A stretch of DNA of 64,000 nucleotides from Eximiradius sp. GTDB lineage: Bacteria > Bacteroidota > Ignavibacteria > Kapaibacteriales > UBA2268. A program made the position numbers and the translations under genes. The DNA lies in assembly GCA_937127445.1 (NCBI GenBank), contig CAKZLY010000014.1:5001-69000 (forward strand). Reading direction: 5' to 3'. The stretch's first letter is position 1. Each line of letters opens with the position of its first letter. This document shows, in pieces, positions 1 through 64,000 of the stretch. Under the pieces are notes generated by a model that saw only the letters and a program-made list of their open reading frames with translations, did no database searches and was not told the origin of the DNA.

Positions 1-125
1 TTGCTTGGACCTTTTTCAGCAAGGTCTATGAACTGAATTTTCACGCCACGTTCTTTGAAAAACCGAATTGCCTTGGCAGTATCTTTACACTTTTTAGTGC
101 CAAATATTTGAATTGTGGGAGCCAT
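1..125 (-). CDS. ArsC/Spx-like thioredoxin-fold protein, N-terminal part only
   Basis: The gene starts at an ATG at 125 and runs off the left window edge, so only about 41 residues are visible (begins MAPTIQIFGTKKCKDTAKAI). The beta strand, FGTKKC active-site turn, helix and KIQFIDL strand are typical of the ArsC/Spx/MgsR branch of the thioredoxin fold. The second cysteine of a CxxC pair is replaced (CKDT), as in one-cysteine ArsC-like proteins. Whether it reduces arsenate, or acts as a glutaredoxin-like or regulatory protein, cannot be judged from this fragment. Confidence 0.72.
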   Translation of the reverse strand, partial: MAPTIQIFGTKKCKDTAKAIRFFKERGVKIQFIDLAEKGPS

Positions 126-427
126 TTTTACCTCAAAATTTATGATAATTAAATATATAATTTAACAATTTCCCATCGTAATATTATAGATATAATTCAC
201 GTCGATATAAATGAACATATAATGTTAAATGCATGTGATGACTAAAAAAACATTTTGTGCATTTCAATTTATCTTTTTTTTTAACATTTTATGTATGTTT
301 TTATGTATAATTTAGACTTCAAATTGTTATAATATCAGATTCTTTGATATAATTAAATTAATTACGCGATACTGCTAATTATTTTCAATTATTATTTCAA
401 AAACATAGTAAGTTATGAGGTAATAAA
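126..427. other. intergenic region, no gene seen
   Basis: Very AT-rich spacer between the divergent ArsC-like gene and the TPR gene. It holds several TATAAT-like and poly-T stretches but no ORF, repeat or hairpin that I can support. It presumably carries promoters for both flanking genes. Confidence 0.5.
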
Positions 428-1184
428 ATGAAAAAGATTTTCATTTTTTTGTTTGCTATGATAACATTTTTAACCTTATTTTCAAACCAAACAAAACTCG
501 ACTATTATAAATTAGGCACAAAGGCTTGGGACAACAAACAATTCTTTTATGCCTTGAAATTACTCGAGAAAGCAATCGAAGTAAATCCTATGGATATTAG
601 AGACTACAAAAAGTTAATATCTATAAGTTTTCTTGACAAGGAATACGAAGATGCAGTTAAATACTGCAACCAGGCTATTCATTATTTTCCCTTAGATTTA
701 AATTTATATTTGTACCGTGCCGATGCATATAAGATGTTAGGAGAATTTGAGAAATCCCTAAACAATTTTAAATTAATCATTGAAATTACTCCAAATTATG
801 AGGCAGCTTTTACTGGTGCTGCTACTGCAAGTTATTTCTTAGAAAACTATGATGATGCTCTATATTATGCAAACAAAGCAATAGAACTCAACCCGACAAA
901 GATTTACCGTATTATATAAAAGCAAATATCTATTATGACATAAGTGATTTTGAAAATGCACTGGAAAATCTCAATAAGGTTTCTATGCAAATTATTTGAG
1001 ATATCAAAATATGATTGACCAGAAGGAGTATGTAGAGATGCTTTACTCAGCACTTGAAGATATAAACACAGCAATTAATAAGGGAGAAACTAATCCTTAC
1101 GTTTATCGGATAAGAAGTAATATTTATCAATCTATGGGCAATATTGAAGCGACAAAAAAGATTTCGAGTGTTATAAAACAATAA
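428..1184 (+). pseudogene. exported TPR-repeat protein, broken by two frameshifts
   Basis: The N terminus is a signal peptide (MKKIFIFLFAMITFLTLFSN), followed by tetratricopeptide repeats (A/G-Y pattern, 'AIEVNP', 'AIELNP' at repeat ends). The first frame stops at 917-919. The TPR sequence resumes in another frame from about 892 (PDKDLPYYIKANIYYDISDF) and stops at 997-999. It resumes in the third frame from about 981 (FYANYLRYQNMIDQKEYVEM) and ends at 1184. Each junction lies at a short homopolymer (CCC at 892-894, TTT at 980-982) and each is repaired by adding one base, giving about 252 aa. It is either a recent pseudogene or two single-base deletion errors in the assembly. Partner and function are unknown. 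Confidence 0.75.
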
Positions 1185-1400
1185 ATGACAACGAATAAGT
1201 TACTGCTCCTTTGTTCATTATTGATTTGATACGGTTATTTCAATGTATCAGTAGATGCTCTTACAACATCTCTTTTTTATTTGAAATTGTTAACTCCAAC
1301 ATTATTTTCCAATTCAAATCAAAATTTCTTCTTTTTTTAGAAAATTGTTTATAAATTATGTGTTTAAAATTTCATTTCTAACACAGAAATTGAGGAGAAA

Positions 1401-2693
1401 ATGGGTCAAACAATTGTTCAGAAAATACTGGCTCGCGCAACCTCTCGCCCAAACGTTGAAGTTGGCGAAGTGCTCGAACCAGCCGTCGATACAGCAATGT
1501 CGCACGAGAATGCGGCACTTGTGATGAACCAATTTCAGGAAATTTTCGCCGGTCTGGGGCGCCCCGCAAAAGTGTGGAACCCAAATCGGATTGCTATTAT
1601 TTTCGACCACAGAGTCCCCGCAGAAAGCAAGAAAACAGCAACCAACCAGAAGAAAATCCGTACCTTTGTTGCCGAACAGGGAATTACCAAATTTCACGAT
1701 ATTCGTGGAGACGAAGGCGGTATTTGCCACCAAATCCTTCCCGAAAACGGCTACGTTCTTCCCGGTTATGTTGTAGTTGGGACCGATAGCCACACCACCA
1801 CACACGGTGCATTGGGGGCATTTGCCTTCGGTATTGGTGCAACAGAAATGGCGTCCGTCTGGGCTTTAGGTAATGTGCTAAATGTAGAAGTTCCCGATAC
1901 TATCAAGGTTGTTGTTGAAGGCGAACTGCCCAAATTTGTTCAACCGAAGGACATAATTTTGCATTTGATTGGGAAAATTTCTGCAGAAGGGGCTAATTTC
2001 AAAGTGCTTGAATTTCACGGATCGACTATTCGCAACATGAGCACTTCGGGACGACTGACCCTGTGTAATATGGCAGTAGAAGCAGGGGCAACTTCCGGTA
2101 TAGTCCCGCCCGACGAAGAAACTGTTCGCTTCCTGCGAGAAGAAGCCGACATAACAGGTGAAATTGAACTTATCGCACCTGACGAAGACGCTAAATACTG
2201 TCAGGTAGTCGAAATTGATGCTTCGAAACTTGTTCCCCAAATTGCCTGCCCACACACAGTTGATAACGTTAAACCTGTTAGCGAGGTCGAAGGACTGAAA
2301 GTAGATCAAATTGTGATAGGTTCCTGCACAAATGGGCGATTAGATGATTTAGAAACTGCTGCGAATATACTTCGGGGCAAAAAAGTTGCCCACGGTGTGC
2401 GTATGCTTGTTTTCCCTGCCTCATATAGAATATATCAAAAAGCGCTCGAACTCGGTTATGTCAACGACCTTGTAAAAGCCGGTGCGGTAGTGATGAACCC
2501 CGGGTGCGGTCCCTGTCTTGGTGTGCACCAGGGAGCTTTAGGCGACAAAGAAGTAGCTCTCGCAACAACAAACCGCAATTTCAAAGGGCGTATGGGCAAT
2601 CCCGAATCTGATGTTTATCTGTGTTCGCCCGCTGTTGCCGCAGCATCAGCAATTACTGGAATGATAACAAATCCGCAAAAAGGAGGGTTTTAA
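1401..2693 (+). CDS. leuC: 3-isopropylmalate dehydratase large subunit (LeuC)
   Basis: Aconitase-superfamily large subunit that, with LeuD, isomerises 2-isopropylmalate to 3-isopropylmalate in leucine synthesis. At 430 aa it matches the shorter LeuC/HacA type found in archaea and many anaerobes rather than the roughly 470-aa proteobacterial form. The three [4Fe-4S] cysteines are visible at C309 (GSCTNGR) and C369/C372 (NPGCGPC); 'GTDSHT' and 'GAFAFGIGATE' are the usual substrate-site segments. The ATG follows a GAGGAG ribosome site. leuD starts one base after the stop, so the pair is an operon. Homoaconitase activity is the main alternative, because this subfamily is hard to split by sequence. 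Confidence 0.93.
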   Translation: MGQTIVQKILARATSRPNVEVGEVLEPAVDTAMSHENAALVMNQFQEIFAGLGRPAKVWNPNRIAIIFDHRVPAESKKTATNQKKIRTFVAEQGITKFHDIRGDEGGICHQILPENGYVLPGYVVVGTDSHTTTHGALGAFAFGIGATEMASVWALGNVLNVEVPDTIKVVVEGELPKFVQPKDIILHLIGKISAEGANFKVLEFHGSTIRNMSTSGRLTLCNMAVEAGATSGIVPPDEETVRFLREEADITGEIELIAPDEDAKYCQVVEIDASKLVPQIACPHTVDNVKPVSEVEGLKVDQIVIGSCTNGRLDDLETAANILRGKKVAHGVRMLVFPASYRIYQKALELGYVNDLVKAGAVVMNPGCGPCLGVHQGALGDKEVALATTNRNFKGRMGNPESDVYLCSPAVAAASAITGMITNPQKGGF

Positions 2694-2694
2694 T

Positions 2695-3195
2695 ATGGCT
2701 AAGGTGATTTATAAATTTGATGATGATATTTCGACCGATATTATTTATCCCGGACGTTATATGGCAACTGTTCTTCCAACAGAAACGCCACAATTTGCTT
2801 TTGACGATATAAAAGAACTCAACAAATTGCTCAATAGTGAAAAAACAAACGAAACAAGGGTTATTGTAGCTGGCAAAAACTTCGGTTGTGGTTCGTCTCG
2901 CGAACAAGCAGCATCTTGCTTGAAAGGCCACAACCTAACGATCGTTGCTAAGGATTTCGCTCGTATATTCTTGCAAAATAGTATAAATTTAGGCTTGCGA
3001 ACAGTTATATGTCCTGATATCGAAGCAGAAGTCGACGACGATCTCGAAATCACAGACGACAAAGTAATTAACAAAACACAAGGGAAAGAGTTTGCTGTTG
3101 TTCCACTTCCAAAAGCTCGTCAAGCAATAGTTGATGCTGGCGGGTTAATACCTTACACACAGAAGATTTTAAAGCAAAGAATGGGTATAGAATAA
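2695..3195 (+). CDS. leuD: 3-isopropylmalate dehydratase small subunit (LeuD)
   Basis: Swivelling small subunit of isopropylmalate isomerase. At 166 aa it is the usual length for the short LeuD partner of the leuC type found here. The signature GCGSSREQA lies at residues 64-72, and YPGRYM near residue 18 is the substrate-recognition loop that separates isopropylmalate from homoaconitate enzymes. It is translated right behind leuC (stop 2693, ATG 2695, with AGGAGG just upstream). leuA and leuB are not in this window. Confidence 0.93.
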   Translation: MAKVIYKFDDDISTDIIYPGRYMATVLPTETPQFAFDDIKELNKLLNSEKTNETRVIVAGKNFGCGSSREQAASCLKGHNLTIVAKDFARIFLQNSINLGLRTVICPDIEAEVDDDLEITDDKVINKTQGKEFAVVPLPKARQAIVDAGGLIPYTQKILKQRMGIE

Positions 3196-3223
3196 AAAAT
3201 AATTGATTATATCTATATTTTCA

Positions 3224-3260
3224 AAAATGCTCCTGTTAGTTTATCTATCGGGAGCATTTT
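3224..3260. terminator. bidirectional terminator between leuD and the membrane-protein gene
   Basis: A 10-bp perfect stem (AAAATGCTCC at 3224-3233, GGAGCATTTT at 3251-3260) with a 17-nt loop sits between convergent genes. Its A-rich and T-rich ends suit termination in both directions. The right arm is part of the end of the minus-strand coding region. Confidence 0.7.
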
Positions 3261-4209
3261 CTTTTGCTATTATTCCGAAAAGAAATACAGAAAATGCTAT
3301 CGCTGGATAGAGAAACCTGCCATCAGAATAAGCCACAAAAAGTGAATAAACGTACATCCCAAGCACTAACACAATTCCAGCTAAACAAACTAAAACTATT
3401 GTTTTGTCTTGTTCGATATATTTATTCTTAAAATAATAGTATATTCCAAATGCAAAAATGAGCAACGAAGGGTATGCAGATAGAATAAACGAAAGATAAG
3501 TGCGAGGGCGTGCGAGATTTTTCTGTAATGTTTCTATTTCAATTGACCAACTGTAAGTGTACGGTATTCCATAATTCAGTAATTGCATAATTTCGAGTTG
3601 CAAAAGGTAAGCAGCGGCATAAAGCAGCACAAGCAATGCTGCTTGTTTCCAATTTCGCACGATCACAAAATAAAGCAAACCACAAGCAAATAAAATAATT
3701 ATACTCTCTTTCAAAAACACACCTACCGCCACAGCAAAGCAAAACCATCCGTAGCGACGTTCTACAAGCAAAGCAAACGACATCATCATCCATCCTACAA
3801 GTGCAGCATCTATAAATCCAATTACACTATAATAGAACACAGGAAAGCTAAAAATATGTAGCAACACTATATAAAATGCAATCTTCGGCTTTACAAAATG
3901 TCTGTATAAAGTTCTGAATGCAAATGAAAATCCTAAAAATAATATAATTGCGTTTGTCAAATTTAACGAAAATCCACGCTCGAATGGCAACATCGAAGCC
4001 GACAGCGGCACCAGCAGCCTTTTGTTGAATGGTGCGTCTGCATACCAGAAGGGCGCTTCACCACGAAAATAATCCACCAGAGCATAATACTGGTGATGGT
4101 CCCCGCCTACAATGCCAACAATATCTTTAATTAGCAGATCCTGACGGTTAAACCTCAGAAAAAGTACCGCCGCAAGTGCAAGCAATATATATAGATAGTA
4201 TTTTTTCAT
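3241..4209 (-). CDS. polytopic membrane protein, possibly GT-C-type glycosyltransferase
   Basis: 322 aa from the ATG at 4209. A TTG 11 codons upstream lies in a repeat and is unlikely to be used. About 9-10 hydrophobic helices alternate with short loops. The first exposed loop after helix 1 holds 'GGDHHQYYALVDYFRG' and 'APFNKRLLVPLSA', a layout (acidic residue after TM1, then an Arg-Leu-x-P segment) reminiscent of GT-C glycosyltransferases and related lipid-linked-sugar enzymes. No decisive motif is present, so the function is not assigned. It overlaps the terminator shared with leuD. Confidence 0.65.
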   Translation of the reverse strand: MKKYYLYILLALAAVLFLRFNRQDLLIKDIVGIVGGDHHQYYALVDYFRGEAPFWYADAPFNKRLLVPLSASMLPFERGFSLNLTNAIILFLGFSFAFRTLYRHFVKPKIAFYIVLLHIFSFPVFYYSVIGFIDAALVGWMMMSFALLVERRYGWFCFAVAVGVFLKESIIILFACGLLYFVIVRNWKQAALLVLLYAAAYLLQLEIMQLLNYGIPYTYSWSIEIETLQKNLARPRTYLSFILSAYPSLLIFAFGIYYYFKNKYIEQDKTIVLVCLAGIVLVLGMYVYSLFVAYSDGRFLYPAIAFSVFLFGIIAKENAPDR

Positions 4210-4228
4210 TCTACCGATAAATAACAGG

Positions 4229-4300
4229 CTGTAGAGACGCAATGCATTGCGTCTCTACAGCTACAATTTGCGTCTCTACAATTTGCGCCCTCTACTAATT
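4229..4300. repeat. REP-like palindromic repeat, copy 1
   Basis: Positions 4229-4260 are a perfect 32-bp palindrome centred on 4244/4245; the left half is CTGTAGAGACGCAATG. A tail of half-sites follows (ACAATTTGCGTCTCTAC, then ACAATTTGCGCCCTCTACTAATT). Two more copies with the same order and orientation lie at 4568-4619 and 4943-4988, inside and upstream of the RAYT gene. This is the arrangement expected for REP elements mobilised by a REP-associated tyrosine transposase. Confidence 0.85.
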
Positions 4301-4339
4301 AATCTAAATATAATTTCAACAATATCTTGTTTCATAATT

Positions 4340-4897
4340 CTACGGATTATAATATTCATCAATAGCCCATTCTATTGGGTTATTGCGAATATATTGTCGA
4401 ATGTGTTGTAATCCTGTTTCATTACGAATGATATGTTCGTAATAATTGCTTTGCCATAATTTAGTCCCATAAGTTCCTCGCTTATCGTTTATCTGTTTTG
4501 TGCATGCTGCTTTAAATCCTCGTATGATTGAACCCAAATTTTTTGATTGTGGACCAAATTTATTTTTCGTAGAGACACAATGATTCGCGCCTCTGCTACA
4601 ATTTGCGCCTCTACTAATTTCATCTTCAAAATATAATATTCCATGCAAATGATTTGGCATAATAATATATTCATCAAAAACAGTTTTCATATCAGGACGC
4701 AATATTGGTGTTTTCAACCATCCAGATTTAATTATCTCCCCGTATTTATTTAATTGCATTTCGCCATTAATTACTTCGCCAAACATACTTACCTTATTCT
4801 GCGTACAAATAGTAACAAAGTATAGACCAGATCTGGAATAATCGTAATTTTGCAAACGTGTGGATTCAATACGATATTTGTTTTGAAATTTTGTCAT
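4340..4897 (-). CDS. REP-associated tyrosine transposase (RAYT, IS200-like Y1 family)
   Basis: HUH single-strand transposase of the IS200/RAYT family. The HUH motif appears as IIMPNHLHG (His residues 83 and 85 counted from the ATG at 4897), and the catalytic tyrosine region as WQSNYYEHIIR (Y152/Y153). YRIESTRLQNYDYS, YFVTICT and LGSIIRGFK are also typical of the family. The frame is open upstream to an ATG at 4960, but that start and its first residues (MHCVST) are encoded by the palindromic repeat, so the ATG at 4897 is preferred; 4924 is another candidate. The variable linker after the HUH motif is made of a repeat copy read in frame (SRGANCSRGANHCVST). Its length of about 185 aa is normal, so it may still be active. 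Confidence 0.88.
   Translation of the reverse strand: MTKFQNKYRIESTRLQNYDYSRSGLYFVTICTQNKVSMFGEVINGEMQLNKYGEIIKSGWLKTPILRPDMKTVFDEYIIMPNHLHGILYFEDEISRGANCSRGANHCVSTKNKFGPQSKNLGSIIRGFKAACTKQINDKRGTYGTKLWQSNYYEHIIRNETGLQHIRQYIRNNPIEWAIDEYYNP
4568..4619. repeat. REP-like repeat, copy 2, inside the RAYT coding region
   Basis: A degenerate copy of the same element: CGTAGAGACACAATG, then ATTCGCGCCTCTGC, followed by the tail ACAATTTGCGCCTCTACTAAT. It lies entirely inside the RAYT reading frame without breaking it, and codes for about 18 residues between the HUH motif and the LGSIIRGFK segment. Confidence 0.8.
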
Positions 4898-4942
4898 AAC
4901 AAATACCGAATTAATAAATTTCATTGAATATTTATTTGCATT

Positions 4943-4988
4943 CGTAGAGACGCAATGCATTGCGTCTCTACGACAATTTGTGCCTCTA
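4943..4988. repeat. REP-like repeat, copy 3, between RAYT and htrA
   Basis: Positions 4943-4972 are a perfect 30-bp palindrome centred on 4957/4958 (left half CGTAGAGACGCAATG). It is followed by the tail ACAATTTGTGCCTCTA (4973-4988). The last three bases of the tail are the complement of the htrA TAG stop codon. Confidence 0.83.
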
Positions 4989-6515
4989 TTGTATTTCTAA
5001 TGCAACAATTTGGTTACGTTCTTTATATTTCACCTGAAACATAACAGTTTCGCCTTTCTGCTTGCTATCGAGTATTTCTTTGAGCTGCCCGGTGGTTTTA
5101 AGTTCTTTTCTATCGACTTTGACAATCACACCGTTAGAGGAGAGCCCGCGTTCGGCTGCATAAGAAAATCGCTGTACACGCGAAATATATACTCCATTTT
5201 TAACGTCGAACTCTTTTTTCTGCTCGGAAGTAAGCGGAGTAACAGAGAAACCAAACTTGTCGAACGTTACTGGTTCGTTAGAAGAAGTATCACCTTTCTT
5301 ACCGGAGGAACTATCTTCGCTTACGCTTTCATCTGAATCATTACTTTTGCGACGTTCGAGAATTACAGTTTTTGTAATTTTCTTTTTGTCGCGCCAGATA
5401 GCAACTTTGACTTTGTCACCAACACGTTTTTGAGCAATGTAGCTTTGCAATTGGTTGGAGCTATTTACCTGCTTGCCATCTAATTCAAGAATAACATCGC
5501 CTATTTCAATCCCAGCTTTATCCGCAGGACTATCTTTAAGCACATCATTTACCATTACGCCCTGAACGTCTGGCAAACCAACATTTTTTGCGGTAACCTC
5601 ATCAACAGTGGAAATCACCACCCCCACATAGCCGCGGTCAATTTTCCCATCGTCGATTAAATCCATCACAACAGAATGGACTAAATCAACAGGAATAGCA
5701 AAACCATAGCCAATATATGTGCCAGTTTGAGTAGCAATTGCTGAATTGATACCCACCAGACTGCCATTTATATCGAACAGCCCACCACCACTATTGCCCG
5801 GATTAATCGGAGCATCAGTTTGAATGAAATACTCAACTGCGTATGGGTCGCGACGAAGTCCCATCGCACCACGCCCGATAGCGCTAACTATTCCGCTGGT
5901 TACTGTAAAGTTTAGCCCGAGCGGATTGCCAACAGCAATAACGAACTGCCCAATTTTCACATCTTCGATTTTAGCAAAATGAGCAACTTTTAGCCCTGAG
6001 GCTTCGATTTTGATAACTGCCAAATCAGTTAACGGATCTCGCCCAATTAGTTTTGCCTTATATTCTTTTTGGTCGACGGTAATGACTTTAATCCCATCTT
6101 CCACAGCATCTTCGACAACGTGATTATTAGTAACGATATAGCCATCTTCGGAAATAATTACACCCGAACCTGCACCACGGCCGCGTCTTTCCTGTTTTTG
6201 TTCATCTTCGGGGAAACCGAAAAATTTGAAAAATTCTTCGAAGCCAGGAATTTGATTCATTGATTGTGATTTTGTCTCGACACTAATCGCAACAACAGTT
6301 GGTTTTACCGCCTCGGATGTTGCCACAAGAGCATCGTTGAATGCTTTTGCCGCTTCCGACGGAACTACGGGCGCTTTCTCCGCACCTATTTTAACATTTT
6401 TTTGTTGAGCAAACGAGGAATTATAAAACATTAAGCTTAAGCCAACCAACAAAGCAAAGCTCAAAACCGAAAGAGAAGAATAAAGCAAAACAGTTTTTTT
6501 GCTTGAATTCAACAT
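4986..6515 (-). CDS. HtrA/DegP-family periplasmic serine protease with two PDZ domains
   Basis: Envelope quality-control protease/chaperone. Residues 10-30 form one hydrophobic signal or anchor segment ending SSFAQQ. The trypsin-like domain carries the full triad: H132 (TNNHVVEDA), D164 (PLTDLAVI) and S242 (NPGNSGGGL). PDZ1 follows at about 290-380 (GYVGVVIS, SPADKAGIEIGDVI). After a Ser/Asp/Lys-rich linker (about 395-420) comes a second, more divergent PDZ (ISRVQRFSYAAERGLSSNGV). Its 509 aa is normal for two-PDZ HtrA. The stop codon falls in a REP-like repeat, so the last residues may have been altered by that insertion. Whether it is DegP-, DegQ- or MucD-like cannot be decided. Confidence 0.93.
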   Translation of the reverse strand: MLNSSKKTVLLYSSLSVLSFALLVGLSLMFYNSSFAQQKNVKIGAEKAPVVPSEAAKAFNDALVATSEAVKPTVVAISVETKSQSMNQIPGFEEFFKFFGFPEDEQKQERRGRGAGSGVIISEDGYIVTNNHVVEDAVEDGIKVITVDQKEYKAKLIGRDPLTDLAVIKIEASGLKVAHFAKIEDVKIGQFVIAVGNPLGLNFTVTSGIVSAIGRGAMGLRRDPYAVEYFIQTDAPINPGNSGGGLFDINGSLVGINSAIATQTGTYIGYGFAIPVDLVHSVVMDLIDDGKIDRGYVGVVISTVDEVTAKNVGLPDVQGVMVNDVLKDSPADKAGIEIGDVILELDGKQVNSSNQLQSYIAQKRVGDKVKVAIWRDKKKITKTVILERRKSNDSDESVSEDSSSGKKGDTSSNEPVTFDKFGFSVTPLTSEQKKEFDVKNGVYISRVQRFSYAAERGLSSNGVIVKVDRKELKTTGQLKEILDSKQKGETVMFQVKYKERNQIVALEIQ

Positions 6516-6578
6516 ATCCCAAACCTCCCTATAAATTACAAAGAAAAAACGAATAAGTCTTAAAAATCTTGCTATAAA

Positions 6579-7262
6579 TCACTCGTTTGCTTTATTAACA
6601 TACCTGATTGGATCTATATATCCTGCTTGCTCAAATCCACGAAGGCGAAGCAAGCACGATTCGCATTCGCCGCAAGCTGCATCTTCATTTGTGTAACAAC
6701 TCCAGGTTAAGTAAAGTGGTACGTTGAGCAAAATTGCCTGCTGAACAATTTCTTTTTTCGAGAGATGAATAATTGGCGTAACAATTTTAATGTGAGTATC
6801 GGGCTTTGTGCCGTAATTAAGTGCTTGTTCGAAAGCACGAAAGAATTCCGCACGGCAATCAGGATAACCGCTTGAATCCTGCTCGACAGCACCGATGAAA
6901 AGAGCTTCGGCTCCAAGTGTTTCAGCCCAGCTTGCCCCAATTGCTAAAATATTGCCGTTACGAAACGGCACGTATGTGTTCGGGATTTCATTTTTGTCGA
7001 ATTTAGCTTTTGGGACGTCAATTTGCAAATCAGTAAGGCTCGAACCGCCTATTTGCTTGAAATAGCCTACATCAACTATGAGCCTGCGGCTAATTCCATA
7101 GTAATTACAAATATCGTTGAAGGCACGTTCTTCGCGGGCTTGCGTTCTATGGTGGTAGTTCAAATGCAACGCCGCAACTTCGTAGCCTTCTTTGAGTGCT
7201 ATTGCCACACATAGTGCGGAATCCATACCACCGCTCATAAGCACAACTGCTATTTTATTCAT
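6579..7262 (-). CDS. queC: 7-cyano-7-deazaguanine synthase (QueC)
   Basis: ATP-dependent conversion of 7-carboxy-7-deazaguanine to preQ0, for queuosine in tRNA. The PP-loop SGGMDS is at residues 10-15, and the zinc site is C189, C197, C200 and C203 (WSCYTNEDAACGECESC). At 227 aa it is full length. Its ATG overlaps the stop of the upstream permease gene (ATGA), so the two are co-translated. Other queuosine genes are not nearby. Confidence 0.95.
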   Translation of the reverse strand: MNKIAVVLMSGGMDSALCVAIALKEGYEVAALHLNYHHRTQAREERAFNDICNYYGISRRLIVDVGYFKQIGGSSLTDLQIDVPKAKFDKNEIPNTYVPFRNGNILAIGASWAETLGAEALFIGAVEQDSSGYPDCRAEFFRAFEQALNYGTKPDTHIKIVTPIIHLSKKEIVQQAILLNVPLYLTWSCYTNEDAACGECESCLLRLRGFEQAGYIDPIRYVNKANE

Positions 7263-8509
7263 TTTGCCACCTCGTCTTTAAATTCTTCTTCTAAATTCAC
7301 GTCAGTTTTTCGCCATTCTTCGTAGAACATCATCAGCACTGCAGTAGTTGGCACTGCAATTAGTAAACCAATCAACCCAAGCAGCCCACCAAACACAAAC
7401 AAAGAAATAATGAGTATTACCGGATGCAAACCAACTTGCTTGCCGAGCACATTCGGTTCGATTAAATATGCATTGATAAAGTGTATTGCAGATATTGAAC
7501 CAACTATTACTAGCAAGTTTGTAAAGAAATTACCATCATCGACCAGTAGCATAACAAACGCACCAATAATCATCGAAATCGCCGAGCCAAAATACGGGAT
7601 TGGATTAAGTATCCCTGCTATAAAGGCAAGAACAATCGAATACGGAATATTGAAAAACGAATAACTAATAGAGCAAAAAGTAGCAACTATAATCGCTGCA
7701 ACAATTTGCCAACCGATATATTTTTTTACAATTATATTTACTTTGCGTAAGTCTGTGAGAAGCTTCTTGTTCTTAGTTTTTAGATTATCTTTTAAATAAT
7801 CTTTGAATTTCCTGAAATCTTTCAATAGATAAAAGGTCATAATCGGTGTTAATATTACATTTACAACCTGAGTTAAAATCACCGACAAACTGCTCAGAAT
7901 ATTAAGCAAACTGCTGAAAATAATATTTACAATGCCTTCGATACGAGGAATAAGTTCATCGCGTACTGCTTCGCGAATAGTGCTTTTGGGTAAACCTAAT
8001 TTTTGCAGCTTTCGGTAAAAGTTTTCGCTTTCAACATATTTTCTGGCTGAATCTACGTATGCTGTTAGACTTTTTAGTGCATTGTCGAGTTGGTCGAATA
8101 TTATAGGGAACACAAACACAGCCACAGCAGAAAAAATACCGATAATTAACAAAATAAACACAAGGGACGATAGCCATCGGGCAACATCCCATCTTTCTTT
8201 GAGCTTCTCGACAAATGGATCAAGCAGGTAAGCTACCATAAACGCAATAAAAAACGGCACAATCGACGAACCAACTACTCGAAGCAAACTATAAACAAAG
8301 AATATCGCTACTACAATCAATAATTTTTCGATAATTGGTGCTTTCTTTCGGAATGAAAAGAGAATAAAAACAGAAATGAGAAGCAAAACAATAGGTTGAG
8401 CAATTAGTCCCGTAACGTATAAATACGCAGCAAAAAATGAAAAGCCAATAACTATTGCGGCTATTGTCGAAATTTTTTGCGACTGATTTTTAAATCCACC
8501 GAAATCCAT
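7259..8509 (-). CDS. AI-2E/PerM-family transporter
   Basis: A 416-aa membrane protein of the AI-2E transporter (UPF0118) family. There are two hydrophobic hairpins in the N-terminal 120 residues (including RVVGSSIVPFFIAFMVAYLL), then a soluble amphipathic stretch (about 165-265, 'ARKYVESENFYRKLQKLGL'), then a C-terminal bundle with the family motifs (ILNPIPYFGS, EPNVLGKQVGLHPVILI, PTTAVL). Members include autoinducer, sodium/proton and unknown-substrate carriers, so the substrate is not assigned. It is coupled to queC by a 4-bp overlap. Confidence 0.88.
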   Translation of the reverse strand: MDFGGFKNQSQKISTIAAIVIGFSFFAAYLYVTGLIAQPIVLLLISVFILFSFRKKAPIIEKLLIVVAIFFVYSLLRVVGSSIVPFFIAFMVAYLLDPFVEKLKERWDVARWLSSLVFILLIIGIFSAVAVFVFPIIFDQLDNALKSLTAYVDSARKYVESENFYRKLQKLGLPKSTIREAVRDELIPRIEGIVNIIFSSLLNILSSLSVILTQVVNVILTPIMTFYLLKDFRKFKDYLKDNLKTKNKKLLTDLRKVNIIVKKYIGWQIVAAIIVATFCSISYSFFNIPYSIVLAFIAGILNPIPYFGSAISMIIGAFVMLLVDDGNFFTNLLVIVGSISAIHFINAYLIEPNVLGKQVGLHPVILIISLFVFGGLLGLIGLLIAVPTTAVLMMFYEEWRKTDVNLEEEFKDEVAK

Positions 8510-8567
8510 ATTATTATATCTTAATTATGCAAGATATAAACGAAAAACAAGGAAAAATGTTTCTAAA

Positions 8568-11189
8568 TTATTTATCGAATAAAATTTTGAACGTTGCACC
8601 ACCCATATCGTTGTTGTATGCTTCGATAGTCCCGCCAATTCTTTGAGTGAACACATTCACTATTGCAAGCCCCAGACCAGTTCCTTTGCCTTGCTTTTTT
8701 GTTGAGAAGAACGGTTCGAAAAGTTTATCAATCGTGACACCTTCGGGCAATCCAATTCCGCTATCGGCAACGGAAATAAATTTTTTATCGTTATCGATAC
8801 CATAGGAAATGACAATTACTTTTTCTTCTTGTTCTTTTTCGTCAATTGCTTGTATTGCATTTATTATGAGATTATTTATGATAATTTCTAGCTGCAAAGG
8901 ATTTGCAAGAAGTGTTAAATCAGGCTTTTGCTCTTCAATTTTAAGATAAATGTCGTGTGCTCTGATTTTTTGCATAATAAGGCTCAAAGCACGCTGAATA
9001 ACAGTTGAGACGTTCACTTCAAGACGTTCCTGGCTGGCTGATTCGAGCCAGTATGAACGCATATGCTGAATAATATCTTCGACTTTCGAAACAGCATTAG
9101 AAATTCTATGAATCAGTCTTGTAATTTGCTCTGGGAGGATCAACTCATTTTGTTTGTTCCAATAGATAATTCCATCAGCAGCTACTTTGATAGCATTCAA
9201 CGGCTGGCTTATTTCGTGAGTTATTCCGCCCGCAATTACACCTATAGAAGCAATACGTGCGGCATTCTCTATCATCAAAATCGATTCCTGACGCTTTGCT
9301 TCTGCTTCCTTTCGCTCGTTTATTGGTCGAGCCATTACGTTAACATATTGAACTTCTCCTTCAAGCGAAAAGATCGGACTGAATACGTGCTCTACCCAAT
9401 AATCCCCACCGACATAATCAGCATAGTTGTGTTCAAAATGTATTTCTTTGCCAGCCAAAACCTCTAAGAATGAACTATATATTCTTTTCGAAAGTTCTGT
9501 TTCTTTCAAGAATTGCCTAAAATCAGCACCTTGCCTGAGATATATGTTTAATGTTGATAGCAGCTTATCGAACGAATTTTTGTTGAAAGTTACAACCCGC
9601 ATTTCTTTATCGAGAACCAGATAATAAATATTACCGCTATTGATAATACTTTCGAGAAGATCCCTGTATTTATGTATTTCGTTTTCAATTTTTACTATAT
9701 TGGATACATCTCGCGAGGCTCCGAGCAATTTAATCGGTTTCTTTGTAAAATCATCATATTCAAAGACCGATACTTTATTTTCGAACCAAAGCTGGTTCCC
9801 GTCGTAATCGTGCAATTTTAAAAAGAAATCATTTTGAGAAATTTCTCCACGTTTAAATGAAATATATAATTTTTTCAAATATGGGATTTCGTCTTCGTAA
9901 CAATATTTCATAAATTCCTTACCCGAAAGTACTGGCGGCGGGAAGCTGTTCACTTTATCTTCGTTAACTTTATGTATCGTAAACATATTTGTTCTTAAAT
10001 CAAATTCCCAAAATAATTCGAATGACATGCTGAAAGCAAATTGCAATTTGCGACTTTTTTCGTTGAGCTCTATTTCTGCTTTAACCTTTTCGGTTATGTC
10101 GTTGCTCACAATTGTAAGCCCACTAAATTTGTCCAGTTCGTCGTATCTCGCAGAGTAAAAGTTTTCTATAAATTTATCCCCAATTTGTTCGATAGAATAT
10201 TTCGTACGGTTTCGTGATGCTTCCAGAATATTTTTATAAAACTGCGGATATGATTTTAGAATTTCCCCAACCTGCTCACCAACTTGCATATTTTGAAGTA
10301 GTTCTACTTTTTCAATTTTGCCTAAAACAAGTTTTATTACAAAATTATAGTTCAGGTGCCAAACCATAACCGGTAGGCTATTCAGCACTTTTGTAAGCAA
10401 ATCAATATTGAATTTCAATGCCCGTTCAGCAAATTCACGCTCGGTTTGATCATTACGAAATATTATATATCTGCAATTATCTTCATCACTGAATACTGGC
10501 ACAACCATATATTCGATAACATAATCGTAATGACGAAACAAAAAATTAGATGGCAATTTCGTAAGATTTGCTTTTTTCGCATAAACACGTAGCATCGAAC
10601 TCAACCCAATAGAAATCAAATCGTAGAGATTTTTGCCAAGATAGCTGTCCAATCGCTTTATCATTATGTTGTCTGCATAGTCGTTCGAACCAAGAATAGT
10701 ACCTTCCTCGTCAATCATAATTATTGGCTCGGGCGAAGAATTAAGGATAGTGCGGTAGAGCTCTGTTTTTTCTTCTAACTTCTTATACTTTTCTTCAAGT
10801 TCATGTTCCGACAGTTTTGAACTACAATAATTGAGTTTTTTCAGAATTTTGTCTTTATTATACTCAATCAATTTTTCGTCATCTATCAAAACAAGAACAT
10901 TCGGATATTTTTGAGCAAGTCTGTGCAAATCTTTCAGTTCAGCAAAAATTATAAGATTATCCAGCTTGTTCAATTTATTTAAAATTTCGATGAAACTATC
11001 GAACAAAATCCAATTTGCTTCGTATTTGATAATTACTACGCAGCACTGTTCTATTTCTGTCGTATTAAGCTCAGATAAATTTTCTGCAACCAATACATTG
11101 ATTTTAATATCGCCAAAATAGTTGAAAATTTCATCATCAGAAGTGAAATTAATCAGCAAAATGTAGTATTCAGCAAAGTTTTTGTTCAT
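8568..11189 (-). CDS. soluble multi-PAS sensor histidine kinase
   Basis: 873 aa from the ATG at 11189; a TTG 17 codons upstream is the only alternative. There is no membrane segment, so it is cytoplasmic. The N-terminal 130 residues look like a degenerate receiver or other alpha/beta domain ([30 protein letters not shown]). At least three, probably four, PAS domains follow ([40 protein letters not shown] with its [22 protein letters not shown]). HisKA has the phosphoacceptor H658 ([14 protein letters not shown]). HATPase_c shows the N box ([11 protein letters not shown]), DSGIGL, and [11 protein letters not shown]. No response-regulator gene is adjacent. Confidence 0.9.
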
Positions 11190-11248
11190 TTTGTTACTAC
11201 GCGAATGGACTTCTACATACAAATATCGGAATATTATCAATAAAATTA

Positions 11249-11289
11249 AAATAAAAAAAAAGACCTTTTAAGCCTTCGCCTAAAAGGTC
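11249..11289 (-). terminator. terminator of the carboxyltransferase gene
   Basis: A 9-bp stem (GACCTTTTA at 11262-11270, TAAAAGGTC at 11281-11289) with a 10-nt loop. On the minus strand it is followed by an unbroken T run (complement of the A run at 11252-11261), placing it just after the gene ending at 11323. Confidence 0.85.
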
Positions 11290-11322
11290 GTGGATTGTTT
11301 TCTATGTCCCTATGAAACTTTC

Positions 11323-12945
11323 TTAGTTGAGATTTTTCACTTGAACGTTAAAGCTCTGCCCTTCGACAGTAATTTTGTAGTTTGTAACAGCACCTGTTGG
11401 GTTCATATTCGGTGCACCCAAAAAGCCCGGGGGAATATTCGAAATGAGAATATTACTTGGAATGTAATCTTGCTTCGACACATTATTATTGTTTGAACCA
11501 TTAGTTTGTGCTGCTTTTGCCTCTTCCTTCTTTTTCTCATCTGAGATTCTGCGAACGTTCACTTTCCCATCACCTTTGAGAAATGCAATACCTTTTGTCT
11601 GGCAGGATACAGCAATAAATATATTTTCTTCCGTCAGTTCGATATTTTCTTTCTGGAGTTGCTCTTTCCAGTAAGCAATAGATTTTTTCTCGTCGCGTTC
11701 AGCAAGAACAAGCGGACTTTCGGTGGTACGCGGCAATTTAAGTTGCTCTTCTGCCAATTTAACAACTTCTGGATCTGGCTCGACCGGTGTTTTACCGAAA
11801 TAGCCAAGCACCATTTTGCCATAGCCCTCGGCAATTTGCTTCCATTTGCCTGCCATTACGTTGTTGTATGCTTGCTGGAAATAGAATTGCGAAACCGGCG
11901 TAACAGAAGTGCCAAATCCACCTTTTTCGACAACTTCTCTCATTTCTTTTATCACTTGCGGGAACTTATCCAGCACTTTGAAATCTCTCATCATCTGAGT
12001 GTTTGCCGTCAGTGCACCACCAGGCATTGGTGAGAACGGTATCATAGGCGAAACCTGCACTGCTTCGGGCGGAATAAAGTAGTCTTTTAAGCATTCGGTA
12101 AATACTTCTTCGTATTCTCTAATTTTTTCTATATCCAGCCCCAAATCGAAATCCGAACCTTTCAAGGCGTGTAGCATAATTATAATGTCAGGCTGACTTG
12201 TCCCACCAGAAACAGGTGCAGCAGCTAAATCAATTCCATCAGCTCCGGCTTCGAGTGCCGCAATGTAGGACGAAACCGAAACACCGGCTGTTTCGTGTGT
12301 GTGCATACGGATGTGAGTGCCTTCGGGCAACATTTTCCGAGCCATCTTGATGGTCTCATACACTTTCCTGGGACTTGCAGTTCCACTTGCATCTTTGAAA
12401 CATACCGAATGAAAAGGAATGCCGGCATCAAGTATCTGCCTCAATGTCTTTTTGTAAAATGCCACATCGTGAGCTCCTGTACATCCCGGAGGCAAATCCA
12501 TAAGAGTTACGACAACTTCGTGTCGCAAACCGTGACGAACAATACATTCGCCGCTAAAAATCAAGTTGTTTACGTCGTTGAGAGCATCGAAATTTCGTAT
12601 AGTTGTAGTGCCGTGCTTTTTAAACATTTTGGCGTGCAAATCTATAACTTCTTTCGGAGATGTATCCAATGCAACAGTGTTCACTCCTCTTGCAAGAGTT
12701 TGCAAATTAGCATCAGGACCAACAACCGAACGAAATTTGTCCATCATATCAAATGGATTTTCGTTCAAGTAGAACACTGGTGCTTGAAAGCGAGCGCCAC
12801 CGCCAAATTCAAAATGAGTGATACCAGCAGCAACCGCTGCTTCAAGAGCGGGCAGAAAATCTTGCATAAGCACTCTGCCACCAAAAACCGATTGGAAACC
12901 GTCCCGAAAGGAGGTATCCATTACGTCTATGAGTTTCTTTGCCAT
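11323..12945 (-). CDS. biotin-dependent carboxyltransferase subunit (pyruvate carboxylase B / oxaloacetate decarboxylase alpha type)
   Basis: 540 aa. The N-terminal TIM barrel has the family signatures DTSFRDGFQS (about 10-19), the VCFKDASG region with the carbamylated-lysine-type motif, and the metal-binding HTHETAG. The conserved PYC_OADA region follows (GGALTANTQM, GKTPVEPDPEV). The enzyme moves CO2 between biotin and pyruvate/oxaloacetate. The C terminus begins like a biotinyl domain (YKITVEGQSFNVQV) but stops there, without the AMKM biotinylation motif, and a terminator follows. The biotin carrier must therefore be a separate protein. No biotin carboxylase gene is in the window. Methylmalonyl-CoA-type transferase is less likely. 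Confidence 0.87.
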   Translation of the reverse strand: MAKKLIDVMDTSFRDGFQSVFGGRVLMQDFLPALEAAVAAGITHFEFGGGARFQAPVFYLNENPFDMMDKFRSVVGPDANLQTLARGVNTVALDTSPKEVIDLHAKMFKKHGTTTIRNFDALNDVNNLIFSGECIVRHGLRHEVVVTLMDLPPGCTGAHDVAFYKKTLRQILDAGIPFHSVCFKDASGTASPRKVYETIKMARKMLPEGTHIRMHTHETAGVSVSSYIAALEAGADGIDLAAAPVSGGTSQPDIIIMLHALKGSDFDLGLDIEKIREYEEVFTECLKDYFIPPEAVQVSPMIPFSPMPGGALTANTQMMRDFKVLDKFPQVIKEMREVVEKGGFGTSVTPVSQFYFQQAYNNVMAGKWKQIAEGYGKMVLGYFGKTPVEPDPEVVKLAEEQLKLPRTTESPLVLAERDEKKSIAYWKEQLQKENIELTEENIFIAVSCQTKGIAFLKGDGKVNVRRISDEKKKEEAKAAQTNGSNNNNVSKQDYIPSNILISNIPPGFLGAPNMNPTGAVTNYKITVEGQSFNVQVKNLN

Positions 12946-13178
12946 ACCAAACTCTTTTATTGTTGAAAAAACTTGAATTGCGTCAGCAATTCGAATGCAA
13001 TTTAGTCTTAATTAAAAACAAGTGCAAGAAAAATTGTTGATTCGTTAGTTATTTATCGATATATTTTTATCGTATTAATTCCAATTTAATTAATTCTTAA
13101 AAAATATATTTTTTATGATTAACTCATTTGTTTATTTTTGTTACTAATTATTTTTTATTTCGTTATCTATATTAACTG

Positions 13179-13703
13179 ATGGAACAAAACGAGTTTATAA
13201 CTCACGCAAAAAGGATGAAAAGCAGGTTACTAAGGCTGGCTTTTAGAATTTTGAACAATCGTGAAGATGCCGAGGAAGCTGTGCAAGAAGCATTTATCAA
13301 AATATGGGAAAAACGCTCAACTATCAACAAAGATGCAAATATTGACGGCTTTGCAACTGTTGTGCTGAGAAATATTTGCCTCGATAAATTCAAATCCAAG
13401 CACTACAAGCATAAAAAAAGCGATATCGATGATTACTCATACATTCTGGAAACAAGCGACGTTTCACCGTACAAAAACGCTGAATACAAGGATGCAGCAG
13501 CGCTTATATACAAAATAATCGAGGAATTGCCCGAAAAAGCCCGTCAAATCATCCAGCTTCGTGATATTGACGGATTTTCGAACCCAGAGGTAGCTCAAAT
13601 ACTTGGTATTGATGAAAATGTTGTGAAAGTTACATTATCACGTACCCGCAAAAAAATTCGTGATATTTTGATTAACAAGTACGGTTATAATTATGAACAT
13701 TAA
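13179..13703 (+). CDS. ECF-type RNA polymerase sigma factor
   Basis: 174 aa. Sigma region 2 spans about residues 10-80 (LAFRILNNREDAEEAVQEAF, KIWEKR) and region 4 about 110-165 (ELPEKARQIIQLRDIDGFS, then the HTH NPEVAQILGIDENVVKVTLS). No region 3 is present, which defines the ECF group. The end overlaps the next gene by 11 bp, so it is co-translated with its presumed anti-sigma factor. The roughly 230-bp AT-rich gap upstream is shared with the divergent carboxyltransferase gene and probably carries an autoregulated promoter. Confidence 0.93.
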   Translation: MEQNEFITHAKRMKSRLLRLAFRILNNREDAEEAVQEAFIKIWEKRSTINKDANIDGFATVVLRNICLDKFKSKHYKHKKSDIDDYSYILETSDVSPYKNAEYKDAAALIYKIIEELPEKARQIIQLRDIDGFSNPEVAQILGIDENVVKVTLSRTRKKIRDILINKYGYNYEH

Positions 13704-14193
13704 TGAATTAATAGAAAAATACTACAACGGCGAAACAACACCTGCCGAAGAAGCCTATCTGCGAAAGCATTTTGCTGAAACGCAACAAAAATCGCCCGAA
13801 AAAGATATGTTCGAATATTTTTCGAACGAAAGCGATGTTTTGAGCGACGTTGAATTCGACGAAAAAGAACTTCTCCGCAAAATCAATAATACAAAGATTA
13901 GCCGCTTCCCAACATTTTGGAAATATGCTTCGATTGCTGCAATTATTATTCTTGCAATTAATTCATATATCTTTTTCTCTAAATTTAATGCTGGTGATAA
14001 CAAACAGCAATATATATCGGGCATCGTCATAACCGACGAAAATATTGTGAAAAACAAAGAAATCGCCGTGCTTGAACTTCAAAAGGCATTCGGACAGCTT
14101 AATAATTCCCAAAAAATTGCAAACGAGAACTTGCTAAATTTGAAAAAATTAAACGAAGTCAATAATTATATAGAAATATTGATAACAGATTAA
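13693..14193 (+). CDS. putative membrane-bound anti-sigma factor
   Basis: 166 aa. The N-terminal cytoplasmic segment begins MNINELIEKYYNGETTPAEE, the 'zinc-finger-less' opening common in Bacteroidota anti-sigma proteins. One transmembrane helix lies at about residues 75-97 (KYASIAAIIILAINSYIFF). An exported tail with a helical stretch follows (ENIVKNKEIAVLELQKAFGQ). Its position right behind the ECF sigma gene, with overlapping reading frames, is the main argument; no residue-level signature proves it. Confidence 0.75.
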   Translation: MNINELIEKYYNGETTPAEEAYLRKHFAETQQKSPEKDMFEYFSNESDVLSDVEFDEKELLRKINNTKISRFPTFWKYASIAAIIILAINSYIFFSKFNAGDNKQQYISGIVITDENIVKNKEIAVLELQKAFGQLNNSQKIANENLLNLKKLNEVNNYIEILITD

Positions 14194-14204
14194 GAGAAGT
14201 AATT

Positions 14205-14705
14205 ATGAAACTATTCTACAAAATATTCTTTCTGCTGATAATTGTCGGTTCGGCTGTTGCTCAGCCGTTTTCAATCACCAGCTTAACAGAGCTGTATGCA
14301 GGCAAAGACGGGTTTATTATCCTTAACCTCAATGATGCTGGATTTGTCCTGCGCGACCTTGTAAAGAGCAAATCAGCCCAAGAAGCAATAAAATCAGTCA
14401 AAAAAATCACACTAATCAGGTTCTCTACCGAGGAATTGAAAGAGGACAAAAAAGCCGAAGCAATGAAAGATGGGAAAAATTTTTACAAGCAAGTAAAAAA
14501 TTTCCGTGCTTTCGACTACGAAGAGATAATGTCTCTGAGCCAGGGTTCCAATCAATTGCGGTCCTACTACAAAAAGAACGAACGCAGCGACAACGAATTC
14601 ATTATGACCATAACCGCAGAAGAATACAATAGCTTGATAATGTACTTGAGCGGTTCCTTCACAAAAGAAGAAATCCTTGAAATAGCAAAATCAATTAAAT
14701 TTTAA
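14205..14705 (+). CDS. exported DUF4252-like protein of the sigma operon
   Basis: 166 aa with a signal peptide (MKLFYKIFFLLIIVGSAVAQ). The mature part has the pattern of DUF4252 proteins, which in Bacteroidota often sit behind an ECF sigma/anti-sigma pair: a secreted domain of about 145 aa with an IKSVKKITLIRFSTEE core and a C-terminal LSGSFTKEEILEIAKSI helix. It starts 11 bp after the anti-sigma gene. A periplasmic signal-input or stress role is inference from the neighbours. Confidence 0.7.
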   Translation: MKLFYKIFFLLIIVGSAVAQPFSITSLTELYAGKDGFIILNLNDAGFVLRDLVKSKSAQEAIKSVKKITLIRFSTEELKEDKKAEAMKDGKNFYKQVKNFRAFDYEEIMSLSQGSNQLRSYYKKNERSDNEFIMTITAEEYNSLIMYLSGSFTKEEILEIAKSIKF

Positions 14706-14718
14706 GTGAACAAACTAA

Positions 14719-15178
14719 ACATATAAGAGATACCTGACGAGCAATCAGAATGTTGCATCAACAAGGTTTTTAATTAAAGTAAAAAAAGGTATTTATAAAT
14801 ATGATCCTAATTTGCTTAAAATAAATAAACCATTTCACACCTGAGCTTAAAGAACAAATTTTTCAACGAGATGGTTATAAATGTGTTATTTGCGGTAGAA
14901 CAGAAAAAGAAGGTTATGAGCTTCAGGTTGATTATATTTTACCGAAAGATAAAGGCGGAAAAGCAACATTAGAAAATGAGCAAACACTTTGTTCAATATG
15001 TAATTTTAGAAAGAAAAATTATAATCAAACCGAAAGTGGCAAAAGAATGTTTATAAGATTATGGAAAACAGCTAAAAGAATAGGCCATAAGGAAACTCAA
15101 AAATTTTGTGAAGAAATTTTAAAAACTTATGAAAAGTTTGCCATCAACGGACGTATCGAATGGAAAAAACACCTATAA
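14719..15178 (+). pseudogene. remnant of an HNH restriction endonuclease-like gene
   Basis: The region is coding-like but has no usable start. In the first frame the text after the stop at 14716 reads RYLTSNQNVAS ... GIYKYDPNLLKINKPFHT and stops at 14842. It continues one frame over as FTPELKEQIFQRDGYKCVIC from about 14834, and ends at the TAA at 15176-15178. One extra base near 14837 explains the break. The second part is an HNH domain: CVICG, the LQVDYILPKDKGG core, CSICN, and a helical tail. The usual DH of the core is DY here, so the first catalytic histidine seems lost. The N terminus is missing at the junction with the DUF4252 stop codon, and no methyltransferase is nearby. tRNA-Pro lies 230 bp downstream. 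Confidence 0.72.
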
Positions 15179-15405
15179 ACTGAATACGCCTAATAGATGC
15201 TAAATATACGAACAACACAATCTCGAACACTATTTCTACCAACTAACCCTCTTCAACCACTTCTTCCCTTTCTCCTATGCACAGACCCAATGCCTGCATA
15301 TCTACGATTGTCGTTGAAGGTTGTATTTTTCTATCATATTTTAAAACTAAGTGAAAATTACACTTGTTTTTATAAAAAATTCTTTTTATTTTTGTATTTC
15401 TTTTT

Positions 15406-15480
15406 CGGGGTATAGCGCAGTCCGGCTAGCGCACCTGGTTTGGGACCAGGGGGTCGGGGGTTCAAATCCCTCTACCCCGA
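15406..15480 (+). tRNA. tRNA-Pro (anticodon TGG)
   Basis: 75 nt. The acceptor stem CGGGGTA (15406-15412) pairs with TACCCCG (15473-15479), with discriminator A at 15480. The anticodon stem CCTGG/CCAGG encloses the loop TTTGGGA, giving anticodon TGG. The T arm contains GGGGGTTCAAATCCCTC. CCA is not encoded. No other tRNA gene is seen in the window. Confidence 0.96.
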
Positions 15481-15512
15481 CAAAGACCACTAAAACACAT
15501 CGCGGAATTTCA

Positions 15513-16280
15513 ATGAACACAAATAAACCTAAAAAAATTACTCGCAAGAAAAGTTCAAGCGAAAGCGGTTTAATTAGACTTAATAAATTTATCGCTGACG
15601 CCGGCTATTGCAGTCGCCGTAAAGCCGATGAACTCATCTCATCGGGTGTGGTCAAAGTTAACGGCGCGGTTGTCTCTGAATTAGGGGCAAAGGTACATCC
15701 TTCCGACCTCGTTACTATCAAAGGCGACCCCGTAAGCATCAAAGAACATAACATTTATATCGTGCTGAACAAACCAAAGGATGTAATTACAACAACTTCT
15801 GATGAAAAAAGCCGCAAAACCGTTCTCGATATTGTTCGCAAGCAAACGCGAATTTTCCCGGTTGGGCGACTCGACAGAAACACAACCGGCGTGCTTTTGC
15901 TAACAAACGATGGCGAACTTGCACACAGACTCACTCATCCAAGCTACGAAATCCAACGCGAATACGCTGTAAAGCTCGACAAAGCCCTCAAACCAGCAGA
16001 CGCTCAAAAAATTGCCGACGGTCTTGAAATTGACGGCGAAAAAATGGCTCCTTGCAGTATTATCATTAGCCAGCAGGACAAAACAAAAGTGTTTGTCACT
16101 CTCACCGAAGGGAAAAATCACGAAGTAAAGCGAATTTTCGAATTTATTGGCTACGAGGTGAAGCAACTCGACCGAAAATCATACGCCGGAATCACTTATA
16201 AAGGGCTCGAAAAAGGCCGCTACCGCCACCTTACCCGCAAAGAAGTTCTCTATCTGAAAAAACTTGTTGGAATTATTTAA
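15513..16280 (+). CDS. RsuA/RluB-family pseudouridine synthase
   Basis: 255 aa from the ATG at 15513. The frame stays open further upstream only because it reads through the tRNA gene. A basic leader precedes an S4 RNA-binding domain (about 20-75: IRLNKFIADAGYCSRRKADE). The catalytic domain follows with GRLDRNTTGVLLLTNDG, where D121 is the catalytic aspartate, and the C-terminal GKNHEVKRIFEFIGYEV of the RsuA/RluB/RluE/RluF group. Modification of 23S rRNA (RluB-like) is the likelier role; RsuA-type 16S activity cannot be excluded. Confidence 0.9.
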   Translation: MNTNKPKKITRKKSSSESGLIRLNKFIADAGYCSRRKADELISSGVVKVNGAVVSELGAKVHPSDLVTIKGDPVSIKEHNIYIVLNKPKDVITTTSDEKSRKTVLDIVRKQTRIFPVGRLDRNTTGVLLLTNDGELAHRLTHPSYEIQREYAVKLDKALKPADAQKIADGLEIDGEKMAPCSIIISQQDKTKVFVTLTEGKNHEVKRIFEFIGYEVKQLDRKSYAGITYKGLEKGRYRHLTRKEVLYLKKLVGII

Positions 16281-16329
16281 CTTTTGATTTATTTTAATTA
16301 AGTTCATTTGAATTATTTCGGTGCGAATT

Positions 16330-16803
16330 ATGAAATATGTAATTTTTACCATATTATTGATTTCTTTTGTTTGCATTAGTGCATACTCACAGGACGAAAG
16401 CCTGCCTAAATCATCAACAACAGTTAAATACTACGAACCGAACGTCCCCAAAGAGCTTCATACAAGAATATCTGATTTTTTCAAGCTGATAATTCAGGCT
16501 CGCTACGAAGAGGCTTATCGTCAATTGCTGCAAGGCAGCCCCCTTATGCGAAAAGAAAAAGAGATAAACAGATTAATTGAGCAAACTGAAAAAGCAACAC
16601 AAATTTATGGCGCTATGCGCGGTTTCGAAGCTGTCGATAGCGAAGTTGCATCAAACTCAATGATAAAATGCCGCTATTTAGGCTTGCATACACTTTATCC
16701 AATGCGATGGATTTTCACTTACTACAATTCGCCTGAAAACGGCTGGGTTATCATCAACATAAAATTCGACGACCAGAGCGATTTCTATTTCAGAAAAGAT
16801 TAA
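16330..16803 (+). CDS. exported protein of unknown function
   Basis: 157 aa from the ATG at 16330 (an upstream in-frame GTG at 16321 is less likely). The signal peptide is MKYVIFTILLISFVCISAYS with an AYS-Q cleavage site. The mature domain has two helices (FFKLIIQARYEEAYRQLLQG) and a beta-rich end (YPMRWIFTYYNSPENGWVII), the shape of small NTF2-like/DUF4019-like secreted domains. I do not recognise the family. Its stop shares the TTAA at 16800-16803 with the convergent gene. Confidence 0.7.
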   Translation: MKYVIFTILLISFVCISAYSQDESLPKSSTTVKYYEPNVPKELHTRISDFFKLIIQARYEEAYRQLLQGSPLMRKEKEINRLIEQTEKATQIYGAMRGFEAVDSEVASNSMIKCRYLGLHTLYPMRWIFTYYNSPENGWVIINIKFDDQSDFYFRKD

Positions 16804-17552
16804 TCGCATGATAGTATTTTCTCTACTTCTCGAAGTTGCTCGTAGGTGTTGACCCCTTGAATTTCCTCGAACGAAGCACAATTGATTGCTACGACTTTTT
16901 TGCCTTGCTGCTTAATTATTTCAATTATATCGGTAAGATAATATTCTTTTTGTGCATTGTTTTGCTTGACTTTGTCGAGAGCCGGGAAAAGCAAGCCTGT
17001 ATTTAGAAAATAAATACCACTATTGATTTCATTTATTGCTTTTTCCTGCAGAGAAGCGTCTTTTTCTTCTCGAATGCGTATAAATTCACCATCGACGGCA
17101 CGGACAATTCTCCCATAGCCTGCTGGATCGGAAACAGTTGCAGAAAGCACAGATAAATCAGCACCCGCTGCCGTGTGTTCTGAGATAAACTTTTGCAATG
17201 TTTCGGGCTTAATTACAGGTGCATCACCGGCAAGTATAACAACATCGGTTTGCTGCTCGACAAATGGCTCAACTTGCTTTGCAGCGTGTCCAGTGCCTAA
17301 TTGCTCTTGTTGATGAACAAACTTAATCTTGTCAAGGCATTTTCGATATTTTTCAGTAACGCAATCTATAACAAGTTCTTTTTTGTAGCCAACGATTAAA
17401 TAAATGTGCGTCGGTTCAAGTTGCAAAGCAGTATCTAAAACATAAGCAATAAGTGGTTTTCCGTTTGCTTGTGCTAAAACTTTTGGTGTTTCGGGATTAT
17501 TCATTCGGGTGCCTTTTCCGGCAGCAAGGATAATAATCGAAAATTGCGTCAT
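16800..17552 (-). CDS. stand-alone GlmU-like sugar-1-phosphate nucleotidyltransferase
   Basis: 250 aa. The nucleotidyltransferase signature LAAGKGTRM is at residues 9-17, with K24 in TPKVL, then QEQLGTGHAA, LAGDAPVI, GYGRIVR, NSGIY and 'EYYLTDIIEI', all matching the N-terminal uridylyltransferase half of GlmU (UDP-GlcNAc pyrophosphorylase). The left-handed beta-helix acetyltransferase half of about 220 residues is absent, so acetyl-CoA-dependent GlcN-1-P acetylation must come from another protein, or the substrate differs. It directly follows panD (stop and start adjacent at 17552/17553). It converges on the upstream plus-strand gene with shared stop bases. Confidence 0.87.
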   Translation of the reverse strand: MTQFSIIILAAGKGTRMNNPETPKVLAQANGKPLIAYVLDTALQLEPTHIYLIVGYKKELVIDCVTEKYRKCLDKIKFVHQQEQLGTGHAAKQVEPFVEQQTDVVILAGDAPVIKPETLQKFISEHTAAGADLSVLSATVSDPAGYGRIVRAVDGEFIRIREEKDASLQEKAINEINSGIYFLNTGLLFPALDKVKQNNAQKEYYLTDIIEIIKQQGKKVVAINCASFEEIQGVNTYEQLREVEKILSCD

Positions 17553-17924
17553 CTACATAATTTCCGGGTTTGTAATACTTTTTATCTTATTATCTTCGTC
17601 GACAAGCACAACAGTTGGTTTGTGGCTTGCAATTTCATCATTTTTCAGATGGCAGTAACTAATTATAATAACCAGGTCGCCGACCTGACCTTTGCGTGCA
17701 GCTGCACCGTTCAAGCAAATTGTGCCGCTGCCCGGTTCGCCCGGTATTACATATGTTTCGAAGCGTTCGCCGTTGTTGATATTGACAACGGAAACTTTTT
17801 CGAATAAAGCAATATCAGCTGCCTTCAATAGTTCGGTATCCACTGTAAGACTACCTTCGTAATGAAGTTCAGCCTGTGTGATTTTTGCTCTGTGTATCTT
17901 TGATTTTAAGAAAATTCTTTCCAT
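17553..17924 (-). CDS. panD: aspartate 1-decarboxylase (PanD)
   Basis: Pyruvoyl enzyme that makes beta-alanine for pantothenate. The self-cleavage site G24-S25 ([10 protein letters not shown]) gives the pyruvoyl group; K9 (KSKIHRA), Y22, R54 and the [12 protein letters not shown] segment are conserved. At 123 aa it is typical. It is immediately followed by the GlmU-like gene and divergent from the C10 peptidase. Confidence 0.96.
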
Positions 17925-18147
17925 TTTTCAACCAAATCAAAATTTAGAATACAAAATTAAAAAAATTTTCGTTAATTTAATAACTTGTATTATTTATTAT
18001 TAACTATTTACATTGATTTTTATTTTAATTCGAGAAATACTGATTTATATATATATTTATTTATCTTATAATAAAAAATGTAACTATTGTTTTAATCAAT
18101 GTGTATTTATATTGAATTTAATGTATAATTATTGTAGTCTTAATATT

Positions 18148-19902
18148 ATGAAACAATTTTTTGTTAAATTATCGCTAATTGTAACGCTTTTTGCTTCTCA
18201 GCTACAAGCAAAACCAATAAACATCAGCACTGCAAATCAAGTAGCAGAAAACTTTTTCCTTCGTAGCGAGCTCGCCATCCAATCTGCTAACCAAATTCAA
18301 TTAGTTTATGTAGCCAAAGATGATGCCCCAGCAACAAAAGATGCTACACAAGAACCATATTATTACGTATACTCATCAAACAATAATTCATTTTTAATCG
18401 TCTCGGGCGACGACGCAACTCGTCCGGTTCTGGGCTTTTCGTTCAATTCTGAGTTCGACCCCAATTTTATTCCGCCTAATGTGGAATACTGGCTAAATTA
18501 TTATAAGGAACAAATTCGATACGTCCGCGAAAATAATATACAAACGACAGCAACAACTGCAAAAGAATGGGCAAAGGTGCTCTCTGGTGGCTACGATTTC
18601 GTTACAAGCACGCCTGAGGCAGTTTCTCCACTAACTAAAACCAAGTGGAACCAAGCACCACTTTATAACGATTTTTGTCCATATGACGACAGCCGCCAAG
18701 CTCGTACTGTGGCTGGATGCGTTGCAATTGCTATGGCACAAGTAATGAGATATTGGGCATATCCTACATTGGGCAGAAGCTCTCATTCATACAACCACTA
18801 TAAGTTAGGAACAATTTCAGCAAGTTTTGATGAAATGGAAATAAACTGGAAATTATTCCCAAATCAAGCATATACAAAAAACGAAGAATTAGCGTACACA
18901 ATATTTTTGATTGGGGTTAGTGTGGAAATGCGTTATGGAGTGGACGCAAGCGGTGCTTTCGTTATCTCTAAATCTTCACCAAAAACGCACTGTTCCGAGT
19001 ATGCTATGAAAACATACTGGAAATACGACCCAAATCTTATAGTAGGAATTCGTAAAAGCGATACAACCGATGCAGAATGGACAAACATTATAAAAAGAGA
19101 ACTCATTTTAGGAAGACCTCTGATTTATACAGGTTCTGGTGAGGAAGGTGGACACGCCTGGGTGTGCGACGGTTTCCGCGAAGATAATTATTTCTCGATG
19201 AACTGGGGCTGGGGCGGTGCCTACAATGGATATTATTCGCTTTCGGCTCTAAATCCGGGGACAGGCGGCATTGGCAGTGGTTCTGGCACTTTCAACGAAA
19301 ATCAGGAACTTCTCTACGGCATGCAGCCAATCAAGGAAAATAATTCCATTATCACAATTTCGGGGAATGCTTATTTCGACCAATCGCCAGTTGGAATAAA
19401 AGTTCAGAGGACTTTTTACGTAAATAATTTGGGGAGCAAGCCGTTGACAATCACTTCGGCAGACGTACCTCAAGCATTCGAGCTTGCAACACAACTCCCT
19501 ATCACTGTTGATGCCGGCAAATCAGCAGAGATAATAATTAATTTCACACCCAAATATGCTACAAGTTATTCTGGCAACCTAGTTTTAAATTCAAATGCTG
19601 ACTTTGGCAACAATATAGTAAATTTACGTGGAATGGGAGTTGCAAATACTTCTGTTGCAGGCGAAAATATTCATTTTGATGTATATCCAAATCCTGCAAA
19701 CAATTATATAAATATCAATTCCGATGGAAGCATATCAAGCTTAGAACTGGTTGACTTACTTGGCAATAAAATTATTGCTCTCGATGCACCTACATTAAAT
19801 CAAGCAATCGATGTGTCGAATTTACCGGCCGGAGCTTACACGCTTAGAATCACAACAAATAAAGGTAACATAAAAAACAAACAGATTTTAATCCACAGAT
19901 AG
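18148..19902 (+). CDS. C10-family (streptopain-like) cysteine protease with T9SS sorting domain
   Basis: 584 aa from the ATG at 18148, where a signal peptide starts (MKQFFVKLSLIVTLFASQLQ); the open frame upstream is AT-rich leader. The inhibitory propeptide occupies about 25-160. The peptidase domain has catalytic C191 (VAGCVAIAMAQVMRYW) and H336 (GGHAWVCDGF), plus FSMNWGWGG. An abnormal-spindle-like beta domain follows (FYVNNLGSKPLTITSAD...), then a type A C-terminal sorting domain (FDVYPNPANNYININ ... LPAGAYTLRIT). Family members are secreted proteases, so export by the type IX system and surface anchoring are expected. A terminator follows at 19941. Confidence 0.93.
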   Translation: MKQFFVKLSLIVTLFASQLQAKPINISTANQVAENFFLRSELAIQSANQIQLVYVAKDDAPATKDATQEPYYYVYSSNNNSFLIVSGDDATRPVLGFSFNSEFDPNFIPPNVEYWLNYYKEQIRYVRENNIQTTATTAKEWAKVLSGGYDFVTSTPEAVSPLTKTKWNQAPLYNDFCPYDDSRQARTVAGCVAIAMAQVMRYWAYPTLGRSSHSYNHYKLGTISASFDEMEINWKLFPNQAYTKNEELAYTIFLIGVSVEMRYGVDASGAFVISKSSPKTHCSEYAMKTYWKYDPNLIVGIRKSDTTDAEWTNIIKRELILGRPLIYTGSGEEGGHAWVCDGFREDNYFSMNWGWGGAYNGYYSLSALNPGTGGIGSGSGTFNENQELLYGMQPIKENNSIITISGNAYFDQSPVGIKVQRTFYVNNLGSKPLTITSADVPQAFELATQLPITVDAGKSAEIIINFTPKYATSYSGNLVLNSNADFGNNIVNLRGMGVANTSVAGENIHFDVYPNPANNYININSDGSISSLELVDLLGNKIIALDAPTLNQAIDVSNLPAGAYTLRITTNKGNIKNKQILIHR

Positions 19903-19940
19903 CGGACAAAGATAGGACGACTTTTTCGGAAAGGCTGTAC

Positions 19941-19977
19941 GCCGCAGGTATTAATTATACTTGCGGCTTTTCTTTTT
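19941..19977 (+). terminator. terminator of the C10 peptidase gene
   Basis: An 11-bp stem with one G.T pair (GCCGCAGGTAT at 19941-19951, ATACTTGCGGC at 19957-19967) with a 5-nt loop, followed by TTTTCTTTTT. Confidence 0.88.
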
Positions 19978-20262
19978 ACAATCCAATAAAAAACACAAAA
20001 AAAAAACTTTGATATTATTACATATAAATATTATATTAGCGCTTATGAGAGCGACAACATTAATAGCAAACGCAAACATCACCTGCCGTGGCACAATTCG
20101 TGGCGGCTCGTTCCTTTCTCTTTGTCGCTTCAAAAGAGACTTAATGCTCACCATAAAACTTTCCGCAGGAATACCCTTATAATAAAGAACTACTCAAAAT
20201 TAAGATTTTTTCTTAACTTTACTTATTATTACTTGTTCTTTATTAATTAGGAGTATTTTTAT
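19978..20262. other. leader region of lat; GC-richer island and nested hairpin
   Basis: A 285-bp gap. Positions about 20045-20175 are clearly richer in G+C than the flanks and are open on both strands (short frames beginning MRATTLIANA on plus and MVSIKSLLKR on minus). Neither has a convincing ribosome site or a family I recognise. Positions 20181-20190 (AATAAAGAAC) pair with 20235-20244, and a small inner hairpin lies at 20200-20216, just before the lat ribosome site AGGAG at 20249-20253. Confidence 0.45.
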
Positions 20263-21597
20263 ATGGGGTATTTTCCACAAATTTATGTTGAACCAACAAA
20301 GGCATTAGAAGAATTAAGAAACTATATTTTAGCGGATGGTTTCGATTTTATTCTCGATTTGGAAAAGAGCCGCGGAACATTACTACTCGAAGCCCGCACC
20401 GGCAAACCATTTATTGACTTTTTCACCTGCTTTGCGTCTATGCCAATTGGTATGAACCACCCAAAAATGATGGACGAAGCTTTTATCAATTATATCGGCA
20501 GAATTGCTGTAAATAAAATTGCAAATTCGGATATTTACACGGACGCAATGGCAACATTTGTCAAAACTTTCTTTGAATATGCCGTCCCAGATTATTTTAA
20601 ATATTCGTTTTTCATCGAAGGCGGTGCCCTCGCCGTTACTAATGCCCTAAAAGTTGCATTCGACTGGAAAGTGCAGAAAAATTTCCGTAAAGGCTATCAA
20701 CGAGAAGTTGGATCAAAAGTAATTCACTTCAAGGAAGCATTCCACGGACGCGATGGGTACACTATGTCGCTAACGAACACTGATCCCGTTAAAATCAAGT
20801 ATTTCCCTAAATTCAATTGGCCAAGAATTACAAACCCGAAAATTACTTTTCCTCTCAGTGATGAAAATTTAGAAAAAGTAATTGCCTTGGAACGCAAGTC
20901 AATTGACGAAATAAAAAAAGCATTCAAAGATAATCCAGACGATATCGCGGCTATCATAATTGAACCAATTCAAGGCGAAGGTGGAGACAACCACTTCCGT
21001 CCCGAATTTTTGCAACAATTGCGCGTACTCGCCGACGAAAACGAAGCTATGCTTATTTTCGACGAAGTGCAAACCGGTGTCGGGCTTACCGGCACTATGT
21101 GGGCTCACGAACAGCTGGGCGTCAAACCCGACATTATGGCTTTCGGAAAGAAAATGCAAGTGTGCGGTATTGTCGTTACCGATAGAGTTGACGAAATTGA
21201 AACGAACGTCTTTAAAGTGTCGAGCAGAATTAATTCTACCTGGGGCGGCAATCTCGTGGATATGGTTCGCGCAACACGCTACCTTGAAATTATTCACGAC
21301 GAAAAATTAGTTGGAAATGCCGCAGAACGAGGAAAAGAACTTTTCGCAAAACTACACAATCTGAAAAATGAGTTCCCTGAATATATATCAAATGTTCGTC
21401 ATCGTGGGTTGTTCGCTGCCTTTGACTTCGATAACCCAGAAAATAGAACCCGATTTACTCGCAAATGTTTCGATGAAGGATTGATTATTCTGCCTTGCGG
21501 CGAAAAATCTGTTCGGTTCAGACCGCCGCTTAATATTACAAGCGAACAAATAGACGAAGGATTTGAAATTATTCGTAAAGTAATTCAAGAATTATAG
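20263..21597 (+). CDS. lat: L-lysine 6-aminotransferase
   Basis: 444 aa, fold-type I PLP enzyme of the class III aminotransferase group. The text matches lysine epsilon-aminotransferases: FTCFASMPIGMNHPKM, FIEGGALAVTNALKVAFDWK, the PLP-site EPIQGEGGDNHFR, IFDEVQTGVGLTGTMWAHEQ, the Schiff-base lysine in AFGKKMQVCG (K296/K297), and STWGGNLVDMVR. It transfers the side-chain amino group of lysine to 2-oxoglutarate, giving 2-aminoadipate semialdehyde. The partner dehydrogenase is not adjacent; the P5C dehydrogenase-like gene at 34405 is the only semialdehyde dehydrogenase in the window. Hairpins flank it on both sides. Confidence 0.93.
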   Translation: MGYFPQIYVEPTKALEELRNYILADGFDFILDLEKSRGTLLLEARTGKPFIDFFTCFASMPIGMNHPKMMDEAFINYIGRIAVNKIANSDIYTDAMATFVKTFFEYAVPDYFKYSFFIEGGALAVTNALKVAFDWKVQKNFRKGYQREVGSKVIHFKEAFHGRDGYTMSLTNTDPVKIKYFPKFNWPRITNPKITFPLSDENLEKVIALERKSIDEIKKAFKDNPDDIAAIIIEPIQGEGGDNHFRPEFLQQLRVLADENEAMLIFDEVQTGVGLTGTMWAHEQLGVKPDIMAFGKKMQVCGIVVTDRVDEIETNVFKVSSRINSTWGGNLVDMVRATRYLEIIHDEKLVGNAAERGKELFAKLHNLKNEFPEYISNVRHRGLFAAFDFDNPENRTRFTRKCFDEGLIILPCGEKSVRFRPPLNITSEQIDEGFEIIRKVIQEL

Positions 21598-21612
21598 ATC
21601 TTTTTATATTAC

Positions 21613-21705
21613 GACGAACGGTATAATGGCAAACTTAACCATTGTCGTAAGATGCTTGAATTAGCATCCTCATCCCCAAGCATTATACCGTTCGTCTTTA
21701 TTTTA
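21613..21705 (+). terminator. long nested hairpin/terminator after lat
   Basis: A perfect 16-bp outer stem: GACGAACGGTATAATG at 21613-21628 pairs with 21681-21696, followed by TTTATTTTATT. Inside the 52-nt loop a second hairpin (GATGCT ... AGCATC) is visible near 21652-21669. It is unusually long for a plain terminator and could also act on the convergent DoxX gene ending at 21703. Confidence 0.72.
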
Positions 21706-22173
21706 TTCAGTAGAATTTGCTTCTTGCAAAACTAAACTTTCCAAAGATAAATTATTTTTCGGGAATAAATAAATTAAAAACGTAAGCAACATAAGCCCTG
21801 TATTTTCAAGAAGTTTTGGCAGACCAACTGTTTGCCTGGCAATATGAGAATAACATCCACAATCAATATTAAGCCCCCTTGCCCAGGCTGTGGCAACCAT
21901 TATGTTGAAAAGCAGAAGCAAAACAAATATCACTGCAGCACTTGCGCGCAAACGCACTCCCAGAATAAGCAAAACCCCACAAATTAGTTCAATCCACGGA
22001 AGCACTATCGCTACAGAATTTATTAATATCTCTGGCAACATACGATAATTTGCAATTTCCTTCGCAAATAAATTTGGGTCGGCGATTTTACTAACTCCAA
22101 CAACAATAAATACTGCTCCGACAATCAATCGAGCAATAAAAATTAAATATTCATTCCCAAAAATAGATTTCAT
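21703..22173 (-). CDS. DoxX/MauE-family membrane protein
   Basis: 156 aa with four transmembrane helices: LIVGAVFIVVGVSKIADP in helix 1, then IVLPWIELICGVLLILGV, VIFVLLLLFNIMVATAW, and a last helix (LMLLTFLIYLF). The paired cysteines in LNIDCGCYS after helix 3 are the MauE-like redox motif. DoxX/MauE proteins act as quinone-linked or thiol-redox membrane partners; the partner here is unknown. It lies 45 bp downstream of the LOG-family gene and is probably in the same transcript. Confidence 0.85.
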   Translation of the reverse strand: MKSIFGNEYLIFIARLIVGAVFIVVGVSKIADPNLFAKEIANYRMLPEILINSVAIVLPWIELICGVLLILGVRLRASAAVIFVLLLLFNIMVATAWARGLNIDCGCYSHIARQTVGLPKLLENTGLMLLTFLIYLFPKNNLSLESLVLQEANSTE

Positions 22174-22217
22174 ATTTCTTATCTATTGTTCTACATACGA
22201 AATAAACAAAAGAATGT

Positions 22218-22763
22218 TCAACAAATTCTTTCGCTTAGGAAATTAATTATTTCATCGGAATTATCAGAGAAAAATAAACTACGGTAAGTGTTCTCCCAAA
22301 GAAAACCCTCATCGAAAGTGTGACGAAGAAACTCGATTAATTTGTTGTAGAAATTATTAATATTGTAGAAAGCAAGCGGCTTATCAATAAAATTCAATTG
22401 ATTTAGCACTATAATTTCGAAAAATTCTTCCATCGTCCCGACAGCTCCGGGCAATGCTACAAAACCCGAAGCATATTCGCTCATTAGTGCTTTGCGTTGG
22501 TGCATTGTCTCGACAACGTGAAGTTTTGTCAATTTGCTGTGTCCGACTTCCATTTCAAGCAATTTATGCGGAATAACGCCAATGACTTCCGCCCCACAGT
22601 CCAGCATTTCGTCTGCAATCGCACCCATAATACCAACTGCACCGCCGCCATAAACTAATCCAAAGCCTGATTGTGCTAATTTTCGGGCAAAACCTCGAGC
22701 TTCTATTTCATAAATTGGATTATTCCCTTTCGACGAGCCACAATAGACAGCAATATAATGCAT
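22218..22763 (-). CDS. LOG-family (TIGR00730) nucleotide phosphoribohydrolase
   Basis: 181 aa from the ATG at 22763, which shares its A with the stop of the upstream gene (TGATG). The Rossmann-like LOG fold shows VYCGSSKG, GGGAVGIMG (39-47), MHQRKALM with R90/K91, and PGAVGTMEE (105-113). The last is normally PGGxGTxxE, so one glycine is replaced by alanine. The family hydrolyses nucleoside 5'-monophosphates (cytokinin-type or AMP) to base and ribose 5-phosphate. The substrate here is not determined. Confidence 0.85.
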   Translation of the reverse strand: MHYIAVYCGSSKGNNPIYEIEARGFARKLAQSGFGLVYGGGAVGIMGAIADEMLDCGAEVIGVIPHKLLEMEVGHSKLTKLHVVETMHQRKALMSEYASGFVALPGAVGTMEEFFEIIVLNQLNFIDKPLAFYNINNFYNKLIEFLRHTFDEGFLWENTYRSLFFSDNSDEIINFLSERIC

Positions 22764-24241
22764 CAGCAACCGCTCCTGCCAGTTAACACCACAGCAATAG
22801 TTCTTGCAACAATATATATATCCAAAAACATAGACCAGTTGCGAATATAATAGACGTCCATCTGATTGCGTTCCTCGAAGCTGGAATTATTACGGTCGGT
22901 TACCTGCCAAAGCCCCGAAATACCAGGCTTCACCTTCAAAATCATTTCATCGTGCCCGTTCATTTTGATTTTTTCCCAAGGAATATAGGCTCGCGGTCCG
23001 ATTAAACTCATATCGCCTTTGATAACATTCCAGAATTGAGGAAGCTCGTCGAGTGAATATTTACGCAGGAATTTTCCGACACGAGTAAGCCGCGGATCAT
23101 CTTTTAGTTTGTGATAGATTTCATATTCTTTTTGAAGTTCGGGATTGGAGCTCAAAATTGTCGAAAGACGCTCTTCTGCATCGTTGTGCATAGTGCGAAA
23201 TTTAATAATATTAAAACGAGTGTCGTTTATGCCCATCCTTTCTTGTTTGAAAAGCACCTTACCACGAGAATCAATTTTAACAAGCAGAGCAATAATTAGC
23301 ATAAGCGGAGCCGATAGCACAAGCAAAATCGTTCCCAGCACTATATCAAAGAGGCGTTTCATAAACCGAGCAGACGAAGAAAGCAGTTTTTGCTGCAATT
23401 CAAGCCCGAGAAAGCCACCGAAATCACGCACGGAAACCCACAAGCTCGACAGCCCGAACAAGTCAGGAATAATAGTTGTATGAGCAAAAAATTTGGAATA
23501 CTTATTAATGATTTCCTTCTGGCGTTCAATATTAACGCGCGGCATTGCGATAATTGCGTGTTCGTTGCAAAGGCGTTGGGATAGGTCGGGAATAATATCC
23601 AGCCCACCGATGACAGGCACGCCGTGAATATACCCCCAACGGTCAACATCATCATCGACAGCAACAATGGGACGCAAACCGAGCTGTTTCTGCTTGCTAA
23701 GCGAACCGATTACGCGTTCGCCAGCGCGCCCAGCACCAATCACTACAACAGGTATGCCCCACCAGGAGCGTTTCGACACTAATTTTCTAACTATCGAGCG
23801 ACCAACGGGGACCATCGCCAACGCTATAAAAAACGACCCAAATACAGAAATCCTGAATTGGCTCTCTATCCCTTCGGCAAGATAGCTTAATAGAGAAAAA
23901 ATTATGAAGGCTATGGTTGTGCTGTATGTAATTGAGCGAAGCTCTTCAATAATATCTATCCCAAACCCGGGATAAAGTCCCCGCAAAGCATAAGCGATCG
24001 GGAAAAACGGCAACGAAAGACACAATAAATAAATATGATTCCAAGAAATTGTGAATGCTTGCAAAGCAAAATTCGACACAGCAAATGAAACAAGAATTGA
24101 AAACGTTAGCATAGAAATATCAGACAGCAGAAATAATAAAGTTGCAAGAATTTTACGTAATACAGTATTTTTCCCAAACGAGTAGCTAATTGCTTCATTC
24201 TTTAATAATTTCGTCAGATCTATGAGTGTCAGTGTTTCCAT
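22763..24241 (-). CDS. polyprenyl-phosphate glycosyl-1-phosphate transferase (WbaP/WcaJ type)
   Basis: 492 aa. Four to five N-terminal transmembrane helices are followed by a Rossmann-like domain (VVVIGAGRAGERVIGSL, about 165-265), one more helix (LFDIVLGTILLVLSAPLMLI), and the bacterial sugar transferase domain with FKQERMG, FNIIKFRTM, the DPRLTRVGKFLRKYSLDELP core, MSLIGPRAY and KPGISGLWQV. It loads a sugar 1-phosphate onto undecaprenyl phosphate at the inner membrane to start an exopolysaccharide or O-antigen unit. No other polysaccharide genes surround it. It is translationally coupled to the LOG gene. Confidence 0.93.
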   Translation of the reverse strand: METLTLIDLTKLLKNEAISYSFGKNTVLRKILATLLFLLSDISMLTFSILVSFAVSNFALQAFTISWNHIYLLCLSLPFFPIAYALRGLYPGFGIDIIEELRSITYSTTIAFIIFSLLSYLAEGIESQFRISVFGSFFIALAMVPVGRSIVRKLVSKRSWWGIPVVVIGAGRAGERVIGSLSKQKQLGLRPIVAVDDDVDRWGYIHGVPVIGGLDIIPDLSQRLCNEHAIIAMPRVNIERQKEIINKYSKFFAHTTIIPDLFGLSSLWVSVRDFGGFLGLELQQKLLSSSARFMKRLFDIVLGTILLVLSAPLMLIIALLVKIDSRGKVLFKQERMGINDTRFNIIKFRTMHNDAEERLSTILSSNPELQKEYEIYHKLKDDPRLTRVGKFLRKYSLDELPQFWNVIKGDMSLIGPRAYIPWEKIKMNGHDEMILKVKPGISGLWQVTDRNNSSFEERNQMDVYYIRNWSMFLDIYIVARTIAVVLTGRSGC

Positions 24242-24460
24242 CCAACCCAGAAACTTATTTTAATTTATACTTTACAAGTATTTAACAATTTATAAATTAC
24301 TATTATTTTACTAATTCAGCAAATAAAATTGAATTCTCTCTTGAATAGATAAACAAGTAAAGCAATTAGAAATTACGTTACTTAACAAAAATTAATTTTA
24401 TTTTTTCACTAATAATATTTATAATACGTCAAGTTTATTGGACAATCTCAAAGAATATAT

Positions 24461-26521
24461 ATGAACCCAGTACGATTTATTTTATTTGCTAGCGTATTTT
24501 TAATTGCGATTTCCTGTTGCATTTTGTGCAATGAGAACCTGGAAGTTTTGCATTCACAAATCCAGAAAGAAAAAAATCCGAAAACACGACTAGAAAAGTA
24601 TTTAGAATTACTTGATAAACAAATAGATTTAGGCGAACCAGAAATATTGTTGAATACTGAAATTGCATATAAACTGGCAGATTCTTTAAAAATTCTACCC
24701 CTATTAGCAAAAACACTATATTATAGAGGTGTAGTCTGGCGAATTTGGAGCGATGCGAATAAATCCTTAGAATTTTCTTACGCTGCTCTGAAAATTTACG
24801 AAGAACTCAACGATAAGCGTAATTACGCCGAGACTATGCGAACTATTGCCGAAACTTATCGCTCTTTAAACTTTCTTGATTTGGCAGTGCAAAGTGCGAC
24901 CAAAGCCGAAAATATTTTTTTGAAGCTCAACGATACCACTGGTCTGGCTCAAACTTACAACAGGTTGGCAGCAATAATGTTCGAAAAATTTCATTTTGTC
25001 TATGAAAACACTGCTCTTAAATTCCACGTTTTCAGAACAGACGACCCAACGCAAAGAACACCTGATAAATTCTTTAATACTATTTCCAAAGACAAACTAT
25101 TGAAGATGACTTATGATTCTTTGGCTAAGTATATCGATCTGGCATATCATTATGCGAAATTCCCCGCTTCACCCGCATTATTTGTGAATACATCTCAAAT
25201 AGAAAGTGCTCTGCTTATTAGCATTGGCAATCGAAAACAAGCGATTGAATTATTGAATAAAGCTCTCGATGTGGCAAAAAAGGAAGATTTCAAAATGTAT
25301 TTGCCTTTGCTTTACACCTCGCTTGCAGCTGCTTACGCCGACGACAAAGATTTCCCCAAAGCCCTCGAATATTCTAAAATGGCAACAGAAATTAGCGAAA
25401 AAGCAAATATCCTCATTTTTAAGGCTATGTCCGCACTCTCTTATTACAAAATTTATTCTTTGTTGGGTGACTATAAGACTGCAAATGAATATTTAAACAA
25501 ATATCAGGATTATAGAATTAAGCATACGAGCAATCAATTAGATGCACGTATTCAAGTTGTCGAATATCAAAATAATTTAGCAAGAAAAGAACACCAATTA
25601 CAAAGCAGCAAAAAAATTACAATTGTAATCGTTGTGTCATTTATTTTGATACTCTCTATTATTGTTATTTCCTTAATTGCATTGGCACGAAGAAATAAAG
25701 AGATTTTAAAGCTCAATAATATTTTAATTGAAAACAACATTATTGTGAAAAAACAAAATGAAGAATTGTCTATTCAGAAAAGCAAGCTTGAATCAGCAAA
25801 CATAGAAAAGGACAAATTCTTCTCGATAGTTGCTCACGATTTGAAAAATCCTGTCGGAAGTTTTCGAATGACTACCAGTATGTTGAGCGAATCCTATGAT
25901 GAGTTCTCCAAGAAAGAAGCAAAAGAAATTATAGATATGCTTAAAGAGTCTTCTGATAGTTTATTTTCTTTGCTCGAAAATTTACTCGAATGGTCGCGTT
26001 CGCAGCGTGGTAAAATCAATTTTATCCCCGTCGTAACCAACATTAAACAACTTGTTGATATGACCTGTTTTGTGCTAAAGAACCAAGCAATAATAAAAAA
26101 CATTTCCTTAAATTGCAAAATTCCTGAAAACTATAGTTTGGTGGTAGACCCAAATCTTATTACGACAGTTATTCGAAATTTAATGTCCAATGCTATAAAA
26201 TTCACTCCCAATGAAGGCACAGTTACAGTTGGCATAAAAGAGGAAACAGATGAATATGCTACATTATTCGTTTCGGATACCGGAGTTGGAATTCCGCAGG
26301 AAAATATTGAGAATCTTTTTCATATAGATACGCAGGTTGTAACTCTTGGCACAAACCAAGAGAAAGGCACCGGACTCGGGCTCATTCTATGTAAGGAATT
26401 CATCAATTTCCACAATGGCGACATCTGGGTAGAAAGCCAACTCGGCAAAGGCACCACATTTTATATAAAAATTCCTAAGGACATCACCCCAACAGTTACA
26501 AACGAAGAGATAATTGTGTGA
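24461..26521 (+). CDS. TPR-domain transmembrane sensor histidine kinase
   Basis: 686 aa. A signal segment (FILFASVFLIAISCCILC) precedes a periplasmic array of TPR-like helices (about 30-370). A transmembrane helix follows (about 387-410, ITIVIVVSFILILSIIVISL), then a coiled-coil linker. HisKA carries H459 (FSIVAHDLKNPVGSF). HATPase_c shows NLMSNAIKF, DTGVGI and GTGLGLILC. This TPR-TM-kinase layout is common in Bacteroidota-type genomes. No response regulator is adjacent, so its output partner is unknown. Confidence 0.92.
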   Translation: MNPVRFILFASVFLIAISCCILCNENLEVLHSQIQKEKNPKTRLEKYLELLDKQIDLGEPEILLNTEIAYKLADSLKILPLLAKTLYYRGVVWRIWSDANKSLEFSYAALKIYEELNDKRNYAETMRTIAETYRSLNFLDLAVQSATKAENIFLKLNDTTGLAQTYNRLAAIMFEKFHFVYENTALKFHVFRTDDPTQRTPDKFFNTISKDKLLKMTYDSLAKYIDLAYHYAKFPASPALFVNTSQIESALLISIGNRKQAIELLNKALDVAKKEDFKMYLPLLYTSLAAAYADDKDFPKALEYSKMATEISEKANILIFKAMSALSYYKIYSLLGDYKTANEYLNKYQDYRIKHTSNQLDARIQVVEYQNNLARKEHQLQSSKKITIVIVVSFILILSIIVISLIALARRNKEILKLNNILIENNIIVKKQNEELSIQKSKLESANIEKDKFFSIVAHDLKNPVGSFRMTTSMLSESYDEFSKKEAKEIIDMLKESSDSLFSLLENLLEWSRSQRGKINFIPVVTNIKQLVDMTCFVLKNQAIIKNISLNCKIPENYSLVVDPNLITTVIRNLMSNAIKFTPNEGTVTVGIKEETDEYATLFVSDTGVGIPQENIENLFHIDTQVVTLGTNQEKGTGLGLILCKEFINFHNGDIWVESQLGKGTTFYIKIPKDITPTVTNEEIIV

Positions 26522-26552
26522 AAGTAGATTATACAAAACAAAATTACATCGC

Positions 26553-26579
26553 ATAGAGATCTACTCCGTTCGTCTCTAT
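26553..26579. repeat. possible degenerate relative of the REP-like palindrome
   Basis: ATAGAGA at 26553-26559 and TCTCTAT at 26573-26579 form a 7-bp inverted repeat around CTACTCCGTTCG, in the gap between the TPR kinase and etfB. The TAGAGA ... TCTCTA ends resemble the repeats at 4229 and 4943, but the middle differs, so kinship is uncertain. Confidence 0.3.
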
Positions 26580-26714
26580 ACTCTATATATTTGTAATGTA
26601 TATAGTAGCTAAAACCAAATCATTTTCTGCCATCAATAAAAATCTTTTCTAAAAAAGCAAAAAATCAATTATATTTGTAAGATATGTTGTTTTCAACAAA
26701 TTAAAGGAGAGAGA

Positions 26715-27461
26715 ATGAATATTCTGGTATGTGTCTCACGTGTTCCAGATACAGCCACAAGGATAATTGTCGGCAGCGACGGCAAATCCATAGACAAAAA
26801 CGGAGTTAAGTATATAGTTAATCCCTACGACGAATTCGCTCTGGAAGAAGGTTTGCGCTTGCGTGAAAAAAATGGCGGCTCTGTTACAGCAATTACAGTA
26901 GGAACAGATGCTGCTACAGACGTTCTTCGCACCGCATTAGCAATGGGCGTTGACAAAGCTATTCTTGTCAAAGGCGATGAACCAACCGACTCCTACTATG
27001 TTGCCTATAATATTGCAAAAATAGCCAAGGAAATTAATCCTGATTTAATCATATTAGGTCGTCAAAGCATAGATTTCGACTCTTTCCAATTGCCTTCTAT
27101 GCTTGCTGAAATGCTCGGAATGCCATCTGTTTCGGTAGTATCCGCTCTCAAAATCGAAAACGGTCAAGTTTCAGCCGAACGCGACGTTGAAGGCGGTAAA
27201 GAAACTGTTGCTTGCTCGCTACCCTGCATTATTTCCGCACAAAAAGGATTAAATGAACCTCGATATCCCAAACTTCCCGACATTATGAAAGCAAAATCGA
27301 AGCCAATAGACACTCGCGAAGCCGAAAAAACTGAACCGAAGACATCTATCATCGGTATGGAAATCCCCTCCAAGGCACGTGCTGGCAAAGTGCTCGAAGC
27401 ATCTGACGCAAACATTGACGAAATAGTTCGCCTTTTGAAAGAAGAAGCTAAAGTTATTTAA
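26715..27461 (+). CDS. etfB: electron transfer flavoprotein, beta subunit
   Basis: 248 aa. It has the AMP-binding ETF-beta fold (VCVSRVPDTATRI, NPYDEFALEEGLRL, AITVGTDAATDVLRTALAMG, ILGRQSIDFDSFQLPSMLAE) and the C-terminal recognition-loop signature (VEGGKETVACSLPCII). With EtfA it carries electrons from acyl-CoA and other dehydrogenases to the quinone pool. The start follows AAAGGAGAG. An upstream TATATTTG at 26670-26677 fits the -7 element of Bacteroidota-type promoters. Confidence 0.95.
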   Translation: MNILVCVSRVPDTATRIIVGSDGKSIDKNGVKYIVNPYDEFALEEGLRLREKNGGSVTAITVGTDAATDVLRTALAMGVDKAILVKGDEPTDSYYVAYNIAKIAKEINPDLIILGRQSIDFDSFQLPSMLAEMLGMPSVSVVSALKIENGQVSAERDVEGGKETVACSLPCIISAQKGLNEPRYPKLPDIMKAKSKPIDTREAEKTEPKTSIIGMEIPSKARAGKVLEASDANIDEIVRLLKEEAKVI

Positions 27462-27472
27462 GGAGGATGAAA

Positions 27473-28435
27473 ATGAAAAATATATTAGTATATCTTGAAT
27501 CTACAAATAATAATCTAAAACGCGTTTCGACAGAAATAGCCACCGCCGCTTGTAAAATCGCTAATGGAGCAAAAGTAACTGGAATTTTGATTAACTCAAA
27601 TTCTGATATAGCCCACCAAGCATCAAAATTCGGTGTCTCAGAAGTAATCCTTGCTGCTGCACCCAAAATTGAACTCCATTCTTCTACTGCTGTGGCCCAA
27701 ATAATTGCCGATACAGCAAAAGAAATAGCCGCCGATTGCATTATTTTCCCCGCTAATTCTATCGGTCTCGAAGTTGCTCCACGCATTGCAATAAAACTCG
27801 ACGCAGGCTATATAGCCGACTGCATCGAACTTGCCGCCGATGGCAACAACCTGATTGCAAAAAAACCTGTTTACGCAGGAAAAGCAGTCGTTAAAATCAA
27901 ATGCGAAACTCCTGTTAAAGTGCTCTCCCTTCGTCCAAATGTATTTGTTGCCGCAGAAAACCCAACTAATGTTGAAATAAAAGATAAGTCCTTCGATTTG
28001 AGCGATAGCGATTTATCCGCAAAAGTTACAAATATTGCTAAAAACGAAGGGAAGTTGGACGTTTTAGAAGCTGATATAGTTGTCTCGGGCGGACGTGGCA
28101 TCAAAGGTCCAGAAAACTATCACTTGATTGAAAATTTAGCGAAAACACTCGGCGGAGCAGTTGGTGCTTCCCGCGCTGTGGTTGATGCCGGTTGGCGCCC
28201 ACATAGCGAACAAGTAGGACAAACTGGTAAAACTGTATCGCCCGCTTTATACGTTGCCTGTGGTATTTCCGGCGCAATTCAACACCTTGCCGGTATGAAT
28301 GCTTCCAAATACATTTTAGCTATCAACAAAGACAAGGACGCCCCAATATTCAAAAATTGCGACTACGGTCTGGTAGGCGATTTGTTCGATATTTTGCCAA
28401 AATTAACCGAGAAAATTCAAAAAGCCAAAATGTAG
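27473..28435 (+). CDS. etfA: electron transfer flavoprotein, alpha subunit
   Basis: 320 aa. Of two in-frame ATGs (27467, 27473) the second is preferred, because AGGAGG at 27461-27466 abuts the first but sits six bases before the second. The C-terminal FAD domain carries the signature: VVSGGRGIKGPENYHLIENL, GGAVGASRAVVDAGW, QVGQTGKTVSPALYVACGIS and the LAINKDKDAPIF ... DYGLVGD end. The gap to etfB is 11 bp, so they form one operon, ended by the hairpin at 28476. Confidence 0.95.
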   Translation: MKNILVYLESTNNNLKRVSTEIATAACKIANGAKVTGILINSNSDIAHQASKFGVSEVILAAAPKIELHSSTAVAQIIADTAKEIAADCIIFPANSIGLEVAPRIAIKLDAGYIADCIELAADGNNLIAKKPVYAGKAVVKIKCETPVKVLSLRPNVFVAAENPTNVEIKDKSFDLSDSDLSAKVTNIAKNEGKLDVLEADIVVSGGRGIKGPENYHLIENLAKTLGGAVGASRAVVDAGWRPHSEQVGQTGKTVSPALYVACGISGAIQHLAGMNASKYILAINKDKDAPIFKNCDYGLVGDLFDILPKLTEKIQKAKM

Positions 28436-28475
28436 CCAGCAGTTAGTTTGTTCTTTTCTGAATAATAAATAATTA

Positions 28476-28506
28476 AGGGATGCTATTTTTTAGCATCCCT
28501 TTTTTA
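28476..28506 (+). terminator. terminator of etfBA
   Basis: A perfect 10-bp stem (AGGGATGCTA at 28476-28485, TAGCATCCCT at 28491-28500) with a TTTTT loop and a following T run. Confidence 0.93.
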
Positions 28507-28514
28507 CCAATAAT

Positions 28515-28550
28515 AAAAAAGGTTGCCTGGGAAATTCAGACAACCTTTTT
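28515..28550 (-). terminator. terminator of the TonB/ExbBD genes
   Basis: AAAAAGGTTG (28516-28525) pairs with CAACCTTTTT (28541-28550). Read on the minus strand the hairpin ends in a T run just beyond the TonB stop. Plus-strand transcripts that pass the etfBA terminator would meet it as well. Confidence 0.85.
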
Positions 28551-28570
28551 TGAATGTATTTCGTAAGAAA

Positions 28571-29374
28571 CTATCTCAATTTGAACCTAATTGGAATAGA
28601 GACCCAGCAAGCAATTGGCTGACCGTTCTGAATAGCAGGGGTGAAGCGTCCGTATTTGCGAATAGCATCTTCGGCAGCTTGATCAAGAAGTTTATTGTCC
28701 GAATATTCAATAAGCATACGAGAAACACTCCCGTCCTTCGATACCAGCACGCGCACAATAACAGTTCCTTCGACACCTGCACGGCGTGCAAGTTCTGGAT
28801 AAGTAACAAGCGATTGAAGTTTTGCTAAATCCACACCGGGTTCTTTTTCGACAGCGATAAATTCGTCCGGTTCAGGTTCTTTTTCTTTAATATCGACTTT
28901 TACGGTAGTTTTTGAAGCGTCGAAATCAATATTAGCAGCAAAACCACCCATATCAACACCATCGCCACCAGCAGCAGAAGCACGAGCAATATCTTTGACT
29001 GTTGCAAAATCTTTCAAATCAGGAGAGATTTGTGCATCAGGAACTGGCACAGGAGTCCCCGCGCGAGCAGCCGGACCAGTATTCAACATAGTTTGAGTTG
29101 GAGGAGGAGGAGCATCCATAGAAGTTTCGTCCGACGGAGGTGGCAAGTTCTCCAGGTTAAGCCTAACCATCGGCGCCAACTTCGGAGCTTTGCTTCTTTG
29201 CTCTTCGATTTTCTGGAAAATATAAAAAATAATTAGAAATATAGCAAGCAGAGCTATAGATACCAAAAGCCCGCGAATAGTATAGCGGCGGATAAATGCT
29301 TTTAGTTCCGCAGCGCCATACGGACACGGCAGTGGTATTTCATCGATAGGAACATTTCCAACTTTTGCTTCCAT
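28571..29374 (-). CDS. TonB-family energy transducer
   Basis: 267 aa. The N terminus is cytoplasmic, with one transmembrane helix at about 36-57 (IRGLLVSIALLAIFLIIFYIF). A proline-rich periplasmic spacer follows (PPPSDETSMDAPPPPTQ). The TonB C-terminal domain spans about 185-267 (YPELARRAGVEGTVIVRVLV, AIRKYGRFTPAIQNGQPI, WVSIPIRFKL). It couples inner-membrane proton flow, through ExbB/ExbD, to outer-membrane receptors. It is the last gene of the exbB-exbD-exbD-tonB set and starts 2 bp after the previous stop. Confidence 0.93.
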   Translation of the reverse strand: MEAKVGNVPIDEIPLPCPYGAAELKAFIRRYTIRGLLVSIALLAIFLIIFYIFQKIEEQRSKAPKLAPMVRLNLENLPPPSDETSMDAPPPPTQTMLNTGPAARAGTPVPVPDAQISPDLKDFATVKDIARASAAGGDGVDMGGFAANIDFDASKTTVKVDIKEKEPEPDEFIAVEKEPGVDLAKLQSLVTYPELARRAGVEGTVIVRVLVSKDGSVSRMLIEYSDNKLLDQAAEDAIRKYGRFTPAIQNGQPIACWVSIPIRFKLR

Positions 29375-29376
29375 AA

Positions 29377-29946
29377 CTACAACTCCGCTAATTTTTTAAT
29401 GTCTTCTTCAAGCATTGGAGCAATAGTAAATCTACGCTCACGTTTTTTAGGCTGCCCGTTTTCATCAAGTTCTTTTGCAATTTCTTCGGTAATTTTTACC
29501 TCTGCAAGATTTAATTCATCAAGAACTTTGATAACCATATCATAAGTAGCATCATCGGAGATTTTCAATGAAGTAATAAGACGATTGCGAACATTTGGCA
29601 TAAGATTTTCGCGTTCGGCTAAGGCACGAATTTCCTTGAGCTCAATCGGTTGTGGGTCGTCGTTGCCTTTTGCATAGAACAATTTATTGTCGTCGCGAAT
29701 GAAAATTTGCAAAAGTTCCGATTCTCGCACTTCTACTTGCTTAACAATCTCCGGTGGGATAGACATCTCCATTACTTGTGGAGCAGCCAAAGTGGTTGCA
29801 AACATAAAGAACGTCAAAAGCAGGAAGGTAATATCTACCAGAGGCGTCATATCGATATGGAAGCCGATACGCTTCATCTTCTTTCTTTTAGACGCCTTTC
29901 CTCTTTTGGCACGTTCTACTTTTAATTGACCACCACCACCAGCCAT
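29377..29946 (-). CDS. ExbD/TolR-family protein (second copy)
   Basis: 189 aa. A basic N-terminal tail (about 25 residues, many K/R) precedes a transmembrane helix carrying the proton-path aspartate (IDMTPLVDITFLLLTFFMFA). The periplasmic domain is longer than in ExbD of E. coli (about 140 aa). The ATG has AAGGAG seven bases upstream. It follows another ExbD gene, so the motor probably contains two kinds of ExbD chain. Confidence 0.92.
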   Translation of the reverse strand: MAGGGGQLKVERAKRGKASKRKKMKRIGFHIDMTPLVDITFLLLTFFMFATTLAAPQVMEMSIPPEIVKQVEVRESELLQIFIRDDNKLFYAKGNDDPQPIELKEIRALAERENLMPNVRNRLITSLKISDDATYDMVIKVLDELNLAEVKITEEIAKELDENGQPKKRERRFTIAPMLEEDIKKLAEL

Positions 29947-29998
29947 TTATTTTCTCCTTAGTATTCTAATAAATATAACAATTTGTTAGTTAAATTAG

Positions 29999-30511
29999 TT
30001 ACTGTTTTTTATCAGTAACGTAATTGAACATAGTAGCACGGTTGCGACGAAGAATATCCATCGCATCGGCTATCCATTTAAACTTTAGTTTCTTATCAGC
30101 ATCGATAGCAAACTTTGTCGCAGGACGAACCACACGAGTTGCAAGCACCAATTCGTTAAGCAAATCTTTATCTACGGGCAATTGGTGCTTCGAGAGCAAT
30201 TCAGGTGTGAAGTTTGGGATCTTCTGCCAAACAGCCTGACGGTCTGCCTCGTTTAGCACTTCGTAATAATACATTGTGTCGTTTGTTGCGCTATCGATAG
30301 CAACTTTTATTATCGCTAAATCTTTGTCGGGCATTGTTGCTGTATCGACAGGAGTCGAAGCTGGTCTTTTGATTACAAATTTCTGCTCGCTTTCCGCTTG
30401 TGTCTTGAACTTTGCAGTAAACATAAAGAAAGTTAGCAGAAGGAATGTAATGTCGACCAGTGGGGTCATGTCTATTACAAAACCTATCCTTTTCTTTTTA
30501 ACTTTAGCCAC
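29999..30511 (-). CDS. ExbD/TolR-family protein (first copy), GTG start
   Basis: 170 aa. The start is a GTG at 30511, chosen because AAGGAG lies seven bases upstream. The transmembrane helix has the same DMTPLVDITFLLLTFFMF motif as its neighbour, but the periplasmic domain differs (ATMPDKDLAIIKVAIDSATN ... ATKFAIDADKKLKFKWIADA). Adjacent paired ExbD genes are frequent in Bacteroidota and Chlorobiota gliding/TonB clusters. Separate roles are unproven. Confidence 0.92.
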   Translation of the reverse strand: MAKVKKKRIGFVIDMTPLVDITFLLLTFFMFTAKFKTQAESEQKFVIKRPASTPVDTATMPDKDLAIIKVAIDSATNDTMYYYEVLNEADRQAVWQKIPNFTPELLSKHQLPVDKDLLNELVLATRVVRPATKFAIDADKKLKFKWIADAMDILRRNRATMFNYVTDKKQ

Positions 30512-30542
30512 TTGCAGACTCCTTTTCTGCTAATTAGAAAAA

Positions 30543-31316
30543 TTATTTTTTAGTTTTTATAGTGAAAATCTGAGTAATGTTCAAAATTGCTTCGTCTATC
30601 ATATAAACGAAATTGTCTACTTTTGTAGTGAAGAAATTATAAGCAACGATAGAAATAATTGCTGCAGCAAGCCCGCCAGCTGTATTATACAATGCTTCCG
30701 AGATACCGATAGAAAGCTGGATTGCCGAAACAGTTCCGCTTTGTGCAAGTGCTGCGAATGCACGAATCATACCGATTGTTGTTCCTAAAAGACCAACCAT
30801 TGTTGCGATAGATGCAACTGTGGAGAGAATTACAAGGTTCTTTTCAAGTAGTGGAGTTTCGAGGTTCATTGCTTCGTCGATTGAGCGTTGAACTTCGGCG
30901 ATTTTCTTTTCTGGGCCGTAGTTATCGTCTTCTTTTACTTCTTTGAAGCGAGAAATTGCAGCACGAAGAACGTTTGCAATAGAGCCACGTTGTTTATCGC
31001 ATTCAGCCAATGCAGAGTCTAAATTGTCGCTTTCAAGATGTTTGATTACTGTGCGAATAAAAGCAACCGGATTGCCTTTTCCTTTTGCTTTGTTGATTGA
31101 TAAGAAACGCTCTACTGTAAAAGTGATAGCCATAATTATGAACGAAATAAGTAATGCTACAAGTGGACCACCTGTGTAAATCATACCGAGTACGTTTATC
31201 GGTTCGTGTTTTGCAGCGTCCGCAAAGTTTGATGGATTTCCCATTACAACAAAATAAAATGCAAACGCAATTGCAATTGCTATCGAAATGGCAATTACAT
31301 TAAACAGATTTTTCAT
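30543..31316 (-). CDS. ExbB/MotA/TolQ-family proton channel
   Basis: 257 aa. The first helix at the N terminus is VIAISIAIAIAFAFYFVVM. A second (GGPLVALLISFIIMAITFTV) leads into a cytoplasmic loop. The TolQ/ExbB core follows (ETPLLEKNLVILSTVASIAT, MVGLLGTTIGMIRAFAAL, SIGISEALYNTAGGLAAAII). It is the proton channel that energises TonB. The ATG is preceded by GGAG. Confidence 0.93.
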   Translation of the reverse strand: MKNLFNVIAISIAIAIAFAFYFVVMGNPSNFADAAKHEPINVLGMIYTGGPLVALLISFIIMAITFTVERFLSINKAKGKGNPVAFIRTVIKHLESDNLDSALAECDKQRGSIANVLRAAISRFKEVKEDDNYGPEKKIAEVQRSIDEAMNLETPLLEKNLVILSTVASIATMVGLLGTTIGMIRAFAALAQSGTVSAIQLSIGISEALYNTAGGLAAAIISIVAYNFFTTKVDNFVYMIDEAILNITQIFTIKTKK

Positions 31317-31355
31317 ACAAAAACTCCATAATTTGTTAAAAGTAAATAAATATTA

Positions 31356-31694
31356 TTACAACATTTTTATTGCTGATTGCAAATCATCCGCAACATTAAA
31401 TACAGTTATCAATTTTGTTATGATAAATATATTTTCGAGTGATTTATCTAAATTGCATAAAATTATTTCTCCGCCACGCTTTACAAAATTCGAATGTGCT
31501 GCAATGAGCACACCCAAAGCAGTTGAATTCAGGTAAGTTGCTTTCTCAAAATCAATTATCAACTTGTTTTTCTTTTCTTCGGCATACTTTTTCAATACAT
31601 CGCGAAGTACATCGGTTTCCTCGCCACCGATGAATTGCCCACGCAGATGGACTATCACTCCGCCTATCTGTTCTTCTACTTTTACTTGCGACAT
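31356..31694 (-). CDS. STAS-domain anti-anti-sigma factor-like protein
   Basis: 112 aa, a single STAS domain (VEEQIGGVIVHLRGQFIGGE, LIIDFEKATYLNSTALGVLI, RGGEIILCNLDKSLENIF). The serine of YLNSTALG is at the usual phosphorylation site. Such proteins bind anti-sigma/HPK-like kinases in partner-switching systems. No RsbW-like kinase or PP2C phosphatase is seen in the window. It lies 40 bp upstream of exbB with AAGGAG before its ATG, and may share its transcript. Confidence 0.85.
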   Translation of the reverse strand: MSQVKVEEQIGGVIVHLRGQFIGGEETDVLRDVLKKYAEEKKNKLIIDFEKATYLNSTALGVLIAAHSNFVKRGGEIILCNLDKSLENIFIITKLITVFNVADDLQSAIKML

Positions 31695-31837
31695 CTATTA
31701 ACTCCTTTTATTATGCGTAATTTCAAAAATAATAAAAAAAACATACTTATAATAATAATTTGTTTATCCCAGTCAATATTAAATAAAAATTAATAGTTTA
31801 TTATCAAATTTGTTTATTCTTAATATTTTCTTAATAA

Positions 31838-31873
31838 TAAACATAAGTTTGTCATAAGACAAACTTATGTTTA
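31838..31873 (-). terminator. terminator of prmC
   Basis: A perfect 16-bp stem (TAAACATAAGTTTGTC at 31838-31853, GACAAACTTATGTTTA at 31858-31873) with a 4-nt loop, immediately after the prmC stop; a T-rich tract follows on the minus strand. Confidence 0.83.
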
Positions 31874-31879
31874 ATTTAG

Positions 31880-32716
31880 TTACTTTACTCCGAATAAAAT
31901 TCTTGCAAATCCGTTAAAATCACTGATGAATTCTATCCTGAACCGACTGAAAATCGCCTTCAATTCCGCTTCTTTGTTTGCCGGAAGTTCGAGCAAGAAT
32001 GCTCCATTGCTACTTAGCGACGAAGGGAAAATTTCGGCAAATCTGCGGTAAAAAGTAAGCCCGTCCGCTTCGTCTGTTAGTGCTTCTTTCGGTTCGTGGT
32101 AGAGTTCGCGTTCGAGTTGGTTGTAGTCGTCGAGTGAAACGTACGGCGGATTTGAAACAATAAGGTCGTATTTCTGTTTTGGTGCAACCCTCAGAATATC
32201 CGACTGAAAAAATGTAATATTTGCTACTTTGTTCAGCTCAGCATTTTGCTTTGCAGTATAGAGCGCTTGCTGGTTAATGTCGATAGCGACAATTTCGGCA
32301 TTGGGAAAGCACTTTGCAAGATAGACAGCAATGCACCCCGAGCCAGTGCCAATATCCAGTATCTTTTTGTATGAACGCTGTTGGATTAATTCTTCGGCTT
32401 TTTTCGCAAGAAGTTCAGTTTCGGGACGCGGAATAAGCACAGAATTATTAAGCACAACTTCAATATTGATAAATTGTTCTTTGTTTAGCAGGTATTGCAG
32501 TGGTTTGCCCAAGGCACGTTTTCGAAGCAATCGACGCATCTGATAGAGTTCGCGTTCTTCGAGTGGCATATCGTGTTTTAGGTACAGCTGCAACCTTTGC
32601 AAATTCAGCGTTTTCGAAAGCAAGAGTTCTACATTTAATCTTGGATTTTCTACGTTATGTCGTTTCAGATATTCCGAGCCACTATTAATTATATCCAATA
32701 TAGTTGTTTTCTTCAT
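31880..32716 (-). CDS. prmC: release factor glutamine methyltransferase (PrmC/HemK)
   Basis: 278 aa. The N-terminal helical domain binds release factors (PRLNVELLLSKTL, RRLLRKRALGKPLQYLLNKE). The SAM-dependent methylase domain has DIGTGSGCIA (121-130) and the glutamine-methylating NPPY at 189-192. It methylates the GGQ glutamine of RF1/RF2. prfA is not adjacent. It starts about 60 bp after the pyrB stop and its terminator. Confidence 0.95.
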   Translation of the reverse strand: MKKTTILDIINSGSEYLKRHNVENPRLNVELLLSKTLNLQRLQLYLKHDMPLEERELYQMRRLLRKRALGKPLQYLLNKEQFINIEVVLNNSVLIPRPETELLAKKAEELIQQRSYKKILDIGTGSGCIAVYLAKCFPNAEIVAIDINQQALYTAKQNAELNKVANITFFQSDILRVAPKQKYDLIVSNPPYVSLDDYNQLERELYHEPKEALTDEADGLTFYRRFAEIFPSSLSSNGAFLLELPANKEAELKAIFSRFRIEFISDFNGFARILFGVK

Positions 32717-32750
32717 ATTAGTTTGGACAATGAAAAGCGAGAAAAATAGA

Positions 32751-32779
32751 GTATAGACAGGTGGAAAACCTGCCTATAC
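32751..32779 (-). terminator. hairpin over the pyrB stop codon
   Basis: GTATAGACAGGT (32751-32762) pairs with ACCTGCCTATAC (32768-32779) with one mismatch and a 5-nt loop. The pyrB stop at 32774-32776 lies inside the right arm. On the minus strand it is followed by CTCTATTTTTCTC, a weak T tract. Confidence 0.65.
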
Positions 32780-33706
32780 TGCAACAAATTTGGAAAGAAG
32801 AGATAGCAAAGCCATACGAATAAAAACGCCGTGTGTTACTTGCGTTTGTATGAGGCAATTGGGGAACGAACTAACTCTATAATCAAGTTCAATTCCGTAA
32901 TTGACGGGACCTGGATGCATAAGCACAAGGTCGGGTTTGCGTGAGAACTGTTCCAAGGAAACACCATAGAATTTAGAGAACTCACGAATAGAAGGGAGGA
33001 TACCGCTTTCCATCCTTTCTCTTTGCAAACGAAGCATAAGCAGCACATCAGCCCATTCAATAGCGTCGTCGATGCTTTCGATTAATTTCACATTCCAGGG
33101 ATTAAGGTATCTTGGCAGCAATGTCCCCGGCGAGCAAAGAGCAACTTCCGCACCAAGTGTTTTCAGCACGTTGATGTTCGAGCGTGCCACACGGCTGTGC
33201 AAAATATCGCCGGCAATACATACTTTGAGCCCTTCCACACGCCCGAAATGACGCCAAAGAGTGAAGCTATCAAGCAATGCCTGAGTGGGGTGCTCGTGCT
33301 TGCCATCGCCTGCATTTAGAATTACACCGCGAGTGTTCTCCTGCAAAAATTTTGGCACTCCGCTATTTGCATGGCGAACAACATACATCTGAACATCCAT
33401 TGCTTCGATTGTGCGTAGCGTATCTATGAGAGATTCGCCTTTTGTCAGGCTCGATGATGATGACGCAAACGATATTGTATCGGCTGAGAGCCGTTTTGCA
33501 GCCAATTCAAACGAAAGCTTTGTTCGTGTGGACGGCTCGAAAAAAGCAAGTGCCACTGTTATCCCTTTCAAATCTGTAAATTTTCTCTGTTTCGGATAAT
33601 CTTCCAAAAAATATCGAGCTTTTTCGAAAATTGCTGCAATATCTTCTGATGTTAAATCTTCAGAGTTGATTAGGTATGGCTTGCTAAGTAAATAGTCATT
33701 ATTCAT
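32774..33706 (-). CDS. pyrB: aspartate carbamoyltransferase catalytic subunit (PyrB)
   Basis: 310 aa. The carbamoyl-phosphate loop FFEPSTRTKLSFE carries S59-T60-R61-T62; the second loop SSSSLTKGESL carries K89. HEHPTQALLDSFTLW and HPGPVN follow. It catalyses the committed step of pyrimidine synthesis. The regulatory PyrI chain and pyrC are not adjacent; the protein may work without PyrI as in many bacteria. Confidence 0.96.
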   Translation of the reverse strand: MNNDYLLSKPYLINSEDLTSEDIAAIFEKARYFLEDYPKQRKFTDLKGITVALAFFEPSTRTKLSFELAAKRLSADTISFASSSSSLTKGESLIDTLRTIEAMDVQMYVVRHANSGVPKFLQENTRGVILNAGDGKHEHPTQALLDSFTLWRHFGRVEGLKVCIAGDILHSRVARSNINVLKTLGAEVALCSPGTLLPRYLNPWNVKLIESIDDAIEWADVLLMLRLQRERMESGILPSIREFSKFYGVSLEQFSRKPDLVLMHPGPVNYGIELDYRVSSFPNCLIQTQVTHGVFIRMALLSLLSKFVAV

Positions 33707-33743
33707 AATTTTTTAAAAATTGAATAAAACAAATTAGGCAAAA

Positions 33744-33773
33744 ATATAAAAAAAGCCGTTCATAATGAACGGC
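33744..33773 (-). terminator. terminator of the HU gene
   Basis: GCCGTTCAT (33755-33763) pairs with ATGAACGGC (33765-33773). An A run lies on its left (T run on the minus strand) and ATTTTT on its right, so it may work in both directions. Confidence 0.85.
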
Positions 33774-33793
33774 AATTTTTACAATCTTATAAA

Positions 33794-34093
33794 TTATTTC
33801 TTCTTCTTATTTTTTGCTGTTGCAGCAACTTCTTCTTTTAAATTTTTGCCTGGCTTGAATCTTGCAACTTTTGTAGCAGGAATTTTAATAGTATCGCCAG
33901 TACGTGGGTTTTTGCCAGTACGAGCTTTGCGTTCAGCAACTTCGAATGTGCCAAAGCCAACCAAGGTGAGTTTCTCGCCTTTTACGAGAATACCTTTGAT
34001 TGAATCAAAAGTTGCACTAATAGCTTTTTCAGCATCAACCTTTGTCATACCAGCGGTTTCTGCTACTGCTTTGATTAAGTCTGTTTTGTTCAT
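33794..34093 (-). CDS. HU-family DNA-binding protein
   Basis: 99 aa. It has the full HU/IHF pattern: MNKTDLIKAVAETAGMTKVD helices, EKLTLVGFGTFEVAERKAR, and the DNA-wrapping arm RTGKNPRTGDTIKIPATKVA. The C-terminal lysine-rich tail (AATAKNKKKK) is longer than in E. coli HU and should strengthen DNA binding. It is a major nucleoid protein and is probably transcribed alone. Confidence 0.96.
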   Translation of the reverse strand: MNKTDLIKAVAETAGMTKVDAEKAISATFDSIKGILVKGEKLTLVGFGTFEVAERKARTGKNPRTGDTIKIPATKVARFKPGKNLKEEVAATAKNKKKK

Positions 34094-34404
34094 AAAACAC
34101 CTTTAATTAATGAAAAAAAAAAGAGAGAACTAATAGAAATTAGTTAAAAAAACATCACTTTTCTCTATAACGTTATTTTTCAAGGATTTCACTACATTTT
34201 GCAAAAATCACGTTGTAAATATATAAAGTTTTTCAACAACTTACAACATTTTTTTTCTAAACAAGTTTTTTTTTAATTTTTTTTTATTTCTTTTGTAGTA
34301 GCGCAATGGAATTCGCCTTTACAAATAACTTATATCAACCAAATTCGTAAAAACAAAAAAGGCGGGAAACTGCCTCTCCCGCCCAATTTCCAAGCATCAC
34401 AGAT
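34094..34404. other. intergenic region: HU promoter and P5CDH terminator
   Basis: 311 bp without a gene. On the minus strand TTG ... TATATTTAC around 34215-34240 could be the HU promoter. The right part holds the terminator of the P5C dehydrogenase gene (34351-34384). No other structure is seen. Confidence 0.45.
34351..34384 (-). terminator. terminator of the P5C dehydrogenase gene
   Basis: GGCGGGA (34361-34367) pairs with TCCCGCC (34377-34383). The A run at 34355-34360 gives the T tract on the minus strand. Confidence 0.85.
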
Positions 34405-35952
34405 TTATATTTTTTCAGCAACTGATTTACCTTGCAAAAACAAAGCTAAATAGTCGCGGCTGCCAGCTTTGGAGTCAGTTCCGCTCATATTAAATCCGCC
34501 GAATGGATGAACATCGACAATTGCGCCGGTGCATTTGCGGTTCAGATAGAGATTGCCGACGTGGAATTCGCGTATAGCGCGGTTGAGTTTTTCGCGGTTC
34601 ATTGAATAAACGGCACCAGTTAGCCCATAAATTGTATTGTTAGCTATTTCGAGAGCGTTATCGAAATCGCGAGCTTTAATCACTGCAAGCACAGGACCAA
34701 AAATTTCTTCTTGCGAGATGCGAGCCATCGGGTCCACATCGATAATAATTGTGGGCTCAATGAAGAAGCCCGGTCTGTCTAATTTGTTGCCGCCATAAAG
34801 CAATTTACCTTCTTTTTTGCCAATTTCAATATAATTGAGAATTGATTTTTCGGCGCTCGCACTGATGACCGGACCCATCTGGTAATTTTCTTCGGGCAGT
34901 CCTTGCTTGATTTTCTCGACACCTGCTTTGAGTTTTTGGACAAATTCATCATAAACTTTTTCATCAACTACTGCACGCGAGCAAGCAGAACATTTTTGAC
35001 CCTGGAAACCGAAAGCAGAAGTAAGCACACCGGCAACTGCATCATCAACGTTTGCTTCGCTATCGACAACGATAGTATCCTTGCCGCCCATTTCTGCAAC
35101 AACGCGTTTAATCCAGATTTGACCAGGATTAGTCTTTGCAGCACGTTCAATGATACGCAAACCTACTTCCATCGACCCTGTAAAAGAAATAAAGCGTGTT
35201 TTTGGATGATCAACAAGATAGTCCCCAGCTTCGGCACCAGAAGCAACAAAATAGTTAAGCACGCCAGCAGGCAAGCCAACTTTATGCATAATATCCTGGA
35301 ACAACCACGCCATCATTGGTGTTTCGCTCGATGGCTTTAAAATAACCGTATTTCCAGTAACAATAGCTGCCGAAGTTATACCCACCATTATAGCAAATGG
35401 GAAGTTCCACGGTGGAATACAAATACCTACTCCGAGCGGAATGTAGAAATACTTGTTCATTTCGCCTGGATAAGGCGTAAGCGGTTGGTCCTGACCATAG
35501 CGGAGAGCTTCGCGGCCATAAAGTTCGAGAAAATCGATTGCTTCACAGGTATCCGCATCAGCTTCGGTATAGTTTTTACCTGCTTCCAATATCATCCACG
35601 CATTGATTTCAAAACGACGCTGGCGAATAATTTCGGCAGTTTTGAATAAATATGCGGCACGTTCTTCTGGTGAAGTATATTTCCAAGTTTCGAACGCTTT
35701 TAAAGCTGCTTGCATAGCATCTTCGGCTTCTTTTTGCCCGGCTTTCTGGAATGTCCCAATTAATTCCTCGTGGTTGGCAGGATTAATTGATTTTGTTTTG
35801 CGTTCGGTGAAAACTTCTTTTCCACCAACAATATTTGGATATTCTTTGCCTAATTGTTTACGAGCATATTCAATTGCTTCTTTTTGCTTGCGAATGTTTT
35901 CTTCCAGAGTAAAATCAAATGGAACTTGATTTGCAAAAGGCTTGATTACCAT
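34405..35952 (-). CDS. L-glutamate gamma-semialdehyde (1-pyrroline-5-carboxylate) dehydrogenase
   Basis: 515 aa from the ATG at 35952, chosen over an ATG seven codons upstream because GGAG sits five bases before it. It belongs to the aldehyde dehydrogenase superfamily, RocA/PruA branch: GGKEVFTERKTKSINPANHE, IPPWNFPFAIM, FTGSMEVGLRI, the catalytic C321 in GFQGQKCSACSR, EEIFGPVLAV and FGGFNMSGTDSKAGSRDY. It oxidises glutamate semialdehyde to glutamate in proline breakdown. The proline dehydrogenase domain is absent and must be a separate gene. Use of 2-aminoadipate semialdehyde from the lat product is possible but not shown. Confidence 0.93.
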   Translation of the reverse strand: MVIKPFANQVPFDFTLEENIRKQKEAIEYARKQLGKEYPNIVGGKEVFTERKTKSINPANHEELIGTFQKAGQKEAEDAMQAALKAFETWKYTSPEERAAYLFKTAEIIRQRRFEINAWMILEAGKNYTEADADTCEAIDFLELYGREALRYGQDQPLTPYPGEMNKYFYIPLGVGICIPPWNFPFAIMVGITSAAIVTGNTVILKPSSETPMMAWLFQDIMHKVGLPAGVLNYFVASGAEAGDYLVDHPKTRFISFTGSMEVGLRIIERAAKTNPGQIWIKRVVAEMGGKDTIVVDSEANVDDAVAGVLTSAFGFQGQKCSACSRAVVDEKVYDEFVQKLKAGVEKIKQGLPEENYQMGPVISASAEKSILNYIEIGKKEGKLLYGGNKLDRPGFFIEPTIIIDVDPMARISQEEIFGPVLAVIKARDFDNALEIANNTIYGLTGAVYSMNREKLNRAIREFHVGNLYLNRKCTGAIVDVHPFGGFNMSGTDSKAGSRDYLALFLQGKSVAEKI

Positions 35953-36135
35953 AGAAACTCCATAAATATTCATAAAAAAAAGAAATTACAAAGTTAATCT
36001 ACAAATATACAAAGTAATAAATTTATTAACAAGCACAATCAAAAGTATAATCCAAAATCTATTATAAAATATACAAATTTGACATATAAGGAATATTTTC
36101 AGATACGCAAAACATCTGCAATATTATAACATCAT

Positions 36136-36167
36136 AAAAAAAAGCAGCCCCTTTAATAAGGGGCTGC
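36136..36167 (-). terminator. terminator of the 2148-aa exoprotein gene
   Basis: A perfect 10-bp GC-rich stem (GCAGCCCCTT at 36144-36153, AAGGGGCTGC at 36158-36167) with a 4-nt loop; the A run at 36136-36143 gives the T tract on the minus strand. Confidence 0.93.
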
Positions 36168-36193
36168 TTCAGTGTTGTTATGAACGTAGAGTG

Positions 36194-39100
36194 TTATTTC
36201 ACTCTTACAACTTCGCGAGTGATAACGTATGGACCAGCTTCGATACGAACTATATACATACCAGAAGCAAGATTCATTCCGCTCAAGCTGAGAGTATGGC
36301 TGCCAGCCGAGTAAAACTTGCTCGATATAAGCGAAGCAACCTTGATACCCATTGTGTTGTAGAGGCTTACAGATACATTACCATCCGTTGGGATAGTAAA
36401 TGTAACTTTTGCTTCGTCTGCAAATGGGTTAGGAACAACTTCAACATTGTAGCCGAGAGCAACCGGGTCGTCGATACCAGTTACACTACCTTTGATTTCG
36501 AATGGACCAGAGCGATGGTATTCGAGTTCAGGAATATTAGCGTAAATTGCGCGAACCCAAGCGTTCTTTGTATTGACGTTCGGCACCATCCAGTCGAATG
36601 AGCGGAGAGATGCTTTGAAATCCCCTGCAAGAGTATTCCAGGTAGCGCCGTTATCGATAGAGTATTGCAAAGTAAATGTATTAACATTCTCGTGTACCCA
36701 GCGAACAGGGCGTTTTTCGCCGAAGTTCAACTTATCGTTTGCACGAGGATTAGTAATTACAAGTGTTCCAGAGAGAATTCTGAATGGTTCGGAAACTGCA
36801 AGCACTTTGCCAGTTGCTACATCAACCATACGAACAACAGCGTTCTTAGTATTTGCAGCTGGGATAGTCCATTCAACTTCTTCTTTGTTGGTGTTTACTG
36901 TTCCAGTAACAACAGTCCAGCCATCAACGCCGTTTGCGGAGAATTCGAAACGAACATTTGCGTTGTCCTTCGAAGTCCAGCGGATGAAGTCTTTCTTGCC
37001 GCTTGTGTAGATTGGATCAGTTGAAGCAGGACGAGTAATTTCAGCCGGAACGGAGAATATAGTAAATACAGCGTCGCTTCTATCGAGTTCTTTGCCAGTT
37101 GCAGCATCGAGCAAGCGAACAAGCATTTCGCCAGAATTGAGGCGTGGAGCAATCCAATTGAAGCCTAATTTGAGAGCATCAACAGGTGCCTGGTTGATAC
37201 GTACCCAGGAAGCACCATTGTCGGCTGAATATTCGAGATAGAGTGATACGCCTTCGACATCGAGCGGAGCAGTCCAGTTAATTGTATACATCGAACCGCC
37301 TTCCCAAACTTCGCCGCCATTAGGTGCAACAACAGCAAAGTTTTTAGTGATAATGATCGGTTTAATGTCTTCGAATACGCCAACACCTGTAATAATTTTG
37401 CCGTCGGTCGACAATACAGCGCAAGTATTACTCCAGTTAAAGAATATGCTCTGGTCTTTGCGTAAGAGTTCAAATCTCAATGTGCCAAGATAAGTATTAA
37501 CTCTTGGAACAATTTGACCTGGACGACGTGTATATGCATCCCAATCAACTTCTATCGAACGTGTGTTTGGAACAGGAATATCAGTTAAATTAGTTGGTGA
37601 AGTGTAAATCGGGCCATAACCCAAATCGAAACGATTATCGAAAATTACTTCGTTGACTTTTACAAGCTCAGCAAAACGAACAACTGTTGGGTCGAAGTTA
37701 ATCGCAAATGTTGCATTCGCAAGAGCAAAATCAGCACCAGTATTGCGAATGTAGATTGGAACATCCACAAAATTGCCGTTGAGTTGTGGCATCGCAATAA
37801 CACGGTAGGACAATCCGCCAGACAGAGTTTGGTCGTATTTGCTAATGATAGTTGAAGAATGAACTTCACCGCCTTCATTGAGATATAATTTAGCATCAAC
37901 AACAAAGCGTTTTGAAAGTTCAGGAGCAAGTGGATAGTAAACGCTCATTGGATCTGCGTCTGAAATGTAAGAGAATGGATTGCTTTCGATAGAATTAGGA
38001 GTTTGTGGATAAACATATTGAGTGTTCAAAGCAAGGTTGCGAAGTGATGAAACCTTGTTTGTATTGTTATCAACAATAGTTCTATCGATAGCATTTGCAA
38101 CGTTATCGCCGTTTACGTCGTTCGATGCATCAGTCGAGAGAGCATTGACGCGAACCTTTGCACGGTCGGCAGCATTGATTTGACCATCGCGATAGACGTC
38201 GCCACCAACCATAGCAGGCAACGAATTCGGACTTGTTATATTATTGGCAGCGCCACCATCGTTGAAGTTCAAGCCAGTTGATGCCCACTTGGAATTGTAA
38301 CGGTCAGGAGTATAGTTTTGCTCATCAGCATAAGCAGTATAGCGAGTGCCGTAAGCAGGTGGTTCTTGACGAGCTTCGGTCGAAGTAATCAAGTTGTTGT
38401 CAGTTCCATCCCAAGCTTGGAAATCCCAACCTGATTCAATATCCCAGCTTGACAAATTGTCCCCAACATAATAGAATGGAGCAGCGTAAGCAGACATCAC
38501 AGGCAAATAGTTCAAGTGATCAATAACTACGAAGTAGCGACCGTCGGCAACGTCTGTGAGAACAAATGGGACATTAGCAAAGTTGTTAGCACCGCCGTTT
38601 CTGTTGATGATAAGCTTCGATTGAGTAAAGTTGTAGTATTTGTCTGTCGAAAGTACAGTACTATTAGGGACATACGAACCCGGAACGCCCGAATTATCTT
38701 CGAACAGACGAATTCTCAAGCCTTTGTTCGCAAAGTTTGTCCCAATATTATTTATAATACCGCTTGCATATCCACCGTGGTAACCATCTAAAAGAACGCG
38801 AACAGTAAAGTTACTTGGAGGAGTAATGTTAAATTGTGCACTCTCAGTGATAAGAGTTTGCATAAATCCATCTGAACCGTTATCGTATTCAAATGCATAA
38901 GGAGTATTGATATTAGCGCGGGCACGAAGTCTTAATCTACCGTTTGTCATTGCAGCACCAATAACGCTTTGGTCATTGTAAACACCGTCTTTGTTAGCGT
39001 CTGGATCTGCAATTGAGCAGTTGAGAATACCTGCATATTGAGGTTTAGAAGCAACACCCATAAATTCGTATTCAGAAGTTGCTGTCGGCAGAGTAAGAGC

Positions 39101-42100
39101 ATTTGTATAACCAGCATTTTGGTACACACTCGAAACAAATTGATAAGGAACGTTAGTATTTCCAGCACCACCACCAGTTGAGAACTCTAAATCAGCTTGT
39201 TTTGACGAAGTTCCATAGGAGAATGCGACACCATCATTGCGATTATAGTCGAAACCAACCCAACGAACTTTAAGAGCTGTTTCGGTATTTTTAACTGCTT
39301 GCAGATAAACAGGTTCAACTAATTTAATAAATGGAGTTGTCGATTCGTAGTTTGCAGTTGGATCTGGATTAATGCGAGCAACTAAATCTGCATCATAAGG
39401 TGTCATTTCGAAAGCACGAGCTTTGCCGTAGTTAACCCAGCTATTACCGTTGAACGAGTAAGCAGCGATGAGGTTCTTCGTGTAGTCCACTCCGCCAAAC
39501 ACACCGAGCTCGCTTGCACGAACGTTAGTAGCGCCTTGAACAAACTTAATCATTTCGTCTGTTGTAAGAACACCGCCAGGATTGCCGCCCCAGAAGCGCA
39601 ATTCACGGAATTCTCCATCAAAACGACGAGCAACATTTGTTCCAACAACTGGTTCATAGCCAATGTAAACTGGTGAAGAATTAGTCTTATCAACAGTTAT
39701 GCCTGTACCAAGTTGTCTCATAATTGGATTAGTTGCTTCTAATGCATCGTTGCGAGTCCAAGTTAGCTGAGGAACACCATCAACGAAGAATAGAATTTGT
39801 GATTGCGAACCAACCGATGGAATGTTTACCCAAACACCAACGTGTATCCAAACGGAATCAAATTCAACAGTGTTAGGATTGAGTATTCTATAAATTGGAT
39901 CGCTAACAGCTGTGCGAAGAGTACGAGTTCCATTATCAAGCGAGGAAACTACAAATTGCAACTGCCCCGTCGAAAGAAGTCTCAAAGCATATTGCAAAGC
40001 TTCGGCTTCTGTTGCAGCGTTAGGATTCTTCTTAGCAACGATAGGATAGTAGTTCCCTTCGGTATTTTGTGGGAAGCTATAAGGCTTAATCCATGTTTCA
40101 AGGAAGAAAGTTTCGCCAGTAATATTAAGTTTAGTATTTGCTGGAATGCTTACAATTGAATTCTGACCATTTTTGTAAGCAAACCAAGGAGCAACTTTGA
40201 AAGGTTGTGAGATATAATAGATATCTTGCTGGTTGCGGGCTTCGGAACCACTTATTCTCATCAATACATTTTTTTCGTAGTTCCCAACAAATGGAATAAC
40301 TCCTTGCAAATCATTCATTAATCCAGAAATTGTAACGTTGTTGTATGGTTCCCAGTATGCATAAGCATCTTCGACTTCAGCATTGTCTATAGGCATTGCC
40401 GGAGTTTGGTTGTCTAATGCATCGAACCACGTATTACCACCATCGCGACTGATTTGGATCATTACATCACCGTAGGTTGCAGTCGGTTTTGGAGTTAAAC
40501 TTCCGATACCATAAGAAACCCAACGAATTTCGTAAATTTTACCTTTTAAGTTGCTAACACCTTCGCCACCATTTGGTGAAGTTAGCTTTATATGAGAGCG
40601 ATCTGGACGATAACGAATAGAGTTGTTATTTGGCGTTGAAGTCAAGCCGGGAGTTGTAAAGAAATTCAAGTCGTTATTGCTTTGTTGATATGTTTTTTCA
40701 TTAGCTTTATCCAAACGTGAAGCTTGCAATGGGAAGTAAAGCTCAAGCCCGGTGCGCCAATCGTTTGGACCATCAGTAATCGCAGTAATCGAACCATTCG
40801 GATCGTAAACTCCGGGGATATAACGACGCAATTGACTTTGTTCTAATGCAACACGCCAAACTTTCACTTCTTTGATACCGCCATAGAAGTAATCTTGTGG
40901 TTGCATCCCATTGTTCGGATTGACGCCAACCCAAATAGGCATTTTTACGTTCAATGGACGGATATTCGGAGCACTTCTATTCACATAGCGAGCAACTTCT
41001 TCTCCGTCAACATAAAGAATCACAGTATTGTTGGAAACAACGCCTGCAAGATGTGTCCAGGATAGTGAGTGTTGGTCTGTCAAATTAGGATTGTTGCCAT
41101 ATGCAACCAATGGAGCTGGGCACACAACATCGCCAAGCACACTCCCATCAGCAGCAGTTACGCGAAATGCTGGATAAATGCCATCGCGAAGATATAACAT
41201 CCAGCCATAATCTGCTTGCGATGCATTCCCTGAACTTGCTGCAACAATACCCGGATTAGTTCCTACTCCATTAGAAACATTCAAATTCACCCACGCTTCC
41301 ACTGTAAATGAGTTTGGAGTGGAGAAGTTTCTAACCGAGCGGAAGTAAGTAGTAGCACCGTCAAACTGAACAAAGAACAAGCGACCAAGAATAAAAGTTT
41401 CGTCCGATTCGTCCATTCTGGTTGGGCTTGTGTAAGCTGGACGGTTGCTTTCAGCAAGGCTACCACTTGTGCCATCGAGTTGAGTAATTCTAATTTTAGC
41501 GTTTTCGCTTCTGAATGGGAAATTATCATCTGCTTTCCAGATAACACGAAGAACTCCACCATAGCCCCAGCCAAGTAAACCAGGACCATCGGGTTCGTCT
41601 TGCAAGAAAGCAGCAGCTACATCTGTTGGAATAGGATCGACATTACCTGTAGTTACAAAGTAGTCGTCAGTTACATCAAGACTGTCTATCCAGCCTAATC
41701 TGTATGTTGGCAGATCAGCAGTAGCAATGAGCGAAGCTTTGTCGCGGCTTTCTGCTACACGTCCAAACTCAGTGTATGTTGTGCCTCCATCGAGCGAATA
41801 CTCAAGGCGATAAGCAAATCGACGAGTACCATAAGGATCTGCAAGCGTTGGAGTTGCAAGACCAGAACGTTCAAAATAAATTGGGTAACCGCGATTAGCA
41901 CGCATTGATAGATAAGGACTTTCTGGATAACGGTTAACAGTTTGATTCAACTGATTAGGATTTAGAACTGTAATACCACGAATTGTAAATGGTGTAGGAT
42001 TTACAAATTCAACCTGGTTTGTAACATTAGTAAGTCCATCACCACTCATTACAACAGTAGTGTTGAGCGAAGTGTACGGATTGAACCGAAATTCTGCCAA

Positions 42101-42640
42101 ATCAGCATCAGTTAGTGCATCTGCATTTAGAATATTGAAGCGAAGAAGTCCAATAAACGACCCGCGACCAGTGGAAGCAGGTGCAAAACCAGGACCTAAT
42201 GTGCTTGTAACATTAACGTCCAAAACTGCAACGTATCTCATTGTCCCACCAACCAAACCAGAAACGCTTGTTCCGCTGAGAGCAGCAAAACCACGAGCAG
42301 GTTTGTTGTGGAATTCTGATTCAATAATATAATATGGTAATGGCTCCGGAGCATCAACATCAAACTGAATTGCATCAGTTTTCGATGATGGTTGATTAGC
42401 AAGCGAGAAGTTTGCAGCTTGAAGTTTAGCACCATTATACGAAACACCAATGTTCATTGCTCCGAGCGGACCAGCATTTGGCGAAAGAGAGCGGACCCAA
42501 ATTTCAACTCCCAGTTGATTACCCATTCTGCGCGGGGTAAGCGTCATCTGGTAGTTGTAAGTTTGAGCAAGCGATTCGGCGGCTCCTGCAATGAGTAACA
42601 ACGCCAGCCAAAATGCACTCAAGAATTTTACTTTTTTCAT
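36194..42640 (-). CDS. giant T9SS-exported multidomain protein (cohesin-like, LamG, dockerin-like)
   Basis: 2148 aa. Signal peptide MKKVKFLSAFWLALLLIAGA; cohesin-like beta domain at about 30-220 (GVEIWVRSLSPNAGPLGAMN); a LamG/concanavalin-like domain at about 420-625 (FTVEAWVNLNVSNG, VILYVDGEEVARY) and a second at about 820-1040 (FFLETWIKPYSF, ILFFVDGVPQLTW). A dockerin-like pair of calcium loops follows at about 1475-1530 (GGDVYRDGQINAADRAKVRV, DVNGDNVANAIDRTIVDNN), then a second cohesin-like domain (about 1600-1760). Three repeats of the 'PNGGEVWEGGSMYTINW' surface-protein type precede a type A sorting domain (NPFADEAKVTFTIP ... LASGMYIVRIE). It is probably surface-bound or secreted; the ligand is unknown. 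Confidence 0.88.
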   Translation of the reverse strand: MKKVKFLSAFWLALLLIAGAAESLAQTYNYQMTLTPRRMGNQLGVEIWVRSLSPNAGPLGAMNIGVSYNGAKLQAANFSLANQPSSKTDAIQFDVDAPEPLPYYIIESEFHNKPARGFAALSGTSVSGLVGGTMRYVAVLDVNVTSTLGPGFAPASTGRGSFIGLLRFNILNADALTDADLAEFRFNPYTSLNTTVVMSGDGLTNVTNQVEFVNPTPFTIRGITVLNPNQLNQTVNRYPESPYLSMRANRGYPIYFERSGLATPTLADPYGTRRFAYRLEYSLDGGTTYTEFGRVAESRDKASLIATADLPTYRLGWIDSLDVTDDYFVTTGNVDPIPTDVAAAFLQDEPDGPGLLGWGYGGVLRVIWKADDNFPFRSENAKIRITQLDGTSGSLAESNRPAYTSPTRMDESDETFILGRLFFVQFDGATTYFRSVRNFSTPNSFTVEAWVNLNVSNGVGTNPGIVAASSGNASQADYGWMLYLRDGIYPAFRVTAADGSVLGDVVCPAPLVAYGNNPNLTDQHSLSWTHLAGVVSNNTVILYVDGEEVARYVNRSAPNIRPLNVKMPIWVGVNPNNGMQPQDYFYGGIKEVKVWRVALEQSQLRRYIPGVYDPNGSITAITDGPNDWRTGLELYFPLQASRLDKANEKTYQQSNNDLNFFTTPGLTSTPNNNSIRYRPDRSHIKLTSPNGGEGVSNLKGKIYEIRWVSYGIGSLTPKPTATYGDVMIQISRDGGNTWFDALDNQTPAMPIDNAEVEDAYAYWEPYNNVTISGLMNDLQGVIPFVGNYEKNVLMRISGSEARNQQDIYYISQPFKVAPWFAYKNGQNSIVSIPANTKLNITGETFFLETWIKPYSFPQNTEGNYYPIVAKKNPNAATEAEALQYALRLLSTGQLQFVVSSLDNGTRTLRTAVSDPIYRILNPNTVEFDSVWIHVGVWVNIPSVGSQSQILFFVDGVPQLTWTRNDALEATNPIMRQLGTGITVDKTNSSPVYIGYEPVVGTNVARRFDGEFRELRFWGGNPGGVLTTDEMIKFVQGATNVRASELGVFGGVDYTKNLIAAYSFNGNSWVNYGKARAFEMTPYDADLVARINPDPTANYESTTPFIKLVEPVYLQAVKNTETALKVRWVGFDYNRNDGVAFSYGTSSKQADLEFSTGGGAGNTNVPYQFVSSVYQNAGYTNALTLPTATSEYEFMGVASKPQYAGILNCSIADPDANKDGVYNDQSVIGAAMTNGRLRLRARANINTPYAFEYDNGSDGFMQTLITESAQFNITPPSNFTVRVLLDGYHGGYASGIINNIGTNFANKGLRIRLFEDNSGVPGSYVPNSTVLSTDKYYNFTQSKLIINRNGGANNFANVPFVLTDVADGRYFVVIDHLNYLPVMSAYAAPFYYVGDNLSSWDIESGWDFQAWDGTDNNLITSTEARQEPPAYGTRYTAYADEQNYTPDRYNSKWASTGLNFNDGGAANNITSPNSLPAMVGGDVYRDGQINAADRAKVRVNALSTDASNDVNGDNVANAIDRTIVDNNTNKVSSLRNLALNTQYVYPQTPNSIESNPFSYISDADPMSVYYPLAPELSKRFVVDAKLYLNEGGEVHSSTIISKYDQTLSGGLSYRVIAMPQLNGNFVDVPIYIRNTGADFALANATFAINFDPTVVRFAELVKVNEVIFDNRFDLGYGPIYTSPTNLTDIPVPNTRSIEVDWDAYTRRPGQIVPRVNTYLGTLRFELLRKDQSIFFNWSNTCAVLSTDGKIITGVGVFEDIKPIIITKNFAVVAPNGGEVWEGGSMYTINWTAPLDVEGVSLYLEYSADNGASWVRINQAPVDALKLGFNWIAPRLNSGEMLVRLLDAATGKELDRSDAVFTIFSVPAEITRPASTDPIYTSGKKDFIRWTSKDNANVRFEFSANGVDGWTVVTGTVNTNKEEVEWTIPAANTKNAVVRMVDVATGKVLAVSEPFRILSGTLVITNPRANDKLNFGEKRPVRWVHENVNTFTLQYSIDNGATWNTLAGDFKASLRSFDWMVPNVNTKNAWVRAIYANIPELEYHRSGPFEIKGSVTGIDDPVALGYNVEVVPNPFADEAKVTFTIPTDGNVSVSLYNTMGIKVASLISSKFYSAGSHTLSLSGMNLASGMYIVRIEAGPYVITREVVRVK

Positions 42641-42776
42641 AATTTGTTCCTTTTATATTTATAAACACAATTTCTTTTTGCTTTGGCTTTGGGCTATGGG
42701 TTGCCATAGCATCCAAGCACTTATTGTAATTCCATTTATAATTGTTATTACAAAGAACTTTTCTTCCTCGGTTCGA

Positions 42777-42806
42777 GTGTGCCTCCAACTCATTGGGGAG
42801 GCACAC
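42777..42806. other. hairpin between the two giant genes
   Basis: A perfect 10-bp stem (GTGTGCCTCC at 42777-42786, GGAGGCACAC at 42797-42806) with a 10-nt loop, 25 bases past the stop of the 2440-aa gene and before the 2148-aa gene. There is no T tract on either strand, so it looks more like a processing or stability element, or a weak attenuator, than a standard terminator. Confidence 0.6.
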
Positions 42807-42830
42807 TTCCCGAAAACCAACCCAATGCCC

Positions 42831-45800
42831 TTACGGTGTTACCGAATATATTTCGCTACCATAGGTCGATACTTGTAGTATGTATTCTTCGCCAGACTTA
42901 GTCCAATAAGAACCGTCGGCACTGAAGATACGTATTGTGTATGTACCGGCTGGCAGACCGTTTATTACTGCCGCCTCACTTGATTTTCCGTTCAATGTGG
43001 AACGTCTGATGCGGCGTCCTGTTGTATCATAGAATTCTAATGTATAATCACCGGCAAGATTGCCAAGTTTTACTCTTACATTCGGTGTTGTGCTGGCAAC
43101 TGAGAAGTTGAACCAGTCCTCGTCGGTCGAGCTCTTAACAGTTCCGCGAACAGGAACGTTTGTGCCGATTGCTTTCGATAGTGCTCTTGTATTGTTTACG
43201 CCGAATGTTACATCATCGTCGTAGCTACCGGTTGTTTCGAACGATTTCGGGTTCCCAGCAGCAGCTATTGTACGATAATGTTCGTTTCCATCTGTGCCGT
43301 TGTATTCAAATACATATACGTAATACTTAGTATTCGGAGCAAGCCCAACGACATTGATACTGTTGCCTGTTCCATTGTAAAGAACTGTTGCACTACCAAG
43401 ATTAGAGCCCAACCCAACAATAGTATTGCCGTAATAAGTTTCACCATTTGCTGGATATTCAGTTAGTCTTAGCAACGTATCAGGCTTTATGATTACAATT
43501 CGAGCATTACCACCACCGTTTGTCCAGCTGATAGTTGCAGTTGTTGCAGTGATATTGGTAAACGTCAAAGCAGTTGCCTGACTAGTTGGGGCAGCAGGAA
43601 GCACATCAAACAACTGGCTAACAGTTGACAATGCTTCGCTTGGAGAAACTGCACTTACAACAAACTGATGGTTTTTACCAGCAGATGTTGTGATGGAAAG
43701 CCCTTGCAATGTTACGTAGGACTGGCCAGCAGGTATTACACCAGCGAGCGCATTGCCACCATTGAATATACCGGCACCAATTTGCTTGTCTATCTCGAAT
43801 GTAAACGGAGAACTTACTGTAACTGCTTGCCCATACTCATTCTGTAACTGCACAGTTACATTAAATGCTTGGTTGAGAACAACTGGCGTTGGTTCAATGC
43901 TTGTGATTACAAGTTTATTGCCTGTAACCTTGATTGCGGCATCTTTTGCAACATCTGTATTAGCAGTTGCTACAAATATTGCCCAATCACCCGAAAGTGC
44001 TGTTGAACCTTTTATTGGGTAGGCAGAAGTTGTTAATGTCTGGCTTGAATATGTTAAATTGTTACGATAATCAACCCAGGAAGTGCCTCCCCATTTTGCC
44101 ATAAATGTAGTACCACTTGCAGGAGTTAAACTATTGTGTATAGTACTTGGCCATTCGAATTTAACTTTTATGCTATCGTTAATCGCTGTTCCTTCGGGAG
44201 TTATTCTCCACAAAGCAAGCAATGCACGTTTGGCATCGCCACCTTTGCCTACTGTCGGATTAGTGTAGAATGGTCTAATCACAACAGCTTGCTCGCTTAT
44301 TGGTTTTGAAAATCTCAACTCAACAGGTATATACTGTCCACCATTACCAATGTCAAATCTTGTTACTGTATTCTTCACATAACGACGTAAGTTTCCAATA
44401 ACATAAGATGTTGGAGTAAATGCCGGCAATACCGCATTCGGCCCGAATGTCAAAATATTGTCATTTGTTGTGATGCTGAATGCACCTGTAAGTGTCCCAT
44501 TTATTCTCAAATCTCCTGCAAGGATGATTGTATTTGCTATTGTTAAATTGTTACATTCGTTATTTCTGAACATAGTTGCAGGAATGGTAAGATTTGCAAT
44601 GTTTGGCAATACAACCGATGAACCTGTCCCCGCCTTTATTCCGCCAGAAATCATTACAAGGTTGAATGATGTGTTGAATGTCAGCGTGTAAGTACCTAAA
44701 TCGAAATCATTTATTCCTGTATTAATGCGCAGATATGATGTATTTGCAATGTTCAAATTACCGCCCAATGTTTCCTGACGTGCAACTTCGAGCTGAACAG
44801 TAGTTGCAGCAGTACCAACAAAGTACGAATTGCTAAGCCCGTTGGTAACTGTTCCTGTCCCTTGCAATACAAGGCGGGACGCAGTTAAATTACCAGCAAG
44901 CAAACCTGTCGTTCTTGTCAAATTGCCATTAAGAATAAGTTTCATTGGGTTTACAGCACTTGCACCAGAACCAATTGTCAGGTTTGCAGTTGCAAGATCT
45001 AATGTCCCATTAACTGTCAGGTCGTTTGCAGTTGTGTGAGCAGCGTTTATTGTTAAATTATATAGAGTTGGCACTCCACTAACTGCGAAATATGCATCTT
45101 CTAACAATGGTGTCACGTGGTTAGTTGCAACAATGTAAGTTCCTGTTCCACCATTGATAACACCATTGGTACGGCTTATTTGACCAGCGCCCACTGTAAA
45201 TGTCCTGCTGCCAAGATTCAATATACCATTAGTAAGCACTAGTTCGTGGTTTGCATTTGATGCAATTTGAGTATTAATTTCCAGCAATAATTCTGAGTTG
45301 CCTGTTTTATTTAAAGTTACATCTGCAAATTGAATTGGTGTAATCGCCGTAGTCGCTCCTGTAATCTTCTGCAACGAACTTCCGTTGAATATCACTCTAC
45401 TTGCATCATTCGCTGTGAAGTCCATACTTGATGTTCCATCGATTACCAAATCACCAGCTACAAATAATTCTTGTGCTTGGTTTGGAACTACTAATGCAGT
45501 TGGACCAGTTGTACGAATGCTATAGAATTGCGTAGAAGCAGGTGAGATGCTCGAAATTCGCGGAGCAGCCCCGGTAAATGTAACAGTTCCACCTGTTGCA
45601 GTAAATTTACCACCAGCACCAGAATTAAGGAAAGTACTTGCACCTGTACCAGTAATTGTGAAATCCGAGGATGTTGCGACTTCGTTATTTGCAGCAGCAG
45701 TAATTGTGATTGTTCCAAATTCAAGACGACCCGCATCTGATTTCACTATCGTCTTTGGATTGCCTGCCGAAACGCCTACACCAACATCAAATGTAATTAC

Positions 45801-48800
45801 CGATGCAGCATTACCAACGTAGAATTCACCGTTGCCTTCCACCTCGATACCTGCACCAAGCGGATTAGTAGCATTATTGCGAATTGTAAAATTGTGATTT
45901 GTATTTGTTGTTAGCTTTGATCCATTAGCAACTTTAATCTTAAAGAAACGCAATGTCCCTGCATTATTAATGTATTTTTCCTGTATATTCTCGAATGTAA
46001 TAGTTCCGCCATCGGCTAGCAACGAACCGCTAACTACCAAATTCCCCTTTATCTTCCAGCTATCTGAGGTATTTACTATTCCAATAATAGTCAAATCGTT
46101 AAATACAAGCGTTTGGTTTGATGCGTTGTAAATATCACCATTACCTGTGAATGTAATTGTTCCATTATTTGCAATGAACGAACCATTTACCTTAACATTA
46201 ATTTCTTTCTTAACGTTAAAGTCGTTGCTTGTTACAACCTTAGATCCTTCAGAAACTTCAAATTCATAAAATTCAAGCTCAGATGCAGTTTGCGTATTAA
46301 TTATCTCGCGTTGTCCGAGGTTGCTGAATATTACTTTACCGGATGTCGGCGAAAAAGCATCTGAACCATATTGATAGAAGTTACCTTGTATATAAGCCGT
46401 CCCAAGTGGAACAAATGTTTGAGTACCACCCGACGAATTAAGTTCAACATTAAATAATTTCAGTGTTCCGCCGGATTGAACGCTCCAAGGGTCGCCAGCT
46501 CCAGCAACTGCTGTTGTGAAATATGCGGTCCCACCTGTCGCGTTGAATGTGGAGCCACTGCGAATATCTAATTGATTAGTTAACGTAAAGTTATTTTGAG
46601 TTACAACGTTTGCATTATTATCAGCACGTATTGTTCCGAAACTTAAGAATGCGGACTGAGGAACGCTTATTGTTTGCATTGGGTCGTAACCGCCCCAGAA
46701 CTCAACGTTCATACCTTGAACCGCACTATTTGCAAGAAGCGATACATCGCCACTTATGCGAATTCTATTGGCCGAACCTGTTACATCGGCAGCATTTACA
46801 GTGAAATTATTAACCCATATACCGCTACCAGTTGTATAATCATTGTTTAAAGTAATTGTCGAGCTCACTCCTGCTGTAACGCCATCACCAATAATAAGAT
46901 TCAAACGACCTGTTCCGTTGGCGCCCAGAATTTCAGATCCAGCTGTAAGCGTTATGTTACCCATTACACGCAACGACACATTATCGCCATTAACCGTATT
47001 ATTTGCCGGTTGCACTGTTGCATTTGCATGGTTAAGTACAAGTGTTTTACATTCGTATATAGAACCATTACCGTTTACTGTAACTGTCGCTGGACCTATT
47101 ACTACTTGGTCAACTTTTGTTGGAACGCCCACAGGCGACCAGCTATTCGGGTTGCCCCAGTTGCCGCTTGTTCCTACAAATGTACGAAGAACACCTCCAT
47201 CGCCAGGTGCCGCTGCCAATGCGTAATAGTTTGCTGTTGCAATATTAACACCTGTTACTGCCAACTGCCCTTTCCCTGTTACTGGGGTGTTCTCTGTTAC
47301 CGTACCTGTTACTTCAGTTGGACTTGTAACAAAAGTATAATCAGTTGTATAATACAATTTTAAATCTGCTGCATTGCTATATAATTCTGTGTTGTCGAAA
47401 GCGAATGTTACAGCCGTAACATTCGCACCAGCTGTAATATAATATACTCTATGCGTTGCAAGACCAACACCCGCAATTGGAACTGTTCTTGGATAACGGC
47501 GAACAACTATATTCGTAGCTGCACCCGCAGTTATTGATGGCACACCTATACCGCTTGTACCAATATTAGCAGCAGTCGTACCTGCTGTTGCCGTAGTAAC
47601 GTATCCAGTCCCAGATGTGCTCAACCCTGTGTTTATTATTGTATTGCCGGCTGTTTCCGATATTTGAGCATCCACATCAGCCAGCGTCAGATTGAAACCA
47701 TTCAAATCTAAGTCGCCAAGGACTATGTCCACATCGTTGTTGGAGGCAGTTCCATCGCCAACAGTTAAGCCGACCATCAACTTCATACCAGTAGGGCGAT
47801 TTAAAATAAGTCTGCCCAAAGTTGTTACACCCGCAGGCAAAACAAACTGCGATGATGTCCCTTGAATTGATAATATTGTCGAAGCATCAGTGGTATATGT
47901 TCCATTTCCTATCATTTGTCCACGCAAAGAAATCGTTCCACCATTACCATCAAGTGTTAATGTCCCAGCATTTGAAACATCACCATAAACAGTTAGGTTA
48001 TATGTCGCTTTATCTAATGTCGCAGCGGAAGAAACTTGTAAGTTGCCATATAATGTTATACCTGCTGTTAATAGAGTGGTACCACCAGTAATAGTTAAGT
48101 TGTTTAGCGTTGTAAAACTAAAACCCGTAGTACTAGCATTTATGCTAAAATTCGTCGTTTGATCTGTTGTTAATGCACCTGCAACAAATGTTGGAGCGGC
48201 AGTAAATACAACTGTCGAACCGCTTGTTGCATCCATAATAAAGTTTGTTGCTGCAGCAGAAGTATATGTCCCACTAAAAGTAATAGTGTTACCATTGATT
48301 ACTAACGTCCCTTGTGCAAATTCTGTTGCATCAACATTGGAGGTAATAGTTAAATCGTTGTTTAAGATTACTTTCCTTGCAAGCGCACCACGGCTAACTC
48401 GCAACATATTCAGTTGAGTTATGCTCGATGGAAGCTCTATATCAGATGTTTGAGTTGAAAGAATTCTTAATGTTGTATATTGATTTGTTGTTATACTTCC
48501 AGTATAAGTATAATTACAACCAGCAGCTATTACAATTAATGGCTCATCTGCCGCATTCCCTCCGTTAGCTATGATACTTCCGCTGCCAGATAAACCAGTT
48601 GTAAATGTTATTCCATTATTTGCTGTTGTTACAGCGGACAAATCTAAAATCCCATTTGCTCCAATAGTTGTAGTTGTTGTTACTGTATGTGCTTCGTCAG
48701 GAAGCGCTACTGTACCAGAAGTTATTGTCAATGAATTAAATGTTACTGCAAATGCACCTGAAACAGTAAACGTTGTATTTGGTCTATTCAATGTAAAATT

Positions 48801-50153
48801 GCCAAAGTTATTAGCACCAGCAATTGTAAATGTTGGCAAATTGCCAGAACCTAAAATCTGCAATGTTGTAGCTGATGTTGTAACAAACTCGGTTTCATCG
48901 GTTCCCCAGTTAGTTACAGGTCCATATAAAATTACAGTAGAACCACTTGCAACAAAATCGCCACCATTAGGATTAGTAAAGGTCCCATATACAGTAAATG
49001 TGTTAGATCCAATAGTTGTTGTACCAGCTGCTGTTCTAACATAATTACCATATACTGTTATATTCCCAGCCATTGTAACACTATTGTTATTTACTGTTAA
49101 ATTATGAACTGTAAGAGCAGGCAATTGATCATCAGCAGCAGTCTGGTTTGCGTTGAATGTCAAATTTGTATTCGAGTTAGTATTTAGCGTGAGATTGGTA
49201 AATGTAACAGTACCTGTAAATGTCACAGTCGAGCCAAGTGCATTAATTGTAGCACCAGAAGCTGCACCAGCAATGGTAGAAGCAAATGTTGAGGTAGAAT
49301 TATTTATTGTTAATACACCAGTTGCAGGAATGGATAAAGCTGCCGTAAATGTATTTGTTACACTTCCACCAGTGGAAATAAGATTACCATTGAGCGTTAT
49401 TGCACCGGTAAAGGTTCTGGTTTTGGTTGCTGTTGAAGCTGCATTTAAAGTAGCACCAAGTGCAATAGAGGTTGTTGAAGAAGCTGTTAAATTATTGTTT
49501 CCTACAATAAGAGTACCTGATGTAACCGTTAAGGCACCTGTTGAAACTGTTAAATCATCTGATAAAGTGCAAGTACTCCCCGGTTTATTTATTGTAAATG
49601 TGTTCAATGTGGTTAATTCAGTTGGCAGAACTACTGCAGTAGTACCAACAACAGATAGGATAGGAGGAGTTGTGTTAGTAATCGTAGCATTTGTTGCTTT
49701 TGTCCAAGTACCGCTCAATGTAACAGTTGCAGCAGCAGTACTAAAAGTAATGTTCGAGTTGTCATTTTGAACAATATCGCCACGATAAGTTGCATTACCA
49801 ATATTAACTGTAACTGCCGCATTAATTATAAGCGATGATGTCCCATTCAGTGTAATACCACCAATTCCAGTAGTAGCAATATTAGTTGCTTGTGTTATTG
49901 TCAAAGTGGAATTACCGTAAATGCTAATTGTTCTTGCATTTACTGCACCTGATGTGGTTACATTGAAGCCCGTTGGAATAATTACGTCGTCGCTTGTTGT
50001 TGGAACTAATGCCGGCGACCAGTTACTTGCAGTGTTCCAGTCAGCACCGGATCCAACGAATGTTATAGTTGCAGAGTTGAGCATCCCTGCACTTAAAAAG
50101 GCTAAGATTGCGGTAATAAGGCTTAATCTTAGCAATCGGTTTTTCTTTTTCAT
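42831..50153 (-). CDS. giant exported beta-helix-like protein with FN3 and PPC-type domains
   Basis: 2440 aa with a signal peptide (MKKKNRLLRLSLITAILAFL, ending near SAGMLNSA). Most of the chain is Thr/Asn/Gly/Ala-rich short beta repeats of the type 'NLTVNGTLDLATANLTIGSG', as in secreted beta-solenoid adhesins. A module beginning TFVGSGADWNTASNWSPALV starts the mature protein and recurs near residue 990 (TFVGTSGNWGNPNSWSPVGV). Near 2060-2190 lies an Ig-like domain, near 2195-2290 a fibronectin III-like domain (TNITATTATISWTNGGGNAR), and near 2315-2440 a pre-peptidase C-terminal (PPC)-like domain (DEDWFNFSV, LPAGTYTIRIFSADG). No classic type A sorting domain is visible. The many long antisense open frames are by-products of its composition. 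Confidence 0.85.
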   Translation of the reverse strand: MKKKNRLLRLSLITAILAFLSAGMLNSATITFVGSGADWNTASNWSPALVPTTSDDVIIPTGFNVTTSGAVNARTISIYGNSTLTITQATNIATTGIGGITLNGTSSLIINAAVTVNIGNATYRGDIVQNDNSNITFSTAAATVTLSGTWTKATNATITNTTPPILSVVGTTAVVLPTELTTLNTFTINKPGSTCTLSDDLTVSTGALTVTSGTLIVGNNNLTASSTTSIALGATLNAASTATKTRTFTGAITLNGNLISTGGSVTNTFTAALSIPATGVLTINNSTSTFASTIAGAASGATINALGSTVTFTGTVTFTNLTLNTNSNTNLTFNANQTAADDQLPALTVHNLTVNNNSVTMAGNITVYGNYVRTAAGTTTIGSNTFTVYGTFTNPNGGDFVASGSTVILYGPVTNWGTDETEFVTTSATTLQILGSGNLPTFTIAGANNFGNFTLNRPNTTFTVSGAFAVTFNSLTITSGTVALPDEAHTVTTTTTIGANGILDLSAVTTANNGITFTTGLSGSGSIIANGGNAADEPLIVIAAGCNYTYTGSITTNQYTTLRILSTQTSDIELPSSITQLNMLRVSRGALARKVILNNDLTITSNVDATEFAQGTLVINGNTITFSGTYTSAAATNFIMDATSGSTVVFTAAPTFVAGALTTDQTTNFSINASTTGFSFTTLNNLTITGGTTLLTAGITLYGNLQVSSAATLDKATYNLTVYGDVSNAGTLTLDGNGGTISLRGQMIGNGTYTTDASTILSIQGTSSQFVLPAGVTTLGRLILNRPTGMKLMVGLTVGDGTASNNDVDIVLGDLDLNGFNLTLADVDAQISETAGNTIINTGLSTSGTGYVTTATAGTTAANIGTSGIGVPSITAGAATNIVVRRYPRTVPIAGVGLATHRVYYITAGANVTAVTFAFDNTELYSNAADLKLYYTTDYTFVTSPTEVTGTVTENTPVTGKGQLAVTGVNIATANYYALAAAPGDGGVLRTFVGTSGNWGNPNSWSPVGVPTKVDQVVIGPATVTVNGNGSIYECKTLVLNHANATVQPANNTVNGDNVSLRVMGNITLTAGSEILGANGTGRLNLIIGDGVTAGVSSTITLNNDYTTGSGIWVNNFTVNAADVTGSANRIRISGDVSLLANSAVQGMNVEFWGGYDPMQTISVPQSAFLSFGTIRADNNANVVTQNNFTLTNQLDIRSGSTFNATGGTAYFTTAVAGAGDPWSVQSGGTLKLFNVELNSSGGTQTFVPLGTAYIQGNFYQYGSDAFSPTSGKVIFSNLGQREIINTQTASELEFYEFEVSEGSKVVTSNDFNVKKEINVKVNGSFIANNGTITFTGNGDIYNASNQTLVFNDLTIIGIVNTSDSWKIKGNLVVSGSLLADGGTITFENIQEKYINNAGTLRFFKIKVANGSKLTTNTNHNFTIRNNATNPLGAGIEVEGNGEFYVGNAASVITFDVGVGVSAGNPKTIVKSDAGRLEFGTITITAAANNEVATSSDFTITGTGASTFLNSGAGGKFTATGGTVTFTGAAPRISSISPASTQFYSIRTTGPTALVVPNQAQELFVAGDLVIDGTSSMDFTANDASRVIFNGSSLQKITGATTAITPIQFADVTLNKTGNSELLLEINTQIASNANHELVLTNGILNLGSRTFTVGAGQISRTNGVINGGTGTYIVATNHVTPLLEDAYFAVSGVPTLYNLTINAAHTTANDLTVNGTLDLATANLTIGSGASAVNPMKLILNGNLTRTTGLLAGNLTASRLVLQGTGTVTNGLSNSYFVGTAATTVQLEVARQETLGGNLNIANTSYLRINTGINDFDLGTYTLTFNTSFNLVMISGGIKAGTGSSVVLPNIANLTIPATMFRNNECNNLTIANTIILAGDLRINGTLTGAFSITTNDNILTFGPNAVLPAFTPTSYVIGNLRRYVKNTVTRFDIGNGGQYIPVELRFSKPISEQAVVIRPFYTNPTVGKGGDAKRALLALWRITPEGTAINDSIKVKFEWPSTIHNSLTPASGTTFMAKWGGTSWVDYRNNLTYSSQTLTTSAYPIKGSTALSGDWAIFVATANTDVAKDAAIKVTGNKLVITSIEPTPVVLNQAFNVTVQLQNEYGQAVTVSSPFTFEIDKQIGAGIFNGGNALAGVIPAGQSYVTLQGLSITTSAGKNHQFVVSAVSPSEALSTVSQLFDVLPAAPTSQATALTFTNITATTATISWTNGGGNARIVIIKPDTLLRLTEYPANGETYYGNTIVGLGSNLGSATVLYNGTGNSINVVGLAPNTKYYVYVFEYNGTDGNEHYRTIAAAGNPKSFETTGSYDDDVTFGVNNTRALSKAIGTNVPVRGTVKSSTDEDWFNFSVASTTPNVRVKLGNLAGDYTLEFYDTTGRRIRRSTLNGKSSEAAVINGLPAGTYTIRIFSADGSYWTKSGEEYILQVSTYGSEIYSVTP

Positions 50154-50663
50154 ATTTTGACCTTTAATAAAGTTTATAAAACTAAGTTTGATTAAAGTCG
50201 AATTTCAAACATTGCAAAGCGTAAAGAAAGCAGATAAAAACCTGCCGAACAATTTAAGAAGTATCGGAAAAACTAGAAATTCCTTTTCTCATAAGTTTCT
50301 CCATAAATTGTATCACATAAATCATAGTAAAGAACTCAATATATATCTATATTATATGCAATTAATTGGTTAATTAATTAGGAACAGGAAGCGTAATTTA
50401 GTCAAACCATACACACCTTTTTTAAAAAATACTTCTACCTCGATTATCATTTTCGGCTATTTTCAAATAAACTTTAGATATAATTTTAATTTTCGTTTTA
50501 GCGCTCAAAAAATAAAAATTCCTGTCAAACATTGTTAAACATAAGCATTTAGCAAACAAAGTATTTACAAATACAATGCCAATGAACAAAAATTAATCCT
50601 TTTCTTAATTTTCAGTTCATCTAATGAACAATATTAACCAGAATTAAATTTATGCAGGTGTAC
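50154..50663. other. intergenic region, no gene seen
   Basis: 510 bp, AT-rich. The left part should hold the promoter and leader of the 2440-aa gene. I see no convincing ORF, tRNA, repeat or strong terminator for either neighbour. Confidence 0.5.
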
Positions 50664-51374
50664 CTATTCGCATTTGAATGCGTCCATTCGCCGCAATCGC
50701 GCTTGATGACGCGGACGTAGCAACTTGCTGTGAAGTATTTTTCGCAGAACGCTGAGGATATCGAAGAACGATCGCCAATTATGGTGAGGCATCTTTTGCT
50801 CGAAGCAATACCGAGCAAGCGACTTCTTGGCAAAAACTATATCAGCATATTGTGCAACACAGAAATCTGAATATCCATCGCCAATGTAGATAACGAAAGC
50901 GTCCGTAGGAACATCTTTCAAGATTGCATTGCGTTTGCACGAAGCAACCAGGCAGCCGCAGCTTTCAGTTGCAAGCGGATAAGTGAGTTGCCATTTCCCC
51001 GCCTGCCTTTTTGCTTTGTTGCAATATACTTTTAATTCACTTTGGTTGATATTCGACAAAACCGGGTCAATGTAAATATCAAAGCCATCGCTTACTACTG
51101 ACAGCGGCAAACCATTGCCCCTGCAAAATTCAACAAATTCTTTAAAATACATATCTACTTGCTGTGCAACAGCCCATCCATTTATAAACTGCTCGCCAAC
51201 ATGGTCCGGCAGGCTCGCAAAAAGATGCTCCCAATATTGGCGAATATTCAACCTGTGAGAAAGAAGCTCTGAATGATACGGCTCGAACTGCCCGAAATCC
51301 ACGAAAAGTTTGTCTCCAAGGTCTTCGAGCGTTATTGTCCCATCGAAATCTGTAAATATATACACATCGTTCAT
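50664..51374 (-). CDS. HAD-superfamily phosphatase, MtnX/PHOSPHO1-like
   Basis: 236 aa from the ATG at 51374, which overlaps the previous stop (ATGA). HAD subfamily IB motifs: DFDGTIT (motif I, nucleophile Asp near residue 9), SVVSDGFD (motif II) and GDGYSDFC (motif IV). The sequence resembles the 2-hydroxy-3-keto-5-methylthiopentenyl-1-phosphate phosphatase/phosphoserine phosphatase-like group. The substrate is uncertain, as no methionine-salvage genes are near. The last 20 residues are strongly basic (LLRPRHQARLRRM). It is the third gene of a tightly coupled trio with two unknowns. Confidence 0.82.
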   Translation of the reverse strand: MNDVYIFTDFDGTITLEDLGDKLFVDFGQFEPYHSELLSHRLNIRQYWEHLFASLPDHVGEQFINGWAVAQQVDMYFKEFVEFCRGNGLPLSVVSDGFDIYIDPVLSNINQSELKVYCNKAKRQAGKWQLTYPLATESCGCLVASCKRNAILKDVPTDAFVIYIGDGYSDFCVAQYADIVFAKKSLARYCFEQKMPHHNWRSFFDILSVLRKILHSKLLRPRHQARLRRMDAFKCE

Positions 51375-51928
51375 CGAGAACGCACCGAAAAGAACAACCA
51401 CACAGTCGCAGCAAGAGTTGCAACAACGACAGCCGGCCGGAGATACCGCTCCCACATGCTCTCTTCTGGTTCGGGCAATTGCTTCCGCAAAAAGTCCGGC
51501 GACGAAGCATTTATCTGCTCCACCTCAACGTAAGAAAGAGTGTCGCTCGAAGATAGTTCAAAAGTTTCGGGCTGGGAAAGCACATTATCCCTATATTTTT
51601 GAAATGTAAGTGAAATAGAAATTGTACGTTTTATTTCATTTTTAGAAATTGGCGAATAATCAACAGAAAAAATTGCAGGCGAAAGATAAATATAATTAGC
51701 CGCATCAGAACTTGACGAGATGATTTTTACCGGCGATTTGCGTGCAATTGCTTGCAAAATAAGCATTTGAGCGTCGGTCTGACTTGTGCTTATGCAAACG
51801 GTGTCTGCCACAAACGGAAGCCGCCGAGCAATGCTATCAGCAAGAAAAGAAGCAACCGCAAGATTGTGCTGCTGCGCAAACAATTGAATTGGAAGCAACC
51901 AGAACGCAGCAAACAGAAATTTATACAT
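51371..51928 (-). CDS. exported protein with C-terminal membrane anchor, unknown function
   Basis: 185 aa. Signal peptide MYKFLFAAFWLLPIQLFAQQ; a mature domain of about 135 residues (ALADSIARR-like start, SYVEVEQINASSPDFLRKQL end); one C-terminal transmembrane helix (YLRPAVVVATLAATVWLFF) and a short basic tail. I recognise no family. Its start overlaps the upstream gene by 8 bp, and its stop overlaps the HAD gene by 4 bp, so the three should be made together. Confidence 0.75.
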   Translation of the reverse strand: MYKFLFAAFWLLPIQLFAQQHNLAVASFLADSIARRLPFVADTVCISTSQTDAQMLILQAIARKSPVKIISSSSDAANYIYLSPAIFSVDYSPISKNEIKRTISISLTFQKYRDNVLSQPETFELSSSDTLSYVEVEQINASSPDFLRKQLPEPEESMWERYLRPAVVVATLAATVWLFFSVRSR

Positions 51929-52517
51929 TAATGAACCTTGCTAAATGTTCTGCATCAGTTATATGAACAAGTGCGTGGTCATCAACAAGTTGCGATACCG
52001 CGGCTTTTGCGTCTCGCAGCGGAATATTGTGCTTGTAAGCAAAATGCCAGATGTCAATCGGCGAAGCGAAAATTTCGAGAGCAAGAAGCTGAGCCACTGT
52101 AAGCGGCTCGTTATTCTCGAAGCGGTTCCGAGCGGACTCAACAAAGGCTTTGCCCTCTTCGTCCTGCATCTGAACAGAAGTGAAGAAATAATTATCGTTA
52201 TCGAGTAGATCGCAAATCGGAAAGCCCCGCCCATCGCGTTCCACCAGACGTGGTAGGAAATACATACCCACAAGGTAGGGCGCCACCACTTCATCTTCCC
52301 ACAAATCGAGCCAGATCGCTTCATCCTCCGTACGCAGCCACTCGAAAAAGTCGATTTCGTATTGCGGAAGCATAAAAAGCGTGTCGCTCGAATAACGTCC
52401 TGCAAGCATTCGAGCTTGTTCGGGAGCGATCTCCGAAAACACCTGCTCCTCGAAAAGTATGTAATTACGCTCTTCGATTGAATTCTGACAATATGCTATT
52501 AATTCATCGTTTGTCAT
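51921..52517 (-). CDS. acidic cytosolic protein, unknown function
   Basis: 198 aa, strongly acidic, no signal or membrane segment. The N-terminal half is aromatic- and acid-rich (YEIDFFEWLRTEDEAIWLDL, WEDEVVAPYLVGMYFLPRLV). The C-terminal 60 residues are helical and could form a small winged-helix-like fold (LTVAQLLALEIFASPIDIW, LRDAKAAVSQLVDDHALVHI). It is the first gene of the trio ending in the HAD phosphatase. I do not recognise the family. Confidence 0.72.
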   Translation of the reverse strand: MTNDELIAYCQNSIEERNYILFEEQVFSEIAPEQARMLAGRYSSDTLFMLPQYEIDFFEWLRTEDEAIWLDLWEDEVVAPYLVGMYFLPRLVERDGRGFPICDLLDNDNYFFTSVQMQDEEGKAFVESARNRFENNEPLTVAQLLALEIFASPIDIWHFAYKHNIPLRDAKAAVSQLVDDHALVHITDAEHLARFINV

Positions 52518-52668
52518 AGTATATTTTTCAGATATTTAATTACAAAAATACGAAAAATAATTATGAATTAATTAACGAAATGGACAATAAATTAGTTCCC
52601 GAGTAGGGACGCTTATAACTGAAAAAATTATTCACAATCTCCACAAATTATTTAATTTAAGCAATACC

Positions 52669-52694
52669 TTAACGAAATTTAACGCTTGCTTAAC
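52669..52694 (+). promoter_or_regulatory. Pho-box-like direct repeats upstream of phoB
   Basis: Three TTAAC repeats start at 52669, 52679 and 52690, i.e. 10-11 bp apart, on one face of the helix, about 50-75 bp before the phoB start codon. A looser TTAAG lies at 52657. PhoB/PhoP-type regulators bind direct repeats with one-turn spacing (TTAACA in Bacillus), so an autoregulatory site is likely. That is inference from pattern and position. Confidence 0.55.
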
Positions 52695-52742
52695 AAAAAA
52701 TTTGTATTTTTATATTTTGTTTCAGTATTATGGCATAATAAA

Positions 52743-53480
52743 ATGTCAGAAGAAAATCGCCAAATCAGCGAAAATTTGCCTCCTTTGCAAAGCAGTAACG
52801 CTAAAACAATTGTAGTGGTCGACGACGAAGCAGATATTTGCGAACTTGTTTCGCTCGCCCTCACAAAAGCTGGCTACAAGGTGAAAGCCTTCGAGGACGG
52901 CGAAAGCCTCTTCAAATATCTCAAAACAAATATTCCTGAACTTGTTATTCTTGATTTGATGCTACCCGATTCCGATGGCTTCGAAATTTGCAAATACTTG
53001 AAAAAAGACGAAAAGTTTTCCCACATCCCTGTAATTATGCTTACTGCTCGTACAGAAGAAATGGATAAAGTATTAGGTCTCGAACTCGGGGCGGACGACT
53101 ACGTTACAAAGCCGTTTTCCACACGTGAGCTGGTCGCTCGCGTCAAAGCTGTGCTTCGTCGCGACGAAAAAGTTGTAAAAACGCAGAAAACTCGCATTGG
53201 CGATATTCTTGAAATTGACCACCAGAAATATGAAGTTACCGTAAATGGTGAAAAAGTTGAACTCACATCTACTGAATTCCGTATCTTGAAATTGCTTAGC
53301 GACCGTCGCGGCTGGGTGTATTCGCGCGAGCAAATTTTGGATTATCTTGGGGCGCAGGAAAAAGGTGTTCTCGATAGAACTGTTGATGTTCATATTAAAA
53401 ATTTACGCGAAAAACTAGGTATCGCTGGCAAATTCATTAAGAATATTCGCGGTGTCGGCTATAAAATCGAAGAAAATTAA
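52743..53480 (+). CDS. PhoB-family response regulator
   Basis: 245 aa from the ATG at 52743; a TTG 19 codons upstream is rejected because it lies in the TTAAC repeats. The receiver domain (about 20-140) has D27/D28, the phosphorylated D71 (VILDLMLPDSDG), the T of MLTART and the K of VTKPFST. The C-terminal OmpR/PhoB winged helix (about 155-245) has GEKVELTSTEFRILKLLSDR and RTVDVHIKNLREKLG. Its stop overlaps the kinase start (TAATGA). The partner kinase layout supports phosphate control, but pst and phoU are not in the window, so PhoB itself is not certain. Confidence 0.92.
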   Translation: MSEENRQISENLPPLQSSNAKTIVVVDDEADICELVSLALTKAGYKVKAFEDGESLFKYLKTNIPELVILDLMLPDSDGFEICKYLKKDEKFSHIPVIMLTARTEEMDKVLGLELGADDYVTKPFSTRELVARVKAVLRRDEKVVKTQKTRIGDILEIDHQKYEVTVNGEKVELTSTEFRILKLLSDRRGWVYSREQILDYLGAQEKGVLDRTVDVHIKNLREKLGIAGKFIKNIRGVGYKIEEN

Positions 53481-55210
53481 TGAAACATCTATCATCGAAA
53501 ATTTTTGCCGGATATTTCCTCGTGATTTTTTTGCTTACGGGGCTTATACTGTTCTTTACCTATCGCAATGTAAGCCACCAACACGTTGTTACTATCACCG
53601 ATAACCTGAATAAAATCAATACCATTCTCGAAACTAAAATTGTTCATTTTATCGAAAATGAGGATCTCTCTGAACTTGATAAATACGTTAAAAAAATTGG
53701 GAAAGAGATACATATCAGGCTAACTATCGTTGATAGCACGGGGCGTGTGCTTGCCGACTCAGAAAGCGACCCGACAAAAATGGAGAACCACAAGCATCGT
53801 CCCGAACTCGAACCAATTTTCAAAGGGGAAAAAGTTGGCAAATCTGAACGTTTCAGCTCTACTGTCCATAAAGAAATGCTCTACGTTGCTCACGGTCTTT
53901 TTGGTATCAACGGACGGTTTCTTGGTGCAATAAGAACAAGCATTTTCAGAAACCAGGCAAAAGAACTTATCAACCAGTTAATTCTCCAAATTCTGCAAAT
54001 CGCTTCAATTTTTGTGCTTGTTACTCTAATCGGTGCTTTAATATTTGTTCGGTCCCTCACAAAACCAATCAATCAGATTTCCGAAGCTTCCCGCAAAGTT
54101 GCCGGCGGCAATTTTGATATTAAAGTTAATATTTCGGGACGCGACGAAATATATGAATTAGCTACAAATTTCAATAATATGACGGCTCAAATTAAAGCAC
54201 TTTTCGCAGAAGTTACCAAGCAAAAAGAAGAACTAAATACTATTATCAAAGCTATTCAAGAGGGACTTGTCGCTCTCGATATTACCGGCAAAGTGCTTGT
54301 CGCAAATGCAAGCTTTTGCAAAATCATCTCAAATTCTGACATTTTAGATAAAAATATTAATGAAATTACTAAAAATCAAGATATTTTGAGCCTTTTCCAT
54401 CAAACTCTTAACGAAAAAAGTAGCACAATCAAAGAAATTTCCAATGAAAAGAAATTCTATCTTTGCAGTGCCAATTTTATCGATTCAAAAAAAGAAGTCG
54501 TGCTACTTTTCCACGATATTACAGAAATAAAGAAATTGGAACAACTCAAAAAAGACTTCGTTGCTAACGTTTCTCACGAACTTCGCACACCACTGACTGC
54601 AATCAAAGGATTTATCGAAACTCTTGAAGACGAAATCGACGCCCAATATTATAATTACATAGACATAATCAAACGCAACACAAATAGGTTGATTAGCATT
54701 GTGCAAGATTTGCTTATGCTATCCGAACTCGAAGCCCCGAACACGCAGCTAATTAAAAGCTCAGTTGATGCCCGAGTTATCATAGACAACGTTTTGAAAA
54801 TATTCGAGCCTAAACTCAAAGACAAAGGACTAAATATCGAAGTTCAATACCAGGACAATTTCCCCAAAATCAACGTCGATGTGTTCAGAATGGAACAAGT
54901 TTTCATCAATCTCATTGATAACGCAATAAAATACTCCGATAACGGAACAATTCTTATTATCTGTTCCTATGACGACCGTTTTGCCTACTTTGCGGTGAAG
55001 GACAACGGAATGGGCATTTCCAAAGAAGACGCTGAACGAATTTTCGAGCGTTTCTATATTGCGGACAAATCACGTTCCAAAAAAACCGGTGGCACCGGGC
55101 TTGGACTATCCATCGTCAAACACATTGTTTTGCTTCACAACGGCGAGATTTCCGTTGAAAGCGAAAAAGGAATTGGCACAACCTTTAAATTTAAAATACC
55201 TATCAATTAA
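53480..55210 (+). CDS. PhoR-like transmembrane sensor histidine kinase
   Basis: 576 aa. TM1 at about 8-28 (IFAGYFLVIFLLTGLILFF), a periplasmic domain of about 140 aa, TM2 at about 168-190, then HAMP (SLTKPINQISEASRKVAGGN), PAS (IIKAIQEGLVALDITGKVLV), HisKA with H366 (VANVSHELRTPLTAIKGFIE) and HATPase_c (INLIDNAIKYS, DNGMGI, GGTGLGLSIV). This is the standard layout of PhoR/WalK-type kinases. It shares one base with the end of phoB. Its stop uses the same TTAA as the convergent ATP-grasp gene. Confidence 0.92.
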   Translation: MKHLSSKIFAGYFLVIFLLTGLILFFTYRNVSHQHVVTITDNLNKINTILETKIVHFIENEDLSELDKYVKKIGKEIHIRLTIVDSTGRVLADSESDPTKMENHKHRPELEPIFKGEKVGKSERFSSTVHKEMLYVAHGLFGINGRFLGAIRTSIFRNQAKELINQLILQILQIASIFVLVTLIGALIFVRSLTKPINQISEASRKVAGGNFDIKVNISGRDEIYELATNFNNMTAQIKALFAEVTKQKEELNTIIKAIQEGLVALDITGKVLVANASFCKIISNSDILDKNINEITKNQDILSLFHQTLNEKSSTIKEISNEKKFYLCSANFIDSKKEVVLLFHDITEIKKLEQLKKDFVANVSHELRTPLTAIKGFIETLEDEIDAQYYNYIDIIKRNTNRLISIVQDLLMLSELEAPNTQLIKSSVDARVIIDNVLKIFEPKLKDKGLNIEVQYQDNFPKINVDVFRMEQVFINLIDNAIKYSDNGTILIICSYDDRFAYFAVKDNGMGISKEDAERIFERFYIADKSRSKKTGGTGLGLSIVKHIVLLHNGEISVESEKGIGTTFKFKIPIN

Positions 55211-56094
55211 TTGCCAAGAGCAAGCTCGATTAAATAGTCGCCAATTTTTTCTACGAGCCAGTCGTACACCTCGTCGCCAAGAATGAAGCGTTCAAGCTTC
55301 GAAATCGGACGATTGAAGTCCATACAGTAAACTTCACCCTGTTTAATTGCAAATTCAACCGCATTGAAATGATTCTCCATATTTCCGAGTAGTTTCAGAC
55401 AAGCACTGTTGATTTTTTGCTCAATATTTTCGTCAATTCTTGGGGCAGACCTCGAATACCGCAAGTGAAGCGGATTTGTAGGGTTATATTTTACGATTTT
55501 CAAATATTTTCTACCAACAGCAAAGCAACGAACATATTCATCATGTTCGATAGATTCCTGCAAAATCATCAAGTTCGAACCAGTGAGCTCGTATGCCGAG
55601 AAAAATTCAGTCTTGTTGTAAACCTTGAAATCATAACGCTTTTCATCGTAGGCATTAGATTTCAGCACAGCAGGGAAACCGACGTAGTCGAACATTTTGT
55701 CCCAGTCGAGAGGATACTCTAAGTTTCGCATAGCTTCGGGGGTAGTGTTCTTCGGCAACCATTTAGTTGGAATTAAGCAAGTTTTTGGCGTTTTTAGTCC
55801 CAAATTGTTTGCAATTTGCGCCTGAAAGAAATAATCATCGTAGCACGCAGTAAGACAATTAGAAATCACTTTCTTCCCTTGCAACTTCAACGTTTTTAGA
55901 AAAGAACGGTAAAACGGCACAAATTCAGAAATGCGGTCGAGAACAACATCATAATCATAAAAATCATTGTTTCTCAATATGCCAATCTTAATTTCCTCAC
56001 AAGTTACTTCATTATTGTTCTTAGAATTAATGTAATGCTGCACATCAAGTGGGAAATTAGTACCAATTCCGAAAAGCAAACCGATTTTTTTCAT
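55207..56094 (-). CDS. ATP-grasp domain protein (RimK-like), substrate unknown
   Basis: 295 aa from the ATG at 56094 (a GTG two codons upstream is possible). It begins MKKIGLLFGIGTNFP and has the ATP-grasp order: a central lid region (FPAVLKSNAYDEKRYDFKVY), an adenine-binding segment (LMILQESIEHDEYVRCF), and the metal/ATP end FNAVEFAIKQGEVYCMDFNR with acidic and Asn ligands. Family members ligate carboxylates to amines (RimK, glutathione synthase, peptide maturases). No peptide precursor or partner is near, so the substrate cannot be named. It converges on phoR with shared stop bases. Confidence 0.78.
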   Translation of the reverse strand: MKKIGLLFGIGTNFPLDVQHYINSKNNNEVTCEEIKIGILRNNDFYDYDVVLDRISEFVPFYRSFLKTLKLQGKKVISNCLTACYDDYFFQAQIANNLGLKTPKTCLIPTKWLPKNTTPEAMRNLEYPLDWDKMFDYVGFPAVLKSNAYDEKRYDFKVYNKTEFFSAYELTGSNLMILQESIEHDEYVRCFAVGRKYLKIVKYNPTNPLHLRYSRSAPRIDENIEQKINSACLKLLGNMENHFNAVEFAIKQGEVYCMDFNRPISKLERFILGDEVYDWLVEKIGDYLIELALGN

Positions 56095-56214
56095 AGCCAC
56101 ACCCGAAATGAATATATTTATATTTAAAACGATTTACTCAATAAATTAGTTCCAAATAAATAGAGAAATAAATAGTCTATTATCAAAAAAAATGAACATT
56201 ATTACAACATTAAT

Positions 56215-57105
56215 ATGAAAAAACTATTATTATTACTTTCGATAATTCTTGCTCTCGGCAGCTGCGGAGCGCAAAACACAAAAACCATAATAGTTACAAC
56301 AAGCAATCCAGTATATGCAATAACCAAGGAAATCGCCGGACCAAAGGTCGATGTTCGGTATATTATCCCACCCGGGGCATCGCCGCATACATACCAACCC
56401 AAGCCGTCCGATGTCTATAAATCGCAAGCGGCTAATGTGCTTATTTACGTAGCAGACAATAACGATGGTTGGGCTGCAAAACTTCCCGGCAGCAGAAATT
56501 TATTGCAATTAATTGACTTGCTCCCGCGTGATTTCTGGATTAATTATCGCGGCGAAAAAGTTGCGGCAAACGATACCACCATCACAACAAAAAATATTGA
56601 TTCTCATTTCTGGATGGATCCTTTAGCTGTAAAGGCAATACTTCCTGCTCTTGCAGACACTCTTTCGAAGCTCGACCCACAGAATGCAGCAACATATCGA
56701 ACAAATGCCCAACTTTTTTCGAATAGATTAGATTTATTGCATCGTCAGGTGGACAATATTTTGCACAATGTGAAAGGAAAAATTGTTTTTCTTCATCATC
56801 CATCAATAATGTATCTGCTGCACCGCTACGGTTTAATTTATGGCGGCTCGGTCGAAGAAGCACCCGGCAAAGAACCAACCCCGAAATACATTGCTTCGCT
56901 TATACAGAAAATTAAAGAAAGCGGTGCAAAGGCAATTTTCAATGAGCCGCAACTATCCGATAAACCCGTAAAAAGCATTGCCGATGAAGCAAAAGTTAGC
57001 GTTTATTTGCTCGACCCAGTTGGAGGCTCCAGCGGGAGAGAAAATTATCAGGATTTAATACTCTTCAACGCTCGAACTCTTGCAAAAGCACTTGCAGGAG
57101 ATTAA
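56215..57105 (+). CDS. zinc/manganese ABC transporter substrate-binding lipoprotein
   Basis: 296 aa. The signal peptide ends in a lipobox (LGSC, C17), so it is a lipoprotein. It belongs to the TroA/ZnuA cluster A-1 family: metal-ligand candidates H58 (GASPHTYQP), H131 (DSHFWMDP) and H194/H195 (VFLHHPSI), plus the C-terminal acid of the NEPQLSDKP region. The His-rich loop of many ZnuA proteins is missing, so zinc and manganese are both possible. It is the first gene of a three-gene operon with its ATPase and permease. Confidence 0.92.
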   Translation: MKKLLLLLSIILALGSCGAQNTKTIIVTTSNPVYAITKEIAGPKVDVRYIIPPGASPHTYQPKPSDVYKSQAANVLIYVADNNDGWAAKLPGSRNLLQLIDLLPRDFWINYRGEKVAANDTTITTKNIDSHFWMDPLAVKAILPALADTLSKLDPQNAATYRTNAQLFSNRLDLLHRQVDNILHNVKGKIVFLHHPSIMYLLHRYGLIYGGSVEEAPGKEPTPKYIASLIQKIKESGAKAIFNEPQLSDKPVKSIADEAKVSVYLLDPVGGSSGRENYQDLILFNARTLAKALAGD

Positions 57106-57107
57106 TT

Positions 57108-57863
57108 ATGCCCGATTTCGCTATTAAAACAAGCAATCTTACTGTTGAAATTGGGAACAACATTATTCTCGATAATATAAATGTTGAAATTAATAAAGGT
57201 GATTTTGTTGCAATTGTCGGACCGAACGGTTCCGGCAAAACAACCTTTCTCAAAGCATTATTAAACATTATTAAGCCCACGGCAGGTGAAATTAAAATTT
57301 TCGGCAAAAATTTAGATGAAATCGAAGCGGGTGATATAGGTTACGTCCCGCAAATCAAAACCATCGACCGCTCGTTTCCGGCGAACGCAATTGAACTTGT
57401 TTTGAGTGGAGTGCGTAATCGCTGGCTGGGAGTGAAATCCAGGGAAGACAAGAAATTAGCACTTCAAATGCTCACGCTTGTCGGTGCAGCAGATTATGCA
57501 AAGAAACAAATTTCCGAGCTCTCGGGCGGGCAACTTCAACGTGTGTATTTGGCACGTTGTTTTGCGTCGAACCCAAAACTTCTTGTTTTGGACGAACCGG
57601 CAACTGGAGTAGACCTTGTTTGCGAGGCTACAATTAATGAAATTATCGAAGAATACAACAAAGAGCGAGGCGTTACAGTGCTTATGGTTACTCACGACTG
57701 GACTGCTGCCTACCACCACACTAATAAAGTGATGCTCTTGAACAAGCAATTAATCTATTTTGGCAATACAGGCGAAGCATTCACCGAACTCAATTTAATG
57801 AAAACATTCTCGCATCTTGGGCACAAACATAAAGTTACTTTTGGATTGAAAAGTTATGAGTGA
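57108..57863 (+). CDS. zinc/manganese ABC transporter ATP-binding protein
   Basis: 251 aa. Walker A GPNGSGKTT at 38-46, the Q-loop in DIGYVPQIKTIDRSF, the ABC signature ELSGGQLQRVYLARCF, Walker B LLVLDEPATGVD, and the switch His in MVTHDW. This is the ZnuC/MntB-type ATPase. It starts 2 bp after the binding-protein stop and overlaps the permease start by 8 bp. Confidence 0.94.
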   Translation: MPDFAIKTSNLTVEIGNNIILDNINVEINKGDFVAIVGPNGSGKTTFLKALLNIIKPTAGEIKIFGKNLDEIEAGDIGYVPQIKTIDRSFPANAIELVLSGVRNRWLGVKSREDKKLALQMLTLVGAADYAKKQISELSGGQLQRVYLARCFASNPKLLVLDEPATGVDLVCEATINEIIEEYNKERGVTVLMVTHDWTAAYHHTNKVMLLNKQLIYFGNTGEAFTELNLMKTFSHLGHKHKVTFGLKSYE

Positions 57864-58656
57864 GATATTCAGCCTGGCTTTTATGCAGCGAGCGATGATT
57901 GTAGGAATTTTGCTCGGTGCAGTAAGTGGTTTTTTAGGAGTTTTTGTTGTTCAACGAAAGATAAGCTTCTTAGGGAGTGGGCTTTCCCACGCAGCGTTCG
58001 GTGGAGTTGCATTGGGTATTTTTTTAGGCATAGAGCCAATGTTTCTGGCAATTCCATTTACGTTACTGATTGCATTTTTGATGGTATTCCTGAAAAAGAA
58101 AGCAGATATTTCCGCCGACACTTCAATTGGGATACTGTTTTCGGTGGCGATGGCAATTGGTATAATTTTTTTAGCACTGAACGAAAATTATTCAGCAGAT
58201 GCATATTCTTATCTTTTCGGTTCGATTTTGAACGTTTCGGTGTTTGATTTAGCAATAGTTGCCGCACTTTCGTTAATTATTGCAATTGTCGGGAAAATAT
58301 ACTGGGGACGCTGGGCATATTCCACTTTCGATGCGGAACTTGCCCGCACAAGCAAATTGCCCGTAGAAACAGACGAATATATTCTCACGCTGCTAATTTC
58401 CCTTCTGATAGTTGTTTCTATAAAAGTTGTCGGAATGCTGTTGCTCGGAGCATATTTAGTGATTCCAGCGGCAACAGCACGCATTGTTTCCCGAACTTTT
58501 TTTCAAATGACCTTGCTATCTGTATTACTTGGAATAGTTAGTAGTATAGGCGGTCTGATATTATCTTATTTTGTTGATTTACCAAGCGGAGCTGTAATTA
58601 TACTACTTCAAGCAATATTGCTCATTGCATTGCTAATAACAAAAGAAATAAAATGA
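57856..58656 (+). CDS. zinc/manganese ABC transporter permease
   Basis: 266 aa, about eight transmembrane helices of the ABC-3 family. Typical segments are GILLGAVSGFLGVFVVQRKI, GSGLSHAAFGGVALG, the central SYLFGSILNVS and KVVGMLLLGAYLVIPAATAR. It moves the metal delivered by the lipoprotein. It is co-translated with the ATPase, and a hairpin follows at 58686. Confidence 0.94.
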   Translation: MSEIFSLAFMQRAMIVGILLGAVSGFLGVFVVQRKISFLGSGLSHAAFGGVALGIFLGIEPMFLAIPFTLLIAFLMVFLKKKADISADTSIGILFSVAMAIGIIFLALNENYSADAYSYLFGSILNVSVFDLAIVAALSLIIAIVGKIYWGRWAYSTFDAELARTSKLPVETDEYILTLLISLLIVVSIKVVGMLLLGAYLVIPAATARIVSRTFFQMTLLSVLLGIVSSIGGLILSYFVDLPSGAVIILLQAILLIALLITKEIK

Positions 58657-58685
58657 TGAATTTAAAAGTGAAATAATTATTAATT

Positions 58686-58713
58686 GAAGGGATACAATTC
58701 ATTGTATCCCTTC
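58686..58713. other. hairpin after the metal transporter operon
   Basis: GAAGGGATACAAT (58686-58698) and ATTGTATCCCTTC (58701-58713) form a near-perfect stem. No strong T tract follows on either strand, so it is a weak terminator or a 3'-end stabiliser between convergent genes. Confidence 0.6.
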
Positions 58714-58756
58714 AAACATTTAATATCTTTTATCAATAGTTTAATCAATACTACTA

Positions 58757-59311
58757 CTATTTTCCGTATGTTATATCGCTTTTTATTTGGTCGGCGGTTT
58801 CCTTGCTTAGCAAAAATTCGATGATTTTCAAGGCGAAATCTATGCTTGTGCCCGCCCCACGACTTGTAATAAAACGTTCGTGCACAACAACCGCAGCATC
58901 TGAGTAATCATACTCGACCAGCATTTCACGCACCGATGGGTGAGCAGTCACGGGAGAACCTTTGGGCAAAATTTTGTGTTGTGTGAGAATTGTCGGTGCG
59001 GCGCATATTGCTCCAATCCAGCCGCCACGCTCGTAGTGCTTGCGAAGTAGCTTTTCCAGTTTTTCGTTGTTTAGCAAATTCAAAGTGCCGGTGCGACCGC
59101 CCGGTAGAATAATAATATCGAATTCAACGTCGCTATTGAGTTGCTCAATAAGTAAATCAGGAATTATTTTCACACCGCGCGAACAAGTGATAATCTCATT
59201 TTCACCTGCAATTTTTACGTTGAAATTTGCCCGCCGCAATAAATCTGCTGGTGCAATCGCTTCAATCTCCTCTGTTCCTTGCGCTATCGCAATTAACGCT
59301 GTTCTACTCAT
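58757..59311 (-). CDS. DJ-1/PfpI-family protein
   Basis: 184 aa. The DJ-1 reactive cysteine is C103 in the nucleophile elbow (GAICAAPTIL), with the partner glutamate in GTEEIEA (E14/E15) and PGGRTGTLNL. The C-terminal SRGAGTSIDFALKIIE is typical of the YajL/DJ-1 subgroup, for which chaperone, deglycase or glyoxalase activity has been proposed. It overlaps the cdsA stop by 4 bp. Confidence 0.9.
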   Translation of the reverse strand: MSRTALIAIAQGTEEIEAIAPADLLRRANFNVKIAGENEIITCSRGVKIIPDLLIEQLNSDVEFDIIILPGGRTGTLNLLNNEKLEKLLRKHYERGGWIGAICAAPTILTQHKILPKGSPVTAHPSVREMLVEYDYSDAAVVVHERFITSRGAGTSIDFALKIIEFLLSKETADQIKSDITYGK

Positions 59312-60237
59312 ATTCCCAAATCAAAAAATATTACAAAACTTAAATATATAAAATAAGACGGAGAAACAAACAAAATACTGTCGAACCTATCAAGAGCGCC
59401 GCCGTGTCCAGGCAAAAGGTTCGAGCTATCTTTGACCCCGGCATCGCGTTTCAACATTGATTCAGCCAAATCGCCATACTGACCCAAAAGTCCAACAATT
59501 GCTCCGCCGACTATAAAATGCACAATCGGTATTTCCGCCAGAAACAATTTTCCCAATCCGACAAACGACAAAATAGCGAACACAAATCCTGCAATTGCGC
59601 CCTCGATTGTTTTTTTCGGGCTTATGCGTTCGAAAAGTTTGTGCTTGCCAATTGCTTTGCCAATGAAATATGCGGCGCTGTCGCACACCCAAATAGACCC
59701 AAGCAAAGTAATAATCAAATATGCCCATCTATCGGGTGAAATTTTAAGAAGCTGCGAAAGTAGTGTGAAATCACGCCCAAGTGCATACGATTTCACATGA
59801 ATATCGAACAAATACAGGAAATAATTAAGTTCTCGCAATATATAAAAAGTTATAAAAAATATCGAAATATATGACATTCCAAGAATTGTAACAGCAGCGT
59901 TTGCTATTTTATTTGGGTTTTTCGAATACATTTCGCAAATCAGCGTTATTATCACAAAAATTAGATATATCAATATTGCCGACATAAACGGACTAAGCTT
60001 CCCAAAATGGTTAAACTGTATAAAGAACACCAACTGAATGATAATCCCAAATATTGCTCCATTGATTTTGTGCGGGGCATAACCTTTTTTCTCCGCAAGC
60101 GAATAGAATTCCAAAAGCGAGAGCAACGAAATAAACGAAACTGTAATGAAAAATGGAAAACCGCCTAAAACAATGATAAGCAATGCAAATGGGATTCCAA
60201 CAGCGGCAACAATTACTCTTTTTGCCAAATCATTCAT
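59308..60237 (-). CDS. cdsA: phosphatidate cytidylyltransferase (CdsA)
   Basis: 309 aa, about eight transmembrane helices. The CDP-diglyceride synthase signature is at the C-terminal end (LLGQYGDLAESMLKRDAGVK ... GHGGALDRFDSILF); WVCDSAAYFIGKAIGKHKLF and SPKKTIEGAIAG are also diagnostic. It makes CDP-diacylglycerol from phosphatidate for all phospholipids. The usual neighbours (uppS, dxr) are absent. Confidence 0.95.
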   Translation of the reverse strand: MNDLAKRVIVAAVGIPFALLIIVLGGFPFFITVSFISLLSLLEFYSLAEKKGYAPHKINGAIFGIIIQLVFFIQFNHFGKLSPFMSAILIYLIFVIITLICEMYSKNPNKIANAAVTILGMSYISIFFITFYILRELNYFLYLFDIHVKSYALGRDFTLLSQLLKISPDRWAYLIITLLGSIWVCDSAAYFIGKAIGKHKLFERISPKKTIEGAIAGFVFAILSFVGLGKLFLAEIPIVHFIVGGAIVGLLGQYGDLAESMLKRDAGVKDSSNLLPGHGGALDRFDSILFVSPSYFIYLSFVIFFDLGI

Positions 60238-60380
60238 AATTATTCAACATAATTTATGATAAAAATTCAAATCCAAAAGCTCATTCGATATGTTTTTATC
60301 GATAAATTCAAATACAATCGAAAATTATTATAAATATATTCGTCAATCAATTATAATTTCGTAAATATATTGAAAATTTA

Positions 60381-60410
60381 TTGAAAAAAAACAATAAATA
60401 CTTAAATTTG
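60381..60410 (+). promoter_or_regulatory. candidate promoter of the aspartase fusion gene
   Basis: TTG at 60381-60383 and TAAATTTG at 60403-60410, spaced by 19 bases, match the -33/-7 elements (TTTG/TTG and TAnnTTTG) of Bacteroidota-type sigma factors. The site is 29 bases before the start codon. It is a pattern match only. Confidence 0.45.
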
Positions 60411-60438
60411 CTAAATTTTCATTTAATTGGAGAAAATT

Positions 60439-62316
60439 ATGAAAGTTGGAGAAATTCAAAAGTTTATCAAGGAAATAGAGCTTTTCAAGGACCTTAGCGA
60501 AGAAGAAATATCGCTGATTGCAAACCAAGCAGAAGTACGTAACATCAAAAAAGGCGAAAAATTATTCGAAGAAAATATTCCACGCACACATCTATATATA
60601 ATTGCCGATGGCGAAATTGAACTTGTCAAAAATACAACATTCGGAAATGAAAAAATTTTGACTGTGTTCAGTAAGTACGATTTTTTAGGTGAAGGCGCTT
60701 TAATGGACGACTATCCCCATTCTACATCAGCAAGAGCATCAAAGGATAGCAAAATCATCCAGCTTCACCGCGAAAAATTAAACGAACTTATGCAATCGCA
60801 GGCACAAGCAGTTATCAAAATCCTGTCGCGCGTTGCAAGAGTGATTTCCCGCCGTATGCGACAGACTACAAATCAGGTGGCTGACGCTGCTGCTCAATAT
60901 ATTTCCGGCCGCACGCGCCGCGAACACGACTTGCTCGGATGGCGAGAAGTTCCCTATGAATTTTATTATGGTATTCAAACTCTTCGTGGTTATGAAAATT
61001 TCAATATTACTGGCGTAGCAATATCGCATTATCCTTTGCTGATTAAAGCTCTTGCCCAGGTCAAGCTTGCTGCTGCCAAAGCCAATTTTGCGCTCGGATT
61101 GCTCCCTCCACGAATGGCAGAAGCGATTTTCGAGGCTTGCGAAGATATCATTCACGGCAAATGGCACACTCATTTTATTGTTGACGTTATCCAGGGCGGT
61201 GCCGGCACTTCCACAAATATGAATGCAAACGAAGTAATCGCAAACCGTGCACTCGAAATAATGGGGTATGAGCGCGGCGACTACGAACATTGTCACCCAA
61301 ATAATCATATTAATCTTTCTCAATCTACAAACGATGCCTACCCAACGGCTCTCAACATTGCTATTATTTATGAAAGCCAGAATTTAGTGGAAGCTTTAAA
61401 AGAACTTATTGCCTCGTTCCGCAACAAAGCAAACGAGTTCTCCAACGTAATCAAAATGGGGAGAACCCAACTTCAAGATGCGGTCCCAATGACACTTGGA
61501 CAGGAATTCGGTGCTTTTGCTGACACTCTGGAAGAAGAGATTCAGCGTCTCGAAGCAAATGCTCGTTTGCTACTCGAAGTCAATATGGGCGGGACAGCAA
61601 TTGGAACTGGTATCAATGCCGACCCTAAATTCCGAGAATTGGTTATTCAATATTTGTGGGAAATTACCGGTTTACCTGTAAAATCTGCTTCAAATCTTGT
61701 AGAAGCAACGCAAGATACTGGTGCATTTGTGATTTTCTCTTCGGCCGTGAAACGCCTTGCGATAAAATTATCGAAGATTTGCAACGATTTGCGTTTGCTT
61801 AGTTCCGGTCCGCGTGCAGGATTGAACGAAATCAATCTTCCTCCTATGCAACCAGGTTCGTCCATTATGCCGGGAAAAGTTAATCCGGTTATTCCCGAAG
61901 TTGTCAATCAAATTGCGTTCAAGGTGATAGGCAACGATTTGACTGTAACGATGGCTGCCGAAGCTGGACAACTGCAACTAAATGTAATGGAACCAGTTAT
62001 CGCTCAAAGTATTTTTGAATCTATGGAAATGCTGATAAACGGTATCAAAACTTTGAAATTGCGTTGCATTGACGGAATTACTGCAAATGTGGAAAGATGT
62101 CGCGCCTACGTTGAAAATAGTATTGGACTAGTTACAGCGCTTAACCCATACATTGGCTACGAAGCAAGTTCCGCTCTTGCAAAAGAAGCACTCGAAACAA
62201 ATCGCGGTATCTATGAACTTGTTTTAGAGAAAAACTTGCTCACAAAAGAGCAACTCGACGAAATTCTTTCACCTGAAAATATGATTGAGCCAAAACCATT
62301 GAAGAAAAAGCAATAA
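60439..62316 (+). CDS. cyclic-nucleotide-binding-domain/aspartate ammonia-lyase fusion
   Basis: 625 aa from the ATG at 60439, with GGAG six bases upstream; an in-frame TTG 12 bases earlier overlaps that site. Residues 1-115 form a CRP-like cNMP-binding domain (LFKDLSEEEISLIANQAEVR, the FLGEGALMDDYPHSTSARA cassette with E85; the cAMP-phosphate Arg position is His94). Residues about 116-158 are a helical linker (QAQAVIKILSRVARVISRRM). Residues about 160-625 are a full aspartase (EFYYGIQTLRGYENF, GGAGTSTNMNANEVI, NDAYPTALNIA, GRTQLQDAVPM, then GSSIMPGKVNP with catalytic S474). It should convert aspartate to fumarate and ammonia under control of a bound ligand. The fusion is seen directly; the ligand is unknown. 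Confidence 0.93.
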   Translation: MKVGEIQKFIKEIELFKDLSEEEISLIANQAEVRNIKKGEKLFEENIPRTHLYIIADGEIELVKNTTFGNEKILTVFSKYDFLGEGALMDDYPHSTSARASKDSKIIQLHREKLNELMQSQAQAVIKILSRVARVISRRMRQTTNQVADAAAQYISGRTRREHDLLGWREVPYEFYYGIQTLRGYENFNITGVAISHYPLLIKALAQVKLAAAKANFALGLLPPRMAEAIFEACEDIIHGKWHTHFIVDVIQGGAGTSTNMNANEVIANRALEIMGYERGDYEHCHPNNHINLSQSTNDAYPTALNIAIIYESQNLVEALKELIASFRNKANEFSNVIKMGRTQLQDAVPMTLGQEFGAFADTLEEEIQRLEANARLLLEVNMGGTAIGTGINADPKFRELVIQYLWEITGLPVKSASNLVEATQDTGAFVIFSSAVKRLAIKLSKICNDLRLLSSGPRAGLNEINLPPMQPGSSIMPGKVNPVIPEVVNQIAFKVIGNDLTVTMAAEAGQLQLNVMEPVIAQSIFESMEMLINGIKTLKLRCIDGITANVERCRAYVENSIGLVTALNPYIGYEASSALAKEALETNRGIYELVLEKNLLTKEQLDEILSPENMIEPKPLKKKQ

Positions 62317-62334
62317 TTTAAATTGAATATAAAT

Positions 62335-62370
62335 AAAAGAGGCTGCACCTTTCGATACAGCCTCTTTTTT
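62335..62370. terminator. bidirectional terminator after the aspartase fusion
   Basis: AAAAGAGGCTG (62335-62345) pairs with CAGCCTCTTTT (62358-62368) and a T run follows. The A-rich left side serves the convergent NifX-like gene on the minus strand. Confidence 0.93.
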
Positions 62371-62384
62371 ATTTTACAGCACTA

Positions 62385-62771
62385 TTAATTATTGCAAACG
62401 CGATGCCCGCCACCGTGATGATGTTCGTGTTTCTGGCAAATCGTGCCATTATCATTAACCAGTCCTTCAACAAATTGCTTGACCATTTCAGTAGAATTGC
62501 CCGAGCAGCCTCGAATAACTTCGATGCCTGCATCATTCAACACATTTACAGCTCCACTGCCAATTCCACCCGCAAGCATAATCGATACACCGCTTTGAGC
62601 TAATGTAAATGCAATGTTTGATTTGCATCCGCATCCTTGCTCAGATTTAATTTTCTGAATTTCCACAATCTCATTATTATCAGAAACTGTGTAAACGTTG
62701 TAGAACTCGCAATGACCAAAATGTTCGTCTATTAAATCATTGCTTGTTACAGGAACTGCTATCTTTTTCAT
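62385..62771 (-). CDS. NifX/NifB-type (dinitrogenase iron-molybdenum cofactor domain) protein
   Basis: 128 aa from the ATG at 62771 (GGAG upstream; an earlier in-frame ATG would add eight residues). It shows the Nitro_FeMo-Co fold as in small MTH1175-like proteins (KIAVPVTSNDLIDEHFGHCE, MLAGGIGSGAVNVLNDAGIE). Cysteines in EQGCGCKS and a Cys/His-rich tail (CQKHEHHHGGGHRVC) suggest metal or Fe-S binding. No nif genes are near, so a role in metal-cluster handling other than nitrogenase is more likely. Confidence 0.85.
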   Translation of the reverse strand: MKKIAVPVTSNDLIDEHFGHCEFYNVYTVSDNNEIVEIQKIKSEQGCGCKSNIAFTLAQSGVSIMLAGGIGSGAVNVLNDAGIEVIRGCSGNSTEMVKQFVEGLVNDNGTICQKHEHHHGGGHRVCNN

Positions 62772-62910
62772 TCTATTCTCCAAAGAAAATCCCAAAAATG
62801 GACATTATACATAATCAAATTTAACAAGCAACTCGATTTTAACCAAACCTAAAATTAATTAATTATGAATTTCGCAATTCATTTGAGAGGGTCATCTGTG
62901 AATAGAAATC

Positions 62911-62970
62911 AATAAGGGAAATTTGTGCAAGTTTTAATTTAGGCAACACAAATTTCCCTTATTTTTTATT
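62911..62970 (+). terminator. 17-bp perfect hairpin with T tract
   Basis: AATAAGGGAAATTTGTG (62911-62927) pairs with CACAAATTTCCCTTATT (62947-62963) around a 19-nt loop, then TTTTATTTTATTT. The T tract is on the plus strand, but the nearest coding regions on both sides (NifX-like and leuS) are on the minus strand, so the transcript it would end is not obvious. It may also serve leuS as a T-poor terminator. Confidence 0.65.
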
Positions 62971-62989
62971 TTATTTGCTTTCTTTTGGC

Positions 62990-64000
62990 TTACACAATAA
63001 TATTAATCAATTTGTTCGGGACAAAGATAATTTTCTTAATTGGCTTGCCGTCGAGGTGCTTTTGCACTTGTTCATTTTCGAGAGCAATTTGCTTGACTTC
63101 GTCCTCAGTTGCATCAAGTTTGATTTGCAGTCGAGCACGAATTTTGCTGCACACTTGAACAACAAACTCAATTGTCTGACGCACAATTTTCGCTTCGTCG
63201 TACTTAGGCCATTCTGCAAAGACAATGCTTTGGGTTTCGCCAAGACGCTGCCAAAGTTCTTCTGCAATGTGAGGTGCAAATGGTGCAAGGCAAAGCACAA
63301 ATTTTTTCATCGCCTCCTTAGGTTTTGTCTCGTATTTATAAAACTCATTGACAAATATCATCATTTGTGCAATTGCAGTATTGAAGCTTAGATTTTCAAT
63401 ATCTTCTTGTACTTTTTTGATAGTATAGTTAAGCACGTATTTTTGTTCGTCGTTTAGCGTTACATCGACAACTGTCGGGGAAAGGTTGCCGTCCTCGTCC
63501 AAAATCATTCTCCAAACACGATTTAAAAAGCGATTTACTCCTTCGATACCTTTCGAAGACCAGGGTTTCGAGGCTTCGAGCGGACCAAGGAACATTTCGA
63601 ACAAACGAAGCGAATCCGCACCGTATTCATTTATTACTTCATCAGGATTAATTACATTTCCGAGCGATTTAGACATTTTACGTCCATCTTCGCCAAGAAT
63701 TAATCCTTGATGGAACAGTTTCTTAAATGGTTCGGGTGTCGAAACGTAGCCGTAATCGTACAGGACTTTGTGCCAGAACCGAGCATAAAGCAAGTGCAGG
63801 ACAGCGTGTTCGGCACCTCCGACGTATAGGTCAACTCCATCGGGCATCATCCAGTATTGTTCTTTTTCTTTCGAGCAGAAAAATTCGTCGTTGTATGGAT
63901 CAATGTATCGCAGATAATACCAGCACGAACCAGCCCACTGTGGCATTGTGTTTGTTTCGTAGCGAGCGCGTTTACCCGTCTTTTTGTCAATGAAATCGAC
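62990..64000 (-). CDS. leuS: leucyl-tRNA synthetase, C-terminal part
   Basis: Class I aminoacyl-tRNA synthetase; 336 residues are visible and the gene continues past the right edge. It shows TNTMPQWAGSCWYYLRYIDP, the KMSKS loop (EDGRKMSKSLGNVINPDEVI), RLFEMFLGPLEASKPWS, the anticodon-binding helical domain and the C-terminal VVQVCSKIRARLQIKLDATE region. The catalytic N-terminal half and the editing domain lie outside the window. Confidence 0.96.
   Translation of the reverse strand, partial: VDFIDKKTGKRARYETNTMPQWAGSCWYYLRYIDPYNDEFFCSKEKEQYWMMPDGVDLYVGGAEHAVLHLLYARFWHKVLYDYGYVSTPEPFKKLFHQGLILGEDGRKMSKSLGNVINPDEVINEYGADSLRLFEMFLGPLEASKPWSSKGIEGVNRFLNRVWRMILDEDGNLSPTVVDVTLNDEQKYVLNYTIKKVQEDIENLSFNTAIAQMMIFVNEFYKYETKPKEAMKKFVLCLAPFAPHIAEELWQRLGETQSIVFAEWPKYDEAKIVRQTIEFVVQVCSKIRARLQIKLDATEDEVKQIALENEQVQKHLDGKPIKKIIFVPNKLINIIV

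Follow-up and report, generated by a model that had tools for sequence, protein, structure and literature searches.

A putative T9SS-exported protein of a Kapabacteria-type bacterium combines cohesin-like domains with an X-dockerin unit

Introduction

Does a chain that carries both cohesin-like and dockerin modules bind to itself? This question is raised by one long reading frame in the window, that is, the whole stretch of 64,000 nucleotides analyzed here. The original prediction held that cohesin and dockerin normally sit on different proteins, and proposed from their joint occurrence that the protein self-associates into fibres or forms a non-cellulosomal surface scaffold. The starting point was too strong, since chains with both modules are described for Acetivibrio cellulolyticus (PMC3413522) and for ANME archaea, where as many as five cohesins accompany a dockerin (PMC9012536), and since at least 30 of the 85 dockerin hits in the class lie in an open frame that also holds a listed cohesin. 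The arrangement is already known from scaffoldins and archaea, and it recurs in the class. Nothing on such proteins was found in the partly available literature joining cohesin, dockerin and Ignavibacteria, nor was any literature found on Kapabacteria together with dockerin.

Results

Domain architecture and family of the chain

The reading frame was checked on the sequence; it starts with ATG and encodes 2148 amino acids on the minus strand. Its features and its upstream neighbour are as follows.

36194..42640, minus strand: multidomain protein with T9SS tail, 2148 aa (reading frame and domain matches)
42566..42640, minus strand: signal-peptide-like N-terminus, residues 1-25 (read from the sequence)
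41996..42565, minus strand: cohesin-like domain 1, residues 26-215 (hhalign to cohesin 2)
40832..41347, minus strand: LamG (concanavalin A-like) domain 1, residues 432-603 (PF13385)
40196..40588, minus strand: Ig-like domain between both LamG domains, residues 685-815 (hhalign)
39587..40150, minus strand: LamG domain 2, residues about 831-1018 (PF13385, 1.2e-7)
38231..38824, minus strand: X domain before the dockerin, residues 1273-1470 (profile matches and hhalign)
38036..38221, minus strand: dockerin with two calcium-loop repeats, residues 1474-1535 (PF00404, alignment, PDB profile search)
37337..37828, minus strand: cohesin-like domain 2, residues 1605-1768 (Pfam, AlphaFold2 model, Foldseek, VIA-align, hhalign)
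36485..37336, minus strand: three Ig-like repeats, residues 1769-2052 (hhalign, Pfam)
36206..36436, minus strand: T9SS type A C-terminal sorting domain, residues 2069-2145 (TIGR04183, 3.9e-9)
42831..50153, minus strand: upstream neighbour, fn3-containing protein of 2440 aa with a weak T9SS tail (reading frame and domain matches)

The predicted combination of cohesin-like and dockerin modules, two LamG domains and a T9SS tail in one exported 2148-residue chain was thus confirmed. In the whole-protein Pfam scan, PF13385 matched two stretches (2.2e-23), the best of which was 432-603, and a separate run gave the value listed for the second domain; the profile cut-off was passed, with two domains. 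The Ig-like domain between them aligned with the first C-terminal Ig-like repeat (hhalign, 96.7% over 46 columns), and the C-terminal repeats aligned with one another (Ig2-Ig3 99.3%, Ig2-Ig4 99.2%) and contained Kre9/KNH and Reelin-type Pfam matches. All hhalign E-values in this study are those of single comparisons with no database behind them. The sorting domain scored 36.4 bits against a TIGR04183 cut-off of 23 and was also matched by PF18962 at residues 2070-2140. SprA_N, the only T9SS part searched for, matched one frame of contig C18, so that the sorting domain of a type A cargo and a T9SS component are found in the same genome.

Relatives along most of the chain were found at L015, L016, L018-L022, L029 and L030, with a fragment at L017. 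In the distant relatives, six of seven copies share 38-44% identity and the seventh aligned in two pieces of 37% and 30%, and along most of the chain the architecture is conserved. The upstream neighbour is also present beside relatives, whole in L015 (80%) and cut by the contig end in L016 (82%), and its C-terminal end is present in L018 and L019 (31-32%).

Cohesin-like domains

No cohesin appeared in the whole-protein Pfam scan. Cohesin 2 matched PF00963 with an E-value of 0.027 and 15.1 bits, under the cut-off of 24.1, and seven of the 11 family members matched at E<=5 (best 0.0011). The AlphaFold2 model of residues 1273-1768 (4 rows) had a mean pLDDT of 35.2, with ten-residue blocks at 30-73 in cohesin 2 and at an unusable 20-35 in the X domain and the dockerin. 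When the cohesin 2 model was searched with Foldseek, all 42 matches at E<=0.001 were cohesins or cohesin-holding entries, as judged by title. The best VIA-align row reached a Z of 11.2 (rmsd 2.8 Å, 127 aligned), while rows without a cohesin title reach 8.9. In hhalign, cohesin 2 aligned with the class cohesins at 93.9% over 99 columns. The predicted jelly-roll fold, from a modest model, and these alignments argue well for a cohesin at this position.

For cohesin 1, the window sequence gave no PF00963 match, and one of nine members matched (E 0.01); the alignment leaves out L020, in which unknown bases interrupt the N-terminal part, and L017, where the region is absent. Its AlphaFold2 model (3 rows, pLDDT 34.6) was too poor for use, and a Foldseek search with this low-confidence model gave no match at E<=0.001, while none of the 50 matches listed is a cohesin. 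On the other hand, cohesin 1 aligned with cohesin 2 at 95.6% (1.3e-8, 145 columns), compared with at most 4.2% for 11 control regions of the chain. With the class cohesins it aligned at 66% over 38 columns, or 49% over 39 under another column rule, and the remaining regions of the chain at no more than 1.6%. These alignments suggest that cohesin 1 is probably a cohesin as well. The prediction of two cohesin-like domains is therefore well supported for the second, by fold and Foldseek, and probable for the first, by its likeness to the second. Structure prediction, which had been named as one of the checks, gave a cohesin fold for cohesin 2, and the models of cohesin 1 and the dockerin were unusable.

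Dockerin and its calcium loops

Scanning the whole protein with Pfam did not reveal the dockerin, even with matches up to E<=1 admitted, and a PF00404 search of the genome did not pick it up either. When the 62-residue segment was excised, it scored 25.5 bits, above the cut-off of 22.9, while within a 263-residue context it scored 20.2. All 11 family members matched PF00404 at E<=1, and the family profile finds solved dockerins in the PDB, from 1.9e-6. In the loop numbering that we take to apply, Asp is expected at positions 1, 5 and 12. Positions 1 and 12 are Asp in every member in both loops, and position 5 is Asp in 11/11 members in loop 1 and in 10/11 in loop 2 (Asn in L022). Position 3 of loop 1 is non-canonical, being Tyr, Val or Ile in 8/11. 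The double calcium-loop segment of dockerin type had thus been called correctly, and its loop residues suggest that the X-dockerin would bind calcium.

Dockerin subtypes in the class

All 11 members scored 39-56 bits against C-terminal dockerins and 11-22 bits against cohesin-linked dockerins, a comparison that was biased because 13 of the 17 C-terminal sequences came solely from searches with the family's own profile. For this reason, we repeated it on 69 Pfam-found dockerins out of the 85 listed hits; three family members (G098:C27 and, twice, G071:C15) and 13 hits without retrieved sequence were left out. Each of the nearest 15 among the 69 ends its chain, and no cohesin was detected in the frames fetched for them; 14 of the 15 come from one bacterial family, f10. 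The cohesin labels cover about 0.7-1.5 kb on either side, so that farther cohesins are missed, and the labelling profile was built from class cohesins that partly belong to the same chains. When dockerins with and without a cohesin in frame were compared alone, the gap was modest (medians 14.8 and 19.0 bits, p = 0.02). The separation stems from the C-terminal, mostly f10, group, and relatedness may be its cause. The sample contains six f10 genomes; each has dockerin hits and none has a PF00963 hit, which is a weak sign of cohesin absence because PF00963 missed the cohesins of the window protein itself.

The domain preceding the dockerin points in the same direction. The family X profile (E<=0.01) matched before 15 of 21 C-terminal dockerins, compared with 1 of 48 others. 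By hhalign, X aligned with the domains preceding 16 of the 17 C-terminal dockerins (L112 was out for length) at 96.5% and 8.3e-10, and with the region preceding 15 cohesin-linked dockerins at 0.35%. The whole X-dockerin unit was found only in the chain's own family, in 3/100 class and 5/198 phylum genomes with the window's genome counted (E<=1e-5); outside the family, f10 and G140 proteins aligned with the X-dockerin profile at the same threshold mainly over its dockerin part. In addition, the residue following loop 2 is Arg in 11/11 members, while the residues captured after a loop in the 16 cohesin-labelled dockerins are Ala, except for one Gly (L047) and one Phe (L048). Judged by these comparisons, the chain's dockerin belongs with the X-domain, C-terminal subtype, apart from the cohesin-linked one, and this argues against cohesin binding by the family's dockerin.

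Cohesin linkage in the class and partners in the genome

Both modules were found in 32 class genomes, dockerin only in 7, cohesin only in 35 and neither in 26. Where a dockerin is followed by a cohesin, the nearest downstream cohesin lies 69-132 nt away in 17 of 20 cases, corresponding to 23-44 residues, compared with about 70 residues between the dockerin and cohesin 2 by our domain limits. The class cohesin profile found a cohesin in 17 of 30 dockerin frames, one of which (L062) is a family member matched by its own profile, and in 0 of 11 other T9SS-tail frames of the window's genome.

A search for dockerin-only partners had also been proposed. Two dockerin proteins were found in the genome, the window protein and a 493-residue protein, L001, and Pfam on these two gave no dockerin-bearing enzyme. 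PF00404 missed the window's dockerin and the family profile missed L001, so that more could exist. L001 has a divergent dockerin of the long type and a weakly T9SS-like tail (PF18962, 22.5 bits, under the cut-off of 27), and a relative, L048, is present in another genus of the order (35% over residues 14-308). A by-eye reading of L001 as cohesin-dockerin-cohesin was dropped, as Pfam and the class cohesin profile find no cohesin. L048 has a weak cohesin match (4.9e-4).

Discussion

We suggest, with a probability of roughly 0.53, that the chain is a T9SS-exported multidomain adhesin in which the X-dockerin is a calcium-binding structural module and the cohesin-like domains are stalk modules or docking sites. 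The chain would be exported by the T9SS and probably bound to the surface, its beta-sandwich domains, cohesin-like and Ig-like, would form a stalk, and the two LamG domains on it would probably have glycans or matrix proteins as ligands. The dockerin would be one half of a composite, calcium-binding X-dockerin unit, most likely a rigid internal spacer rather than a ligand of the chain's own cohesins, and any docking at the cohesin-like domains would most likely involve something besides this dockerin. Several observations count against this reading. Compared with much of the chain, the dockerin segment is well conserved, which would fit binding as well; X-type C-terminal dockerins also occur in G013 and G096, both with PF00963 hits, and a cohesin-linked frame (L042) has an X match (0.0089); dockerin-cohesin tandems recur in the class, and the two modules co-occur among genomes (Fisher p = 0.016, kinship ignored).

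Other readings need to be considered. It is somewhat unlikely that the cohesins hold dockerin partners such as L001 in a minimal surface complex. L001 was the one further dockerin protein that our non-exhaustive searches found in the genome, its tail and its relative fit such a role, and further partners could escape profiles that each missed the other's dockerin, but its dockerin is divergent and no dockerin-bearing enzyme was found in the genome. We consider it unlikely that the dockerin binds a cohesin of the next chain, so as to build calcium-dependent fibres or a surface layer, or that of its own chain, giving a closed loop. Both partners are kept in one chain throughout the family and short-linker tandems recur in the class, but the dockerin of the family belongs to the subtype without cohesin linkage, has Arg where cohesin-labelled dockerins mostly have Ala, and is separated from cohesin 2 by a longer linker. 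The particular form of this idea in which the T9SS-displayed chain polymerises by itself into a one-protein surface fibre, through calcium-dependent contact of the X-dockerin with its own cohesins, is decidedly unlikely.

That the modules are miscalled, being unrelated beta-sandwich and EF-hand-like segments, is highly improbable. Whole-protein Pfam shows neither module, cohesin 2 is under the Pfam cut-off and the cohesin 1 model is useless, but PF00404 and the PDB profile matches for the dockerin, Foldseek and VIA-align for cohesin 2, and hhalign speak for the assignments, and for the dockerin and cohesin 2 a miscall is already unlikely. Self-association, as originally proposed, is unsupported and not favoured, because the dockerins most like this one (15/15 nearest of 69) belong to proteins in which no cohesin was detected in the fetched frame. 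The proposed non-cellulosomal surface scaffold is well supported as a non-cellulosomal exported protein, and not as a scaffold that holds other proteins.

Known systems resemble the chain in part. Clostridial scaffoldins of Acetivibrio cellulolyticus (PMC3413522) and Pseudobacteroides cellulosolvens (PMC5590126) also hold cohesin and dockerin in one exported chain, and the X60 modules of the latter are alike by position, directly before the dockerin. In contrast to these, the window chain has a T9SS tail, a different dockerin subtype and no dockerin-bearing enzyme found in its genome. The ANME proteins (PMC9012536) are likewise non-cellulosomal with both modules in one chain, but their published description is of scaffoldin-like proteins in a genome that encodes many dockerin proteins, and their domain set is a different one. 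A scaffoldin-like protein of the Cloacimonadota Candidatus Stygibacter (PMC8542988) has cohesins on a chain anchored via a T9SS-type tail, but it is a tandem-cohesin scaffold with enzymes bearing C-terminal dockerins, whereas the window chain has two cohesins and no such enzymes were found. Closer at hand, class proteins such as L064, L065, L069 and L080 combine in a single chain a dockerin, a cohesin downstream of it and a T9SS-type tail, but the class dockerin-cohesin proteins have short linkers and AYDASLILKYVV-type dockerins, and the window family is of the other subtype.

These results indicate that the cohesins of such bacteria can escape the Pfam model, and that two dockerin subtypes can be told apart in one class, one travelling with cohesins and the other part of an X-domain unit, mostly ending proteins without a detected cohesin. 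If the chain did polymerise by itself, cellulosome parts would be forming a fibre in a lineage where no cellulosome has been recognised. As the chain mixes an X-type dockerin with cohesins, it would be well suited to testing whether the presence of a dockerin-type calcium module invariably implies cohesin binding.

Domain composition of the focal protein

The focal gene and its neighbour are as follows.
36194-42640, minus strand: focal ORF, 2148 residues
42831-50153, directly upstream of the focal ORF: 2440-aa fn3-containing giant

Whole-protein scans of the focal protein revealed LamG, Ig-like and T9SS-tail (C-terminal sorting) domains, and neither cohesin nor dockerin was found in them; domains were then tested singly and through the focal family (the protein and its relatives). 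When excised, the dockerin segment scored above the Pfam cut-off, 11 of 11 family members matched the Pfam dockerin model, and the family dockerin profile recovered solved dockerins, from 1.9e-6, indicating at the profile level that the dockerin is real. The second cohesin-like domain (cohesin 2) matched Pfam weakly (0.027). Its model was of low quality as a whole (mean pLDDT 35.2) and uneven within the domain (blocks 30-73); the 42 Foldseek matches at E<=0.001 were without exception cohesins or cohesin-holding entries, and VIA-align gave Z 11.2 (rmsd 2.8, 127 aligned), rows without a cohesin title reaching 8.9. When we compared profiles, the first cohesin-like domain (cohesin 1) matched cohesin 2 at 95.6% over 145 columns, and 11 other regions of the protein reached at most 4.2%. 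Against class cohesins, cohesin 2 reached 93.9% across 99 columns and cohesin 1 reached 66% across 38, with other regions at most 1.6%; under a different column rule the two scored 93.6% and 49%. The original prediction of cohesin-like and dockerin-like modules in one exported chain is therefore confirmed, cohesin 1, which rests on profile comparison, being the weakest element.

The three named relatives, all from metagenome-assembled bins, are assigned to Candidatus Kapabacteria (93% identity, best segment), Bacteroidetes (94%) and Candidatus Kapaibacterium (59%, a fragment). Matches at E<=1e-30 occur in 12 of 149 same-class genomes, covering most of the chain in six (G000, G071, G098, G104, G111 and G128, counting the window's own genome), and G071 and G098 each hold a second copy. 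At loci L015 and L016 the 2440-aa gene adjoins the relatives, and at L018 and L019 its C-terminal end does so, which makes 4 of the 10 loci compared; among these ten, L034 overlaps L030 and several carry only about 0.5-1.5 kb upstream.

Cohesin and dockerin in one chain

It had also been claimed that cohesins and dockerins normally sit on different proteins, and this is too strongly put, both in one chain being not unusual. Passages of PMC3413522 and PMC5590126 describe such scaffoldins, and passages of PMC9012536 describe such chains in ANME archaea. Among 100 class genomes, 39 had dockerin and 67 cohesin matches (E<=0.001), and at least 30 of the 85 dockerin matches, in at least 19 of the 39 genomes, lie in the same open frame as a cohesin among those listed. 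The cohesin lies downstream in 20 of those 30 matches (17 of them at 69-132 nt), upstream in 15 and on both sides in five. All 13 inspected frames run from dockerin through a linker and cohesin to a 'YPNPFNP' T9SS-type tail, preceded N-terminally by a beta-helix-like region in 11 (by eye) and a further cohesin in two (L041, L047). By eye, the order beta-helix-like region, dockerin, short linker, cohesin and T9SS-type tail recurs at L051, L055, L064, L065, L068, L069, L077, L080, L083, L085 and L086.

Dockerin subtype and the X-dockerin unit

Judged by sequence, the class has at least two dockerin subtypes. The cohesin-linked subtype is of type 'GDVSLNGIVQAYDASLILKYVV', and the second, mostly at the protein C-terminus, is of type 'GDVNQDGVINALDR...' with 'NN' or 'N.G' close to its end. 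All 11 focal-family dockerins scored 39-56 bits to the second subtype versus 11-22 bits to the cohesin-linked one; as this comparison was partly circular, a second one used dockerins that Pfam had found (69 of 85). Of these, the 15 closest to the focal family were all C-terminal and lacked any cohesin within the fetched frame; 14 of the 15 came from one bacterial family (f10), and 31 of the remaining 54 had a cohesin.

At E<=0.01 the family profile of the domain directly before the focal dockerin (X, residues 1273-1470) matched the stretch preceding 15 of 21 C-terminal dockerins and one of 48 others (L042). In profile-profile comparison X scored 96.5% (8.3e-10, 95 columns) against 16 domains preceding C-terminal dockerins and 0.35% against the region preceding 15 cohesin-linked ones; the six control regions stayed at or below 1.2%, the one exception being the T9SS tail, at 45% over 50 columns. 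X and dockerin therefore make up one unit, elsewhere ending chains without a detected cohesin. What seems new is a chain combining cohesins with a dockerin subtype otherwise seen without cohesins in the frames examined; no description of one was found in the literature searched, whose coverage leaves out most subscription journals.

All six f10 genomes sampled had dockerin matches and none matched the Pfam cohesin model PF00963, a weak absence because PF00963 also misses the window's own cohesins. Genomes G013 and G096 carry C-terminal dockerins of the focal kind, yet have cohesin matches. An X-dockerin-like module was observed at or near the end of many proteins, mostly in f10 (e.g. G070, G097), where first-look dockerin candidates numbered 147 and 229 and the 57 scored in each gave 9 and 5 matches. 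L058 and L059 are glucose/sorbosone-dehydrogenase-type proteins. This end module may serve sorting or anchoring, or may instead dock to cohesins that PF00963 misses.

Loci with X-dockerin-like ends
Within f10: L043, L058, L059, L063, L106-L116, L124-L136
Outside f10: L119, L120 (G140); L138-L140 (G096, G013)

Candidate partners and proposed role

Profile searches of the own genome found the following besides the focal protein.
L001:814-2295, contig C14: 493-aa protein, long dockerin, weak T9SS tail
L002:1093-3264, contig C26: 723-aa protein, HYDIN/ASH-type Ig matches, weak T9SS tail

The only other dockerin was that of L001, besides one 14-position match at E 0.53, and the only other cohesin match was weak and sub-threshold, in L002 (residues 495-588). 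These searches are non-exhaustive: the focal dockerin escaped the Pfam Dockerin_1 model PF00404, L001 escaped the family profile, and at E<=1 neither the cohesin 1 nor the cohesin 2 profile recovered the other domain. The suggested check for dockerin-only partners therefore yielded one candidate, L001, which is no enzyme by Pfam; a relative of it, L048 (35%), comes from a different genus within the order.

Focal cohesins holding dockerin-bearing partners would be an unlikely arrangement, and self-association of the focal protein through its own dockerin and cohesins would be less likely still. Both are kept under consideration because dockerins and cohesins tend to occur together in genomes of the class (p = 0.016, with no correction for relatedness) and because the dockerin segment of the focal family is conserved, both of which favour some binding role. 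The best supported reading, to which we give a probability of roughly 0.53, is that the focal protein is an adhesin exported by T9SS, in which a beta-sandwich stalk would present LamG domains for binding and the X-dockerin unit would serve as a calcium-dependent spacer in the chain.
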